In this document: one piece after another, positions 1-64,000 of the stretch
Layout of the letters: each line of letters starts with the position of its first letter
Position numbering within the stretch: the stretch's first letter is position 1
Assembly: GCF_001006005.1 (NCBI RefSeq)
Contig: NZ_CP011254.1
Span: 1,426,001 to 1,490,000 of the forward strand
Origin: Serratia fonticola
GTDB taxonomy: Bacteria; Pseudomonadota; Gammaproteobacteria; Enterobacterales; Enterobacteriaceae
DNA: 64,000 bases
Reading direction: 5' to 3'
The notes under the pieces: model-generated
What the model was told of the DNA's origin: nothing
What the model saw: the letters and a program-made list of their open reading frames with translations, nothing else
Databases searched by the model: none
Position numbers and translations under genes: made by a program

Positions 1-45
1 ACAGGGAGAGGGGACCGAACGTGCCACATTTGACAACTGCGTTCG
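1..45. repeat. Partial copy of dispersed CCCTCTCC-type repeat at window edge
   Basis: The first bases (ACAGGGAGAGGGGACCGAAC, then a short AT-richer tail) match the start of the element at 55601-55620 with few differences, so the window opens inside a copy of the same dispersed repeat. The rest of 46-326 shows no gene I can support; it is AT-rich towards the downstream CDS and presumably holds its promoter. Confidence 0.6.
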
Positions 46-326
46 ACCCTAAATCCGTAAGGGGTGACTGTACACAGCTGGTTTCATCTTTACTCCACTG
101 CCTTGCTCTCTATTTTTGTCATCCTGGGTGATTTCCCAAGATGAGCATTAATCCTCCTTTTATTAAGTAACCTATAGTTTAGAGAATATATAGAGCCTGA
201 TACATCCACCAAATAAATAGGTCGAGTGATTTCACTGGCGGTTAATCTAAAGCCCGCCGGTTTTCTCATGACATTATCGTTTCATCTGGGTACTATTGCG
301 GCAAATTTCCATAGGGAGTTGGGATT

Positions 327-1316
327 GTGGCAATAAACAGGAAAACACTTATTGTGGCAGGGATTTATCTTGCCACCTCTCCGGCCATTGCGAGCACGGA
401 AACCCTCATAGATTATAGTTCTCGGCCCGACGCCGGGGTTTATCTGGGGAATCAGGTTGCCGCATCAACGTTATTTTCTCATACCCTGCACCAAAGAAAG
501 ACCGCGCCAGGGGACAGTCAATTCTGGATGCGAGTTTCGGGTTATCACAGCAAGGATCTGAGCGCGGGCGATAACGGCTTACCCGTCGATATGGATCGTC
601 AGGTCTTTATGCTTGGCGGCGATTTGCTGGCCTTGGATAACAACAAAGAAGAGTGGACGGCAGGCCTGATGACTGGCTACGGCCACGCCAAGAGCAGCGC
701 TAACAACGCCACCCTCTCATCCGAAGGTAAAGTCGACGGCTATTCTATCGGCGCTTACAGCACCTGGTATCAGGATAAGAAAAAGCATTCTGGGGCGTAT
801 GTGGATACCTGGCTGCAATATGCCTGGTTTAACAACAGCGTGACCTATGCCCAAGGCAAGCAGAATTATGACAGCACCGACTTTAGCGCCTCGCTGGAAA
901 CCGGCTATGCCTTGCAGCCTTTTTCGGCACTCGAGTTGATTATCGAACCACAGCTGCAGATTATTTATAACCGCTTTGATGCCGATAATTATCAGGATCC
1001 GGCAGGCGTCTATATTCATCAGGCCGATGCGCCAAACTTTACTTCACGCGTCGGCATTCGCTGGTACAGCGATCAAGACGATTATACTACCGCCTATCTC
1101 GCCACCAACTGGTGGCATAATAGTGGCAAGAACACGGTCAATTTTAATGATACGCGGGTAGAATCCAATTCGCTGGATGATCTGTTTGAGGTCAAGTTAG
1201 GCCTGCATTCGCCTAGTACTTACAACATGCAGCTGTGGTTTGAAGGCGGGATCACCATGGGAGCCAACAGCTACCAGGATTACGGCGGCACCTTGGGTGT
1301 GAGCTATCGCTGGTAA
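327..1316 (+). CDS. Stand-alone autotransporter-type outer-membrane beta-barrel protein
   Basis: A 329-residue protein with an N-terminal signal peptide (hydrophobic core around residues 7-18, likely cleavage after AIAS). Most of the remainder resembles an autotransporter translocator barrel (Pfam Autotransporter type): alternating aromatic strands, a TGYGHAK motif near residue 115, a GAYSTWYQDKK motif near 143, and a final GVSYRW ending in Trp as barrel proteins do. Known autotransporters carry a long passenger before the barrel; here only about 40 residues separate signal and barrel, so there is no passenger. The start is GTG with AGGGAG eight bases upstream. No partner gene adjoins it. It could be a degenerate autotransporter or a genuine stand-alone porin-like barrel. 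Confidence 0.8.
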   Translation: MAINRKTLIVAGIYLATSPAIASTETLIDYSSRPDAGVYLGNQVAASTLFSHTLHQRKTAPGDSQFWMRVSGYHSKDLSAGDNGLPVDMDRQVFMLGGDLLALDNNKEEWTAGLMTGYGHAKSSANNATLSSEGKVDGYSIGAYSTWYQDKKKHSGAYVDTWLQYAWFNNSVTYAQGKQNYDSTDFSASLETGYALQPFSALELIIEPQLQIIYNRFDADNYQDPAGVYIHQADAPNFTSRVGIRWYSDQDDYTTAYLATNWWHNSGKNTVNFNDTRVESNSLDDLFEVKLGLHSPSTYNMQLWFEGGITMGANSYQDYGGTLGVSYRW

Positions 1317-1430
1317 TAATGCTACGGCTGCAAGACGGCGGGGGTAAAGACCCTGCCGTTGCTCTGGTCTAATACCTGCAGAAATTGGATACAATAAAGA
1401 CATTATCCCATTACCCGGTATTTTGCAGTT

Positions 1431-1757
1431 ATGGAACAGTTTGAAACGATCGACGTTGTGCAGGCACACCAACGCCTGAAAGACGGTAGCGCCGCACTGG
1501 TTGATATCCGCGATCCACAAAGCTTTGAAGCTGGGCATACGCCAGGCGCTTTTCATCTGACCAACGCCACCCTGTCCGCCTTTATGCAGCAGAACGAGTT
1601 CGATCGCCCAGTGATGGTCATGTGCTATCACGGCAACAGCAGCCGCAGCGCCGCGCAGTATCTGCTGCATCAGGGGTTTGACGCGGTTTACAGTATTGAT
1701 GGCGGCTTTGAGGCCTGGGCCCGCCAGTTCCCACAGGACGTTGAGACTTCCGCTTGA
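1431..1757 (+). CDS. glpE: Thiosulfate sulfurtransferase GlpE
   Basis: A 108-residue single-domain rhodanese, the usual GlpE length. It transfers sulfane sulfur from thiosulfate to cyanide or thiol acceptors in the cytoplasm. The active-site loop is visible as MCYHGNSS near residues 64-71, with the catalytic Cys at its start, and the first half carries the rhodanese motif [18 protein letters not shown]. It precedes glpG and glpR, as in the E. coli glpEGR group, but a 158-base gap with a hairpin separates it from glpG. The start has only a weak Shine-Dalgarno sequence. Its physiological link to glycerol metabolism is positional only. Confidence 0.95.
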
Positions 1758-1766
1758 TCCCCATTA

Positions 1767-1786
1767 GGCCGCCTTTCTGGGCGGCC
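1767..1786. repeat. Inverted repeat between glpE and glpG
   Basis: A perfect 7-bp stem (GGCCGCC/GGCGGCC) with a 6-base loop lies just after glpE. It is not followed by a T-run, so it is more likely an intercistronic or weak terminator hairpin than a strong terminator. Confidence 0.5.
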
Positions 1787-1915
1787 AATTGCTGAATTCT
1801 GCACTGTTTTTGTCAGATCCCTTCCCTGCGCTCAGGATTTCAACGGTATAATCAGCCGCCAATGCCATCGGCGGTTTTGCCCGTGGCCAAAGTCATCTAC
1901 TTAGACGGAAAATCT

Positions 1916-2752
1916 ATGGTTCGAGTGATCGCCGTTTCCAACCCTCGCCTGGCGCAGGCCTTTGTCGATTACATGGCAACGCAGGGGGTTGTACTTGAAG
2001 TCCGCGCCACGGGCGATGCAGCCGAAATCTGGCTGGCGGATGAGGCCCATCTGGAGCAGGTGCAACACGAACTGCAACAGTTCCTGCTCGATCCGTTCAA
2101 CCGCCGCTATCAGGCCGCCAGTTGGCAGACAGGCAGCACCGATGCCGGTCTACAGTATCAACAGTTTTCTTACCTGCAAATCATCCGCAGCAAGGCCGGG
2201 CCACTGACGCTGACGGTGATGAGCCTGTGTATTCTGGTCTATATCCTGATGCAGGTGCTGGGCGATGATACCATCATGTTCTGGCTCTCCTGGCCGCAAA
2301 ACAGCTCGCAATATGGCCAGCTGTGGCGCTGGGTCAGCCATGCGTTTCTGCACTTCTCGCTGCTGCACATTACCTTTAACCTGATGTGGTGGTGGTATCT
2401 TGGTGGTCCGCTGGAAAAACTCCTCGGCACCGGCAAGCTGTTTGTGATCGCCGTAGTGTCAGCCTTTTTCAGCGGCTGGGCGCAGTCATTGTTCAGCGGT
2501 GCGCTGTTCGGCGGGCTTTCCGGGGTAGTTTACGCGCTGATGGGCTACGTCTGGCTGAGCGGAGAACGCGCACCGGAACGCGGTTTGAACCTGCCACGGG
2601 GCTTAATGGTCTTTTCCGCGCTCTGGCTGGTGGCCGGTTATTTCGATATTTTAGGAATGTCGATCGCTAATGCGGCACACGTTGCCGGTTTAGTGATAGG
2701 GTTATTAATGGCATTCTGGGATACGCGGCATCGCGCGCACAACGAACAATAA
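1916..2752 (+). CDS. glpG: Rhomboid intramembrane serine protease GlpG
   Basis: A 278-residue inner-membrane rhomboid protease. The N-terminal cytoplasmic domain (about residues 1-70) matches the E. coli GlpG start ([19 protein letters not shown]). Six membrane segments follow. The catalytic serine lies in [13 protein letters not shown] near residue 200 and the catalytic histidine in NAAHVAGL near residue 250; the [19 protein letters not shown] segment is the conserved TM2 region. An in-frame start at 1862 would give 296 residues, but ATG at 1916 has a GGA Shine-Dalgarno six bases upstream and matches the family N-terminus, so it is preferred. glpR follows after 33 bases, probably co-transcribed. 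Confidence 0.95.
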
Positions 2753-2785
2753 CAACCAGGCACATCGGTGTATTAGGGGAATATC

Positions 2786-3544
2786 GTGAAGCAAACACAG
2801 CGTCATGACGCAATTATCGAATTAGTGCGCCTACAGGGATATGTCAGTACGGAAGAGCTGGTGGAGCACTTTGCCGTCAGCCCGCAGACCATTCGCCGTG
2901 ATTTGAATGACCTGGCCGATCAGAACAAAATACAGCGTCATCACGGTGGCGCTGCGTTACCTTCCAGCTCGGTAAACACTGCTTATCACGATCGCAAGGT
3001 GATGTGGTCGGAAGAGAAAGCCCGCATCGCCCAGCGCGTAGCCAGCCAGATACCGGACGGTGCCACGCTGTTTATCGATATTGGTACCACGCCGGAAGCG
3101 GTAGCCCACGCTTTGATGGGCCATAAAAATCTGCGGGTCGTGACCAACAACCTGAACGTGGCCACCCTGCTCACCGCCAAGGAGGATTTCCGCCTGATCC
3201 TGGCCGGTGGCGAAGTCCGTACCCGCGATGGCGGCATTATGGGCGAAGCCACGCTGGACTTTATCTCCCAGTTCCGCCTTGATTTCGGCATTCTCGGCAT
3301 CAGCGGTATCGATATGGATGGCTCGTTGCTCGAATTCGACTATCACGAAGTGCGAACCAAACGCGCGATTATCGAAAACTCCCGCTGCGTGATGTTGGTT
3401 ACCGATCATTCCAAATTTGGCCGTAACGCGATGGTGAACCTGGGGAACATGAACCTGATCGACTATCTGTTTACCGATCAGGCTCCGCCACCCAGCGTGA
3501 TGAAGATTATCGAACAGTACGACGTACAGCTGGAACTCTGCTGA
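2786..3544 (+). CDS. glpR: DeoR-family glycerol-3-phosphate regulon repressor GlpR
   Basis: A 252-residue DeoR-family repressor. The N-terminal winged helix includes GYVSTEELVEHFAVSPQTIRRDLNDL (residues about 13-38), the family's DNA-binding signature. The C-terminal sugar-phosphate sensor domain (about 75-230) contains the IDIGTTPEAVAHAL and VTNNLNVA motifs. In E. coli it represses glp genes and is induced by glycerol-3-phosphate. The start is GTG with AGGGGA five bases upstream. It sits just before glpD, whose promoter carries a GlpR-type palindrome. Confidence 0.95.
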   Translation: MKQTQRHDAIIELVRLQGYVSTEELVEHFAVSPQTIRRDLNDLADQNKIQRHHGGAALPSSSVNTAYHDRKVMWSEEKARIAQRVASQIPDGATLFIDIGTTPEAVAHALMGHKNLRVVTNNLNVATLLTAKEDFRLILAGGEVRTRDGGIMGEATLDFISQFRLDFGILGISGIDMDGSLLEFDYHEVRTKRAIIENSRCVMLVTDHSKFGRNAMVNLGNMNLIDYLFTDQAPPPSVMKIIEQYDVQLELC

Positions 3545-3549
3545 TCGCC

Positions 3550-3756
3550 CCGCCCCCTCTCCAAATGGAGAGGGGGCCGATCGAGAGAGTTTGAAAACTC
3601 GGTGACGCACCTTGGATGAAGGAGCGATCGAGTTTGTGTGACTTTACGTAATATCTTGCCTTTCTTGTTCTTACTCCCTACTTGCCAAAGCAGCATGGAC
3701 TAGCCATATGCTCCGTACAGCTCCCTCTCCCTGTGGGAGAGGGTTGGGGTGAGGGG
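3550..3756. repeat. Composite of dispersed CCCTCTCC/GATCG elements between glpR and glpD
   Basis: The gap holds two pieces of the repeat family seen at 49.07-49.61 kb and 55.58-55.76 kb. The left piece (about 3550-3637) is a reverse-complement copy of one array unit: CCCCTCTCC-type hairpin, then GATCGAGAGAGTTTGAAAAC, the GGTGACGCACCTTGG motif and a GATCGAG tail. The right piece (about 3719-3756) is the hairpin CCCTCTCCCTGTGGGAGAGG followed by GTTGGGGTGAGGGG. No ORF here looks like a gene. Confidence 0.75.
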
Positions 3757-3819
3757 TCCTCTTTCCTATAGTAAGTGCTTCCAATACCCCTTCAATTTGT
3801 ATACCTACTATCACCAAAC

Positions 3820-3910
3820 TGTTACCTCTATCACGCAAGAATGTTTTTGTTTGGTTAACTCTTGGCTTGCTTGTTGGTTTCCGATTACAATAATGAGCGA
3901 AAACGAACAT
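3820..3910 (+). promoter_or_regulatory. glpD promoter with CRP-like and GlpR-like sites
   Basis: Three elements line up. TGTTACCTCTATCACG (3820-3835) resembles a CRP site, centred about 70 bases before the predicted start. TTGGCT (3862-3867) and TACAAT (3886-3891) form a -35/-10 pair with an 18-base spacer. ATGAGCGAAAACGAACAT (3893-3910) is an imperfect palindrome of the GlpR operator type and covers the predicted transcription start. CRP activation and GlpR repression are known for E. coli glpD; the assignment here is from motif match only. Confidence 0.7.
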
Positions 3911-3945
3911 AAAAGAGCTATTTCGAACACCAGGAGGAAGTTAAC

Positions 3946-5454
3946 GTGGAAACCAAAGACTTGATCGTTATCGGTGGTGGTATCAACGGAGCCGGCATCG
4001 CAGCCGATGCAGCCGGGCGTGGGCTGTCCGTACTGCTGCTGGAAGCGCAAGACTTGGCCTGTGCTACGTCTTCCGCCAGTTCAAAACTGATCCACGGTGG
4101 CCTGCGCTACCTGGAACACTACGAGTTTCGTCTGGTCAGCGAAGCGCTGGCCGAACGTGAAGTGCTGCTGAAACTGGCACCACACATCGCCTTCCCAATG
4201 CGTTTCCGCCTGCCGCACCAGCCCCATCTGCGCCCGGCCTGGATGATCCGCATCGGCCTGTTCCTGTACGATCATTTGGGCAAACGCACCAGCCTGCCAG
4301 GCAGTAAGGGTTTGCGCTTTGGACCAGACTCCGTCCTGAAGCCGGACTTAAAGCGCGGTTTCGAATATTCTGACTGTTGGGTAGACGATGCGCGCCTGGT
4401 CGTGCTGAATGCCCAAGCCGTGGCCGAACGCGGTGGCGAAGTACGCACCCGCACCAAAGTGACCCGCGCCTGGCGCGAAAATGGCCTGTGGATGGTGGAA
4501 GCCATCGACGTCGACAGCGGCAAAACCTTTACCTGGCGCGCCAAAGGCCTGGTAAACGCCACCGGCCCATGGGTAAAACATTTCTTCGACGATGGCCTGA
4601 AGCTCAAGTCTCCTTACGGTATCCGCCTGATCAAAGGCAGCCATATCGTGGTACCTCGGGCACATAACCAGCCACAGTCTTATATCTTGCAGAACGAAGA
4701 CCACCGTATCGTGTTTGTCATTCCGTGGCTGGACGAGTTCTCCATCATCGGCACCACCGACGTGGAATACCACGGCGATCCGAAAGACGTGAAGATCGAC
4801 GATAACGAAATCAACTATCTGTTGAAGGTGTATAACGATCACTTCAAAAAACAGCTGGGCCGTGACGATATCGTCTGGACCTACTCTGGCGTACGCCCAC
4901 TGTGTGATGACGAATCTGACTCACCGCAGGCCGTAACTCGCGACTATACGCTGGATGTGCATGACGAGCAGGGCAAAGCCCCACTGCTTTCCGTGTTTGG
5001 TGGCAAACTCACCACTTACCGCAAACTGGCCGAGCATGCGATGGAGAAGTTGGCTCACTACTATCCTGGCTGTGGCCCGGCGTGGACCAAAAACGGTTCC
5101 CTGCCAGGGGGCGATATTGACGGCGATCGCGATAGCTATGCCGCTAAACTGCGCCGTCAGCACGGCTGGATGACGGAGTCTCTGGCTCGCCGTTACGCTC
5201 GCACCTATGGCAGCCACAGCAAAATTATCTTGGCCAATGCCAATAGCCTGAGCGATTTGGGTGAAGACTTCGGCCATGACCTGTACGAGGCTGAACTGCG
5301 TTATCTGGTAGAGAAAGAGTGGGTTGTCGAGCTGGATGATGCCTTGTGGCGCCGTACCAAACTGGGGATGTGGCTCAGCGAAGAACAGCAGGCACGGGTG
5401 AAAACCTGGCTGGCAGAAAATGCCAAACCAAAAGCGTTGTCATTGGCGTCTTGA
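3946..5454 (+). CDS. glpD: Aerobic glycerol-3-phosphate dehydrogenase GlpD
   Basis: A 502-residue FAD flavoprotein, the family length. It oxidises sn-glycerol-3-phosphate to DHAP at the inner membrane and passes electrons to ubiquinone. The dinucleotide-binding motif is VIGGGINGAGIAADAAGRG (residues about 8-26), followed by SSASSKLIHGGLRYLEHYE. The GlpD signature GVRPLCDDE lies near residue 325, and the SVFGGKLTTYRKLAEHAM motif near 350. The start is GTG with AGGAGGA eight bases upstream. It is the last gene before the convergent glg operon. Confidence 0.97.
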   Translation: METKDLIVIGGGINGAGIAADAAGRGLSVLLLEAQDLACATSSASSKLIHGGLRYLEHYEFRLVSEALAEREVLLKLAPHIAFPMRFRLPHQPHLRPAWMIRIGLFLYDHLGKRTSLPGSKGLRFGPDSVLKPDLKRGFEYSDCWVDDARLVVLNAQAVAERGGEVRTRTKVTRAWRENGLWMVEAIDVDSGKTFTWRAKGLVNATGPWVKHFFDDGLKLKSPYGIRLIKGSHIVVPRAHNQPQSYILQNEDHRIVFVIPWLDEFSIIGTTDVEYHGDPKDVKIDDNEINYLLKVYNDHFKKQLGRDDIVWTYSGVRPLCDDESDSPQAVTRDYTLDVHDEQGKAPLLSVFGGKLTTYRKLAEHAMEKLAHYYPGCGPAWTKNGSLPGGDIDGDRDSYAAKLRRQHGWMTESLARRYARTYGSHSKIILANANSLSDLGEDFGHDLYEAELRYLVEKEWVVELDDALWRRTKLGMWLSEEQQARVKTWLAENAKPKALSLAS

Positions 5455-5522
5455 TTGAGCTGTGAGTAGACGGGCGCTGCACACAGCGCCCCTACGGCAT
5501 ACGGGACGCAACAAGTTAAATT

Positions 5523-5546
5523 CAAGGGCCGGTGATCCGGCCCTTG
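5523..5546. terminator. Hairpin between convergent glpD and glgP
   Basis: A perfect 10-bp inverted repeat (CAAGGGCCGG/CCGGCCCTTG) with a TGAT loop lies between the two stop codons. No long T-run follows on either strand, so it may be a bidirectional terminator of moderate strength. Confidence 0.6.
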
Positions 5547-5550
5547 GCTA

Positions 5551-7998
5551 TTACAGCTTTATCGGTTTGATATTCCAAATTTCGTCCGCGTACTCCTGGA
5601 TCGTGCGGTCGGAAGAGAAGTAGCCCATGTTGGCGATATTGAGTATCGCGCGTTTGGTCCAGTCGTCCTGATTGAGATACACCTCATCCACCTTATCTTG
5701 CGTATCCACATAGCTGCGATAATCGGCCAACAGCTGATAGTGGTCGCCAAGATTGACCAGTGAATCGAACAGGCTGCTGTAGCGCTTGGGCTCTTCAGGG
5801 CTGAACGCACCGGTAGCGATCTGCGTCAAAGCCAGATGCAACTCTTCATCCTGCTCGTAATACTGACGTGGGTTATACCCATCGCGGCGCAGCGCTTCCA
5901 CCTGATCGGCGGTATTGCCAAAGATAAAGATATTCTCTTCGCCCACGTGTTCCAACATTTCGACGTTGGCCCCGTCCAGCGTGCCGATGGTCAAGGCACC
6001 GTTGAGAGCAAACTTCATGTTACTGGTGCCCGAAGCCTCGGTCCCGGCCAGCGAGATCTGCTCGGAGAGATCGGCCGCCGGAATGATCATCTGGGCCAGG
6101 CTCACCCCGTAGTTAGGGATAAACACCACCTTCAAATCATCATGCACTCGCGGATCGTTGTTGATCACCTTCGCTACGTCGTTGATCAAGCGGATGATCT
6201 GTTTGGCGGCATAGTAGGCAGAAGCCGCTTTACCCGCAAAGATCACTACGCGCGGTACACGTTTGGCATCAGGATCTTGCAGCAGACGGTTATAACGCGT
6301 GATCACATGCAATACGTTCAGCAGTTGCCGCTTATATTCGTGGATCCGTTTGATCTGTACGTCGAATAATGCGTCGGGGTTCACCACCACGTTGAGCTTT
6401 TTCGCGATATACGCCGCCAGCCGCTCTTTGTTCTGCCGTTTGGCAGCCTGTACGGCCTGCAAGAAGCTCGGGTAATCCGCATTCGCCTTGATTTCGCCAA
6501 GCTGGCTGAGATCGGTACGCCAGTTATGGCCAATACTGTCATCCAGCACTTTGGACAGCGGCCGGTTAGCCAACCCCAGCCAGCGGCGCGGCGTGACCCC
6601 GTTGGTTTTATTGCAGAAGCGATCGGGGAATACGCGAGCAAAATCGGCAAACAGGGACTGTACCATCAGTTCGGAGTGCAGCGCCGAGACGCCATTCACC
6701 TTATGGCTGGCGACCACGGCCAACCACGCCATTCGCACCCTGCGCCCGTTGGTTTCATCAATGATAGAGACCCTTGCCAGCAATTGATTATCGCCCGGCA
6801 CCACTTGCTTAACCTGCTTGAGGAAATGATCGTTGATTTCGAAAATCAGCTGTAAGTGGCGCGGCAGGATCTTGCCCAGCATATCAACCGGCCAGGTTTC
6901 CAGCGCTTCGCTCATCAAGGTGTGGTTGGTATAGGAGAATACCTTTTCCACCACTTCCCAGGCATCCAGCCAGCTGAATTTGTGCTCATCAATCAGCAGG
7001 TGCATCAGCTCAGGGATCGACAACACCGGGTGGGTATCATTGAGGTGGATGGCAATCTTGTCGGCCAGATTGTCGAAGGTTTTGTGCATCGTCCAATGGC
7101 GGTTGAGGATGTCCTGGGTAGTGGCTGAAACCAGGAAATACTCCTGCCGCAGGCGCAGCTCACGCCCGGAATAGGTGGAGTCATCGGGATAGAGCACGCG
7201 CGAGACGTTCTCTGAGTGGTTTTTATCTTCCACGGCGGCAAAATAATCCCCCTGGTTGAACTTACCCAGGTTGATTTCATTACTGGCCTGAGCGCTCCAC
7301 AAACGCAGCGTGTTGGTGGCATCGGTATCGAAGCCTGGGATCACCTGATCGTAGGCGATGGCGATAATCTCTTCGGTTTCCACCCAGCGGGCCTTCGCCC
7401 CTTCCTGCTGAACGCGGCCACCAAAACGCACTTTATAGCGGGTATTGTGGCGCGGGAATTCCCACGGGTTGCCGTATTCCAGCCAATAATCCGGCGACTC
7501 CATCTGTTGGCCATCGACGATGTTCTGCTTGAACATGCCATATTCATAGCGGATACCGTAACCCCGGCCAGGCAGCGCCAGCGTGGCCAACGAATCCAGG
7601 AAGCAGGCAGCCAATCGACCCAGACCGCCATTGCCCAGGCCAGGATCGTTCTCTTCCTCAAGCAGTTCACTCAGATTCAGGCCCATCTCATCGAGTGCGT
7701 CCTCAATATCCTGGTAAATCCCCATAGATAACAGCGCATTCGACAGCGTACGGCCAAGCAGAAACTCCATCGACAGGTAATACACCTGCCGGACATCTTG
7801 TGAAAGCTGGGCGCGATTGGATCGCAACCAACGTTCCACCATCCTGTCGCGCACCGCAAACAACACGGCATTAAGCCAGTCGTGCTGGGTGGCGATAGCC
7901 GGATCCTTACCGACAATAAACATCAGTTTATAGGCGATGGAATGTTTCAGCGCTTCAACACTGACCGTGGGTGAGGTGTAACTAAACGGTGAAGTCAT
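5551..7998 (-). CDS. glgP: Glycogen phosphorylase GlgP
   Basis: An 815-residue glycogen phosphorylase, the same length as E. coli GlgP. It releases glucose-1-phosphate from glycogen non-reducing ends using PLP. The cofactor lysine is in [20 protein letters not shown] near residue 663; the N-terminal half carries [13 protein letters not shown] and [20 protein letters not shown]. It is the last gene of the minus-strand glgBXCAP operon, 24 bases after glgA. Confidence 0.97.
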
Positions 7999-8022
7999 AG
8001 TAATTCAATCCCAAGTACGTGA

Positions 8023-9456
8023 TTACAACAAGCGTTGATAAAGCGACAGATATTCCTTTGCCGCGACTTGCCAGCCAAAATCCAGACTCATGGCGTGGCG
8101 TTGTACGTGATGCCAATGCCTCGGCCTGCTCCAGAGCACCAGAGCACGCCGAATGGCATTGCCCAGGGCAACAGCATTACAATCATCAAACACAAACCCG
8201 CTGGCAGTGCCGTCGGCCAAATTCTCCAGCGCACAGTCCACCACCGTATCTGCCAACCCACCGGTGCGGCGCACCAGCGGCAACGTGCCATATTTCAGGC
8301 CATAAAGCTGTGTTAACCCGCAAGGCTCAAAGCGGCTTGGCACCAGGATCACGTCCGCTCCGCCGATAATGCGGTGGGAGAAGGCATCGTGGTAGCCAAT
8401 CTGCACGCCGACCTGTTCCGGATAATCGGCCGCCGCGGCCAGGAAAGCCTGCTGCAATACCGCATCCCCCGCCCCCAGCAGCACCAACTGCCCCCCTTGT
8501 TCCAGCAACGCTGGCAAGGCTTCCAGCACCAGATCCAACCCTTTCTGGTTGGTCAAACGGCTGACCACTGCAAACAGCGGCAACGATTCATCCACCTGCA
8601 GCCCCATGGCTTTTTGCAGATGAACCTTGTTCTTGGCCTTGTTTTTCAGGCTGTCGGCGTCATAGCGTGCCGCCAGGCGCGCATCGTGCGACGGGTCCCA
8701 AATCTTGTCATCAACACCGTTGAGAATGCCGCTCAACCGCCCTTGCCGCTGCCGCTCCTGGAGCAGCCCTTCCATCCCGTAACCAAACTCCGGCTGGGTG
8801 ATTTCACGCGCATAGGTCGGGCTGACGGCGGTGATATGGTCGGCGTAGTACAGGCCTGCCTTCAGGAAAGACATCTGGCCATAAAACTCCAGGCCATAGA
8901 TATTCAAGAATGACGATGGCAACCACAGCTCCGCCATATGGTGGGCGGAGAATAGCCCCTGATAGGCCAGATTGTGTACGGTGAAGATCGAGCGTGCCGG
9001 GTGGCCATTCGCCGCCAGATAAGCGCAGGCCAAGCCAGCATGCCAGTCGTGAGCATGGACCAGTTTTGGCCGCCAGTAATGATCCAACCCCTTCGCCAGC
9101 TCGCAGGCCATCCAGCCCAGCAAGGCAAAACGGCGGTGGTTGTCAGGATAGGCGTACATCGACTGATCGTGGTACGGGCTGCCCGGTCGGTCATACAACC
9201 AGGGGGCATCGATCAGGTAAACGCCCACGCCATGATAGGTACCATAACGCAGGCCTACGCGCCCGGCAAAAGAGTCGATCTCGGCAACCAATACCGTGTC
9301 CGGGATACCGTTGCGCACGTCAGGAAAAGCCGGTAATAGCACCCGAACATCAGCTCCTGCGGCAATCTGCGCCGTCGGTAATGCGCCAACCACGTCTGCA
9401 AGCCCGCCGGTTTTAAGCAGTGGGAACATCTCGGAACATACGTGTAAAACCTGCAT
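8023..9456 (-). CDS. glgA: Glycogen synthase GlgA
   Basis: A 477-residue GT5 glycogen synthase that adds glucose from ADP-glucose to the alpha-1,4 chain. The ADP-glucose-binding [13 protein letters not shown] motif is at residues about 15-27, and the C-terminal GT-B motif [20 protein letters not shown] lies near 375. A GTG two codons upstream (9462) is possible, but ATG at 9456 has AGGAG five bases upstream and matches the E. coli start MQVLHVCSE. It follows glgC after 82 bases. Confidence 0.96.
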
Positions 9457-9538
9457 TATCACTCCTGAAATTCGGTAAAAACGTCTTTACGGAGATAAGG
9501 GGCGCGGCTTGCCACGCCCAAGGTTCCGGCCGGAATGG

Positions 9539-10816
9539 CTACAGTTTTGCCAACATTTCGCGCGTTACCAGCACGATGCCCTCTTCCGAGCGGTAAAAAC
9601 GCTTGCTGTCTTCCTCGGCGTTTTCACCAATCACCATGCCTTCGGGAATATGGCAGGCGCGATCGATAATGCAGCGGCGCAGGCGGCAGGAGCGGCCCAC
9701 GTTGACATCGGGCAGTAATACAGAAGAGTCGATAGTGCAGAAGGAGTTCACCCGCACCTTCGAGAACAGCACCGAATGCACCACCACCGAACCGGAGACA
9801 ATGCACCCGCCGGCCACCAGCGAGTTCATGGTCATGCCATGGCTGCCGGAACGGTCTTGCACAAATTTGGCCGGTGGCAGTGGCTCCATGTAGGTGCGGA
9901 TCGGCCAGGAACGGTCGTACATATCCAGCTCAGGCGTTACCGAAGCCAGATCGAGGTTGGCGCGCCAGTAGGCTTCCAGGGTCCCGACATCACGCCAATA
10001 CGGTGGTAGATTCGGACCACATCCCACACAGGAAAGCGTAAATGGATGCGCCCAGGCAGCACCCTGCGCGGTAATTTTTGGGATCAGATCCTTACCGAAA
10101 TCGTGGGTGGAGTCAGGGGTCGACATATCCTCTTCCAGCAGTTGGAAGAGGTAGCTGGCGTTGAAAATATAGATGCCCATGCTGGCCAGTGACATATCCG
10201 GGTTGCCAGGCATAGCCGGCGGATTGTCTGGCTTCTCCAGGAATTCGAGGATCAGATCGTTATCGTCCACCTTCATCACGCCAAACTCGCTGGCTTCCTT
10301 GCGCGGTACCGGAATACAGGCCACCGTGCACTGCGCCCCTTTCTCGACGTGGTCGATCAGCATGCGCGAGTAGTCCATTTTATAAATATGGTCACCCGCC
10401 AGGATCACCACATATTCCGCTTCATAGCGGCGAATGATGTCGAGGTTCTGGTAAACCGCATCCGCGGTGCCTTTGTACCAATGTTCGGTGCTGAGGCGCT
10501 GCTGAGCAGGCAGCAGATCGACGAACTCGTTCATCTCTTCGTTCAGGAACGACCAGCCCCGCTGAATATGCTGCACCAGCGTATGGGAATGATACTGAGT
10601 GATCACCCCCATACGTCGGATCCCTGAGTTCAGGCAGTTGGACATGGCAAAATCGATGATGCGGTACTTGCCACCGAAGTGAACGGCTGGCTTGGCGCGG
10701 GTAGAGGTTAAATCTTTCAAACGCGAGCCACGGCCGCCTGCCAATATCAGGGCAACGGATTTATTCGGCAGTTGGCGCGCCAACATCAGAGGGTCTTTAT
10801 TTTCGTGCTTAACCAT
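9539..10816 (-). CDS. glgC: Glucose-1-phosphate adenylyltransferase GlgC
   Basis: A 425-residue ADP-glucose pyrophosphorylase that makes ADP-glucose and PPi from ATP and glucose-1-phosphate, the committed step of glycogen synthesis. The nucleotidyltransferase motif [20 protein letters not shown] is at residues about 23-42, with [17 protein letters not shown] near 137 and a left-handed beta-helix at the C-terminus ([20 protein letters not shown]). It lies 12 bases after glgX and is probably translationally linked to it. Confidence 0.97.
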
Positions 10817-10828
10817 AACTGACTCCTT

Positions 10829-12814
10829 TTAATTTTTCTCTACCAGCACGCAAAGCGAATGCGCAACCTGGCACCAGGCGGGTAGAACCGCCCGCGAATC
10901 TTCCTGAGTGAAGGGGGCGACAACCTGCCAATCACCCTCGGGTAACGTCATCTCAACGGTCTGCTGGGTGGCGTTGATCACCATCAGCCAGCGTTGCGAC
11001 AGGCGGATCTGCAAGCAGCGATCGCCCTGTTCCCACTGTTGCGCACTGAGCGGCTGCCCCTGCGCGTTTAACCACTGCACGCTGCCGTCTCCCTCCTGCC
11101 ACCAGCGGTCTGCCTGCAAAGCAGGAATTTGCTGGCGCAAGCGGATCAGCGCGGCGGTGTATGCGGTCAGTGACTCATCCGCATTGGCCCAGTCGAGCCA
11201 GGTGGTTACGTTATCCTGACAGTAAGCATTGTTGTTGCCTTGCTGGCTATTTCCGTGCTCATCACCGGCCAGCAGCATCGGTGTCCCCTGTGCCAGAAGC
11301 AGCGTGGCAAGCAGTGCTCGCTGGCTGGCCTGGCGGCGTTGCAAAACGGTTTCGTCGGCAATCAGGCCTTCAACCCCGTGGTTACAGCTAAAGTTTTGGT
11401 CGCTGCCATCACGGTTTCCCTCTCCGTTAGGCTGGTTATGTTTCTCCTTGAAACTCACTACGTCCTGCAAGGTAAAGCCGTCGTGGGCCGTCAGCATATT
11501 GATGCTGACATAAGGCGCGCGCCCACGTTGGTTGAATACCTCGCTGGAGGCAGCAAAACGCTGGGCAAACTGACCCAGTGACAGATCGCCCCGCAGCCAG
11601 AAACGGCGGATATCGTCACGGAAATGGTCATTCCACTCAGCAAAACGGCCGGGAAACGCACCAACCTGATAGCCCCCCGGGCCAATGTCCCAGGGCTCGG
11701 CGATCAGTTTGCAGCGCCCCAGCGTATCGTCCGCCAGCATCGCCTGAAACAGCGGTGCATCGCGGTCAAACGCCGGTGTACGGCCTAACACGGTGCCAAG
11801 ATCGAAGCGGAAACCGTCGACATGGCACTCCCGAACCCAAAAGCGCAGGCAATCCATCACCCACGCCACGCCCGCTGGCTGATCCAACCGCAGCGTATTG
11901 CCACAGCCGGTGAGGTTATCGTAGCCACCGTCAGGGGTTAGCCAGTAGTAACTGGGGTTATCGATACCGCGCAGCGACAACGTTGGCCCATCCACATCCA
12001 GTTCTGCGCTGTGGTTGAACACCACGTCCAGGATCACTTCGATCCCCGCCCGGTGCAGCGCTTTCACCGCGTCGCGGAACTCACGTAGCGGCGTCGTCCC
12101 GGTGCTCAAACTGCTGTAACGGTTGTCTGGCGCGAAAGGAGCCAGCACGTTGTATCCCCAGTAATTGATCAGCCCCAGGCGCTGCAAACGCGGCTCCGTG
12201 GTGTGCTGCTGCACTGGCAAAAGCTCCAGCGCCGTGATCCCCAACCGCTTGAAGTAGGCAATCATCGCCGGGTGGCCAAGGGCGGCAAAGCTGCCACGCA
12301 ATACGGCCGGGATCTCCGGGTGCGTTAACGTCAGCCCCCGGACGTGGGCTTCGTAGATCACCGTTTTGCCCCAAGGGGTGGCTGGCGGACGATCGTCTTG
12401 CCAATCGTAGCTTTCGTCGATCACTACGCATTTGGGCATCAACGGGGCGCTGTCTTGCTGGTCCGGTTGATCGTACCCCCCGTGCAAATGCACATGGTCG
12501 CCAACCGGCCCCTCGACTGCCCGCGCAGCTGGATCGAGCAACAGCTTGTTAGCGTTAAAGCGCAACCCAAGATGCGGCTCAAACGGGCCATGCACCCGAA
12601 AACCATAACGCTGCCCCAACTCGCCTCCTGGCAGATATCCATGCCAGATATCACCGCTGCGGGCAGGCAACGGCAGGCGTGTTTCACGATATTGCGCATC
12701 GAACAGGCACAGCTCAACCTGCGTGGCATGCGCAGAAAACAGGGTAAAGTTGATGCCATTACCGTCGTAATAAGCCCCTAAAGGCGCGGCAAGACCCGGC
12801 GTCAGCTCTACCAT
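10829..12814 (-). CDS. glgX: Glycogen debranching enzyme GlgX
   Basis: A 661-residue GH13 isoamylase-type debranching enzyme. It hydrolyses alpha-1,6 links of the limit dextrins left by GlgP. The N-terminal CBM48 region (to about 120) is followed by a TIM barrel with catalytic Asp in [13 protein letters not shown] (near 335) and Glu in [12 protein letters not shown] (near 370). ATG at 12814 overlaps the glgB stop codon by one base (TGATG), arguing for translational coupling; a TTG one codon upstream is less likely. Confidence 0.96.
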
Positions 12815-14997
12815 CAAGCCTCCCGCCGTAGATAAACCGTGGCCAGCGGTGGCACCATCACGCTGATCGAATGTTCACGACCGTGGCTGCCGATCGGCTG
12901 CGAAATCACCCTCCCCTGATTACCCGCGTTGCTGCCGTGATAATGGTGCGAATCGGTATTGAGGATCTCCTGATATTCGCCAGCGCGCGCAATGCCGATG
13001 CGGTAATGAGGGCGCGGCACCGGAGTAAAGTTGCTGATGGCTATCAGCTCATTGCCCTGCGAATCGTAGCGTGCGAAAGCAAATACCGAGTTTTCGTGAT
13101 CGTCGACCACCAGCCATTCAAAGCCGTCTGGACGATAATCGCGCTCATACAGCGGCGCATTCTCCTGGTAGCAGTGGTTGAGATCGCGTACCAGCCGTTG
13201 CACACCGTGGTGCCAACCGTCCAATCCATCCAACAGATGCCAGTCCAGGCTGTTATCGAAATTCCACTCACGCCCTTGAGCAAATTCGCTGCCCATAAAC
13301 AGCAGTTTTTTGCCCGGGTGCGCCCACATAAAACCGTAATAGGCCCGCAGGTTGGCGAATTTCTGCCAGGCATCTCCCGGCATCCGATCCAGCACGGAGC
13401 CTTTGCCATGCACCACTTCATCGTGAGAGATCGGCAGCACGAAGTTTTCGGTATAGGCGTAGAGCATGCCGAAGGTCATCAGGTTGTGATGGTATTTACG
13501 GTGCACCGGATCGCACTTCATATAATCCAGCGTGTCGTGCATCCAACCGAGATCCCACTTGTAGTGGAAGCCTAAGCCGTTGGCATCCGGCGGCAGCGTA
13601 ACCCCCGGATAATCGGTGGATTCCTCCGCCAGCGTTACCGCCCCTGGCCGCTCTTTGCCCAGCGTCTGGTTGGTGTAACGCAGGAAGGAGATCGCTTCCA
13701 GGTTCTCATTGCCGCCATAGTAGTTTGGCACCCACTCACCGTCAGCGCGGCTGTAATCACGGTAAATCATCGACGCCACCGCATCGACGCGCAGGGCATC
13801 GATACCAAAGCGCTCCAGCCAGTAAAACGCATTGCCCGCCAGGTAGTTACGCACCTCGTGGCGGCCATAGTTGTAGATCAGCGTGTTCCAATCCTGGTGG
13901 AACCCTTCGCGAGGATCGGCATATTCATACAGCGCGGAGCCGTCGAAGTTGGCCAGGCCATGGGCATCGCTAGGGAAATGCCCCGGTACCCAATCCAGGA
14001 TCACGTTGATCCCGGCATCATGAGCCGCGGCGACAAAAGCCTTGAACTCCGCTGGCGTACCAAAACGACGGGTTGGCGCATACATTCCCAACGGCTGATA
14101 GCCCCAGCTGCCGTCGAACGGATGCTCGTTGATCGGCAACAGTTCAATATGGGTGAAGCCCATATATTTAACGTAGGGGATCAGTTGCTCGGCCAGTTCT
14201 TGATAGCTGAGCCAGAAATTATTGTCGGTATGGCGACGCCAGGATCCCAGGTGCACTTCATAGATGGAAATCGGGCGGTCAAAGTCATTGGCCCGCTGCC
14301 TTTCCGGCGTGTTTTCCACCACAGCAGGCAACGGTGTGATCAACGAGGCCGTTTCTGGCCGCATCTGCGCTTCGAAAGCGTAAGGATCGGCTTTCAACTG
14401 CACGTTGCCGTAACAATCGATAATCTCGTATTTATACAGCTGCCCGGCCTTCACGCCCGGTAAAAACAGCTCCCAAATCCCGTTCTCTCTACGCAGGCGC
14501 ATGGGATGACGCCGTCCATCCCAAAAGTTGAACTCCCCCACTACCGACACGCGCTGGGCATTCGGTGCCCAAACGGCAAAGCTGACCCCATCCACATTAT
14601 CCAACGAGCCAGGATGCGCCCCCAGCCGCTCATAAGGCCGCAGATGGGTGCCTTCGGCCAGCAGCCAGCTGTCAATATCCTGCAGCAGGGTGCCAAAACG
14701 GTAAGGGTCTTCGAGCAGTTGTTGATGGTCGCGCCAGCTGACTTCAAGCTGATAGCGGAAAGGGGTTTTACGACGCGGTACGAGAGCGCTGAAAAAACCA
14801 CGAGCGTCATCGCAATTGAGCTGAACCAGGCGGTTACCGGTTTTACTCTCTACCAGCCACACGGTACCGGCATCCGGCAACAGCGCACAAATCTGTAGTC
14901 CGTTTTCGGTTACATGCATGCCGAGCAAGGAAAAGGGATCGGCATAGTGACCGGAGATAAGCTGATTGATCACGTCACGTTCGGGAAGTACAGGCAT
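12814..14997 (-). CDS. glgB: 1,4-alpha-glucan branching enzyme GlgB
   Basis: A 727-residue branching enzyme that cuts alpha-1,4 chains and re-attaches them by alpha-1,6 bonds. Two N-terminal beta-sandwich domains (to about 220) precede the GH13 barrel. The nucleophile Asp is in [20 protein letters not shown] near residue 400-415, the acid/base Glu in [13 protein letters not shown] near 458, and the transition-state Asp in [13 protein letters not shown] near 526. It is the first gene of glgBXCAP; its promoter must lie in 14998-15100. Confidence 0.97.
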
Positions 14998-15623
14998 AGC
15001 ATTCTTCCTTTGATTAAGAGCATGACTTTTAAAAGGCTACACTGAACAAAAAGCAGCCGTTGCACCTATCATGCAATTCATTTGCTACCTAAAGCGTGAT
15101 TTCAGTCGGTTATTGATTAATCGATCGCCTTCATGCTCGCAGTTTCGCTCTTTATGCTTAATTTTCAGGCGAATTTTCACCATTGATGGAAAACTTTTCA
15201 TCCACCTAATAAGCATAGCCATGTCTGCTAAAAACACGGTGGCATTACCAAGGAAAATTTTTAGCCGAAAAACCGGCGGAGCGGGCAACCTTCGCTGGCT
15301 ACGTCTGATATACGACAGGCGTGACGTCACCTTGCCTCTATCGCCTTTACTGCGTCAGCAATCGAGACCAAAAATGTGGAAAACAGTGCATTGGGGGGCT
15401 GAAAGAGATCAGCCTTGAGGAAGTTCAAGGTTATAGCAGTAACGTGCAGTGTTGGGGCTCACCGAACGTCAGATCAAACAACGCTCCAGCCCTTTCACAG
15501 GGCTGCATATCCCCCAACTCAGTAAAAACACCTAGCCAAGTAGGTAATCAAGACAATAGATTGCTTCAATGACACCCTCTATTCTCTTTGTTACACCAAA
15601 GGTCTATTCAGGAGCAAACCAAG
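14998..15623. other. Non-coding gap between glgB and the GlcG-like gene
   Basis: About 620 bases with no gene I can support. ORFs here have no convincing ribosome site or family resemblance. A short hairpin (AGCCCT/AGGGCT, 15488-15504) lies about 120 bases before the next gene but has no T-run. The part next to 14997 should hold the glgB promoter; I cannot assign its boxes. Confidence 0.5.
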
Positions 15624-16109
15624 ATGAAACGTATAATCTCATGCGCCATTTTATTTAGCAGTGTGCTGTCATTCACCAGTGCAGCCAGTGGCATTCTGAC
15701 CGAAAAGAATCTCTCCCTCGAATTGGCTGATAAGTTGGCGCAAAGTGCTATCCAGGCCTGTAGCGCCAATAACTACAATGTTGCCGTTACCGTTGTAGAC
15801 CGCGCCGGCATTCCTCTGGTTATCAAGAAGATGGATAACGCAGGTCCTCATACGGTGGAAGCCAGCCGGATGAAAGCATTTACCGCGCTGACCACCAAAA
15901 ACCCCACCGAAAATGTGATGAAAAATGCCCAGACCAACGCCGGGGCAGAAAATCTGCGTGATATCCCTGGATTTTTATTGCTGGCCGGTGGCGTACCGGT
16001 GAAAAGCGGTGAAGAAGTCGTTGGCGCTATTGGTGTAGGCGGCGCACCGGGTGGACACCTTGATCAGCAATGCGCACTTACCGCATTAGAAAAGGTGCTG
16101 ACGAAATAA
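15624..16109 (+). CDS. Exported GlcG/HbpS-family protein
   Basis: A 161-residue protein with a signal peptide (MKRIISCAILFSSVLSFTSA) and then one GlcG/HbpS-type domain (Pfam Haem_degrading family). Family marks are NVAVTVVDRAGIPLVIKKMD (about residues 49-68), the ASRMKAFTA helix, LLLAGGVPV and GAIGVGGAPGGHLDQQCA near the C-terminus. Some relatives bind heme; others sit in glycolate operons with unknown role. Longer reading from 15588 is possible, but ATG 15624 has AGGAG nine bases upstream and starts a clean signal peptide. It has no operon partner. Periplasmic location is inferred. Confidence 0.85.
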   Translation: MKRIISCAILFSSVLSFTSAASGILTEKNLSLELADKLAQSAIQACSANNYNVAVTVVDRAGIPLVIKKMDNAGPHTVEASRMKAFTALTTKNPTENVMKNAQTNAGAENLRDIPGFLLLAGGVPVKSGEEVVGAIGVGGAPGGHLDQQCALTALEKVLTK

Positions 16110-16255
16110 CACGGCGGGCTTGAATCGGTACGCTGTTTCAATGACATACCGCCAGGCAGATGCCACACAGCCCCGCATTACGTTGCCCCCTATCGACGTC
16201 CCCAAAGTACGGCCTTGGGGATAACCTAAATGTGCGTTTTAGTCATGCTATCCAC

Positions 16256-16282
16256 ATAAAAAAGCCCGCTTTTCAGCGGGCT
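16256..16282 (-). terminator. Rho-independent terminator of asd
   Basis: Read on the minus strand: an 8-bp stem AGCCCGCT/AGCGGGCT with a 4-base loop followed by a run of six T residues, about 50 bases after the asd stop codon. Confidence 0.85.
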
Positions 16283-16332
16283 ATCGGGATTTTTGCAGCT
16301 TAGTGATCCTTCATGCCACGCAACTCAATATC

Positions 16333-17439
16333 CTACAGCAGGATACGCAGCATGCGACGCAGCGGTTCGGCCGCGCCCCACAACAGCTGATCGCCAACGG
16401 TGAAGGCAGAGAGGTATTCCGGCCCCATATTCAGCTTGCGCAGACGGCCAACTGGCGTGTTCAAAGTACCGGTTACGGCAGCAGGCGTCAGCTCACGCAT
16501 GGTCAGTTCGCGGTCGTTCGGGATCACCCGTACCCAGTCGTTGTGCGTGGCCAGCAGTTGCTCGATTTCTGGCAGAGGGATGTCTTTTTTCAGCTTCAGA
16601 GTAAATGCCTGGCTGTGACAGCGTAGAGCACCAACGCGCACGCACAAACCATCAACTGGGATAATGCTTGAGGTGCTGAGGATCTTGTTGGTTTCCGCCT
16701 GGCCTTTCCACTCTTCGCGGCTTTGGCCGTTATCCAGTTGCTTGTCGATCCAAGGGATCAGGCTGCCCGCCAGAGGAACGCCAAAGTTATCGGTTGGCAG
16801 CTTACCGGAACGGGTGGCCTCCGTGACTTTACGTTCGATGTCCAGGATCGCCGAGGCCGGATTCTGCAACTCCTTCGCCACATCCGCATGCAGCATGCCC
16901 ATCTGGGTCAACAGCTCACGCATATGACGCGCACCACCGCCAGAGGCAGCCTGATAGGTGGCAACAGAGGCCCACTCCACCAAGTCGTTGGCAAACAGAC
17001 CGCCCAGCGACATCAGCATCAGGCTGACGGTGCAGTTACCGCCAACAAAGGTCTTGATACCTTTGTTCAGCCCTTCCTGGATCACCGCATGGTTGACCGG
17101 GTCGAGGATGATAATCGCATCATCTTTCATACGTAGAGAAGAGGCCGCATCGATCCAATAGCCCTGCCAGCCGGTAGCCCGCAGCTTTGGATAGATTTCA
17201 TTGGTGTAATCGCCGCCCTGGCAGGTAATAATAATATCGAGCGCGCTTAATGCTTCGACATCATACGCATCTTGCAGCGTACCTTGCTGCTGGCCACCGA
17301 AAGCCGGGGCGGCAGCACCGAGCTGTGAAGTGGAGAAGAATACCGGGCGAATGGCGTCAAAATCGCGCTCTTCAGTCATGCGCTGCATGAGAACCGAGCC
17401 GACCATACCACGCCAACCAATGAAACCAACGTTTTTCAT
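16333..17439 (-). CDS. asd: Aspartate-semialdehyde dehydrogenase
   Basis: A 368-residue enzyme that reduces beta-aspartyl phosphate to aspartate semialdehyde with NADPH, feeding lysine, threonine, methionine and diaminopimelate synthesis. The N-terminal nucleotide motif is [17 protein letters not shown] (residues about 5-21). The active-site cysteine is in [17 protein letters not shown] near 136. The start has GGCAGGAC upstream on the minus strand. Position between glgB and yhgN matches E. coli. Confidence 0.97.
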
Positions 17440-17641
17440 ATTTACTGTCCTGCCTTGGAGGATGACTATGCTCTATACCCTTTCAGGAAGGATATGAGAT
17501 AGAGTTAAGTTATATGTTGTGTGCAATATCTACCCACCTTACAAAATGTCGGCGCGAGCGCAAAGTGAATTTATTCGATAAACGGGCATTTCTCAGCAAT
17601 GCTGCTTATACCCGCCGTTTTTTCTGATTTTGAGGCCTTAG

Positions 17642-18235
17642 ATGACAGAAATGATTGCGGCAACGGTGTTGCTGTTTTTAATTATGGATCCGCTGGGTAA
17701 CCTGCCGATTTTCATGTCGGTGCTGAAACACCTGGAACCGCGCCGTCGCCGGGCGGTGGTGATCCGCGAGTTGCTGATAGCCTTGGTATTGATGCTGATC
17801 TTCCTGTTCGCGGGCGAACATATTTTGGCGTTCCTTAACCTGCGCACCGAAACCGTGTCGATCTCCGGCGGGATTATCCTGTTCCTGATCGCCATCAAGA
17901 TGATTTTCCCTTCGCAGGAGGGCAGCGGTAGCGATCTTTCCGCCGGAGAGGAGCCTTTCCTGGTGCCGCTCGCCATTCCGTTAGTGGCCGGGCCGTCGAT
18001 TCTGGCAACCTTGATGTTGCTTTCACACCAGTACCCCAACCAGATTTCGCATCTGGTAGTGGCCTTGCTGATTGCCTGGGGATTGTCGGCGGCGATCCTG
18101 CTGATGTCGAACGTGTTCCTACGCTTACTGGGTAGCAAAGGGGTGAGTGCACTGGAACGACTGATGGGGTTGATTCTGGTGATGCTGTCCACCCAGATGT
18201 TCCTGGACGGCGTTCGGGCCTATCTGAACCTTTAG
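17642..18235 (+). CDS. yhgN: MarC-family inner-membrane protein YhgN
   Basis: A 197-residue MarC/UPF0056 protein with six predicted membrane segments. The family motif MDPLGNLPIFMSV is at residues about 15-27 and FLVPLAIPLVAGPSILATLM lies near 103-122. The family has been named after the mar locus but its transport function is not established. It is divergent from asd and convergent with the gluconate permease gene, as in E. coli. Confidence 0.93.
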   Translation: MTEMIAATVLLFLIMDPLGNLPIFMSVLKHLEPRRRRAVVIRELLIALVLMLIFLFAGEHILAFLNLRTETVSISGGIILFLIAIKMIFPSQEGSGSDLSAGEEPFLVPLAIPLVAGPSILATLMLLSHQYPNQISHLVVALLIAWGLSAAILLMSNVFLRLLGSKGVSALERLMGLILVMLSTQMFLDGVRAYLNL

Positions 18236-18241
18236 CAGTCA

Positions 18242-18266
18242 GGGCGCAGCAGAGATTGCTGCGCCC
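18242..18266. terminator. Bidirectional hairpin between yhgN and gntT
   Basis: Perfect 10-bp inverted repeat GGGCGCAGCA/TGCTGCGCCC with a 5-base loop between convergent genes; no strong T-run on either side. Confidence 0.6.
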
Positions 18267-18278
18267 CACCTTTGAGAC

Positions 18279-19595
18279 TTAAACCACCATCGCCAACAGC
18301 AGACAGCCAATCAGGCCACAGACTGAAATGATGGTTTCCAACACGGACCAGGACCTGATGGTTTCCATAATGGTCAGGTTGAAATACTCCTTGAACAGCC
18401 AGAAGCCTGGGTCGTTAACGTGAGAGAAAATCACGCTGCCTGAACCGACGGCGATAACCATCAGTTCCGGGCTGGCCCCGGTGGTGGCAATCAGCGGAGC
18501 CACAATGCCCCCGGCGGTGATCGCCGCTACGGTCGCGGAACCCAGTGCGATACGCAGCACTGCGGCAATTGACCAGGCCATCAGGATCGGTGACACGTCG
18601 CTGCCATGCATGATGCCTGCGATGTATTGCTCAATGCCGCTGTCCACCAGCACCTGTTTGAACGCCCCGCCACCGCCGATGATTAACAGCATCATGGCGA
18701 TGATTTTGATGGAGTCGCTGACGGTGCCCATCACTTCGTCCATGGTGCGGCCACGGTTCAGGCCGAAGGTAAAGATGGCGATCAGCACCGCGATCAGCGT
18801 TGCCATTACCGGGTCACCAAAGAACTCGGCGTAAGACAGGAACGGGTGGCCTTTAGGCAACACCATTTCCGCCACGGCACGCAACGCCATCAGGATCACC
18901 GGCACCAGTGCAGTCGCTACGCTGACGCCAAACCCTGGCATCTCTTCTTCGGTAAAGGTTTTTGGGTTGTATAAACCGACCGGAACCGGCTTATCGATGC
19001 CTTTCAGGAAGCGGGCATAGACCGGGCCTGCCAGGATCACGGTTGGGATTGCCAGCAAGGTGCCATACAGCAGGGTTTTACCCATGTCCGCATGGAAAAT
19101 GGTAGCAATGGCCGTTGGGCCTGGGTGCGGCGGCAGAAAACCGTGGGTAACGGACAGCGCCGCAGCCATCGGCACACCGACATACAGCAGCGGGATACGC
19201 GCAGAGGCAGCAATGGTAAACACCAAAGGCAGTAACAGCACGAAGCCCACTTCGTAGAACAAAGCAAAACCGACGGTAAAACCGGTCAGCACGATGGCCC
19301 ATTGGATATGCTGTTTACCGAACTTGTCGATCAGTGTGGTAGCAATCCGCTGTGCACCGCCACAGTCCGCCAGCAGTTTACCGAGCATGGCACCAAAGCC
19401 CATGATCAGCGCCAGACCGCCCAGCGTTCCGCCCACGCCGGCCTTGATGGAACCAATTACTTTGTCTACCGGCATTCCCTGCATGATACCAACCGCCAGA
19501 GCGACCAGAATCAGCGAGATAAAGCCGTTCAGCTTAAAGCGGATCATCAGCAGCAGTAGCATGGCTACGCCGATGGCAACAATCACTAGTGGCAT
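18279..19595 (-). CDS. gntT: Gluconate permease, GntT type
   Basis: A 438-residue GntP-family H+/gluconate symporter with about 12-14 membrane segments. It begins MPLVIVAIGVAMLLLLMIRF and contains GFLPPHPGPTAIATIFHADM and GSATVAAITAGGI. From my recollection it matches E. coli high-affinity GntT closely along its length (also 438 residues) and is clearly less like GntU, although E. coli carries gntU at this chromosomal position. It is divergent from the gluconokinase gene across a GntR-type palindrome, suggesting shared control. Confidence 0.92.
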   Translation of the reverse strand: MPLVIVAIGVAMLLLLMIRFKLNGFISLILVALAVGIMQGMPVDKVIGSIKAGVGGTLGGLALIMGFGAMLGKLLADCGGAQRIATTLIDKFGKQHIQWAIVLTGFTVGFALFYEVGFVLLLPLVFTIAASARIPLLYVGVPMAAALSVTHGFLPPHPGPTAIATIFHADMGKTLLYGTLLAIPTVILAGPVYARFLKGIDKPVPVGLYNPKTFTEEEMPGFGVSVATALVPVILMALRAVAEMVLPKGHPFLSYAEFFGDPVMATLIAVLIAIFTFGLNRGRTMDEVMGTVSDSIKIIAMMLLIIGGGGAFKQVLVDSGIEQYIAGIMHGSDVSPILMAWSIAAVLRIALGSATVAAITAGGIVAPLIATTGASPELMVIAVGSGSVIFSHVNDPGFWLFKEYFNLTIMETIRSWSVLETIISVCGLIGCLLLAMVV

Positions 19596-19812
19596 AATTT
19601 TTCTCCAACCCTTTTATCACTTGGCCTCTTTACGCAACGGCAGCGAAAGAAGGTGCTTTGTTTTATTGTACGACCTTATCCTGGTGGTCTAAGTAGGCAG
19701 CTGAGTACAGTGGTATAGCCAATGGATGCAGATTGCAGCCCGCCACGTGGCGACATGAAACGCCGGGCGAGTTCCCTGTTCTATGCTGTGTGATGACAAT
19801 CACATCTCCATT

Positions 19813-19840
19813 TGTTACCCGTATCATGATACCGGTAACA
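19813..19840. promoter_or_regulatory. GntR-type operator between gntT and gluconokinase
   Basis: A 28-base near-perfect palindrome: left arm TGTTACCCGTATCA, right arm TGATACCGGTAACA, one mismatched pair. The TGTTACC/GGTAACA arms resemble GntR/IdnR-type operators of E. coli. It sits about 60 bases before the kinase start in the divergent gap. Assignment to GntR is by similarity and by the adjacent gntR gene. Confidence 0.75.
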
Positions 19841-19901
19841 TGATAAGATCCGGAACCAGGTAACCCAGCAAAATTCGCATTCTGAGATAGAGATCAAACT
19901 T

Positions 19902-20408
19902 ATGGCGGGAAAAAGCATCATCCTGATGGGCGTCTCCGGCAGCGGCAAATCCACGATTGGCGCGGCAGTAGCACGGGAAATCAAGGCAAAATTTATCGAT
20001 GGCGACGATCTGCATCCACGCGCCAATATCCAGAAGATGGCCAGCGGCCAGCCGCTGAATGACGAGGACCGCGCGCCCTGGCTGCAACGCCTCAACGACG
20101 CGGCGTACAGCCTGAATCACAAGAACGAGAGCGGGATTATTGTCTGCTCGGCGCTCAAGCGCCGCTACCGCGATCTGCTACGCAAAGACAATGACAATAT
20201 GGTGTTTATCTATCTGAAAGGCAGCTTCGAGGTGATCCTGGCCCGTCTGCAAGCGCGCTCCGGGCATTTTATGCCCACCGAGCTGCTAAAAAGTCAGTTT
20301 GAAGCATTAGAAGAGCCCGGGGCCGACGAAAAAGATGTGATTTGCGTGGATATCGATACCGACGTTGAAGGCGTAGTTGGCCGCTGTGTTGCAGCGCTAA
20401 AGCAATAA
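19902..20408 (+). CDS. Gluconokinase
   Basis: A 168-residue P-loop kinase that converts gluconate to 6-phosphogluconate. The Walker A is GVSGSGKS (residues about 10-17), followed by FIDGDDLHP and GHFMPTELLKSQFEALEEP. It occupies the gntK position next to gntR. Several stretches (the MAGKSIILMGVSG start, KFIDGDDLHP, GHFMP..LLKSQFEALE) look more like E. coli IdnK than GntK, so I leave the symbol open between gntK and idnK. Enzyme function is secure. Confidence 0.92.
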   Translation: MAGKSIILMGVSGSGKSTIGAAVAREIKAKFIDGDDLHPRANIQKMASGQPLNDEDRAPWLQRLNDAAYSLNHKNESGIIVCSALKRRYRDLLRKDNDNMVFIYLKGSFEVILARLQARSGHFMPTELLKSQFEALEEPGADEKDVICVDIDTDVEGVVGRCVAALKQ

Positions 20409-20444
20409 GTTAGCCGTGCTGGGCGCTGGCTGTTGCGCCCAGGT

Positions 20445-21440
20445 TCAGATGCTGCCACCGGGTGCCACGGTGAAGCCCACGTCCACCATACGTGGGGAAA
20501 CAACTTCTCCACGCAGCCGTGCCAACAGGCGCTCAGCGGCGATCTGGCCCATATGCTCACGCGGCGTCAGCACACTCGCCAGTTTTGGCACCATCACCTG
20601 GCCGATATCGTGGCCGTGGAAACCGGCAATCGCCATATCCTGCGGGATAGATAGCCCCTGGCGCTGGCACTCGAATGCTGCACCGATCGCCAGGTCATCG
20701 TTGGTACAAAAGATACTGTCAACCTGCGGATAATCGCGCTGTGCCTCGCGCAACATCTCACCACCGGCCGAATAGGAAGAAGAACGTGCGGTCATGATGC
20801 TGTAGGCTTCAAGACCAGACTCACGCATAGCCTGTTCGTAGCCTTGCTGTTTGATAATGGTGCGTTCATCCTGACGCGCGCCAAAGTACACCACATGACG
20901 ATGGCCGCGAGCGATGATCTGCTGGGTCATTTGGCGGGCCGCTTCAAAGTTGTTGAACCCGACCGCCAGATCGATACAGGGTGAGACACAGTCCATCAAC
21001 TCCACCACCGGGATGCCTGCAACTTCAATCATCTTCAGGGTACGTGCGGTATGGTGGCGTTCGGACAGGATCAAACCATCGATGTTATAAGAAAACAGCG
21101 ACGTCAGACGCTCTTCCTCACGCTCCGGCAGATAGCCATAGTGCGCCAGCATGGTTTGATAGTTGTGTGCATCGGTAACGCTTTCGATACCCCGCAACAC
21201 TTCGGCAAATACCTGGTTGGTCAGCGACGGCAGCAACACGCCGATCGCCCGGCTGGTCGCATTGGAAAGGATATCCGGGGCACGATTGGGAATGTAGCCA
21301 AGTTCGTCCAGCGCTACCGCAATTTTTTGCTGTAAAGCGGCAGAAACCTGATCGGGATTGCGCAAATAGCGGCTCACCGTCATTTTGGTGACGCCAACCT
21401 GATCTGCAACATCTTGAAGCACCGGCCGTTTTTTCTTCAT
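20445..21440 (-). CDS. gntR: LacI-family gluconate repressor GntR
   Basis: A 331-residue LacI-family repressor, matching E. coli GntR in length and in most of its sequence. The HTH and hinge are VLQDVADQVGVTKMTVSRYL (residues about 7-26); the periplasmic-binding-like effector domain has FCTNDDLAIGAAFECQ and GFHGHDIGQVM. A longer in-frame ORF to 21551 exists, but ATG 21440 begins the conserved MKKKRPVLQD. It should be released from DNA by gluconate and act on the palindrome at 19813. Confidence 0.96.
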   Translation of the reverse strand: MKKKRPVLQDVADQVGVTKMTVSRYLRNPDQVSAALQQKIAVALDELGYIPNRAPDILSNATSRAIGVLLPSLTNQVFAEVLRGIESVTDAHNYQTMLAHYGYLPEREEERLTSLFSYNIDGLILSERHHTARTLKMIEVAGIPVVELMDCVSPCIDLAVGFNNFEAARQMTQQIIARGHRHVVYFGARQDERTIIKQQGYEQAMRESGLEAYSIMTARSSSYSAGGEMLREAQRDYPQVDSIFCTNDDLAIGAAFECQRQGLSIPQDMAIAGFHGHDIGQVMVPKLASVLTPREHMGQIAAERLLARLRGEVVSPRMVDVGFTVAPGGSI

Positions 21441-21529
21441 TATCACTGAACTGGCTAACCGTGAATGGGCGGCCATTTTAGCAAATAAAACGCCTTTCCG
21501 ATATTGTTGGTTATCCGGCCAGCAGACAC

Positions 21530-21559
21530 AAAAAAGGGCCCGATATTGCACCGAGCCCT
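21530..21559 (-). terminator. Rho-independent terminator of yhhW
   Basis: Minus-strand hairpin AGGGCTCG/CGGGCCCT (one G-U pair) with a 9-base loop, followed by six T residues, directly after the yhhW stop codon. Confidence 0.8.
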
Positions 21560-21575
21560 CGCCATTACTCTGTCA

Positions 21576-22271
21576 TCACACCGGTGGCAGATCGAACAGT
21601 AAAATCTCGCTGTCTTCATCGGCATGGATAGACAGCGCTGTCTCATCCCAGATGGCAAAAGCATCGCTACTACCCGCTTTGTGGCCATTGATAGAGACAT
21701 TGCCATGCACCACCTGGATCCAAACGCGGCGTTCTGCCTGGATTGGATAAACCGATTGCTCGTCTTTCTTCAGCGCCCAGCGAGACAACGTCATATCCTG
21801 GAACACCTTCAGCGACCCTTCACGGGCGTCTGGCGACAGCACCAACTGGCGGCCCTGAGGCGCATCAAACATCCGTTGCTCATAACGTGGCTCCAGCCCA
21901 ACCTGATCCGGAATAATCCAGATCTGGTAGAGATGCAATGGCCGATCGCTATTGGCATTGTACTCGGAGTGACGCACACCGGTCCCTGCACTCATGATCT
22001 GGAACTCACCGGCATTGATCTGTTCTTTGTTGCCCATGCTGTCCTGATGCTCCACCGTGCCGCTCAGCACGTAGGTCAGGATTTCCATGTCTTTATGGGG
22101 ATGAGTACCGAACCCCTGGCCTGCATCAATCACGTCTTCGTTGATCACCCGCAGCGCCGAGAACCCCATAAAGTCGGGATCGTAATAGTCAGCAAATGAG
22201 AAAGTGTGCCAGCTGTCGAGCCAACCATGATTGGCATGACCGCGATCTTGTGCCTTACGTAAATAAATCAT
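21576..22271 (-). CDS. yhhW: Pirin-family cupin protein YhhW (quercetin 2,3-dioxygenase type)
   Basis: A 231-residue bicupin, the same length as E. coli YhhW. The N-terminal cupin has the metal-binding GFGTHPHKDMEILTYVLSG motif near residues 54-72 and MSAGTGVRHSEYN near 100. E. coli YhhW shows quercetinase activity in vitro; its natural role is unknown. A TTG two codons upstream is possible, but ATG 22271 has AGGAGAG six bases upstream and matches the family start MIYLRKA. Confidence 0.93.
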   Translation of the reverse strand: MIYLRKAQDRGHANHGWLDSWHTFSFADYYDPDFMGFSALRVINEDVIDAGQGFGTHPHKDMEILTYVLSGTVEHQDSMGNKEQINAGEFQIMSAGTGVRHSEYNANSDRPLHLYQIWIIPDQVGLEPRYEQRMFDAPQGRQLVLSPDAREGSLKVFQDMTLSRWALKKDEQSVYPIQAERRVWIQVVHGNVSINGHKAGSSDAFAIWDETALSIHADEDSEILLFDLPPV

Positions 22272-22420
22272 ATTCAACTCTCCTCAACGTTTTCTACAGT
22301 CTAGACCTGACGGAGGAATATGAAAGCGCAAAAATCTCACCCCTCTGTTCAAAAAATTAGGTGGAGTTTGGCAGCAAGTAGCAAAGGATTTGTGGGATGG
22401 GTTAACCGCTGAATTTGGGC

Positions 22421-22517
22421 AAAAAAAAAGCCAGCACCCGAGCTGGCTAAGTAAACACTGGAAGCAATGTGAGCAATGTCGTGCCTTCAGCAAACAGTAT
22501 CAAAGGTTGATACTCTC
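22421..22517 (-). ncRNA. ryhB: RyhB small RNA
   Basis: On the minus strand the conserved core GACATTGCTCACATTGCTTC (within about 22458-22485) and the end TTACTTAGCCAGC...GCTGGCT plus T9 match E. coli RyhB, the Fur-controlled Hfq-dependent RNA that represses non-essential iron proteins. A perfect 8-bp stem (AGTATCAA/TTGATACT, 22496-22514) forms the 5' hairpin, which differs in sequence from E. coli. The terminator stem is AGCCAGC/GCTGGCT (22429-22448). Its place next to yhhY also matches E. coli. The exact 5' end is estimated. Confidence 0.93.
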
Positions 22518-22530
22518 TCTGAATGCATGA

Positions 22531-22551
22531 CAATAATAATCATTATCATTC
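22531..22551. promoter_or_regulatory. Fur box of ryhB
   Basis: AATAATAATCATTATCATT is made of consecutive NAT(A/T)AT-type hexamers and closely resembles the 19-bp Fur consensus. It overlaps the expected ryhB promoter, just upstream of the RNA start on the minus strand, and also lies about 110 bases before yhhY. Confidence 0.85.
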
Positions 22552-22658
22552 GCACCTGTAAAGCGTTTTTTTGACCAATGGGAAATTATATTGACTCAGG
22601 GGAGTAAACGGATAATTTGGGAGGTTATTCAAACGGTAAACGCGAAAGAGAGGAAAAA

Positions 22659-23156
22659 ATGAGCGAGATTGTAGTTCGTCACGTGGAAAGTAACGATGCT
22701 GAAGCCTTGCACCAGCTATATTCCCACCCGGCCGTTTACCGTGACACGCTACAACTACCGCTACCGTCAAAAGCCATGTGGCAGCAACGTATTGCTAATG
22801 TGCAACCCGGAACCTACAACATGGTGGCCTGCATTGACGATCGCGTGGTGGGGCAGCTGTTTGTGGAACTCAACCAGCGGGTACGCCGCCGCCATGTGGC
22901 CACTATTGGCATCAGCGTGGATGCCGGTTACCACGGCAAAGGCGTTGGCAGCGCGCTGATGAAGGCGATGATCGATATCTGTGACAACTGGGCAGGCATT
23001 GAGCGCATCGAGCTCACGGTGTACACCGACAATCAGGGGGCCATTGCGCTGTACCGTAAGTTCGGTTTTGAAATTGAAGGCACCAGCCGCCGCTTTGCCA
23101 TGCGCGATGGCGAGTTGGTGGATGCCTATCATATGGCTCGGTTTAAAACCGCGTAA
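22659..23156 (+). CDS. yhhY: GNAT-family N-acetyltransferase YhhY
   Basis: A 165-residue GNAT acetyltransferase. The acetyl-CoA pyrophosphate-binding loop is visible as GYHGKGVGSALMKAMID (about residues 92-108), and the C-terminal ALYRKFGFEIEGTSRR is typical. The E. coli orthologue acetylates some amino acids (AaaT). A start at 22617 is in frame, but ATG 22659 has AGAGAGGA upstream and matches the MSEIV start of E. coli YhhY. Confidence 0.92.
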   Translation: MSEIVVRHVESNDAEALHQLYSHPAVYRDTLQLPLPSKAMWQQRIANVQPGTYNMVACIDDRVVGQLFVELNQRVRRRHVATIGISVDAGYHGKGVGSALMKAMIDICDNWAGIERIELTVYTDNQGAIALYRKFGFEIEGTSRRFAMRDGELVDAYHMARFKTA

Positions 23157-23172
23157 TCAGAACGGCGATGTC

Positions 23173-23200
23173 GGAGGGGCGTTCATATGAACGCCCCTCC
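23173..23200. terminator. Perfect 28-bp palindrome between convergent yhhY and iolE
   Basis: GGAGGGGCGTTCAT is followed at once by its reverse complement. It lies between the two stop codons and could act as a bidirectional terminator; there is no T-run. Confidence 0.6.
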
Positions 23201-23229
23201 TGTTAGACACAGCAAAACCAATAACTGAC

Positions 23230-24126
23230 CTAAAGCCCGGCCGTTTCGCGAATATAGCGGCGTGCTTTCACAGCGTATTCAAAAGGATTGGCCAGCGCCG
23301 GATCCTGCTCGGCCTCCACCACCATCCATCCCTTATAGCCACGCTCATCCAGCAGCTTGAATACCGGCCGGAAATCGATCACGCCATCCCCCGGTACGGT
23401 GAAGGTGCCTTTTTTCACCCCATCCAGGAAGCTAAGGCGCTTGGCCTTAACCTCTGCCACCACCTCGTCACGCACGTCTTTCAAGTGCACATGGTTGATG
23501 CGCGGCAGGTATTTCTCCAGGATCGCCAACATCGCCTGTTGGCTGCCTTCGGAGTAATAGGCATGTCCGGTATCAAACAGCAGGTAAACATCGTCGTTCA
23601 CCATGCTCATATAGCGATCTATCTCTTCGGTGGTCTGGATGCCTGTGCCCATATGATGGTGAAGGCAGACCTGCATCCCCTTTCCGGCAGCAATTTTCGC
23701 CAGCTCGTTATACCCCTGCGCCACCCGTTGCCACTCTTCATCGCTAAAATAGGGCTTCTCTTCAAATACCGCCTTGGTGGTGCCCTGAATGCTCTTGCTC
23801 TGCTCGGAGCAGCCAATCACTTTGGCCCCCATCGCATGCAGGAAATTCATGTGGTTAATAAACTCATCGATGGTCTTTTCCTTCAGCCCATCGGCAAAAA
23901 ACGTGCTGAACCAAGCATTACAGATCTGGATCCCACGGATATCCAGCATCGGTTTCAGCACCTTGGGATCGCGCGGGTATTTACTGCCCACTTCGCTGCC
24001 GGTGAACCCGGCCAGCGCCATTTCGCTGACGCACTGCTGGAACGTATTCTCGTCCCCTAATTCAGGCATATCGTCATTCGTCCAGCCAATCGGGGCGATT
24101 GCCAACTTTACGTGGTCTTTGTTCAT
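23230..24126 (-). CDS. iolE: Inosose dehydratase IolE
   Basis: A 298-residue TIM-barrel enzyme of the AP-endonuclease-2/xylose-isomerase-like family. It dehydrates 2-keto-myo-inositol to 3D-(3,5/4)-trihydroxycyclohexane-1,2-dione. Family marks are [20 protein letters not shown] at the N-terminus, [16 protein letters not shown] near residue 160, [13 protein letters not shown] near 185, and [10 protein letters not shown] near 215. ATG 24126 is preferred over the ORF start at 24150 because it starts at the conserved [15 protein letters not shown]. It is the last gene of iolD-G-H-E. Confidence 0.95.
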
Positions 24127-24187
24127 TTTTAGCCTCAGTCTTGTAGGCACTTACCGGCTATCTTCCCAGCCGGCCTGGCCAGGAATG

Positions 24188-25072
24188 TTATTTACCCAAA
24201 AGCTCTTTTTCGATGCGCTCCCTGGTGGCAACCGCCTGGGCAGGCATTCTCTCCGGGTAGCCGAACAGCGAGGTACAGATGATGGACTCCCCACCGACTT
24301 TGAAGGTACGGCTGGCAAATTCCATATCGCGCAGGGTTTGGAACAGGGCCGCGAAGTCCACTTCCCCTTCGCCAATTGCCATATGTTGGTGCACCGCCGC
24401 ATCGACGCCCGGCGGATTGACGATATACCGGCAGGGGCGGGTGTGATTCATGGTATCGGCAATCAACACGTGGGAAAGATCGCTCCCGGCATAGCGCAGC
24501 ATATTACCGATATCGCCGCGCCCTTGGTCGTAATAGAAGGTATGGGGAACGCTGTAGAGATAGGTCACATTATCGCTGCGCAACGATTTCACCATGTCGG
24601 CGGTTTCATTGCTAAGCTCGCAGAAGTCCCACGGATGGGACTGAATTTCCATGCGAATGCCTTCACGTTCGATAATCGGCAGCAGCTCCTCCATCGATTG
24701 ATACCACAGCTCTTCGCAAATCTCCGGCTCGTTCGGGTTACCCGCCAGTTCGGTGTTGATCACCTGAACCCCCATCTCCACCGCGATTTCGATCATCCGC
24801 CGCCAGTTCTTGACCGCCGCCCGACGGCGGTCTTCCCCAGGGCCAGACCAGCGATACACCACGATAAAGGAGGAAATCTCCACCCCGGTGGCTTTCAGCA
24901 CCCGTTGATATTCCGCCAAAACGTCACGACCGGCTTTTGGATGTTTATAGAATGGGTTGATCTGCGGGTGCGGTGACTGCTCAATGTACTTATAGCCCCA
25001 GTCAGCCACCTGCTCCACCATCTTGGTAATGCCCAAATCTTTAATCACATCGACGTCAAAAGCGATTTTCAT
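24188..25072 (-). CDS. iolH: IolH-like sugar-phosphate isomerase/epimerase
   Basis: A 294-residue TIM-barrel protein of the same broad superfamily as IolE. The opening MKIAFDVDVIKDLGITKMVE and the WGYKYIEQSPHPQINPFYKH stretch match Bacillus-type IolH as I remember it, whose exact reaction is not settled. Metal-site candidates include the Glu in INTELAGNP, His in EIQSHPWDF and Asp/His in LIADTMNHTRP. It lies between iolG and iolE on the same strand with 39- and 61-base gaps. Confidence 0.88.
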   Translation of the reverse strand: MKIAFDVDVIKDLGITKMVEQVADWGYKYIEQSPHPQINPFYKHPKAGRDVLAEYQRVLKATGVEISSFIVVYRWSGPGEDRRRAAVKNWRRMIEIAVEMGVQVINTELAGNPNEPEICEELWYQSMEELLPIIEREGIRMEIQSHPWDFCELSNETADMVKSLRSDNVTYLYSVPHTFYYDQGRGDIGNMLRYAGSDLSHVLIADTMNHTRPCRYIVNPPGVDAAVHQHMAIGEGEVDFAALFQTLRDMEFASRTFKVGGESIICTSLFGYPERMPAQAVATRERIEKELLGK

Positions 25073-25111
25073 GGTCGCCTCCTTCAGAGCATGAATGCGG
25101 TAGCTACGGGC

Positions 25112-28179
<3,068 letters not shown>

Positions 28180-28773
28180 TTTACTCACCCTTTCATTTGG
28201 CGTTATCCCGAGCCTGCTGCAGATGGTGGTTTGCGAGCAGGCAAGCGTATCCGGTGGCGTAGCACTGACTTTCGTTACACAAAAGCAGTGATAATCTTGT
28301 CTGGGTTGTTACACACTGCTCATGCAATAAGCGGTTTGAAACGTGCATTGATTATAAACAAATATATTTTTCATAAAATATAAATACAGAAAAAACATTT
28401 CATTTTGCGATAAAGATCGCATATTACCAAACCACCCAGGTTGCAGTTATTTATATAATTCAATTGATTAAGTAAAAATTCATCATGACTCTCTTTCGAT
28501 CGATGCGCCCACTCGCCGATCGAACCAGCAGCCATCAAGGTGGCACTCGCTTGTGCAGGCCATTTCAGCAAGGGATTGTTCTATCAATAATAATGTGCCG
28601 ATTCGGCAGGCTACCCGGTGTAAGCTGCTTTTAAATGCATCACATTTTCGGGGTATAAATTTCAGTTCATATTGAAATTGAAATTTTTATTCCTCATACT
28701 TCGAGCCATGCTTCCTACTTAGCTCCTTTACCGGGTCGCAATCGGTTTTGCTTAATGACAGAAGGAAACGGGT
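28180..28773. promoter_or_regulatory. Divergent iolD/iolC promoter region
   Basis: A 594-base AT-rich gap without a gene. It holds several inverted repeats: TGCGAT/ATCGCA with a 4-base spacer (28406-28421), TTCGATCG/CGATCGAA (about 28496-28526), and AATTTCA-N8-TGAAATT (28658-28679), with extra TGAAA halves next to the last. TGAAA/TTTCA arms recur upstream of iolA and iolT, so they are candidate IolR sites. I cannot place -35/-10 boxes with confidence. Confidence 0.5.
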
Positions 28774-30714
28774 ATGGCCACACAACAAAAGCAGCTTGAT
28801 GTCATTTGCCTCGGGCGCATCGCTGTCGATTTCTATGCTCAACAAATCGGGGCACGCCTGGAAGATGCCAGCTCATTCTCCAAATATCTTGGCGGCTCCT
28901 CCGGCAACGTGGCCTATGGCACCGCAATCCAAGGGTTAAAATCCGGCATGCTGGCTCGCGTAGGGGATGAGCACATGGGCCGCTTTCTGCGTGAAGAACT
29001 CCAGCGCGTCGGCGCGGACACGCAGAGCCTGATCACCGATAAACAGCGCCTCACCGGCCTGGTGATCCTGGGCATCAAGGATCAGGAAACCTTCCCGCTG
29101 ATTTTCTACCGTGAAAACTGTGCCGACATGGCGCTGACACCCGAGGATATCGATGAAAATTACATCGCATCATCACGGGCTTTGGCGATCACCGGCACTC
29201 ACCTTTCCCATCCCAAAACGCGCGCTGCGGTGCTCAAAGCGTTGGAATACGCCCACCGCCACGGGCTGCGTACCGCATTGGATATCGATTATCGGCCAGT
29301 GCTGTGGGGGTTGACCTCGTTAGGCGATGGCGAGACCCGCTTTATCGAATCGGAAAAGGTGACCCGCGAGTTGCAGGAAGTTCTGCACCATTTCAATCTC
29401 ATCGTGGGGACTGAAGAAGAGTTCCATATCGCTGGCGGCAGTACCGATACGCTGGTCGCGCTGCAAAACGTCCGTAAGGTCACCCAGGCCACGTTGGTGT
29501 GCAAGCGAGGGGCGCAGGGATGCTCGGTATTTGAAGGGGATATCCCCACAGATTGGCAACAAGTCAAACTGCATTCTGGCGTTCGCGTTGACGTTTTGAA
29601 CGTGCTCGGCGCGGGTGATGCCTTTATGTCTGGCCTGCTACGTGGCTATCTTAATGATGAGGGTTGGGATCAGGCCTGCCGTTACGCCAATGCCTGCGGT
29701 GCGCTGGTAGTGTCACGCCACGGCTGCGCCCCGGCAATGCCGACCAAGCTGGAGCTGGACGATTACCTGCAACACGAACAAGAGGTGAAACGCCCGGATC
29801 TGGATGCCCGACTGAACCATCTGCACCGCGTTACCACGCGCAAACAGCAATGGCCTGAACTGTGCGTATTCGCTTTTGATCACCGCAAGCAGTTGGCAGA
29901 GATGGCGCGAGAGGCGGGAGTGAGTACAGAGCGGATCCCACAGTTAAAAACGTTGCTGTTGGCTGCCGCACAGGCTGCGGCAACCGAGGCGGGGTTACAC
30001 GGCAACAGCGGCATTCTGGCAGATACGACCTACGGCCAGGCGGCGTTGAATGCCATTACTGGCCAGGGCTGGTGGATTGGCCGCCCGGTGGAGCTGCCAA
30101 GCTCCCGCCCTTTGCGGTTGGAGCACGGTAATATTGGCTCGCAGCTGATCGACTGGCCCCAAGAGCACGTGGTTAAATGCCTGGTGTTTTATCATCCACA
30201 GGATGCCGAAGCGCTGCGCCGTGAGCAGGATGAGCTGATCGTTGACGTGTATCGTGGATGCTGCAAATCGGGCCATGAGCTGTTGCTGGAAGTCATTTTG
30301 CCAGAAGGTCATGCCGACAAAGATGAGAGCAACTATCTACAGGTGATGGAACATTTCTACCGGTTGGGCGTTCTGCCAGACTGGTGGAAATTGCCGCCGC
30401 TTAGTGCCGCCAACTGGCAAAAAGTGGGTGAATTGATTGAAACTCACGACCCATTCTGCCGCGGGGTGCTAATCCTCGGGCTAGACTCCCCACAGGAAAC
30501 GCTGAAAGCCGGGTTCGCCGCAGCCGCAGATGCCCACTGGGTAAAAGGCTTCGCGGTTGGCCGTACCATTTTTGGCACCTCTTCACGCCTTTGGCTACAA
30601 GGTGAGATCGATGACGCCGGGCTGGTCGAACAGGTGAAACAGAAATACCTGACGCTGATCGGTTTCTGGCGGCAATATCGCCCGCAGCCTGCGAGTAAAA
30701 CCAGCCGTAGTTAA
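28774..30714 (+). CDS. iolC: Bifunctional 5-dehydro-2-deoxygluconokinase / DUF2090 aldolase-like protein IolC
   Basis: A 646-residue two-domain protein. Residues about 1-320 are a PfkB kinase (GGSSGNVAYGTA near 45, VLGAGDAFMSGLLRGYL near 272 with the catalytic Asp), which phosphorylates 2-deoxy-5-keto-gluconate. Residues about 330-640 are a DUF2090 domain with a class-I-aldolase-like barrel (ELCVFAFDHRKQLAEMA, KCLVFYHPQD), thought to do the IolJ step giving DHAP and malonate semialdehyde. No separate iolJ exists in the window, which fits. The gene is divergent from iolD. Confidence 0.93.
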   Translation: MATQQKQLDVICLGRIAVDFYAQQIGARLEDASSFSKYLGGSSGNVAYGTAIQGLKSGMLARVGDEHMGRFLREELQRVGADTQSLITDKQRLTGLVILGIKDQETFPLIFYRENCADMALTPEDIDENYIASSRALAITGTHLSHPKTRAAVLKALEYAHRHGLRTALDIDYRPVLWGLTSLGDGETRFIESEKVTRELQEVLHHFNLIVGTEEEFHIAGGSTDTLVALQNVRKVTQATLVCKRGAQGCSVFEGDIPTDWQQVKLHSGVRVDVLNVLGAGDAFMSGLLRGYLNDEGWDQACRYANACGALVVSRHGCAPAMPTKLELDDYLQHEQEVKRPDLDARLNHLHRVTTRKQQWPELCVFAFDHRKQLAEMAREAGVSTERIPQLKTLLLAAAQAAATEAGLHGNSGILADTTYGQAALNAITGQGWWIGRPVELPSSRPLRLEHGNIGSQLIDWPQEHVVKCLVFYHPQDAEALRREQDELIVDVYRGCCKSGHELLLEVILPEGHADKDESNYLQVMEHFYRLGVLPDWWKLPPLSAANWQKVGELIETHDPFCRGVLILGLDSPQETLKAGFAAAADAHWVKGFAVGRTIFGTSSRLWLQGEIDDAGLVEQVKQKYLTLIGFWRQYRPQPASKTSRS

Positions 30715-30736
30715 GCTGGCGTGGTTAACGAACCTC

Positions 30737-30777
30737 CCCCTTAAAGTGATTTTCGCTGCTTTAAGGGGATTTTTTTG
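30737..30777 (+). terminator. Rho-independent terminator after iolC
   Basis: 10-bp stem CCCCTTAAAG/CTTTAAGGGG with a 12-base loop followed by A and T7, 22 bases after the iolC stop codon. Confidence 0.88.
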
Positions 30778-30922
30778 CCCATTTTCTGTGAAGTAACGCA
30801 ACTGGCGACGAAATAAATCGCTTTTTGTAGAAATGAAATGTCCACTCCATCTGTTAGAATAACCGGACAATATTTTCAGCGTATAAACCAATACGCCTCA
30901 GCCAATACTGCGAGCCGAATGG

Positions 30923-31759
30923 ATGACTAACCCAACTCAACTTTCGCTGTTACAGGACGAAATCCGCCGCCGTTATGAAACGCTGAGCAAGCGCTTGAAA
31001 CAGGTAGCACGCTACATCCTGGATAACAGTAACAGCATTGCTTTCGATACCGTTGCCTCCATCGCCGCACAGGCCAGTGTGCCGCCTTCTACCCTGATCC
31101 GTTTCGCCAACGCCTTTGGCTTCAGCGGTTTCAACGAAATGAAGCAGGTCTTCCGCCAGCATCTGATGGAAGAAACGGTGAACTATACCGAGCGCGCACG
31201 CCTGTTCCGCCAAACCTCTACCGACGACAGCGTTGCCCCGGAAAAGCCGGCAGAAATCCTTAACGTGTTTACGATGGTCAACTCGCAGGCGTTGCAACAG
31301 TTGGCGATGCAAACCAGTGCCGAGCAGTTGGATCGGGCGGTAGAGCTGCTGAATAACGCGGAAAATATCTACGTGATCGGCCTGCGCCGCTCATTCAGCG
31401 TGGCTTCTTATCTCACCTATGCCCTGCGCCACCTCGAAAGGCGCGCCTTCCTGATCGACGGGTTAGGCGGGATGTTTACCGAACAGCTCAGCATGGTGAA
31501 GCCCAAGGACGTAGTGATCGCCATCAGCTATTCGCCTTATGCCAAAGAAGCGGTAGAACTGGTGGAGTTGGGTGCCAAGCAGGGCGCACAGCTCATCGCC
31601 ATTACCGACAGCCAGGTCAGCCCGCTGGCCGCCTTCAGCGATGTCTGTTTTGTGGTGCGCGAAGCACAGGTCGATGGGTTCCGCTCGCAGGTGGCCTCCA
31701 TGTGTCTGGCACAGACGCTGGCGGTATCATTGGCACTGAATAACGCCAAAGAGCTGTAA
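30923..31759 (+). CDS. iolR: MurR/RpiR-family regulator IolR
   Basis: A 278-residue RpiR-type regulator. The N-terminal HTH_6 domain (residues about 1-75) includes IAAQASVPPSTLIRFANAFG. The C-terminal SIS sugar-phosphate-binding domain (about 125-260) has NAENIYVIGLRRSFSVASYL and KDVVIAISYSPYAKEAVELV. Its place inside the iol genes makes it the likely repressor of this cluster, as IolR is in Salmonella. ATG 30923 has only a weak Shine-Dalgarno sequence. Confidence 0.9.
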   Translation: MTNPTQLSLLQDEIRRRYETLSKRLKQVARYILDNSNSIAFDTVASIAAQASVPPSTLIRFANAFGFSGFNEMKQVFRQHLMEETVNYTERARLFRQTSTDDSVAPEKPAEILNVFTMVNSQALQQLAMQTSAEQLDRAVELLNNAENIYVIGLRRSFSVASYLTYALRHLERRAFLIDGLGGMFTEQLSMVKPKDVVIAISYSPYAKEAVELVELGAKQGAQLIAITDSQVSPLAAFSDVCFVVREAQVDGFRSQVASMCLAQTLAVSLALNNAKEL

Positions 31760-31768
31760 TATTCGAAA

Positions 31769-31793
31769 AGGGGCGCAGTGTGCGGCGGCCCCT
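31769..31793. terminator. Hairpin between convergent iolR and iolB
   Basis: AGGGGC/GCCCCT arms enclose a GC-rich 13-base centre. It resembles the dispersed GGGCGC...GCGCCCC palindromes elsewhere in the window and may serve as a bidirectional terminator. Confidence 0.45.
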
Positions 31794-31805
31794 ACCTTGT
31801 CAGTA

Positions 31806-32615
31806 TCAATAGCTCTCGCTGTTGATCCAGGCGTGATCTTTTTCCCAGGTGAACTTCCACAGGCGTACCGGCCCCGCCATCACGTTGAGATAATAGCTGT
31901 CATATCCGGCCAGGGTTGCCACCGGATGGTAACCGCGCGGTACTTTCACCACATCGCGGTTATAGACCGGCATACACTCATCCAGCGAACGATCGTCGGT
32001 ATAGACGCGTTGCAGGCAGAACCCCTGTTCAGGGTTAAGACGGTGGTAATAGGTTTCTTCCAGGTAGGTTTCGTCCGGCGAGTTTTCCTGGTCGTGCTTA
32101 TGGCTTGGGTAGGAGCTGGTATTGCCTTCGTCGGTATAGACCTCAACCACCAGCAGGCTGTCAGCCGGTTGGCTATCAGGCAGAATATTGTGTACCAGCC
32201 GTTGGTTACGGCCTTTACCCCTCCGCTCTACGCCGACGTCTGCCGGGGTGATCAAGCGTGAAGGCAGATGCCCGTTACCCGGCGCGCTGCATACCGCCAG
32301 TTCCAGATCGGTCTCTGCCCGGACTTCAACCTGGTCGTGGTGCGGAACATAAACGGAATAAGGTGGCGTACGCTCAAACGGGCTCATCCGCTTACCAATG
32401 TGTGGATACTCCGCTCGTTGCGTTGCCACAGAGGCAATACCCGCCACCAGCACCAGGCAAAGCTCCTTATCGCCACTCTCCAACCGCAACGACTGCCCGG
32501 CCGCTAACCGATAGACCTCAAACCCGACAAAACGCCAACCGGCATTTTCCGGGGTGACGGACTGAATACGTCCCTGCGCATCCGGTTGCTGACATTTCGC
32601 AAGTAATGATGACAT
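31806..32615 (-). CDS. iolB: 5-deoxy-glucuronate isomerase IolB
   Basis: A 269-residue cupin-fold isomerase that converts 5-deoxy-glucuronate to 2-deoxy-5-keto-gluconate. The metal-binding histidines appear in SSYPSHKHD (near residue 170) and the downstream GYHPVATLAGYDSYYLNVM. The ORF runs to 32780, but ATG 32615 with AAGGAG seven bases upstream starts at the normal MSSLLAK and gives the family length. It follows iolA on the minus strand by 110 bases. Confidence 0.95.
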   Translation of the reverse strand: MSSLLAKCQQPDAQGRIQSVTPENAGWRFVGFEVYRLAAGQSLRLESGDKELCLVLVAGIASVATQRAEYPHIGKRMSPFERTPPYSVYVPHHDQVEVRAETDLELAVCSAPGNGHLPSRLITPADVGVERRGKGRNQRLVHNILPDSQPADSLLVVEVYTDEGNTSSYPSHKHDQENSPDETYLEETYYHRLNPEQGFCLQRVYTDDRSLDECMPVYNRDVVKVPRGYHPVATLAGYDSYYLNVMAGPVRLWKFTWEKDHAWINSESY

Positions 32616-32725
32616 GACAATGCTCCTTAAATCCCGTGCTTGTGAGTGTGGCTGCAATGCATTGATACCAGCAACAGCGGCCGCTATCCCGGTGGAATAA
32701 CGGCCTCGGCATAGCTGGCTGCGGT

Positions 32726-34231
32726 TTAGCCCAGCGTTGGCATACTGTATTCGGATACCGTTTGCTGGCCGGTTGGCCAACGTGCGGTGGCCGTCTTCAT
32801 GCGGGTATAGAATCGCACGCCGTCCGTGCCATGTACGTTAAGCGCACCGAATACCGAACGTTTCCAACCGCCAAAGCTGTGGAAAGCCATCGGTACCGGT
32901 ACCGGCACGTTAACCCCCACCATCCCCGCCTGAACCTCATGCACAAACTGGCGAGCATAGTGGCCATTATTGGTGAAAATGGCGCTGCCGTTACCAAACT
33001 CGTGGCTGTTCACCGTATCGATGGCCGTTTGGTAATCGGCGACCCGTACAATGCCCAATACCGGCCCAAAGATCTCTTCGCGATAGATACGCATATCCGG
33101 CTGTACGTTATCAAACAGGGTACCGCCCACGTAGTAACCCTCTGGATAACCCGGTACCTGATAATCGCGGCCATCGACCACCAGCGTTGCGCCCTCTTTA
33201 ACGCCAATATCAATGTATCCCAGCACTTTTTTCTGATGGGCGGATGAGACCAACGGCCCCATTTCATTTTCCTCGCCGCCTTGCTGCATGCCGGGGCCAA
33301 CCCGCAGTTGGGCGATCAGCGGTTTGAGTTTGGCAATCAGTTTATCTGCGGTGCTATCACCAACCACGACGGCCACTGGCAGCGCCATGCAACGTTCACC
33401 GGCCGAGCCAAATGCCCCTCCCATCAGCGCATTGACCGTGGCATCCAGATCCGCATCCGGCATAACGATAGCCTGATTTTTGGCGGCCCCAAAGGCCTGT
33501 ACACGTTTGCCATGTGCGCTGGCGGTGGTGTAAATATGCTCTGCAACCGTGGATGAGCCAACAAAGCTCACCGCCTGAATGCGTGGATCGGTGCACAGCT
33601 GCGAGGCCTCTTCATTGCCGCAATGCACGACGTTGAATACCCCATCCGGCAGGCCCGCCTCTTTCAACAGTTCTGCCAGACGCACGGAGGCAGAAGGCAC
33701 CAACGCCGGAGGCTTCAGTACGAAGGTATTGCCACAGGCCAGCGCGATAGGGAACATCCACATCGGCACCATAGCCGGGAAGTTGAACGGTGTGATCCCG
33801 GCCACTACGCCCAGCGGCTGCATCAGCGAGAAACTGTCCACGCCGGTGCCTACATCCGGTGAGTATTCTCCTTTGATCAGGTGCGGAATACCGCATGCAA
33901 ACTCCACTACCTCCATGCCACGGGTCAATTCACCCAGCGCGTCGGAATAGACTTTGCCATGTTCACTGACGATCAGTTGCGCCAACTCTTCGCGGTGCTG
34001 CTCCAGCAATGCTTTGAAATTGAACATGATACGCGCCCGGCGCAGCGGCGTGGTACGCGCCCAGTCGGTAAATGCCTGATGGGCGACATCAATAGCCTGT
34101 TTCACCTCGGCGGCGGTGCTCTGCGTCACACGGCGTTCAACCTGGCCGCTAGCCGGATTGTGCACGTCGACGGTTTGGTTACTGCTGCTCAGGCAAACCT
34201 GCCCACCAATAAAGTTACCCACGGTTTTCAT
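32726..34231 (-). CDS. iolA: Methylmalonate-semialdehyde dehydrogenase (CoA-acylating) IolA/MmsA
   Basis: A 501-residue aldehyde dehydrogenase of the CoA-acylating MmsA group. It converts malonate semialdehyde from inositol breakdown to acetyl-CoA and CO2. The NAD-binding segment includes VVAGITPFNFPAMVPMWMFP (about 141-160) and the nucleophile cysteine is in AFGSAGERCMALPVAVVVG near residue 283. It heads the minus-strand iolA-iolB unit, divergent from iolT. Confidence 0.95.
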   Translation of the reverse strand: MKTVGNFIGGQVCLSSSNQTVDVHNPASGQVERRVTQSTAAEVKQAIDVAHQAFTDWARTTPLRRARIMFNFKALLEQHREELAQLIVSEHGKVYSDALGELTRGMEVVEFACGIPHLIKGEYSPDVGTGVDSFSLMQPLGVVAGITPFNFPAMVPMWMFPIALACGNTFVLKPPALVPSASVRLAELLKEAGLPDGVFNVVHCGNEEASQLCTDPRIQAVSFVGSSTVAEHIYTTASAHGKRVQAFGAAKNQAIVMPDADLDATVNALMGGAFGSAGERCMALPVAVVVGDSTADKLIAKLKPLIAQLRVGPGMQQGGEENEMGPLVSSAHQKKVLGYIDIGVKEGATLVVDGRDYQVPGYPEGYYVGGTLFDNVQPDMRIYREEIFGPVLGIVRVADYQTAIDTVNSHEFGNGSAIFTNNGHYARQFVHEVQAGMVGVNVPVPVPMAFHSFGGWKRSVFGALNVHGTDGVRFYTRMKTATARWPTGQQTVSEYSMPTLG

Positions 34232-34791
34232 GTTTCACCCTCTTTTAAGTCCGCTATCGCCACGGATTGAAGCATTGCCGCATACCGTGACGTTCATCGT
34301 GCCGCCTGCAAGAGTACGGCCCACAGGCAGATTAAATCCTGACCAGATGAATCAAACTCTATTCCATTGAAAAAAAAGTTTCAAATAAAAGTTTTTAGAA
34401 AATTTGTTTTTAGTGCCGCCGATCGCAAATTTGCCATGTCCGTAGGCTGAGCAGATGGTGACGAACGATGCTATCCGCGATCCGCTAGCTGCGTGGATTT
34501 ACGCAGTAATCCCTATTTTTTATACAGATACGTTTTCCCGCTTGGGCGAGTCAATTTTCCAATCTGCTATGCAAAACGGTGAGAGCATTTGCCCTATTTA
34601 TGCTCAATTTTTTGAACTGGATCTAAAAATCAATATTTCATTATTCACTAAATATGAAATAAATGTTCTTGTCTGCCAAAGGCCCACTGAAAAACACCGC
34701 CTTGATGACAGGCACGGTTCACCCTTCTGCCTCCCTACACCCTACAAGTCACTTAAGTAGGCAGAAGCCAGGATAAAAATCGGAGCAACAT
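34232..34791. promoter_or_regulatory. Divergent iolA/iolT promoter region
   Basis: A 560-base AT-rich gap with no supportable gene; an ORF at 34455-34760 lacks family features. Two inverted repeats stand out: TTGAAA-N6-TTTCAA (34367-34384, about 135 bases before iolA) and ATTTCAT-N12-ATGAAAT (34635-34660, about 130 bases before iolT). Both share TGAAA arms with the iolD/iolC gap and are candidate IolR operators. Confidence 0.5.
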
Positions 34792-36228
34792 ATGTCACAT
34801 CAGCGTAAACACAATACTGGGTATATTCTGCGTATCTGCGGGATTGCAGCACTCGGCGGCATTCTGTTTGGTTATGACACCGCCGTGATTTCTGGTGCGA
34901 TCGAAGCCCTTAAAACCTACTTTGACCTCAGCCCGGCAGAAACCGGCTGGGCAGTGTCCAACGTGGTGATCGGCTGCGTGGTCGGTGCCTTCGGCGCTGG
35001 GCCGCTGGCCGGCCGCTATGGGCGTAAAAAGGCCCTGGTGGTCGCCGCCTTCCTGTTTACCGTCTCTGCAGTCGGTGCCGCTCTGGCCACCACCTTCACC
35101 TGGTTTGTTATCTATCGCATCATCGGGGGTCTGGCCGTCGGGCTGGCCGCAACGGTATCCCCTATGTACATGTCAGAAGTCTCACCGAAGGATATGCGGG
35201 GCCGGGCGCTCAGCATGCAGCAGTTCGCCATCGTGTTCGGTCAGATCGTGATTTTTTACGTTAACTTCAAGATTGCCAGCTATGCCAGTGAAGCCTGGCT
35301 GGTGGAGATGGGTTGGCGCTGGATGATTGGCTCAGAGGTGATCCCCTGCCTGCTGTTCACCGCCTTGGTCTTTGTCATCCCCGAATCACCACGCTGGAGC
35401 GTAATGGTAGGCCGCGACGATCAGGCTTTAGCCATGTTGACCCGCGTTTCAAATGCTGAGCATGCTAAAAGCGTGTTAAGAGAAATCAAGGAGTCGCTTC
35501 GCCAGGACGAGCAGCACCGTAAGCAAAAGCTGAATTATGGCGACGTACGCGTACGCTTCATCCTGTTTGTCGGCTGTATGATCGCCATGCTGCAACAGGT
35601 GACGGGGGTTAACGTCATGATGTACTACGCCCCGGTGGTGTTGAAAACCGTGACCGAAAACGCGCAAGAAGCCCTGTTCCAGACCATCTGGATCGGCGTA
35701 TTGCAACTGGTCGGCTCGGTGATCGGCGCCATGCTGATGGATCGCATAGGCCGTATCCCACTGATGCGCTGGGGCACCCTGGGCACCATCGTTGGCCTGC
35801 TGATCACCTCTTATGCCTTGTATACCCAGGCAACTGGCTACTTCGCGCTGTTTGGCATGCTGTTCTTTATGGTGTTCTACGCCATGTCATGGGGCGTAGG
35901 TGCCTGGGTGCTGGTCTCCGAAATTTTCCCCAACCGCATGCGTTCACAGGGGATGAGCATTGCCGTTGGCTGTATGTGGCTGGCCAACTTCGTCGTGGCC
36001 CAGAGCTTCCCGATGATCAATGACCAACCTTATCTGTTCTCCACCTTCCACGGGGCGTTCCCAATGTGGGTGTTTGCTGCCTGCTGCCTGTTCAGCTATT
36101 GGTTTATTGCCCGCTTTATTCCAGAAACCAAGGGCGTTTCACTGGAAAGAATGGAAGACGTCGTGATGGCAAAACGCTATCGCCAACCGCTATCTGAAAT
36201 CGTCACGGTAGAAGATGGCAAAGCCTAA
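34792..36228 (+). CDS. iolT: MFS sugar-porter family myo-inositol transporter IolT
   Basis: A 478-residue major-facilitator protein with 12 predicted membrane segments. Sugar-porter signatures are GGILFGYDTAVISGAIEAL (residues about 21-39), GRYGRKKALV in the first cytoplasmic loop, FVIPESPRWSVMVGR before the central loop, and FIPETKGVSLERME near the C-terminus. Context with iolI and the rest of the iol genes points to myo-inositol/H+ symport, as for Salmonella IolT1. Confidence 0.92.
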   Translation: MSHQRKHNTGYILRICGIAALGGILFGYDTAVISGAIEALKTYFDLSPAETGWAVSNVVIGCVVGAFGAGPLAGRYGRKKALVVAAFLFTVSAVGAALATTFTWFVIYRIIGGLAVGLAATVSPMYMSEVSPKDMRGRALSMQQFAIVFGQIVIFYVNFKIASYASEAWLVEMGWRWMIGSEVIPCLLFTALVFVIPESPRWSVMVGRDDQALAMLTRVSNAEHAKSVLREIKESLRQDEQHRKQKLNYGDVRVRFILFVGCMIAMLQQVTGVNVMMYYAPVVLKTVTENAQEALFQTIWIGVLQLVGSVIGAMLMDRIGRIPLMRWGTLGTIVGLLITSYALYTQATGYFALFGMLFFMVFYAMSWGVGAWVLVSEIFPNRMRSQGMSIAVGCMWLANFVVAQSFPMINDQPYLFSTFHGAFPMWVFAACCLFSYWFIARFIPETKGVSLERMEDVVMAKRYRQPLSEIVTVEDGKA

Positions 36229-36255
36229 AGCCGACAAACTCAGGAGTGATGCATC

Positions 36256-37092
36256 ATGACCATTGCATTGGAACGTTTTTGTATCAACCGTAAGATCGCC
36301 CCCAACCTCACGCTGGAGAACTTCTTCCGCCTGGTGAAAAAATGTGGGTTAAGCAAGGTCGAACTGCGCAACGATATGTCGGGTGGCAAAGTGGCCGACA
36401 ACTTGAGCAACGAGCAGTTAAACGCGCTGGCCGAAGAGTTCGGCATTGAGATCGTCACCATCAACGCGCTAGGAATGTTCAACCTGCTAGAAGATCAAGC
36501 AGCACTGCTGAAAAACGCTGAAGCGTTGCTGGTTCAGGCAAAAGCCATCCATAGCAAGGCGGTGGTGATGTGCCCACATTGCAACGCGAGCGACCGGCGT
36601 AGTGAATCGCAAAAAAGGGAAGATACGCTGGCTGCACTGCGGCTACTCGCTCCGCTGTTCAAGCAGTATGGCGTTGAGGGCTACGTGGAACCATTGGGGT
36701 TTGGCATAAGTTCACTGCGCTCTTCCTTGCTGGCACAGGCAATCATTCGTGATTCTGGCGCACCCTATAAGATAGTGCTGGATACGTTCCACCACTATCT
36801 GAGCGACGTAACACAACCGGAGTTTGATGCTCAGATCCGGGTTGAGCAGATTGGTTTGGTGCATCTCTCTGGCGTTGAGGATCCGCTAATCAAAGGCGCA
36901 TTGAGCGATGAAGAACGCATTATGCTGAGCGATAAAGATCGGTTGGCAAGCGTAGCCCAGGTACAGAACCTGGAACGTTTAGGCTACCGGGGGATCTATG
37001 CCTTCGAGCCATTCTCTTCACAGCTAAACACCTGGACAGAGGGCGATATCGAACGCGAGATCCGCCACAGTATTGCATTGCTGCAAGGATAA
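36256..37092 (+). CDS. iolI: 2-keto-myo-inositol isomerase-like TIM-barrel protein IolI
   Basis: A 278-residue xylose-isomerase-like TIM barrel. Metal-site candidates are the Glu in VEGYVEPLGFG (near residue 142), Asp/His in KIVLDTFHHYLSD (near 175), His in GLVHLSGVED (near 202) and the terminal Glu in YAFEPFSS (near 252). IolI in Bacillus interconverts 2-keto-myo-inositol and 1-keto-D-chiro-inositol; the same role is inferred. It lies 27 bases after iolT in one transcription unit. Confidence 0.85.
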   Translation: MTIALERFCINRKIAPNLTLENFFRLVKKCGLSKVELRNDMSGGKVADNLSNEQLNALAEEFGIEIVTINALGMFNLLEDQAALLKNAEALLVQAKAIHSKAVVMCPHCNASDRRSESQKREDTLAALRLLAPLFKQYGVEGYVEPLGFGISSLRSSLLAQAIIRDSGAPYKIVLDTFHHYLSDVTQPEFDAQIRVEQIGLVHLSGVEDPLIKGALSDEERIMLSDKDRLASVAQVQNLERLGYRGIYAFEPFSSQLNTWTEGDIEREIRHSIALLQG

Positions 37093-37099
37093 TCACTAA

Positions 37100-37129
37100 G
37101 CCCCCCGTAAAACGCGGGGGCGATTTTTC
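37100..37129 (+). terminator. Rho-independent terminator after iolI
   Basis: GCCCCC/GGGGGC stem with an inner CG pair and short A-rich loop, followed by GA and T5, right after iolI. Confidence 0.8.
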
Positions 37130-37216
37130 ATACAGCAAAGCAATACGACTGTACAGAGCATAAAGACACCCTTTGGCTACACTCTCTAAAGAGTCACTAA
37201 GCGAGGGGGCAGTTCA

Positions 37217-38844
37217 ATGAATTTTAACGCGTTGCTATGGGTAATCGGCTTGCTGATCGGCGGGACATTGCCTGTGTTCGCGGCAGAGCCTCACTCGCAG
37301 ACCGACGAGTGGGAACAGGAACGGACATTGGTGCTAGGGTCTGAACCCGTCTATCTCTTTTTAGCTCAGGAGCAAAAACTGTCCCCCAAGAACGGGTTAT
37401 TCGTGCGCAAACCAGGATAAAGCACCTCACTTCCTTTGATGCCACACACCCCGTTGTCAGTCAGGCTTTTGGCGAAGGTGCGCAAGCTGGTTACCATTTT
37501 TCGCTTAACAGCAAGCCGTTGTTCAATATCCTGGCATCAGACTTGGACCCAGCCGAAAACCTGACCCTGGAAGAATCGGCTAATAGGGTGCAACAACGCC
37601 TGGAAAATCTGCGAAAATACTATCTCCAGCAGCGTTCCCCTCATGAGATTACCCTCGATATTCTATTAAGCCTTATTGCTACAGCATCCTACGCCACACT
37701 GTTGTATTTTTGCTTCGCCATGAACCGCCGTGCCCAACTCCGCCTGCAACGACGTTCTGCAAAACCGCCCCGCTGGCTGAAAGCCAACTCGACTTTCAGC
37801 CAATTTATCCGGCTGATGGAACGTAGCCTGCTTAACCTCACGACGATAGTGCTTGGCTTGTTCATGACCTACACCTGGCTTAGCTGGATATTGGCACTAT
37901 TCCCCTATACCCGCCCTTGGGGACAACATCTTGGGAATGCCCTGTATTCGTTAGTGAGCAAACTGGCTGACGATATGCTGTCCGCCCTGCCTGGTTTGGC
38001 TACCGTGGCAATTATTTTCCTTATCGCCCGCCTGTTTAACCAATTGCTGCGCATCCTATTTAACGCCGTTGAAAGAGGGCAGATGCAGTTGCCTGGGCTG
38101 CACCCAGAAACGGTTGGCGCCACCCGGCGTTTGACTTCCGCTGCACTCTGGCTATTTACCCTCACCCTTGCCTATCCCTATTTGCCGGGAGCAAATTCGG
38201 ATGCCTTTAAGGGCATGAGCGTGTTCTTTGGTTTATTGATTACGCTAGGTTCAGCGGGGTTGATGAATCACGCAATGAGTGGGTTGGTGCTAGTTTATTC
38301 CCGTGCGCTACGAAAAGGGGACTTTGTACGCATTGGCGAGATTGAAGGCACCGTTAGCGAGCTTAACGCGCTATCGCTGAAAATCATCACTCGCAATGCC
38401 CATGAAATCACATTACCTAATGCGGTTGCGGTCAGCGGTACAGTTGAAAATACCAGCCGTCTAGCGGTAGAGAACAGGCTTAACGTGGTTACCAGCGTCA
38501 CCATCGGCTACGACGCCCCTTGGCGGCAGGTTAAGGCGATGTTGGAACTGGCGGCCCGGCGTTGCAGCACTGTGGATGCCAACGGCACGATGATCGTTAG
38601 GCAAACGGGATTGCAGGATTTTTACGTCGCCTACGAGCTACAAGTCACCAGCCAGCCCGGCAAACTGCCGCCGGATGTGCGCTCGGAGTTGCACCAGCAT
38701 ATCCAGGACGTTTTTAACGAGTTTGGCGTACAAATTATGTCACCTCACTTTGTGTTACAGCCCCGCCAAGACCTGGTGGTACCGCAAACAGCGTGGTACA
38801 GCGCCCCCGCAGAGCCAGCTCCAGAGGAGACAAAATCAAAATGA
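37217..38844 (+). pseudogene. Frameshifted MscS-family mechanosensitive channel gene
   Basis: Two consecutive reading frames together make one MscS-type protein of about 542 residues. The first frame (37217-37420) gives a signal peptide (WVIGLLIGGTLPVFA) and runs to QEQKLSP, then a stop. The second frame is open from 37345 and continues the family pattern with PQERVIRAQTRIKHL, then several membrane helices and the MscS beta domain (KGDFVRIGEIEGTVSELNAL and ITLPNAVAVSG). Adding one C to the C5 run at 37383-37387 joins them exactly as LSPQERV. It is either a true inactivated gene or a sequencing error in a homopolymer. GAGGGGG precedes the ATG. Confidence 0.85.
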
Positions 38845-39207
38845 CATGGCTAAGTCGGATTGGAGGGTAACAAGATTATTTTCTGCGCACAGAAAGGGGA
38901 GTGGGATTAAGACTGTGTCTGCTGCTCATAAACGCTCTGCCAAGTACAAGTGATACGCTAGGAATAGGCCAGTACGGGCTTGACCGGCTCTATTAATTTA
39001 ATCATTTTTTATATTGCTGAAATTAGGCTTATCGCCCTATTTAACACTGTGAAAAGCAAATGATATTCTTGGCAAGACTTATAACTACGCCTAAAACAAT
39101 TAGGCAAAGAATAAATTCCAGCTAACCATTATTGATGGGCAAAGCGCGGAGTGCCGAAGCGCTCCCTCTCAGTATTAATCACTGGTACCGCCAAGTAATC
39201 AGGGTGG
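38845..39207. other. Gap after the MscS-type gene
   Basis: About 360 bases, AT-rich from 38990. A 35-codon basic ORF (38846-38953, beginning MAKSDWRV) overlaps the end of the channel gene but lacks a well-placed ribosome site, so I do not call it. I see nothing else. Confidence 0.4.
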
Positions 39208-39510
39208 TTAAAACGCAACCTGCGCACTTAAATACTCCAACGCTCTTTGGCTATAGCTCTCGCCCTGCTCAAGCTTTTTGATCAGACCTCGAGCCTCTAG
39301 CACCATACCAATACGATGCAGTTCCTGATGCTGCGGGAGCACATCGGCGAAAGCATTCAGCAAGATAATTGACGGCATGATTTTTTCTGCACAAGTGCCT
39401 ACTGCACCAGGTTCATCCCCCCTGGCCGGACAGGGCAGACTGTCCACATGACGATGTTGGCATGCCTGTAACAAGGTAATTGCCTGTTGAATTTCATGAC
39501 TCCATGGCAT
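39208..39510 (-). CDS. Hypothetical protein, 100 residues
   Basis: I do not recognise this protein. It is a 100-residue soluble, probably helical protein; a central stretch (about residues 29-44) has two cysteines with Pro, Gly and Asp (CPARGDEPGAVGTC). There is no signal peptide or membrane segment. ATG 39510 is preferred to the ORF start at 39549 because GGAAAG lies about five bases upstream. It stands alone between the channel pseudogene and an AT-rich gap and may be a recent acquisition or a lineage-specific gene. Confidence 0.5.
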   Translation of the reverse strand: MPWSHEIQQAITLLQACQHRHVDSLPCPARGDEPGAVGTCAEKIMPSIILLNAFADVLPQHQELHRIGMVLEARGLIKKLEQGESYSQRALEYLSAQVAF

Positions 39511-40094
39511 AACCACTTTCCTCTGAGACTGATTTCCTTGCAAAAACATGATTAATAATCAGTACGTTAACATGAATTAACGACTCACAACAAACCACAA
39601 ATGCCCCTAACCAAGCTGGCCCTATATAAGATAGGTTTTTCCAGCCAGGGTTTATTGATATAGGTCACATTGCATAAAGATCGCCAAATTTTTATATCCC
39701 CTCAATGGCTAGGAGAATTCGCAGAATTTCGATAGCGCCACATTTTTTACTTAAAAAAAGATAAAATTCCTACTGCGTTATCTATCTGCCCCTAACCTAA
39801 ATTGGGTAAAAAAAACCAGATATTGCGATAGACTGCCCATTAAAAAAAATTAAAAAACGCGTTCGCAAGATGCAGGAGGATATTCTGAAAAAAACACGAT
39901 AGTTGTAAACGTAAAGTTATTACTAACAAGATTATTCCTGCACACCATTTGTTATCTCGAAAACGGCCAATAGCAAGGTCTTGCTGGCCGAAAGGTAAGC
40001 GTTCACCCTGCCATGAGGCGTTAGCAGCTGCAGAGGTCAGGAGATGCCGGGGTGTCTAAGGTGTCTGAGGAAGCTGGAAACAGGCCCGAAACCG
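39511..40094. other. AT-rich non-coding region
   Basis: Nearly 600 bases with long A and T runs and no convincing ORF on either strand. At 39873-39904 a strong AGGAGG precedes CTG AAA AAA ACA CGA TAG: a ribosome site with a start-like codon followed almost at once by a stop, which looks like the remains of a gene start. A GC-rich hairpin (CGGCCA...GGCCG, around 39963-39990) follows. The base composition suggests foreign or silenced DNA. Confidence 0.4.
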
Positions 40095-40123
40095 AACATG
40101 GCCTCAGATTTTGAGGCCATGTT
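40095..40123 (-). terminator. Hairpin after the lipoprotein gene
   Basis: Perfect 12-bp stem AACATGGCCTCA/TGAGGCCATGTT with a 5-base loop, seven bases past the stop codon of the minus-strand gene. A short T-containing tail follows on that strand. Confidence 0.7.
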
Positions 40124-40130
40124 TACGCAA

Positions 40131-40871
40131 TTACGGTTTCTTGCAGGGAGCAGGGGCGTATTTAGCATCCCCAGGAAACGCCTGCGGTTGGCAATCAGGC
40201 AGACCCGGCAGCGCCATTTCATAAACCGCCACGCCAATCACGCCGACATTCTCTTTTTCGCCCGCCAGTGAACTCGCAGCGTAGGAATCATCGGGTTTTG
40301 CGAAACGGAATGCAGCAACGGACGAATCACTTTTACGGAAGCCCTCAATCACCAGGGTTCCTTTTGGGGAGACCAGATAGCCGGAATTGCGCAGTGAACC
40401 ACTGCGGCCTGAAATCACGTCCAGGCCGTCAACCGCGGTTACCACCTCATAGGTTTTGCTGGGGCTGGTGTTATAGAAAAACAGCTGGTAGCGCTCGCCG
40501 TCATTGGCAGAGAATGAAAACTCGCCATTTTTATAGCGATTGAGCGCGAAATCCCGATTGTTTTCGGTCTGCACCCGCATTCTGACGGAAGACAACACGA
40601 TCTCATTGGTGTACTGCCCATTATTGGAAGCTGCCGCGCTGTACAACACTTTGGCGACACTGTCTGGAGAGGAATGCATACGCTTCGCGTCAACGGTGGT
40701 CACTTTGGAGTAAACGTCCTCACCCCATGCCGTTCCCAGTTTATGTTCTTGGGCGACTGGAGCCGGTGCAGCGGCAGGATCAGCCGCCACGCGTGAAGAG
40801 GAAATCTTTTGGCTACAGCCGGAAACCAGCACCAGAGAAGCCAGTAATGCCAAACCGCATTTGATTTTCAT
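40131..40871 (-). CDS. Predicted lipoprotein of unknown function
   Basis: A 246-residue protein beginning with a lipoprotein signal: MKIKCGLALLASLVLVSGCS, lipobox LVSGC with the lipidated Cys at residue 19. A Pro/Ala-rich linker (about 30-42) leads to a globular domain of about 200 residues rich in beta strands, ending in a tail with two cysteines (PDCQPQ and APCKKP) that may form a disulfide. I do not recognise the family. Ser at +2 after the lipid Cys would favour the outer membrane under the usual Lol rule. No operon partner. Confidence 0.8.
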   Translation of the reverse strand: MKIKCGLALLASLVLVSGCSQKISSSRVAADPAAAPAPVAQEHKLGTAWGEDVYSKVTTVDAKRMHSSPDSVAKVLYSAAASNNGQYTNEIVLSSVRMRVQTENNRDFALNRYKNGEFSFSANDGERYQLFFYNTSPSKTYEVVTAVDGLDVISGRSGSLRNSGYLVSPKGTLVIEGFRKSDSSVAAFRFAKPDDSYAASSLAGEKENVGVIGVAVYEMALPGLPDCQPQAFPGDAKYAPAPCKKP

Positions 40872-41062
40872 CAGCAGAACTTTCCTTGTTATTATTTGAA
40901 TAAGAGTGCGCTTGTCTCAACGCACGAGCCGAGCCCATTATTCTGAATTACTTCCGATGTTCCTATCTCTAAAGTTCTTAAAATAGACGATTGATTATCT
41001 GAATGGGCGCGGCATTCCGCGCCTCTTCATGGCGAGCCGTTTCAGGAGTGTCTGCCGTCTCT

Positions 41063-42262
41063 TTAAGATTTCTGCGCAGCCAAAGCCTGCGCGCAGGCCC
41101 AAGCGGAACTCCAGGCCCACTGGAAGTTATAGCCCCCCAGCCAGCCCGTCACGTCCACTACCTCACCGATAAAGTACAGACCCGGGACCTTACTCGCCTC
41201 CATGGTTTTGGAAGAAAGCTCCTTGGTGTCCACACCGCCCAGGGTCACCTCTGCTGTGCGGTAACCCTCGGTGCCATTGGGTTGCACGCGCCAGTCTTGC
41301 AAACTATCAACCAATGCTGTCTGCTGCGTTGGAGTGAGTTGCTTCAACGTGGCCTCCGGCAGTTGCCCCAATTCTTGCAGTAATTCCACCAGGCGCTTGG
41401 GCAAATGCAAAGCCAGGGTGTTTTTCAGGCTCTGGTTAGGATGTGCCTGGCGCTGTTCGTTAAGGAAGCCCACCAGGTCTAGCGTCGGAAGTAAGTTAAT
41501 GCTCACAAACTCACCAGGCTGCCAGTAGCTGGAGATCTGCAAGATAGCCGGACCAGAAAGCCCCCGATGCGTAAACAGGATGCTTTCACGAAAGCTGGTG
41601 CCATCTTCCGCTGTGACCACTGCGGGAACCGAAACGCCAGACAGCGCCTGGGATTGCTCCAACAGCGGCTTATGCAGCGTAAAGGGCACCAAACCGGCCC
41701 GGGTCGGCAATACTTTCAGGCCAAACTGTTCCGCCAGCTTATAGCCAAAGGGAGTGGCCCCCAGGCCCGGCATGGAAAGCCCACCGCTCGCCACCACAAG
41801 TGAGCGAGCACTTACACTCTCTCCGTTAAGTGCCAATTCGAAGCCCTGGTCGGTTTTTTCGACGCTCAGGACTTCGCTGCGCAGGCGCGTTACCACCTGA
41901 CCCAGTTCGCACTCTTGTACCAACAGATCGACGACCTGTTGGGCAGAATCATCACAAAACAGCTGCCCCAAGGTTTTTTCGTGGTAAGCGATGCCGTAGC
42001 GGTTAATCAGATCGATAAAATCCCATTGGGTGTAGCGTGCCAATGCCGATTTGCAGAAATGGGGGTTATGCGAGAGGTAGGCCGCCGGTTCAGCGGACAT
42101 GTTGGTGAAGTTACAGCGCCCACCGCCAGACATCAGGATCTTGCGGCCCGGTTTTTTGCCGTTGTCGAGTAATAGCACCCGGCAACCCAGTTGCCCTGCC
42201 TGCGCAGCACAAAACATCCCTGCGGCACCCGCGCCAATGACGACAACATCAAACTGTTCCAC
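41063..42262 (-). CDS. yhiN: HI0933/YhiN-family FAD-dependent oxidoreductase
   Basis: A 399-residue flavoprotein of the HI0933 (BaiN/RdsA-like) family. The FAD motif is FDVVVIGAGAAGMFCAAQAG (residues about 4-23), with the family signature KPGRKILMSGGGRCNFTN near 40-57 and the C-terminal GLYFIGEVVDVTGWLGGYNF. The substrate is unknown. GTG 42262 has GAGAGG upstream and aligns with E. coli YhiN (about 400 residues); the ORF to 42304 is longer than the family. It is divergent from pitA, as in E. coli. Confidence 0.93.
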   Translation of the reverse strand: MEQFDVVVIGAGAAGMFCAAQAGQLGCRVLLLDNGKKPGRKILMSGGGRCNFTNMSAEPAAYLSHNPHFCKSALARYTQWDFIDLINRYGIAYHEKTLGQLFCDDSAQQVVDLLVQECELGQVVTRLRSEVLSVEKTDQGFELALNGESVSARSLVVASGGLSMPGLGATPFGYKLAEQFGLKVLPTRAGLVPFTLHKPLLEQSQALSGVSVPAVVTAEDGTSFRESILFTHRGLSGPAILQISSYWQPGEFVSINLLPTLDLVGFLNEQRQAHPNQSLKNTLALHLPKRLVELLQELGQLPEATLKQLTPTQQTALVDSLQDWRVQPNGTEGYRTAEVTLGGVDTKELSSKTMEASKVPGLYFIGEVVDVTGWLGGYNFQWAWSSAWACAQALAAQKS

Positions 42263-42566
42263 CCAAACCTCTCTTTGCAATAACCACAACAATCGCGGCA
42301 ACAAGAGCGTATTTTACGCCTTTTACGTGCCTGTATACCGCTAAATCCGCGGTGAGGGATTGTAAAGGCATCGGCAGGCCAACGCCAACGTAAGAAAATG
42401 TAACGGGCATAAACGGCAGTAACATGCTGAAATTGCATCGATTCAACACTGTTCAAACCCCTTGTACATCAGAGAAATCAAAAAAACGTCATATTTTCCT
42501 TTTCCCCGACACCGGTTGTCGCCGATAATGCGCGGCGTTCATGTCCACAAACCTGGCGTAACGCTT

Positions 42567-44072
42567 ATGCTGCATTTGTTCACTGGCCTGGATTTCCATA
42601 CCGGCCTGATGTTAATTCTCGCATTGTTGTTCGTGCTGTTCTATGAGGCCATTAACGGCTTCCATGATACGGCCAATGCGGTCGCTACTGTAATTTACAC
42701 CCGTGCTATGCGCTCGCAACTTGCGGTCGTTATGGCTGGCCTGTTCAACTTTCTTGGCGTGATGCTCGGCGGTTTGAGTGTTGCCTACGCCATTGTGCAC
42801 CTGCTACCAACCGATCTGTTGTTGAACGTCAGTTCAGCACACGGGTTAGCCATGGTCTTCTCCATGTTGTTGGCGGCAATTATCTGGAACCTCGGTACCT
42901 GGTATCTTGGGTTACCGGCCTCCAGTTCCCACACCCTGATTGGCGCCATTATCGGTGTCGGCTTGACCAATGCGTTGGTGACCAACACCTCCGTGGTCGA
43001 CGCGCTGAACGTGCCAAAAATGATCAGCATCTTCCTGTCGTTAATCTTCTCCCCGTTGATCGGGATGATCATTGCCGGGCTGATGGTGTTTATGCTGCGC
43101 CGCTATTGGAGCAATACCAAAAAGCGTCAGCGTATTCATATGACTCCGGCGGAACGTGAGAAGGTCGATGGCAAACGTAAGCCACCGTTCTGGACGCGTA
43201 TCGCTCTGATCCTATCTGCTATCGGCGTAAGCTTCTCACACGGCGCGAACGACGGTCAGAAAGGTATCGGTCTGATTATGTTGGTGCTGATCGGTGTTGC
43301 TCCTGCAGGCTTCGTCCTCAACATGAGCGCGACCGGTTATGACATCACCCGTACCCGCGATGCCGTGAGCCACCTGCAGCAATTCTACCAAAAGCATGGC
43401 GATTCTCTGGCACATGTGGCCACACAGACGCCGTTGGTTCCTGCGCCTCAGAATGCGGCTCCAGCGCCTGATCAACCGGTTGAGTTCCACTGCGACAGCT
43501 CACGTGCCCTGATCGCCGTTGAGCGCTCTCTGGACCTGCTGAACAATCTGCAAAACTACGATCAGCTGACCGTAGAGCAGCGCAGCCATCTGCGCCGCCT
43601 GCTGATGTGCGTGACCGAGACTGCAGACAAGGTGGCCAAGCTGCCGGAAACCTCAGTGGAAGATCAACGCTTCCTGAAGAATCTGCGTTCAGACCTGTTG
43701 GAAACCGTTGAATATGCACCAACCTGGATTATCGTCGCGGTAGCCCTGGCGCTGTCTCTCGGTACCATGGTGGGCTGGCGACGCGTTGCTACCACTATCG
43801 GTGAGAAAATCGGTAAGAAAGGCATGACCTACGCTCAGGGGGTGTCGGCACAGATGACGGCCGCCCTGTCGATTGGCGTGGCCAGTTATACCGGTATGCC
43901 GGTTTCCACTACCCAAGTACTGTCTTCGGCGGTTGCCGGAACGATGCTGGTGGATGGCGGTGGCGTGCAGAGCAAAACCATCAAGAGCATCTTGTTGGCC
44001 TGGGTTCTGACCCTGCCAGTTTCGATTTTGCTTTCCGGTGGCCTGTATTGGCTGGCGCTGAAAGTAATTTGA
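42567..44072 (+). CDS. pitA: Low-affinity inorganic phosphate transporter PitA
   Basis: A 501-residue inner-membrane Pit-family symporter that takes up metal-phosphate with protons. The two inverted family signatures are visible: [20 protein letters not shown] (residues about 25-44) and [20 protein letters not shown] (near 226). A hydrophilic loop at about 270-375 separates the halves. The ORF opens at 42462, but ATG 42567 ([13 protein letters not shown]) matches E. coli PitA (499 residues). The 42263-42566 gap contains the divergent yhiN/pitA promoters, which I cannot place exactly. Confidence 0.96.
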
Positions 44073-44090
44073 CGATTGCTCGATACAAAA

Positions 44091-44120
44091 ATGGCGGCCA
44101 AAATGGCCGCCATTTTTTTT
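44091..44120 (+). terminator. Rho-independent terminator of pitA
   Basis: 10-bp stem ATGGCGGCCA/TGGCCGCCAT with an AAA loop followed by T8, between the convergent pitA and uspB genes. Confidence 0.93.
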
Positions 44121-44137
44121 GCCTTGCTATCGCCGGA

Positions 44138-44473
44138 TTAATACCAGATTGCCAACGCCACCAGGCTGATCACCACTAGCCCACACAGCGATGAAGTCAG
44201 CACAAACTGGCTGCGGACACGCTGACAGCGGCGGATGAACTCCGGGTCGTGGTGCTCCATATAGCGTTGCGTAAAGATATAGCGCACCAGCCGTATCTGC
44301 TTGCTCGGCTGGCCGTGCGAAGTAAAGAACCCTCCGCCATCGACGTATTGGTAAAGTAACGGGTCGCAGCCGCGTAAAACAAATAGCAGCGCACGCAGAG
44401 AAGAAAAATACCGGGCCATGTTAATCACACAGACCACACACAATGCCCAAAACAGCGCGACGGTACTAATCAT
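44138..44473 (-). CDS. uspB: Universal stress protein B
   Basis: A 111-residue inner-membrane protein with one hydrophobic segment at each end (about residues 3-22 and 90-110) and a basic, aromatic middle ([20 protein letters not shown]). It matches E. coli UspB in length, ends and neighbourhood. E. coli uspB is RpoS-dependent and linked to ethanol tolerance; its mechanism is unknown. It is divergent from uspA. Confidence 0.93.
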
Positions 44474-45026
44474 GATAGCCCCCTCAAGGCGTTGTTATCC
44501 CGGCCACCCGCCGGGCCAACGGCCCTACTTCATACCTTATGCTGCCGGAGCCTTGGCTCCCATCCCCCTAGCACCTTACGGACCCGTTGCTACCCACAAC
44601 CTCTGACCGCTTGATGAACAGGCATTACAGCGATCAGAGGAAATAAGTGGGGCCCACATTCACTAGTGTAGAATAATGAAACGCAAACAGATCCCGGTGC
44701 CGCATAAAATTTACAGTCGGGACCAAATTCTTCATCTACTCGCTCTCCGCTCGGATAACCGTCATAAGCTATACTTTGAGCAACAATGCTTATAATTCAA
44801 TCGTTCAAACGGCGGAGAACCGTATAAGCCATAGGATTTTTTGCCCCGGCGGTGTAAAACGGGTGGGGTAAACGTATAAACAAGGGTGATTGATGCGATG
44901 CAGTGTGATCGCCCCAACATATCATTGTGTTATCTGGATGGTACTATGCAGGTAAGGCGAAAGCGCCAAGCTGGAACACTGAATGCCTGCCCCCTTTAAT
45001 CGGCATTATATGGAAGGAGTATTCTC
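44474..45026. other. Divergent uspB/uspA promoter region
   Basis: A 550-base gap with no gene I can support. TATAAT-like boxes occur near 44790-44800 (GCTTATAATTCAAT), and GC-rich short inverted repeats lie near 44495-44515 and 44620-44640. In E. coli this gap holds the uspB and uspA promoters; I cannot assign individual boxes. Confidence 0.4.
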
Positions 45027-45461
45027 ATGGCTTACAAACACATACTGATTGCGGTTGACCTATCACCGGAAAGTAAAATCCTGGTCGAGAAAGCGGTATC
45101 AATGGCGCGGCCGTACAATGCCAAAGTCTCTCTGATCCACGTTGATGTAAACTATTCCGATCTGTATACCGGCCTGATCGACGTCAATCTGGGCGATATG
45201 CAAAAGCGTATTTCCGAAGAAACCCACCATGCGTTAACCGAGCTGTCGCAAAATGCGGGCTATCCCATCACCGAAACCCTGAGCGGCAGCGGCGATTTGG
45301 CGCAGGTGCTGGTTGATGCGATTAAAAAATACGATATGGACCTGGTATTGTGTGGACACCACCAGGATTTCTGGAGCAAGTTGATGTCCTCTGCGCGCCA
45401 GTTAATCAATACGGTACACATTGATATGCTGATTGTGCCGCTGCGCGACGAAGAAAAGTAA
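45027..45461 (+). CDS. uspA: Universal stress protein A
   Basis: A 144-residue cytoplasmic UspA-domain protein, same length as E. coli UspA. It begins [20 protein letters not shown]; the C-terminal part has [20 protein letters not shown]. UspA is induced by growth arrest and many stresses and dimerises. The GAAGGAG ribosome site lies eight bases before the ATG. Confidence 0.96.
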
Positions 45462-45484
45462 GTATTCGCTAACCTGTTTGGCCA

Positions 45485-45509
45485 ACGCCCGCCCTGCGCG
45501 GGCGTTTTT
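45485..45509 (+). terminator. Rho-independent terminator of uspA
   Basis: 8-bp stem ACGCCCGC/GCGGGCGT with a 5-base loop followed by T5, 23 bases after uspA. Confidence 0.9.
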
Positions 45510-45643
45510 CATGGTTTCCTGTTATTTATTGCTTGTTAATCAGCCACCCCACAGTGATATAGTCGAGGTAGACACAACATCCTCCCCAACTGTGAGACAC
45601 ATCATAAAAACAGGGGAACCAATATGCTAAACAGGAGCTATCC

Positions 45644-46987
45644 ATGGAACAGGCTGTATCGCTAGAATCCTTTCTAAAATCCTTACAACGTCATAACTCG
45701 CATCAACCGGAATATCTGCAGGCAGTGCGTGAAGTCTTTACCTCTCTGTGGCCATTCATCGAGCGTAATCCTCATTATCGTGACCACGCCCTGTTAGAGC
45801 GCCTGGTAGAGCCTGAGCGTATCATTCAGTTTCGCGTCAGTTGGGTCGACGATCAAGGCAAAGTTCAGGTAAACCGCGCCTACCGTATCCAGTTCAACTC
45901 CGCCATTGGGCCGTATAAAGGGGGGATGCGTTTCCACCCTTCGGTTAATACCTCCATTCTGAAGTTCCTCGGTTTTGAACAGACCTTCAAGAATGCCCTG
46001 ACCACGCTGCCTATGGGCGGCGGCAAGGGTGGCTCAGACTTTGACCCCAAAGGCAAAAGCCAGGGCGAAATCATGCGCTTCTGCCAATCACTGATGACCG
46101 AGCTTTATCGTCATCTGGGTCCAGATACCGACGTGCCAGCCGGGGATATCGGCGTAGGTGGGCGCGAAGTAGGCTTTATGGCCGGCATGATGAAAAAACT
46201 GTCCAACAACACCAGCTGCGTATTCACCGGCAAAGGCCTGTCGTTCGGCGGCAGCCTGATCCGCCCGGAAGCTACCGGTTACGGCCTGGTCTACTTCACC
46301 GATTCAATGCTGCAGCGCCATGGCCTGGGCTTTGAAGGGATGCGTGTCGCGGTTTCCGGCTCCGGTAACGTGGCGCAATACACCATTGAGAAAGCGTTGG
46401 AGCTGGACGCGCGGGTGATCACCGTGTCCGATTCCGGCGGTACCGTGGTGGATGAAGCTGGCTTCACCACTGAAAAACTGGCGCATCTGGCCGAAATCAA
46501 AAACCAGCGCTATGGCCGAGTTGCCGATTACGCCCGCGAGCGTGGCCTGACCTATCTGGCCGGTGAAAGCCCGTGGAACGTGCCGGTGGATATCGCCCTG
46601 CCTTGTGCCACCCAGAACGAGCTGGATCTGGAAGCCGCACAGGTGCTGATCCGTAACGGGGTCAAAGCCGTGGCTGAAGGCGCTAATATGCCAACCACCA
46701 TCCAGGCCACCGATGCCTTCCTGGAAGCGGGCGTGCTGTTCGCACCGGGCAAAGCCGCCAACGCCGGTGGTGTTGCCACTTCCGGGTTAGAGATGGCGCA
46801 AAACGCCGCGCGCCTTAACTGGCGGGCAGAGAAGGTCGATATCCGTTTACGTCACATCATGGCGGATATCCATCAGTCCTGCGTCGAATACGGCGGCGAA
46901 GGCAAGCAAACACATTACGTTCACGGCGCCAACATTGCCGGGTTCGTTAAGATTGCCGATGCGATGCTGGCTCAGGGCGTGCTCTAA
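45644..46987 (+). CDS. gdhA: NADP-specific glutamate dehydrogenase
   Basis: A 447-residue hexameric-type glutamate dehydrogenase, the family length, which aminates 2-oxoglutarate with NADPH. The substrate/catalytic segment is LPMGGGKGGSDFDPKGKS (residues about 122-139) and the nucleotide motif VAVSGSGNVAQYTIEKALEL lies near 232-251. It stands alone between uspA and a nucleotidase gene, where E. coli has dtpB. ATG has AGGAG eight bases upstream. Confidence 0.96.
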   Translation: MEQAVSLESFLKSLQRHNSHQPEYLQAVREVFTSLWPFIERNPHYRDHALLERLVEPERIIQFRVSWVDDQGKVQVNRAYRIQFNSAIGPYKGGMRFHPSVNTSILKFLGFEQTFKNALTTLPMGGGKGGSDFDPKGKSQGEIMRFCQSLMTELYRHLGPDTDVPAGDIGVGGREVGFMAGMMKKLSNNTSCVFTGKGLSFGGSLIRPEATGYGLVYFTDSMLQRHGLGFEGMRVAVSGSGNVAQYTIEKALELDARVITVSDSGGTVVDEAGFTTEKLAHLAEIKNQRYGRVADYARERGLTYLAGESPWNVPVDIALPCATQNELDLEAAQVLIRNGVKAVAEGANMPTTIQATDAFLEAGVLFAPGKAANAGGVATSGLEMAQNAARLNWRAEKVDIRLRHIMADIHQSCVEYGGEGKQTHYVHGANIAGFVKIADAMLAQGVL

Positions 46988-47005
46988 CCTTACCCCTGAA
47001 TGAGA

Positions 47006-47034
47006 AATGCCGGCAGATTCGCCGGCATTTTTTT
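47006..47034 (+). terminator. Rho-independent terminator of gdhA
   Basis: 9-bp stem AATGCCGGC/GCCGGCATT with a 6-base loop followed by a T-run, 18 bases after gdhA. Confidence 0.9.
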
Positions 47035-47056
47035 ATCTGGTTAACTGAGTATTACC

Positions 47057-48952
47057 TCAATTAATAGCCTCGATAATCACCAACCGATCGTTTAACCGCT
47101 GTTTGATGACCGGATCGGTAGCCGCTTGCGCCTGTTGTTGCAGCGCTGCAACCCGTTGCTTCATCATTTGCGGGTCGCTAAACAGTAATTCTTTGACGTT
47201 GATGGAGGCCACGTTGGTATAACGCCCATCATCGGTGGTCGGCACGCTGATCTTGCCGTCATTGAGCAGCTTGTCCACAATCTTGCGCTCACGTTCGTAC
47301 CCTTCCAGCCCCACCAGCTTCCAGCGGTGCATCGCTTTGCCCTGATACTCGCCCTTCTTCACCTCGGTCAGATAGCGAATGGTGAGATTACGAATAGTCC
47401 CCGCTTCCTCACCAAATTCCGCCTTGGTATCTGACAGCACCGGGAACTGCATACCTTCCAGTACTCCGCCTTTCTGCGTCAGGTGACCCATGCGATAGCT
47501 GTTCATCCCCAACTGGATCGGCGTGCTGTCGGTCACCGGGGTGCCGTCGTTCAATTTCAGCTCGGTGATGCGCTGCCCAACGGGTTTACGCAGATCGATG
47601 GTATAAGTCACGCCGTCAAAGAAGTCATTGGTTGAGTATTTGGACGATCGGCGCTGTGGGTTAAAGCTGTAGGTGACATCGCCATCATGCTGCTGGTTGA
47701 AGTAGTCCGCTGACCACTCCATGTACTTTTTCAGCTCTTTACCGGTCAGTTGGTAGACGGTGATTTCACCACCGGCATATTGATAATTGAAGGCGATATC
47801 CTTGGCGGTGATGGTGCCCACGTTCAGCTTCGGCCTGTCGTTATCAATCTGCAACGCGATCACCTGGGCCTTAGGCGCGTAGTGACGGGCTGCCTCCTGA
47901 TACAGGGCGCTGATGCCGGTATCCTGAATATGTACCTGTGGAATGCCTTTCACCGCGTCCGGCGGCACCAGATCCTGGCCGGTCAACTGAGCAATCGGCC
48001 GGTTGGCGTTGGCACGCAGGATGGTATGGAACGGCTGGTAGATCTCTTCGAGCTTTTTGTCGGAGCTGACGCCTTTGATCGGGTAGGTGTAGCTGTCTTT
48101 ATTGATCAGCACGTATTTGCCATTTTGCTGCTCAAATTGCAGATCGATACGCGACAGCGCACGGCCGTATTTGTCCGGCTCGGTGACGATCACGCCGTTG
48201 ATCACCTCTTTATCCACCTTGACGTGCATATGCCCGGCAACGATCGCCGCCAGCTCTGGGTTGGCCCGCGCGATGTCGCCCACGCCGGTGCCCGGCCGCT
48301 GGTTCTCATTATCGATCCCCATATGGGCCACCAGCACGATGGCGTCCACCTGGCCGTGGATCTGCTGGATCACCTTTTTCACCGCCTGTACCGGATCGGT
48401 AAACGTCAGGCCGTCGATGCGATCGGTACCCTTGGCAAACTCGGCGGTCATCGGCGTATCCATGCCGATAATGCCAATCTTCACCCCCTGACGCTCAACG
48501 ATCTTATAGGCGGGCAGGTAAGGCTTGCCGCTGTCCCAGACGATATTACCCGCCAGCGCGGTGCCTTTGAACTGGCTAAGTGGGGTTGCCAGCGCCTTCA
48601 GGCCAAAATCGAATTCGTGGTTGCCCATCACCCATACGTCGTAATCCAGCGCGTTAAAGCCGAGGATCATCGGGCTGGTCTTGTCGTTCTTGAAGGTTTC
48701 AACAAAGTTGCCCTGAATGGTGTCCCCGGCGTCTACCAGGATCACGTTCGGCTGCTGGGCACGGACTTTATGCACCTGGGTGGCAATCTGGCTGAGGCTG
48801 CCCGCCAGGTTCTCGGTGTCGGTAGAGTAATCCCAAGGCACGAAGGTGCCATGCAGATCGGAGGTGCCAAGAATGGTGATATTTACCGGTTCAGCGGCCA
48901 TGGCAGAGGTACTCAAGCAAAGCAGCAGGGAAAGCAGCGTCTTTTTCATCAT
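47057..48952 (-). CDS. Periplasmic bifunctional metallophosphatase/5'-nucleotidase family protein
   Basis: A 631-residue exported protein with signal peptide MMKKTLLSLLLCLSTSAMAA. The N-terminal calcineurin-like metallophosphatase domain (about 24-330) has ILGTSDLHGTF, VDAGDTIQGN, VMGNHEFDFG and AGHMHVKV, the usual metal ligands. The C-terminal 5'-nucleotidase domain (about 335-560) binds the nucleoside. It belongs to the UshA/CpdB superfamily; whether it acts on 5'-nucleotides or 2',3'-cyclic nucleotides cannot be told by eye. The start lacks a clear Shine-Dalgarno sequence. Confidence 0.9.
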   Translation of the reverse strand: MMKKTLLSLLLCLSTSAMAAEPVNITILGTSDLHGTFVPWDYSTDTENLAGSLSQIATQVHKVRAQQPNVILVDAGDTIQGNFVETFKNDKTSPMILGFNALDYDVWVMGNHEFDFGLKALATPLSQFKGTALAGNIVWDSGKPYLPAYKIVERQGVKIGIIGMDTPMTAEFAKGTDRIDGLTFTDPVQAVKKVIQQIHGQVDAIVLVAHMGIDNENQRPGTGVGDIARANPELAAIVAGHMHVKVDKEVINGVIVTEPDKYGRALSRIDLQFEQQNGKYVLINKDSYTYPIKGVSSDKKLEEIYQPFHTILRANANRPIAQLTGQDLVPPDAVKGIPQVHIQDTGISALYQEAARHYAPKAQVIALQIDNDRPKLNVGTITAKDIAFNYQYAGGEITVYQLTGKELKKYMEWSADYFNQQHDGDVTYSFNPQRRSSKYSTNDFFDGVTYTIDLRKPVGQRITELKLNDGTPVTDSTPIQLGMNSYRMGHLTQKGGVLEGMQFPVLSDTKAEFGEEAGTIRNLTIRYLTEVKKGEYQGKAMHRWKLVGLEGYERERKIVDKLLNDGKISVPTTDDGRYTNVASINVKELLFSDPQMMKQRVAALQQQAQAATDPVIKQRLNDRLVIIEAIN

Positions 48953-49065
48953 GTTGTTTCATTATAGTTGATTGTAATTAAACAGGATTATGCGACGCAC
49001 ATCTCAGCGTTACCAGTGACATTGCAGAATGAGCATGGGAAATGTGAGGAAGTTCAATGAATACC

Positions 49066-49615
49066 CCCTCACCCCAACCCTCTCCCACAGGGAGAGGGAG
49101 CTGTTAGCCCCTGCATTTTTTGGAAGTAAAGAGGCAAACTTAGCAAACTCGATCGTCCCCTTAACTAAGGTGCATTATCGGGTTTTCAGACACTCTCGAT
49201 CGGTCTCCCACAGGGAGGAGGAGCTGTTAACCCCTGCTTTTTTGGAAGTAAAGAGGTCATCTCAGCAAACTCGATCGCCCCCTTAACTAAGGTGCATTAT
49301 CGGGTTTTCAGACACTCTCGATCGGTCTCCCACAGGGAGGAGGAGCTGTTAGCCCCTGCTTTTTTGGAAGTAAAGAGGTCATCTCAGCAAACTCGAGCTG
49401 CCCCTTAACCAAGGTGCATTATCGGATTTTCAGACACTCTCGATCGGTCCCCCACAGGGAGAGGGAACTGTTAGCCCCTGCTTTTTTTGGAAGTAAAGAG
49501 GTCATCTCAGCAAACTCGATCGCCCCCTTATCCAAGGTGCGTCACCGAGTTTTTAGACACTCTCGATCGGTCCCCTCTCCTTTTGGGAGAGGGTTAGGGT
49601 GAGGGGCCAAACGCT
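49066..49615. repeat. Tandem array of about four 122-bp units
   Basis: Unit boundaries marked by CCCACAGGGA fall at 49084, 49207, 49329 and 49451, giving periods of 123, 122 and 122 bases, with a fifth partial unit from about 49571. Each unit reads: CCCACAGGGAG hairpin, GAGCTGTTAGCCCCTGC, TTTTTGGAAGTAAAGAGG, AGCAAACTCGATCG, AAGGTGCATTATCGGGTTTT, CAGACACTCTCGATCGGT. The outer edges carry the full CCCTCTCC/GAGAGGG motif, CCCCTCACCCCAACC on the left and its inverted GGTTAGGGTGAGGGG on the right. ORFs inside are artefacts of the repeat. Confidence 0.92.
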
Positions 49616-49619
49616 GATC

Positions 49620-50366
49620 TTACAAAGGCATATAAATATCGAAACGGTGATTTTTGGTGGTCGTGGCAGCATGAGCGGGAACATCGGCCAGCGGAGGGGC
49701 ATAGTCCGGTCGTTTCACCACGACCCTTTTAGTCGCCAGCCTGCGGGCTGGCTCCAGCAAGCCGTCGGCATCATCATCACTGCCCACCAGCGACTGAAAT
49801 ACCCGCATCTCTTTTTTTACCAACGCACTCTTCTGCTTATGCGGATACATTGGGTCGAGATACACCACTTCCGGACGTGGATCGAGATCGCTCAACGCCG
49901 TCAGGCTGGAAGCATGAAGCAACGTCATGCGTTCACGTAGCCAAGGGCCGATCTCCGCATCCTGATAGCCTCGTTGCAAACCGTCTTCCAGCAACGCAGC
50001 GACTACCGGATCACGCTCCAACATGCGAACCTGACAACCCAGCGATGACAACACAAACGCATCACGCCCTAACCCGGCAGTGGCATCCACCACGCTAGGC
50101 ACATAGCTGCCTTTGATGCCTACCGCTTTGGCCACCGCTTCGCCACGGCCGCCGCCGAAACGCCGCCGATGGGCCATCGGGCCAGAGATAAAATCGACGT
50201 AGATAGCGCCAAGCTTTGGCTCGTCGCGCTTACGCAGCTCCAACCGTTCTGGCGTCAGCACCAGCGCCATCGTCGCATCTTCGTCGCTGGTTAGCTGCCA
50301 ACGATCGGCCAAAATAGACAAGGCGCCGGGATCGGCGCCTGCTTCACACAATAAAAACACGCTCAC
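49620..50366 (-). CDS. rsmJ: 16S rRNA (guanine(1516)-N(2))-methyltransferase RsmJ
   Basis: A 248-residue SAM-dependent methyltransferase that modifies G1516 of 16S rRNA. The SAM motif is [19 protein letters not shown] (residues about 92-110), the catalytic-site motif [20 protein letters not shown] near 167-186, with the family signature [20 protein letters not shown] near 64-83. The start is GTG, eight bases after prlC, so the two form one minus-strand operon as in E. coli. Confidence 0.95.
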
Positions 50367-50374
50367 TTGGCGGG

Positions 50375-52417
50375 TTACCCTTTAATACCGTAATGGCGCA
50401 GCATAGCATCCAGCTTCGGTTCACGGCCACGGAAGCGTTTGAACAATTCCATCGGCTCTTCGGAACCCCCGCGTGACAGGATGTTATCGAGGAAGGATTG
50501 ACCGGTTTCAGCGTTGAAAATCCCTTCATCTTCAAAGCGCGAGTAGGCATCTGCCGACAACACTTCCGCCCACAGATAGCTGTAGTAACCCGCCGCATAG
50601 CCACCGGCAAAGATATGGCTGAATGCGTGTGGGAAACGGCCCCAGCTTGGTGAAGGGATCACTGCCACCATTTTCTTCACTTCGGCCAGGGTTGGCAGGA
50701 TCTGCGCCCCTTTTTCCGGGCTGTATTCGGCGTGCATACGGAAATCGAACAGGCCAAACTCCAGCTGACGCAGGATAAACAGCGCCGCCTGATAGTTTTT
50801 CGCTTCCAGCATTTTGTCCAGCAGGGCTTTCGGCAGTGGTTCGCCAGTCTGGAAGTGACCAGAGATAAATGCCAATGCCTCCGGCTCCCAGCACCAGTTT
50901 TCCATAAACTGGCTTGGCAGCTCTACCGCATCCCAAGGCACACCGTTGATACCAGAAACCCCGGCGGTATCGATCTGCGTCAGCATATGGTGCAAACCGT
51001 GGCCAAACTCATGGAACAGCGTGGTGACTTCGTTATGGGTAAACAGCGCCGGCTGGTCACCCAGTGGGCGGTTAAAGTTACAGGTCAGATAAGCCACCGG
51101 CTTTTGCAATTCGCCATTGGCTTTGTGCAGGCTGCCGACGCAATCATCCATCCATGCACCACCGCGCTTGTTCTCGCGGGCATACAAGTCCAGATAGAAG
51201 CTGCCGCGCAGTTCACCTTTGGCATCGAACAGATCGAAGAAACGCACCTCTGGATGCCAGGTATCGACACCCTGACGCTCTTTGGCGGTGATACCGTAAA
51301 TGCGGTTAACCACTTCGAACAGCCCTTCCAGCACACGCTGTTCCGGGAAATATGGGCGCAGTTGCTCATCACTGATGGAGAACAGATGTTGCTTCTGTTT
51401 TTCTCCGTAATAACTGATATCCCAAGCCTCTAGCTCATCCACACCATAGTGCTGCTTGGCAAAGGCACGAAGCTGTGCCAGTTCCTGTTCTGCCTGTGGG
51501 CGAGCGCGCTTGGCCAGATCGCTCAGGAAACCGAGCACCTGCTCCGGGCTTTCTGCCATCTTGGTCGCCAGCGATTTGTCCGCATAGCTGGCAAAACCCA
51601 GCAACTGTGCCAGTTCATGGCGCAGAGCCAGCGTTTCCGCCATTACTTCGCTGTTATCCCACTTACCGGCATTTGGCCCCTGATCGGAGGCCCGGGTGGT
51701 GAAGGCACGATACATCTCTTCACGCAGCGCCTGGTTATCGGCATAGGTCATTACCGGCAAATAGCTCGGCATATCCAGCGTCAGCAACCAGCCTTCCTGC
51801 TCTTTGGCCTGTGCCATCGCCTGAGCTTGGGCCAGCGCGCTTTCCGGCAGGCCACTCAGCTCATTCACATCGGTAATCAACTTGCTCCAGCCCATGGTGG
51901 CATCGAGCACATTGTTGCTGTAGGTCGAACCCAGTTCGGACAGACGCGCCACGATCTCGCCGTAACGCTTTTGTTTTTCCTTTGGCAGGCCAATGCCCGA
52001 CAGCTCAAAATCACGCAGCGCGTTTTCTACCGACTTGCGCTGTGGCGCGGTCAGTTTGGCAAAGCCTTCGCCCTCTTTCAGATTACGATAGGCCTGGTAC
52101 AGCCCTTCATGCTGGCCCACCCAAGTACCGTATTCGGAAAGCAGCGGCAACGCCTGTTCGTAAGCTTCGCGCAGTTCCGGGCTGTTTTTTACCGAGTTTA
52201 GGTGACCAACAGGTGACCAGATGCGTGACAGGCGATCGTCAGATTCGGCCAGCGGCTGACACAGATTTTCCCAGGTAAACGGCCCCGGTTGTGCCACGAC
52301 GCGCTCAACCGCAGCACGGCAGTCAGCCAATGCGGATGTCACAGCAGGGACGATATCTTCAGGGCGAATGGCAGAAAACGGCGGTAAGGCAAACGGTGTC
52401 AGCAACGCATTGGTCAT
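50375..52417 (-). CDS. prlC: Oligopeptidase A PrlC
   Basis: A 680-residue M3-family zinc metallopeptidase, exactly the E. coli length. It degrades peptides, including cleaved signal peptides, in the cytoplasm. The HExxH zinc motif is in [17 protein letters not shown] near residue 470. ATG 52417 ([17 protein letters not shown]) is preferred over the ORF start at 52456, with AGGAC seven bases upstream. rsmJ follows in the same operon. Confidence 0.96.
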
Positions 52418-52769
52418 AGAGGAAGTCCTGATTAGGGTGGTGGACCCGATGCGCACATCAGGCCAGACAAAGATAAGCTTCTATCTAACATGGTGCCAAC
52501 CAGTGGGAAAATCAATGGTCATCACCTGCTTCTTCGCTAGCGGGTGTTTCATTCATCCCAGTGCTATACCAATTTAATCGAACAGCTCCCAGGCATGATT
52601 GAGTTCATTTGCCAAGATATTGAACACATACTGAGCAAAGCTAGTTTATGGCCTTGAGTTAGCCGGAGCACAGGGGGAATGAACGATACGGCGCCCCTAA
52701 AAATTCAGCAATATCGCCACCTTGTCACCAATCTAAACGACAGGATTGTTTGAATTTTAGCCCCCTCTA

Positions 52770-52788
52770 TATTATGATTAGATCATAA
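52770..52788 (+). promoter_or_regulatory. Promoter and operator-like palindrome of the TumE/HTH pair
   Basis: TATTAT (52770-52775) fits a -10 with TTGTTT (52746-52751) as -35, spacer 18. A perfect 7-bp inverted repeat TTATGAT-TAG-ATCATAA (52772-52788) overlaps the -10, as expected for an autoregulated toxin/antitoxin promoter. The remainder of the 52418-52769 gap shows no gene. Confidence 0.6.
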
Positions 52789-52806
52789 ATATCACAAGGA
52801 AGAGAT

Positions 52807-53172
52807 ATGCAACATGATCCTAGTTTAGATTATCTCATTGAATTACATGGACAACGAGTTAACCGAGAGGATGGCTACTGGTGGAAAATTGAGGCATGGC
52901 AAGTTAAGCCCAATAATTTTATTCCACATGGCATCCGATACAACCTCACGGTGCATGATAAGCACAACACGAGGGTGTTTGGCATGGATAACGCCCACGC
53001 CATAAAACCACCGAAGAAAGGCAAGTATACTGGGCGACTGGTATATGACCATATCCATAGAACGCCCAGAGATAAGGGGTACCCTTATGAGTTTACCTCC
53101 GCATCCCAGTTGCTCCAGGACTTCTTTGAGAAGATGGATGAAGCGATCGCAGAAAGAGAAAAGAGAGGGTAG
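52807..53172 (+). CDS. Predicted TumE-type (DUF6516) toxin
   Basis: A 121-residue soluble protein resembling the DUF6516/TumE toxin family. Family-like elements are WKIEAWQV, PHGIRYNLTVHD (about 39-50), VFGMDNAHAIKPPKKG (about 57-72), YDHIHRTPRDKGYPYEF (about 79-95) and the C-terminal helix QLLQDFFEKMDEAIAE. Family members pair with a downstream HTH protein, as here: the next gene starts five bases after the stop. The mode of toxicity is not known to me. It splits prlC from rlmJ, and the leader is AT-rich, consistent with acquisition. Confidence 0.75.
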   Translation: MQHDPSLDYLIELHGQRVNREDGYWWKIEAWQVKPNNFIPHGIRYNLTVHDKHNTRVFGMDNAHAIKPPKKGKYTGRLVYDHIHRTPRDKGYPYEFTSASQLLQDFFEKMDEAIAEREKRG

Positions 53173-53177
53173 GCGTA

Positions 53178-53561
53178 ATGAAAGCACTGATCGGTGTAAT
53201 GTCTGAAGATCTTATACGCAGGAGAACGCTGGCGATAGCCAAAGGAGATTACAAGCCCGAGCCAGGGGAACCAAAGGTTTGGTTTACCTCCATGATTGCC
53301 CTCGCGCAGGTGCTAAGCAATGAAAATATAGCGCTGCTGCGGCTGATGGATGAGCAAAAACCAAAAACGCTAACGGAGTTGGCCGATCTTTCAGGCCGAA
53401 AAATCAGTAATCTGTCGGTTACCCTAAAAACGCTTAATTCACATGGCTTTGTCAGGCTGGAGAAAGACGGGCGTAGCGTTAAACCTGTCGCACTGTTTAC
53501 CGACTTCGATATCCAGGTAAACCAAAAATATGCAACAATGCAGTCTCAGGAAGTCGCATAG
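53178..53561 (+). CDS. HTH protein, predicted antitoxin/regulator partner of the TumE-type toxin
   Basis: A 127-residue protein with a winged HTH (about residues 50-105): NENIALLRLMDEQKPKTLTE, LADLSGRKISNLSVTLKTLN, SHGFVRLEKDGRSVKPVA. The N-terminus (MSEDLIRRRTLAIAKGDYKP) is basic. It resembles the MarR-like/HVO_A0114-type DNA-binding proteins found beside DUF6516 genes. It probably binds the palindrome at 52772-52788 and represses the pair. The antitoxin role is inferred from family pairing and tight linkage. Confidence 0.75.
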   Translation: MKALIGVMSEDLIRRRTLAIAKGDYKPEPGEPKVWFTSMIALAQVLSNENIALLRLMDEQKPKTLTELADLSGRKISNLSVTLKTLNSHGFVRLEKDGRSVKPVALFTDFDIQVNQKYATMQSQEVA

Positions 53562-53665
53562 TTTTAAGCCAGGTTTTTTCAGGCTTTTTCACGTCTAGCA
53601 CCCTCAACCTGCCAGAATAAATGCTTTCGATAATAGTGTATTAAAATCAATCGGATAAAAACGCC

Positions 53666-54508
53666 ATGTTAAGTTACCGCCACAGTTTTCACGCCGGCAA
53701 CCACGCCGACGTGCTCAAGCACACCGTTCAGAGCCTGATCATTGAGGCGCTGAAAGAAAAAGATAAGCCGCTGCTGTACCTGGATACCCACTCCGGTGCC
53801 GGGCGCTATCAGCTGAGCGGTGAGCATGCCGAGCGCACCGGGGAATACCTGGAAGGCATCGGCCTACTGTGGCAACGTGACGATCTGCCAGAAGAGCTGG
53901 CGGCCTACATGAGCGTGGTGCACAACTTCAACCGCTCCGGCACCCTGCGTTACTACCCAGGCTCACCGCTGATCGCCCGCCAGTTGCTGCGCCCGCAGGA
54001 TAAAATCCATCTGACAGAGCTGCACCCAAGTGATTTCCCGCTGCTGCGTAACGAATTCCAGAAAGACGAGCGCGCCAAAGTGCAGCGTGCCGATGGTTAC
54101 CAGCAGTTAAAATCCCAGTTGCCGCCTCCGTCACGCCGTGGCCTGATCCTGATGGACCCGCCGTATGAGATGAAAACCGATTATCAAGATGTGGTGAAAG
54201 GCATTCAGGAAGGCTACAAGCGTTTTGCTACCGGCACCTATGCTCTGTGGTATCCGGTGGTGATGCGCCAGCAGATCAAACGCATGCTCAAAGAGCTGGA
54301 AGCGACCGGCATCCGCCGTATCCTGCAAATTGAGCTGGCGGTGAAGCCCGACAGCGATCAACGCGGGATGACGGCTTCAGGCATGATCGTGATTAACCCA
54401 CCTTGGAAGCTGGAACAGCAGATGAACAACGTGCTGCCGTGGCTGCACAAGGTACTGGTGCCGTCCGGTATCGGTCACCACCTGGTGAACTGGGTCGTAC
54501 CAGAATAA
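53666..54508 (+). CDS. rlmJ: 23S rRNA (adenine(2030)-N(6))-methyltransferase RlmJ
   Basis: A 280-residue SAM-dependent methyltransferase that methylates A2030 of 23S rRNA. It begins MLSYRHSFHAGNHADVLKHT. The SAM motif is LLYLDTHSGAGRYQL (residues about 36-50) and the N6-adenine motif is the DPPY in LILMDPPYEMKTDY near 164. Its E. coli neighbour gor lies 7.3 kb further on because the gat cluster intervenes. Confidence 0.96.
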   Translation: MLSYRHSFHAGNHADVLKHTVQSLIIEALKEKDKPLLYLDTHSGAGRYQLSGEHAERTGEYLEGIGLLWQRDDLPEELAAYMSVVHNFNRSGTLRYYPGSPLIARQLLRPQDKIHLTELHPSDFPLLRNEFQKDERAKVQRADGYQQLKSQLPPPSRRGLILMDPPYEMKTDYQDVVKGIQEGYKRFATGTYALWYPVVMRQQIKRMLKELEATGIRRILQIELAVKPDSDQRGMTASGMIVINPPWKLEQQMNNVLPWLHKVLVPSGIGHHLVNWVVPE

Positions 54509-54636
54509 GTTCGATGATGGTCGCCTGCCTAGGCGGCCATCCGTTTTTCCCTTCGCTATCCCCCCTGCTTGCTCCTCATTTTGCCGCGATCTTTTGCCGA
54601 TCCTCATCACAACCGCAAAATAACTGTTTGCTTATT

Positions 54637-55555
<919 letters not shown>

Positions 55556-55576
55556 CCTACGCCAGCATGGTAACGG

Positions 55577-55757
55577 CCCCTCACCCTAACCCTCTCCCAC
55601 AGGGAGAGGGGACAGAACGTGCTACAAATTAAGCCTTGCATACCACCTCACCAACGCCCATAAAGAAGGGTAATTGAGCAGCCCAACAATACACTCCATT
55701 CCCAATCGCAACACCGGACCAGCCCCCTCTCCCTGTGGGAGAGGGTTGGGGTGAGGG
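55577..55757. mobile_element. 181-bp MITE-like element between gatY and gatZ
   Basis: The left end (55577-55611) begins CCCCTCACCCTAACCCTCTC; the right end (55722-55757) is its inverted copy, ending GTTGGGGTGAGGGG, with about 34 of 35 positions matching. Each end also folds on itself (CCCTCTCCC/GGGAGAGGG). The roughly 110-bp interior is not coding. The structure fits a non-autonomous miniature element of the family seen at 1-45, 3550-3756 and 49.07-49.61 kb. No target duplication is obvious. Confidence 0.6.
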
Positions 55758-55920
55758 GCATCCTCTCGTCACAATAACCGCTTTCACTTTATTGCGTATA
55801 CCCATTCCTCTTTTTACCAACTATCTGTAATCAACTGATTTTAAATAACTAAAATCACCCCACTCGTTAACTTACTCCCTCACACTGAAAGCACCGGCGC
55901 GGAAAAATAGCGGTAAAGTT

Positions 55921-55990
55921 TTCGATCTTGATCACGAATAATAGAAAAGTGCATTGCTAACCTTTCGAAACATTACGATTATATTCGTAA
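55921..55990 (+). promoter_or_regulatory. Possible internal promoter region of gatZABCD
   Basis: TTCGATCTTGATCACG (55921-55936) resembles a CRP half-site pair. A perfect inverted repeat TTACGA-TTATAT-TCGTAA (55973-55990) and a TTTCGAAA sequence (about 55963-55970) lie just before the gatZ ribosome site. Together with the 450-base gap this suggests that gatZ-D has its own promoter, perhaps under GatR; this is inference. Confidence 0.4.
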
Positions 55991-56006
55991 GAAAACGGAG
56001 GGTAGA

Positions 56007-57308
56007 ATGAAAAATATAATCGCACGACATAAAGCAGGGGAGCCGATCGGGATCTGCTCTGTCTGTTCGGCACACCCATTAGTGATTGAAGCTGCATTAC
56101 GCCTGGATCTGCACAGCGATCGCCAGGTGCTGATCGAGGCCACATCCAACCAGGTTAATCAGTTTGGCGGTTACACCGGCATGAAACCGGCGGATTTCCG
56201 GCAGTTTGTCTGCGATATTGCGGCAACCGTCGGCTTCCCGCTCTCCCGGCTGCTGTTAGGGGGCGATCATCTAGGCCCAAACTGCTGGCAAAATGAACCC
56301 GCCGCCAGCGCAATGGCGAAAGCGGAAGTGTTGATCGCCGACTACGTCACCGCCGGATTCAGCAAGATCCATCTGGATGCGTCCATGTCCTGCGCCGACG
56401 ATCCGATCCCGTTAGATCCCCACGTGGTGGCAGAACGCGCCGCCCGCCTGTGTCAGGTCGCCGAACGGGTCGCTACCCCAGAGCAAAAACAACAGCTGAC
56501 CTATGTGATTGGGACCGAGGTGCCCGTTCCTGGAGGAGAATCTTCCGCCATTGGCAGCGTACATATCACTCACGCGACGGATGCCGCCGCCACGCTGGAA
56601 ACTCACTATCAGGCCTTCCGCAAGGCCGGGTTGGCAGAGGCGATCCCCAGGATCATCGCCGTGGTAGTGCAGCCAGGAGTGGAGTTCGACCACTCACAGG
56701 TGATCGCTTACCAACCACAGCTGGCCCGCGAGCTCTCCCAGTTTATTACCACCACGCCGCTGGTCTATGAGGCACACTCTACCGATTACCAAACGCGTGA
56801 AGCCTATCAGCAACTGGTGCGCGATCACTTCGCCATTCTCAAGGTTGGCCCGGCCCTGACGTTCGCCCTGCGCGAAGCGGTGTTTGCCCTGGCCAATATC
56901 GAACAGGCCCTGATTGCCCCGGAAAAACGTAGCCAGATCCTGGCGGTGATTGACGCCGTGATGCTCGACGAACCGGATTACTGGAAAAAGTATTACCACC
57001 CGACGTTCAGCCGCTCGCTAATCGACCTGCATTTCAGCCTCTCGGACCGTATCCGCTACTACTGGCCTCACCCGCGTATCGCCCAAAGTATGACGACGCT
57101 GCTCAATAACCTCGACCAGCAAGAAATCCCCGCGGGCCTGCTGAGCCAATACTTTCCGCTGCAATATCAGCGCGTGATGGAACGCAAGCTGGCGAAGCAG
57201 CCCCACGCACTGATGATCGACAAAATTCAGGATGTGCTGCGCGCTTATCGCTTCGGCTGTGCCCCCGCAGAGCAAGCCAAAAACGCCGAGGAGATGGTCC
57301 ATGCATAA
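56007..57308 (+). CDS. gatZ: Tagatose-bisphosphate aldolase non-catalytic subunit (GatZ/KbaZ)
   Basis: A 433-residue GatZ/KbaZ-family protein needed for full activity and stability of the GatY aldolase. It begins [20 protein letters not shown]; family marks include [18 protein letters not shown] (about 44-61), [14 protein letters not shown] (about 83-96) and [12 protein letters not shown] near 253. GGAGGG precedes the ATG. Its end overlaps gatA by 8 bases. Confidence 0.93.
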
Positions 57309-57798
57309 CAGCCAACTGTTCGTTCGCACTGGCATCAGCTTTGCCGACGCGCAGCAGGCGCTGGAGCACATTGGCGTCACCATGCTCAACGCCGGGGTTG
57401 TTCACAACAGCTACCCGCAGGCGTTGCTGGTGCGTGAGAGCGCTTATCCCACCGGCATCGCCCTTGAGCAGCACGCGGTCGCCATCCCCCATTGTGAAGC
57501 GGAGCATGCACGTGCCCCGGCTATTTATCTAATCCGCCCTGACCAGGCTGTGCCCTTCGCTCAGGCGGATGATGACGGCACGATCGACGTTGCGCTGATT
57601 ATCGCGCTGATCGTCACCGACCCGGCGGCGCAGTTGGTTTTACTGCGCACGCTGTTTGGCCAGTTGCAGCACCCCGAGTTTATCACTGCGCTACTGACCG
57701 CCCCCGAGGACCAACTGGGCGAAATGTTTGCCCAGCGGGTTTTCACTTCGCCCTCCCGACCACAACAAAAAACAGAATATGAAGGAGCCACACTGTGA
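57301..57798 (+). CDS. gatA: Galactitol PTS EIIA component
   Basis: A 165-residue fructose/mannitol-type EIIA domain. The phosphorylated histidine is in [19 protein letters not shown] near residue 64, the usual IPH motif. ATG 57301 overlaps gatZ by 8 bases; the longer ORF from 57232 lies inside gatZ and is rejected. gatB follows with overlapping GTGA. Confidence 0.93.
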
Positions 57799-58079
57799 AA
57801 CGTAAAATTATCGTTGCCTGCGGCGGTGCCGTTGCCACCTCGACCATGGCCGCAGAAGAGATCAAAGAGCTGTGCGCGGAGCACAACATCGAGCTGGATT
57901 TGGTGCAGTGCCGCGTGACCGAGATTGAAACCTATATGGACGATGCCGACCTGATCTGCACCACCGCCCGTGTCGACCGGCAGTTTGGCGATATCCCGTT
58001 GGTGCACGGCATGCCGTTTATTTCCGGCGTCGGCATTGATGCGCTGAAACAAAAAATACTGACCATTCTGACGGAGTAG
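57795..58079 (+). CDS. gatB: Galactitol PTS EIIB component
   Basis: A 94-residue EIIB domain. The phosphocysteine is Cys9 in [19 protein letters not shown]. It accepts phosphate from GatA and passes it to galactitol during transport by GatC. The start is GTG, overlapping the gatA stop (GTGA), with GAAGGAG seven bases upstream. Confidence 0.94.
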
Positions 58080-58082
58080 CCC

Positions 58083-59465
58083 ATGTTTACCGACATCATG
58101 CGTTACATCCTCGATCTCGGCCCTACGGTGATGCTGCCCATCGTGATCATCATCTTCTCGCTGATTTTAGGGATGAAATTAGGGGATTCATTTAAATCAG
58201 GCATTCATATCGGCATTGGCTTTGTCGGTATCGGGCTGGTTATCGGCCTGATGCTGGACTCGATCGGCCCGGCGGCGAAGTCGATGGCCGAGCAGTTCCA
58301 GATCAACCTGCACGTGGTGGATATCGGCTGGCCAGGCTCGTCGCCGATGACCTGGGCCTCGCAGATTGCCCTGATCGCCATCCCGGTAGCGATTGCGGTC
58401 AACATCGTGATGCTGCTGACGCGTATGACCCGCGTGGTTAACGTGGATATCTGGAACATCTGGCACATGACCTTTACCGGCGCCATGGTGCATCTGGCCA
58501 CCGGTTCATACTGGCTGGGCATGCTGGGCGTGGTGGTGCATGCCGCCTTCGTCTACAAGCTGGGGGACTGGTTCGCTAAAGATACCCGCGACTTCTTCGG
58601 GCTGGAAGGGATTGCCATCCCGCACGGCACCTCCGCCTATATGGGGCCGATCGCCGTACTGGTGGACACCATTATCGAGAAGATCCCCGGCCTGAACCGC
58701 ATTCACTTCAGCGCAGACGACGTACAGAAACGCTTTGGTCCGTTCGGCGAGCCGGTGACCGTCGGCTTTGTGATGGGGCTGATTATCGGTGCGCTGGCCG
58801 GTTATGACCTGAAGGGCATTCTGCAACTGGCGGTGAAAACCGCTGCCGTGATGCTGCTGATGCCGCGGGTGATCAAACCGATCATGGATGGCCTGACGCC
58901 CATCGCCAAGCATGCCCGTAAACGCCTGCAAGCACGCTTTGGTGGCCAGGAGTTCCTTATCGGCCTCGATCCGGCGCTGCTGCTGGGCCATACCGCCGTG
59001 GTCTCCGCCAGCCTGATCTTTATCCCGCTGACCATTCTGATCGCCGTCATCGTCCCAGGTAACCAGGTGCTGCCGTTTGGCGATCTGGCGACCATCGGCT
59101 TCTTTGTGGCCCTCGCCGTGGCGGTGCACCAAGGCAACCTGTTCCGCACGCTGATCTCGGGTTTTATCATCATGAGCATCACGCTGTGGATCGCCACCCA
59201 AACCATCGGGCTGCATACCCAACTGGCTGCCAATGCCGGTGCGCTGAAAGCGGGCGGAGTGGTGGCCTCGATGGACCAAGGCGGCTCACCGATCACCTAC
59301 CTGCTGATCCAACTGCTCACCTGGCAAAACGTGGTGGGTCTGGTGGTTATCGGCGTCATTTACGCCATCGGGGTGTTCCTCACCTGGCGCCGTGCCCGTC
59401 AATTTGCCCAGGCTGAAGCCTCCGCCAAGCAACAGGCAGCCCAAAGCCTCAACGCCATGTCCTAA
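58083..59465 (+). CDS. gatC: Galactitol PTS EIIC permease
   Basis: A 460-residue inner-membrane EIIC protein of the galactitol (Gat) family with about 9-12 membrane helices. GMKLGDSFKSGIHIGIGFVG (residues about 29-48), NIWHMTFTGAMVHLATGSYW near 125 and the VVASMDQGGSPITYLLIQ stretch near 396 are family features. It imports galactitol with phosphorylation to galactitol-1-phosphate. It begins three bases after gatB. Confidence 0.94.
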   Translation: MFTDIMRYILDLGPTVMLPIVIIIFSLILGMKLGDSFKSGIHIGIGFVGIGLVIGLMLDSIGPAAKSMAEQFQINLHVVDIGWPGSSPMTWASQIALIAIPVAIAVNIVMLLTRMTRVVNVDIWNIWHMTFTGAMVHLATGSYWLGMLGVVVHAAFVYKLGDWFAKDTRDFFGLEGIAIPHGTSAYMGPIAVLVDTIIEKIPGLNRIHFSADDVQKRFGPFGEPVTVGFVMGLIIGALAGYDLKGILQLAVKTAAVMLLMPRVIKPIMDGLTPIAKHARKRLQARFGGQEFLIGLDPALLLGHTAVVSASLIFIPLTILIAVIVPGNQVLPFGDLATIGFFVALAVAVHQGNLFRTLISGFIIMSITLWIATQTIGLHTQLAANAGALKAGGVVASMDQGGSPITYLLIQLLTWQNVVGLVVIGVIYAIGVFLTWRRARQFAQAEASAKQQAAQSLNAMS

Positions 59466-59522
59466 TCCTTCGGGGGAGCCCACCTCCCCCCTCAAAGTAT
59501 TTGCAAGGGAGCGAGCAGGTTC

Positions 59523-59580
59523 GACCCGATCTAACCCATTGATTATCCAAACGGGCGCAGCATGCAGCGCCCCTACGATG
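59523..59580. repeat. Dispersed GGGCGC/GCGCCC palindromic element (copy before gatD)
   Basis: TAACCCATTGATTATC, then AACGGGCGCAGCATGCAGCG and CCCCTACG. A near-identical copy is at 60733-60785; related forms lie at 5468-5496 and 40988-41030. The palindromic core folds as GGGCGC...GCGCCC. It falls inside the gat operon, between gatC and gatD. Confidence 0.75.
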
Positions 59581-59633
59581 TGAGTCTGTTGGGGAGTCAA
59601 CTCCTCCAATCTATCTTCTACGGAGTTCAAGTT

Positions 59634-60683
59634 ATGCAATCAGTCGTGATCCATACGGAGGGAGAAGTGCGCGTTGAAGAACGCCCCGCTCCTGCTATTG
59701 AGGCCGCCGATGAGGTGTTGGTTCGGGTGGCGTATTCCGGGCTATGCGGTTCAGATATCCCCCGCATCTTCGCCAAAGGCGCGCATTTCTACCCGATTAC
59801 CCTGGGGCATGAGTTCAGTGGCCGGGTCGTGACCTGCGGCGATCGGGTTACCGACCTGCAACAGCATGATGCCGTGGCCTGCGTCCCTTTGCTGCCGTGC
59901 TTTAACTGCCCGGAATGCCAGCGCCATTACTATTCGCTGTGCAAGCATTACCAGTTCGTCGGTTCACGCAGCCACGGCGGCAACGCCGAGTTTATCGTGG
60001 TCAAACGCGCCAATCTGGTGAAATTGCCTGCCAACGTCAGCTTGTTGCAGGGGGCGTTTATTGAGCCCATCACCGTCGGCCTGCATGCCATTCAGTTGGC
60101 TGGGGGCTGCCAAGGCAAAGAGGTGATCATCATTGGTGCCGGCACCATCGGCCAACTGGCGATCCAATGTGCCCGCGCGATGGGCGCACGCAGCGTCACG
60201 GCGATCGATATCAATGACGACCGGCTCAAGCTGGCACGGCAGATCGGTGCAGAAAACGCGTTTAACAGCGCGGAGCTTAGCCCCTCAGAGATAGCCGAAC
60301 GCTTGCAGGAAAGGCGCTTTGATCAGCTGATTCTGGAAACCGCTGGCACGCCACAAACGGTCGGGCTGGCATTGGATATCGCCGGGCCACGGGCACAAAT
60401 CGCGCTGGTGGGGACGCTGCATAAAGATCTGCATCTGTCTTACAGCACCTTTAGCCAGATCCTGCGTAAGGAGCTGACGCTGCTGGGCAGTTGGATGAAC
60501 TATTCAGCCCCGTGGCCAGGGGAAGAGTGGCAGCAGGCCATGAAGCTGTTCCAATCGGCAGATCTGGCTCTGGAGCCGTTGATTGCCAGCATCGATCGCC
60601 CGCAGCAATACGCCGCCAGCGTTGCAGCCCTGGCCGGTAAGCCGATGCAGGGAAAAATCATGCTCAAACTCTGCGAAGAGTGA
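59634..60683 (+). CDS. gatD: Galactitol-1-phosphate 5-dehydrogenase
   Basis: A 349-residue zinc-dependent medium-chain dehydrogenase that oxidises galactitol-1-phosphate to tagatose-6-phosphate with NAD+. The catalytic zinc Cys is in YSGLCGSDIPRIF near residue 38, His in ITLGHEFSG near 60, and the structural zinc cysteines in CFNCPECQRHYYSLCKHY near 91-108. The Rossmann motif is VIIIGAGTIGQLAIQCA near 165. ATG 59634 with CGGAG eight bases upstream matches E. coli GatD; the ORF from 59562 runs into the repeat and is rejected. Confidence 0.94.
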   Translation: MQSVVIHTEGEVRVEERPAPAIEAADEVLVRVAYSGLCGSDIPRIFAKGAHFYPITLGHEFSGRVVTCGDRVTDLQQHDAVACVPLLPCFNCPECQRHYYSLCKHYQFVGSRSHGGNAEFIVVKRANLVKLPANVSLLQGAFIEPITVGLHAIQLAGGCQGKEVIIIGAGTIGQLAIQCARAMGARSVTAIDINDDRLKLARQIGAENAFNSAELSPSEIAERLQERRFDQLILETAGTPQTVGLALDIAGPRAQIALVGTLHKDLHLSYSTFSQILRKELTLLGSWMNYSAPWPGEEWQQAMKLFQSADLALEPLIASIDRPQQYAASVAALAGKPMQGKIMLKLCEE

Positions 60684-60710
60684 CATCAAGCGGCAGAGTT
60701 GCTGAATTTG

Positions 60711-60785
60711 TAGGGGTGAACCTATTCGCCCCTACCTAACCCATTGATTATCTGAACGGGCGCAGCGTGCAGCGCCCCTACGAAG
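60711..60785. repeat. Dispersed palindromic element (copy between gatD and gatR)
   Basis: First a hairpin GTAGGGGTGAA/TTCGCCCCTAC (60711-60736, one G-U pair), then CCATTGATTATCTGAACGGG and CGCAGCGTGCAGCGCCCCTA, matching the copy before gatD at nearly every base. The rest of the 60684-60903 gap holds the presumed gatR promoter, including a CATTTCGATAGG sequence just before the ribosome site. Confidence 0.75.
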
Positions 60786-60903
60786 CAAGTCAGTTGCCTA
60801 ACTCAGCCATTATTTTGCCTCAAATCCCATCTCCTTGATCTTTATGCTCCCCTTTCATATCCCTTTCGCATAAAATAAAAGCAAAACATTTCGATAGGTC
60901 AGG

Positions 60904-61695
60904 ATGATGAACTCTTTTGAAAGACGAAACAAAATTGTCGACTTGGTTCAGCAGAACGGCAGCATCTTGGTCAGCGATCTTTCGAATTCCTTCGGAATTT
61001 CTGAAGTTACCATCCGCGCTGACCTGCGCCTGCTGGAAGAAAAAGGCCTGCTGATCCGCTTCCACGGCGGTGCTGCCAGGCCCGGCAGCCAGTTGGAGCA
61101 GGAGGCTGAGGCGCCGAAAACCACCGGTGAGGTCATCCTGGAGGAACGCTACCAACTGGCCAAAGACCCGAAAAAGCGCATTGCGTTAAAAGCGGCGGCC
61201 ATGGTCAATCCCGGCGATACGGTGATCCTCGACAGCGGCAGCACCACCATGCTGATCGCCGAAGAGCTGGTGAAGATGGGCAATATCACGGTGATCACCA
61301 ATAACCTGCCCGCCGCCTTTGCGCTTTCCGACAATAAAGACATCACGCTGGTACTGTGTGGTGGCACGCTGCGCCATAAGACGCGCTCCATGCACGGTTC
61401 CATCGCGGAACTCTCCTTACACGGCATTGCCGGTGACGTGATGTTCGTCGGGGCCGACGGGTTGGACGCCACCAACGGTATCACCACCTTTAATGAAGGC
61501 TACTCGATCAGCGGCGTGATGGCTCAGGCAGCCAAGCGCGTAGTCGCGGTGGTCGATTCCACCAAGTTCGGCCGCCGGGGGTTCAACCTGGTGCTGTCGA
61601 TGAGCCAGATCGACATGATCATTACCGATACCGGCATCAGCAGTGCCGATCGCCAAGCGCTCGATCGGGCAAAACCCGAACTGGTTATCGTGTAA
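60904..61695 (+). CDS. gatR: DeoR-family galactitol operon repressor GatR
   Basis: A 263-residue DeoR-family regulator. The N-terminal HTH includes ILVSDLSNSFGISEVTIRAD (residues about 22-41), with RFHGGAARPG following, and the C-terminal sensor has TVILDSGSTTMLIAEEL and VITNNLPAAFAL. It begins MMNSFERRNKIV as E. coli GatR does; either of two adjacent ATGs (60904, 60907) could start it. It probably senses a galactitol pathway phosphate and controls the gat genes through TTTCGA-type sites. Confidence 0.92.
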   Translation: MMNSFERRNKIVDLVQQNGSILVSDLSNSFGISEVTIRADLRLLEEKGLLIRFHGGAARPGSQLEQEAEAPKTTGEVILEERYQLAKDPKKRIALKAAAMVNPGDTVILDSGSTTMLIAEELVKMGNITVITNNLPAAFALSDNKDITLVLCGGTLRHKTRSMHGSIAELSLHGIAGDVMFVGADGLDATNGITTFNEGYSISGVMAQAAKRVVAVVDSTKFGRRGFNLVLSMSQIDMIITDTGISSADRQALDRAKPELVIV

Positions 61696-61818
61696 ACTCA
61701 ACCGGGCAGAGGATCAAGCCTCTGCCTATTACAGCCATCGACGCAATCTTTGCGACAACCCCCTGTCAGGCGTTAAACTCTTACCCTTCTCGAATCACAC
61801 AACTCATGGAAAACCCAG

Positions 61819-63171
61819 ATGACGAAACATTACGATTATCTAGCAATTGGCGGCGGCAGCGGCGGTATCGCATCGATCAACCGGGCAGCCATGTATGGCC
61901 AGAAATGCGCACTGATTGAAGCCAAAGAACTTGGCGGCACCTGCGTTAACGTGGGTTGTGTCCCGAAAAAAGTCATGTGGCATGCGGCGCAGATCGCCGA
62001 AGCCATTCACCAGTACGGCCCGGATTACGGCTTCGATACTACCGTCAACGCCTTTGACTGGAAACGTCTGATCGCCAACCGCACCGCCTACATCGATCGT
62101 ATTCATACTTCCTACGATAACGTGCTGGGTAAAAACAAGGTTGACGTGATCAAAGGTTTTGCCCGTTTTATTGACGCGCATACCGTAGAAGTTAACGGCG
62201 AGAAAATCACCGCCGACCATATTCTGATCGCGACCGGTGGCCGCCCGAGCCATCCGTCGATCCCAGGTGCCGAATACGGCATAGACTCCGACGGCTTCTT
62301 TGAGCTGGATGCCATGCCAAAACGCGTGGCAGTGGTAGGTGCTGGCTACATCGCGGTAGAAATTGCCGGTGTGATGAACGCGCTGGGAGCGGAAACGCAC
62401 CTGTTCGTGCGTAAACACGCCCCGCTGCGTACCTTCGATCCGATGATTGTTGAAACCCTGGTTGAGGTGATGAACACCGAAGGGCCAACCCTGCACACCG
62501 AATCCCTTCCAAAATCCATCGTCAAAAACGCCGACGGCAGCCTGACGCTGGCGTTGGAAAACGGCAAAGAGTTCACCGTGGACAGCCTGGTCTGGGCCAT
62601 CGGCCGCGAACCAGCGACCGATAATCTGAACCTGGCAGTGACCGGCGTGAAAACCAATGCCAAAGGTTACATCGAAGTCGACAAATTCCAGAACACCAAC
62701 GTGAAAGGCATCTACGCGGTAGGTGACAACACCGGTGCGGTTGAGCTGACCCCGGTTGCCGTCGCCGCTGGCCGTCGCCTGTCCGAGCGCCTGTTCAACA
62801 ACAAGCCGGACGAACATCTGGACTACAGCAACATCGCCACCGTGGTGTTCAGCCACCCGCCAATTGGCACCATTGGCCTGACCGAACCGCAGGCGAAGGA
62901 GCAGTTTGGCGAGGACAAAGTGAAGGTCTATAAATCGTCCTTCACCGCCATGTACAGCGCCGTAACTCAGCATCGCCAGCCGTGCCGCATGAAGCTGGTA
63001 TGTGTGGGTGAAGAAGAGAAGATCGTTGGCCTGCACGGGATTGGCTTTGGCATGGATGAAATCCTGCAGGGCTTTGCCGTGGCAATCAAGATGGGCGCGA
63101 CCAAGAAAGACTTCGACAACACCGTGGCGATCCACCCAACCGCAGCGGAAGAATTCGTGACTATGCGGTAA
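61819..63171 (+). CDS. gor: Glutathione-disulfide reductase
   Basis: A 450-residue FAD/NADPH disulfide reductase, the E. coli length. It reduces GSSG to GSH in the cytoplasm. The FAD motif is [18 protein letters not shown] (residues about 6-23), the redox pair is in [18 protein letters not shown] near 41-58, the NADPH motif [17 protein letters not shown] near 170, and the C-terminal active-site His/Glu in [15 protein letters not shown] at the end. Confidence 0.97.
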
Positions 63172-63190
63172 TAGTGCATTCCTAACTGTA

Positions 63191-63216
63191 AAACCGACTG
63201 TAAAAGGTCGGTTTTT
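63191..63216 (+). terminator. Rho-independent terminator of gor
   Basis: AACCGAC/GTCGGTT stem with an 8-base loop followed by T5, 20 bases after gor. Confidence 0.88.
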
Positions 63217-63387
63217 GCTTTTATTCAGCGTATAAATGCTGATTAAGGTAATTGAATATCCCCGTCATGGTGTTTATATCACTGCAAAATTATCGTTCAT
63301 TAAGATAAATCGTTCGTTTAAATATAACTTCTTAAATATCACCTCAACGAGGTGCCGATTTTCGAGCACAATCGCGCCCAGCACGCC

Positions 63388-63393
63388 TATAAT
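63388..63393 (+). promoter_or_regulatory. -10 box of the magnesium-riboswitch transcript
   Basis: A perfect TATAAT whose predicted transcription start (about 63400) falls just before the M-box aptamer. No good -35 is seen at 17 bases, which suggests an activator; I could not make a convincing PhoP box. Confidence 0.55.
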
Positions 63394-63404
63394 CACCGCG
63401 TAGT

Positions 63405-63600
63405 TATATGCAGTATCTCGTTTGGCGAGGCTCCTATACAAACACAGGTTACTGATCTGACGACATCGAGAGATGCCCAAGGTTAAGACAGGCTTTATCG
63501 GATTAAGGTTCAGCCCAAGGTAACTTCTGAACTGTTCTTCAGATACATTGTTCAGATACGTTGTATAGTGCTAAAACCTGGACGCGGAGATAGGCTTTCT
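63405..63600 (+). ncRNA. M-box (ykoK-type) magnesium riboswitch
   Basis: The sequence follows the M-box aptamer pattern: the conserved 5' segment GGCGAGGCTCCTATACAAAC (63424-63443), a middle block with CGACATCGAGAGATGCCCAA, and the conserved 3' segment TTGTATAGTGCTAAAACCTG. Pairings fit: P1 TATCTC (63414-63419) with GAGATA (63587-63592), and P2 CTATACAA (63434-63441) with TTGTATAG (63561-63568), both perfect. M-boxes bind Mg2+ and switch off Mg2+ transporter genes. About 260 bases of leader separate it from the next gene, enough for an expression platform. Confidence 0.85.
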
Positions 63601-63718
63601 GCACTCCCCCTCTTTGGTTTACTCCCCTATGCGATGCACTGTTGAAGTTTAAACAGCAATAGGGTCAATGACTTCCAGACTCCTCAGCGATGACCGCTAC
63701 CGCGCCAGCAACACAGGC

Positions 63719-63757
63719 GGGTCAGCCATTGCTAACTCTTTGAACGCTGACTTTTTC
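63719..63757 (+). terminator. Candidate regulated terminator in the M-box leader
   Basis: GTCAGC (63721-63726) can pair with GCTGAC (63746-63751) around a 19-base loop, followed by T5. It lies between the aptamer and the MgtS-like gene, where a riboswitch expression platform is expected. The large loop makes it moderate at best. It overlaps a 35-codon ORF (63668-63775) that follows AGGG. Confidence 0.4.
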
Positions 63758-63860
63758 TCCGCGCAGGTACCCTGACGGTGAATGAAGCCAGAGACTACGT
63801 TGCACACTTACTTTTAACCACAGAGGTCGTTATCGATTACAGTTAACCGAGGATAAAATT

Positions 63861-63953
63861 ATGGGAAATATGATGTTTTTTATGGGATTTTTGTTTTTCG
63901 TCAGCTCACTGGGGCTGATTGCAGCCTATCTGAGCACCAAATGGGATGACTAA
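63861..63953 (+). CDS. MgtS-like small membrane protein
   Basis: A 30-residue protein starting MGNMMFFMGFLFF, one membrane helix (about residues 5-24), and ending AAYLSTKWDD. E. coli MgtS (31 residues), which binds and stabilises the Mg2+ transporter MgtA, begins MLGNMNVFMA and ends AAYFSHKWDD, so the ends agree closely. GAGG lies eight bases before the ATG. It follows an M-box riboswitch, consistent with induction at low Mg2+. Its stop overlaps the next start (TAATG). Too short for most gene callers. Confidence 0.8.
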   Translation: MGNMMFFMGFLFFVSSLGLIAAYLSTKWDD

Positions 63954-64000
63954 TGAACGAAAAAGATCCGCCTAGCATCATCCTCCCCGTAGCCTCATCA
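63953..64000 (+). CDS. Start of a gene cut by the window end (possible Mg2+ transporter)
   Basis: An ATG overlapping the stop of the MgtS-like gene opens a frame that stays open for the remaining 16 codons (MNEKDPPSIILPVASS). The sequence is too short to identify. The M-box and the MgtS-like gene in front of it make a magnesium transporter such as an MgtA/MgtB-type P-ATPase the most likely product; that is inference from context. Confidence 0.55.
   Translation, partial: MNEKDPPSIILPVASS

Follow-up and report, generated by a model that had tools for sequence, protein, structure and literature searches.

The window, that is, the whole stretch of 64,000 nucleotides that was analyzed, belongs to a 6.0-Mb genome carried on a single contig. 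It ends with an M-box riboswitch aptamer, the remains of an mgtE gene, and mgtS. The features discussed below, with positions counted from the first letter of the window, were as follows.

42654-44036, + strand: pitA-type phosphate transporter (PF01384, 304.9 bits), the sole match in the genome
63332-63349, - strand: PhoP-box-like direct repeat, CGTTGA-GGTGA-TATTTA, matching the core at 8 of 10 bases; 38 nt upstream of the -10 hexamer
63388-63393, + strand: -10 hexamer TATAAT of the operon promoter; mostly TATAAT, TATACT, or TATATT-like in relatives
63410-63596, + strand: M-box (ykoK) Mg2+ riboswitch aptamer (RF00380, 139.4 bits, E = 3.1e-32)
63624-63664, + strand: expression platform hairpin, CCCCTAT...ATAGGG
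63668-63798, + strand: decayed mgtE 5' stump, with pieces in different frames and a deletion junction at about 63793-63798
63861-63953, + strand: mgtS, encoding a 30-aa membrane protein, MGNMMFFMGFLFFVSSLGLIAAYLSTKWDD
63953-64000, + strand, running on to 64024: TAATG-coupled 23-codon ORF

The upstream neighbor (ORF at 61819-63171), which we take to be a glutathione-reductase-type gene, was followed by a terminator-like hairpin at 63190-63215. Between the aptamer and the cation diffusion facilitator (CDF) gene that lies past the window end, the terminator scan flagged zero terminator-like sites on the + strand, and the promoter scan flagged zero sigma-70-type promoter-like sites; the promoter half was weak, because it also missed the operon's own TATAAT. 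A plasmid search with the window end returned two Proteus records, with 13% of the query matched.

A first-pass annotation, made from the letters alone, had proposed the TATAAT element, the M-box, and a 30-codon MgtS-like ORF, and all three were borne out. The hexamer was present at 63388-63393. In an Rfam search of 55000-64000, up to an E value of 1, the M-box was the sole match, and it spanned positions 1 to 169 of the 169-position model with a score far above the gathering score of 44. A second M-box was located at 5.87 Mb (115.9 bits), preceding another MgtE-type gene. The predicted MgtS protein matched the NCBIfam equivalog small_MgtS (NF033842) with 48.8 bits against a cut-off of 35 and fell just below the cut-off of the Pfam MgtS-like family (PF22865; 26.0 bits versus 27). 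The mgtS start lies about 195 nt beyond the platform and the lost mgtE start. A short ORF (about 11 to 18 codons, often ending in FIDN) was observed upstream of mgtS at six other loci (L007, L061, L064, L139, L140, and L201), and in the window its tail seems, partly by eye, to be fused to the mgtE stump.

The frame coupled to mgtS by TAATG (63951-63955) had been read as a truncated downstream gene. The coupling was found, but the frame stops 24 bases past the window end, and a truncated transporter was rejected on the grounds that it closes after 23 codons. Beyond this ORF lie a hydrophobic 60-aa membrane ORF, whose protein had four protein-database matches, with Serratia quinivorans as one source, and then an ORF encoding a 458-aa CDF protein. 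The latter contained a Cation_efflux domain (PF01545; 159 bits versus a cut-off of 26.6) plus three ZT_dimer stretches and matched the CDF superfamily model TIGR01297 with 224.8 bits (cut-off, 82.35). FieF was its best solved match (E = 4e-36), although the score against the FieF equivalog NF050169 (189.5 bits) was far below the cut-off of 420. The metal motif HxxxD/HxxxD of TM2 and TM5 was intact, with H45, D49, H154, and D158 invariant in all 11 sequences; this site is, we presume, typical of zinc-type CDFs and would suggest Zn2+-like ions. CDF transporters export divalent metals. The protein past 64000, which had been presumed to be the Mg2+ transporter that MgtS partners, thus belonged to a divalent-metal exporter family and to no known kind of Mg2+ importer, which partly contradicts that presumption. 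The four named relatives found for this CDF protein were all from Serratia, namely, S. silvae (97%), Serratia sp. H1w (90%), Serratia sp. Ag1 (83%), and S. plymuthica (74%). Farther downstream (L003, 2709-4412), a 567-aa membrane ORF was observed, and the opposite strand past the CDF gene (L003, 2709-10985) carried a fimbria-type cluster with 839-aa usher-like, chaperone-like, and small subunit-like ORFs (assigned by eye).

A hairpin was predicted immediately after mgtS at 63980-64018, with its left arm inside the TAATG-coupled ORF (-27 kcal/mol; 0 of 200 shuffles folded as well). Across 18 sequences, 7 of its 13 pairs changed on both sides and 92.3% of cells were paired, although the outermost pair failed in 9 of the 18 and related rows were not independent. 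The paired percentage and the covariation score were reached by 0 of 500 shuffles, and slid versions paired in at most 65% of cells. Membership in a repeat family was rejected (one exact site in the genome), as was an intrinsic terminator (no U-run). Since the hairpin was also found after mgtS at four loci without an adjoining CDF gene (L139, L140, L142, and L067), it belongs to the mgtS 3' end. Our guess is that it stabilizes the RNA or helps to process it and so sets how much MgtS is made relative to CDF.

The order M-box, mgtE, mgtS, hairpin, 60-aa gene, and CDF gene was found in Serratia plymuthica (L007), Serratia sp. Ag1 (L008), and several other genomes, and mgtE starts about 75 nt past the aptamer in relatives. 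Comparison of an mgtE-bearing relative (G298) with the window by BLAST gave two blocks, the first covering the leader and mgtE start (63587-63798; 78%, E = 7.6e-46) and the second covering post-mgtE sequence and mgtS (63793-63965; 87%, E = 3e-57), with about 945 bp of the G298 sequence between them missing from the window. Homology on both sides with the middle missing therefore indicates that mgtE of the window was deleted down to a decayed 5' stump. A congener (G078) had a stump with the same junction as the window, G295 had a stump of about 40 bases, and in G301 about 100 bases of the mgtE start were joined to about 40 bases of its 3' end (all by BLAST). G301 kept the 60-aa gene, with no CDF ORF listed within 2.2 kb. 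Neither mgtE nor a stump was found in G112, which kept the CDF gene and in which the 60-aa gene was not seen, or in G016, in which neither the CDF gene nor the 60-aa gene was seen; since no stump is left in these two genomes, mgtE loss is only presumed there. All six mgtE-less loci (that of the window genome, G000, and those of G078, G295, G301, G112, and G016) retained a full M-box, with 100.6 to 145.9 bits, and an mgtS above the cut-off. The aptamer, MgtS, the mgtE stump, and the downstream genes, along with their conservation, can be read from the sequence. The M-box-mgtS pair has survived three mgtE losses that left visible stumps (one shared by G000 and G078, one in G295, and one in G301).

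Loss of mgtE wherever a second M-box-mgtE copy exists was considered as a rule and does not hold throughout; it fits G000, G078, and G295 (all of genus g1) and G112, but in G301 mgtE was lost with no second M-box found, and G300 has both copies. Tandem M-boxes about 1.4 kb apart, each preceding its own mgtE paralogue, were observed in G017 (L085) and G163 (L090). In G090 (L053), an IS3-type transposase-like pair of two minus-strand ORFs (by eye) separates the M-box from mgtE and cuts the gene off from its riboswitch.

Of 295 sampled genomes of the family, 56 contained the M-box, 72 contained MgtS, and 10 contained the downstream CDF protein (E of 1e-60 or better). An M-box was located within 3 kb upstream of the CDF gene in 8 of these 10 genomes, and of the 72 genomes with MgtS, 9 had an M-box no farther than 2 kb from mgtS. 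For the other 63, no M-box match was listed near mgtS; contig breaks or strict filters could hide some. All genomes of two genera were covered more closely. M-box and mgtS occurred together in 6 of 7 genomes of genus g1 (neither in 1) and in 26 of 30 genomes of genus g26 (neither in 4), or together in 32 and neither in 5 of the 37 genomes pooled. The family-wide absences of M-box and MgtA are soft, because these searches scored only part of the first-look candidates.

In mgtE-bearing relatives, the aptamer was followed by CCCCUAU...CUGUU...AACAG...AUAGGG-A(C) and then the mgtE start, and the platform hairpin covers the mgtE Shine-Dalgarno sequence; this enterobacterial platform contains no U-run. 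The picture for these relatives would be an OFF switch that covers a Shine-Dalgarno sequence. An alternative fold was predicted in the window, where 63560-63568 pairs with 63627-63635, and in the aligned sequences it joins the aptamer 3' strand GUUGUAUAG with CUAUGCGAU and AAAACC with GGUUU. The platform stem was paired in 93.8% of cells across 36 sequences (slid registers, at most 57%), and the alternative fold in 91.5% (slid registers, at most 44%). These 36 rows (alignment A1) were drawn from 44 platform references; near-copies (L054, L066, L070, L076, L078, and L080) were omitted, as were L052 and L067, whose platforms look different and both of which would lower the paired percentage. Twenty loci of the other M-box-mgtE type (L083-L102) were excluded earlier and are outside the 44 references. 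Shuffles among sequences equaled the observed pairing in 81 of 500 trials for the platform stem and in 364 of 500 for the alternative fold, so that both folds are backed by conservation and not by covariation. The window leader folded no better than dinucleotide shuffles (z = -0.42).

The window retains the platform stem though the mgtE start is gone, and in G078 no start codon is left at the platform. In G112, bases capable of forming UAUCCCG/CGGGAUA replace the platform (by eye), and the local fold was no better than shuffles. In G016, CGACCCGC...GCGGGGCGG-TTTTTTT stands in place of the platform and resembles an intrinsic terminator. That it is one is a guess; the terminator scan did not list the stretch, and its folding did not exceed that of shuffles (z = 0.27 and 0.54). 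An excess of C over G after the aptamer, which would hint at Rho loading, failed to distinguish mgtE-less loci from those with mgtE.

The PhoP-box-like copy upstream of the promoter was weak alone (38 of 300 shuffles reached the same score) and was backed by its conserved position in relatives. One representative was taken for each genus and M-box type, with G257 treated separately from the rest of its genus, which gave 33. In 27 of these, and at 44 of 58 loci, the 150 nt preceding the aptamer contained a GTTTA-N6-GTTTA repeat that matched at 9 or more of the 10 bases. The loci behind these counts include 57 M-box loci (L048-L104) and the window. Among the 33 representatives, scrambled 5-mers gave 0 to 7, other periods gave 0 to 5, and TTTAG, which is the same repeat shifted by one base, gave 15. 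With 8 or more of 10 bases, the distance from a reverse-strand box to the -10 hexamer was 37 or 38 nt at 41 of 65 loci and 36 to 39 nt at 45 of 65, with 20 of 65 not fitting this spacing and the -10, chosen by a simple rule, doubtful in some. A box at 36 to 39 nt was found in 21 of the 33 representatives. When the upstream DNA was shuffled with the -10 kept (100 trials), such a box occurred at a mean of 0.38 and a maximum of 2 of 65 loci. The second repeat of the reversed box contained ATTTA at 33 of 65 loci. E. coli mgtS belongs to the PhoPQ regulon, and the contrast that the first-pass annotation had drawn between that regulation and riboswitch control here may be too sharp, with a PhoP-box-like repeat present upstream of many enterobacterial M-boxes, at a distance from the -10 known to be functional, and degenerate in the window. 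Excerpts of PMC3335776 give the PhoP box as (T/G)GTTTA-5 nt-(T/G)GTTTA, describe reversed boxes as functional when 27, 37, or 48 nt separate them from the -10, and report that reversed boxes carry TATTTA as their second repeat. A remark made in passing in PMC3207850 states that mgtE is not PhoPQ regulated in other bacteria. In our reading, both the riboswitch and PhoP, the latter at a predicted site, would act on the operon.

Taken together, we consider it likely (probability of about two-thirds) that the locus is a Serratia low-Mg2+ operon in which deletion of mgtE left the M-box directly before mgtS and the CDF gene, with two-tier control. Because mgtE was deleted and the next large gene apparently encodes a metal exporter, what the switch links to low Mg2+ is probably a response made up of a small protein and metal export, not the presumed partner importer. 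At low external Mg2+, PhoP would help to start transcription at the upstream box. When cytosolic Mg2+ is low, the aptamer would open, its 3' strand would pair with the platform, and the leader would stay open, upon which mgtS, the 60-aa protein, and the CDF protein would be made. When Mg2+ is high, closure of the platform hairpin CCCCUAU/AUAGGG would end the message early, and as the scan found no intrinsic terminator, Rho would be the most likely agent. As mgtS has its own start, the riboswitch control of mgtS that we infer must pass through the transcript, presumably by way of Rho or of untranslated-RNA decay. MgtS would act in trans, with MgtA-type pumps and PitA as its targets; the CDF protein would remove competing transition metals that enter when Mg2+ uptake is raised. 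An exporter under an Mg2+ OFF switch would be senseless as Mg2+ feedback, whereas export of competing metals at low Mg2+ makes sense. It weighs against the operon model that the platform, as predicted, covers the start of an mgtE that is now gone. In addition, the covarying hairpin might split the run by setting mgtS apart from the CDF gene.

A wider proposal, which we advance tentatively and at somewhat less than even odds, is that enterobacterial M-box operons in general are two-tier, with PhoP reading outside Mg2+ through a reverse box at 37 to 38 nt and a start-site-covering M-box reading inside Mg2+. To this, Serratia would add MgtS and the CDF protein, such that one signal would raise Mg2+ uptake, stop Mg2+ loss, and expel competing metals, and the MgtS arm, not the channel, would have been kept when mgtE was lost.

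Alternatively, the M-box and platform may be leftovers of mgtE control that no longer regulate anything of importance, with mgtS and the CDF gene transcribed from another start or constitutively. We regard this as unlikely, although several observations fit it: the start on which the platform acts was lost with mgtE (in G078, down to the start codon), and mgtS can live without an M-box, as in a congener of G016 (G162, locus L139) that has no M-box by Rfam and a similar promoter region. Retention of the M-box through the three losses with visible stumps, and at mgtE-less loci with scores far above the cut-off, argues against a relic, as does, given the weak scan, the lack of a flagged + strand promoter-like site between the aptamer and the CDF gene. 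Comparison of G000 with G078, both of which lack mgtE here, revealed 0 substitutions in 187 aptamer positions, versus 20 of 299 in upstream DNA (Fisher P = 6e-5) and 25 of 231 at CDF fourfold sites (10.8%; Fisher P = 2e-7). The mgtE stump was also slow to change (4 of 193), and because it was statistically as slow as the aptamer (P = 0.12), a locally low substitution rate could account for the invariance.

Simple feedback, in which the M-box senses another divalent metal and the CDF protein exports that same metal, would suit the divalent-metal export by CDF transporters. A cited title also mentions manganese-bound M-box structures, but the sign would be wrong, since the first-described M-box is an OFF switch (as related in excerpts of PMC12810186) and the metal would shut off its own exporter. 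The window aptamer was, moreover, nearly identical to those preceding mgtE, and we consider this feedback highly improbable.

The window genome has two or more genes for MgtA/MgtB-type ATPases (two lie at 2.43 and 5.42 Mb), and its PitA-type protein, of the family to which a known E. coli MgtS target belongs, is encoded 19 kb upstream of mgtS. E. coli MgtS stabilizes MgtA and inhibits PitA, according to excerpts of PMC10710835. With three candidates scored per genome, no MgtA/MgtB-type ATPase scored above the cut-off in 4 of the 72 MgtS genomes (G017, G105, G112, and G163), and G028, which is half complete, had only a partial MgtA match. These genomes suggest that MgtA may not be the sole MgtS partner everywhere. 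The proposal of the first-pass annotation that one riboswitch operon joins MgtS with MgtA, the importer that it protects, was right in that the M-box and MgtS are real, share one gene run with conserved linkage, and include a small protein whose E. coli counterpart stabilizes MgtA. It is nevertheless scarcely tenable and, as to the operon, refuted by the gene order: the next large gene is that for the CDF protein or mgtE, no MgtA gene was found here or in the relatives read, and the MgtA-type ATPases are encoded elsewhere. Moreover, G112 has the M-box, mgtS, and CDF gene, yet none of the 3 MgtA candidates scored there, out of 7 at first look, passed the cut-off. Contact between the MgtS and MgtA proteins in trans is possible.

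The riboswitch class, the small protein, and the transporter family are each known. Among the matches listed in the open-access literature, no title or opening of an abstract described an M-box that precedes mgtS or a CDF gene. The conserved place of MgtS in an M-box operon, in one case without a detected MgtA, offers an independent route to its function and partners, and an Mg2+ OFF switch over a CDF exporter suggests metal-ratio correction within the low-Mg2+ response.

Compared with known systems, the locus shares its aptamer family (RF00380) with the Bacillus subtilis ykoK/mgtE M-box, and the Mg2+ OFF logic before an MgtE-type gene recurs in the relatives. The B. subtilis M-box acts through an intrinsic terminator (PMC12810186, in part), whereas the enterobacterial platform lacks a U-run and covers a Shine-Dalgarno sequence, and mgtE, which follows the M-box in B. 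subtilis, is deleted here, with MgtS and the CDF protein encoded next. The mycobacterial pe20 operon, with a translational M-box, Rho termination, and a small ORF, is described in excerpts of PMC12810186 as the first of its kind. The likeness to pe20 lies in the translational platform, which is predicted here, the small ORF directly after it, and Rho-dependent termination, the last of which we only infer here; the small ORF of pe20 has no known role, whereas the one here is MgtS. Enterobacterial M-boxes would form a second group whose platform covers a start site, after the mycobacterial M-box reported in 2026. The MgtS protein resembles that of E. coli (31 aa) in its equivalog match, its size, and a C-terminal KWDD, but the E. 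coli control genome gave no M-box match, whereas mgtS here is in an M-box operon. The CDF protein shares the Cation_efflux and ZT_dimer domains with FieF/YiiP and ZnT and differs from FieF in its length of 458 aa, its three ZT_dimer stretches, and an HxxxD first metal site, which in FieF reads DxxxD. Salmonella mgtA follows the two-tier logic proposed here, with a PhoP box at the promoter and cytosolic Mg2+ read in the leader (excerpts of PMC3335776). In contrast to Salmonella mgtA, the leader here is a true M-box, the targets are MgtE, MgtS, and the CDF protein, and the predicted box is reversed and mostly sits 37 to 38 nt from the -10, a position that resembles that of pagK in the same source.
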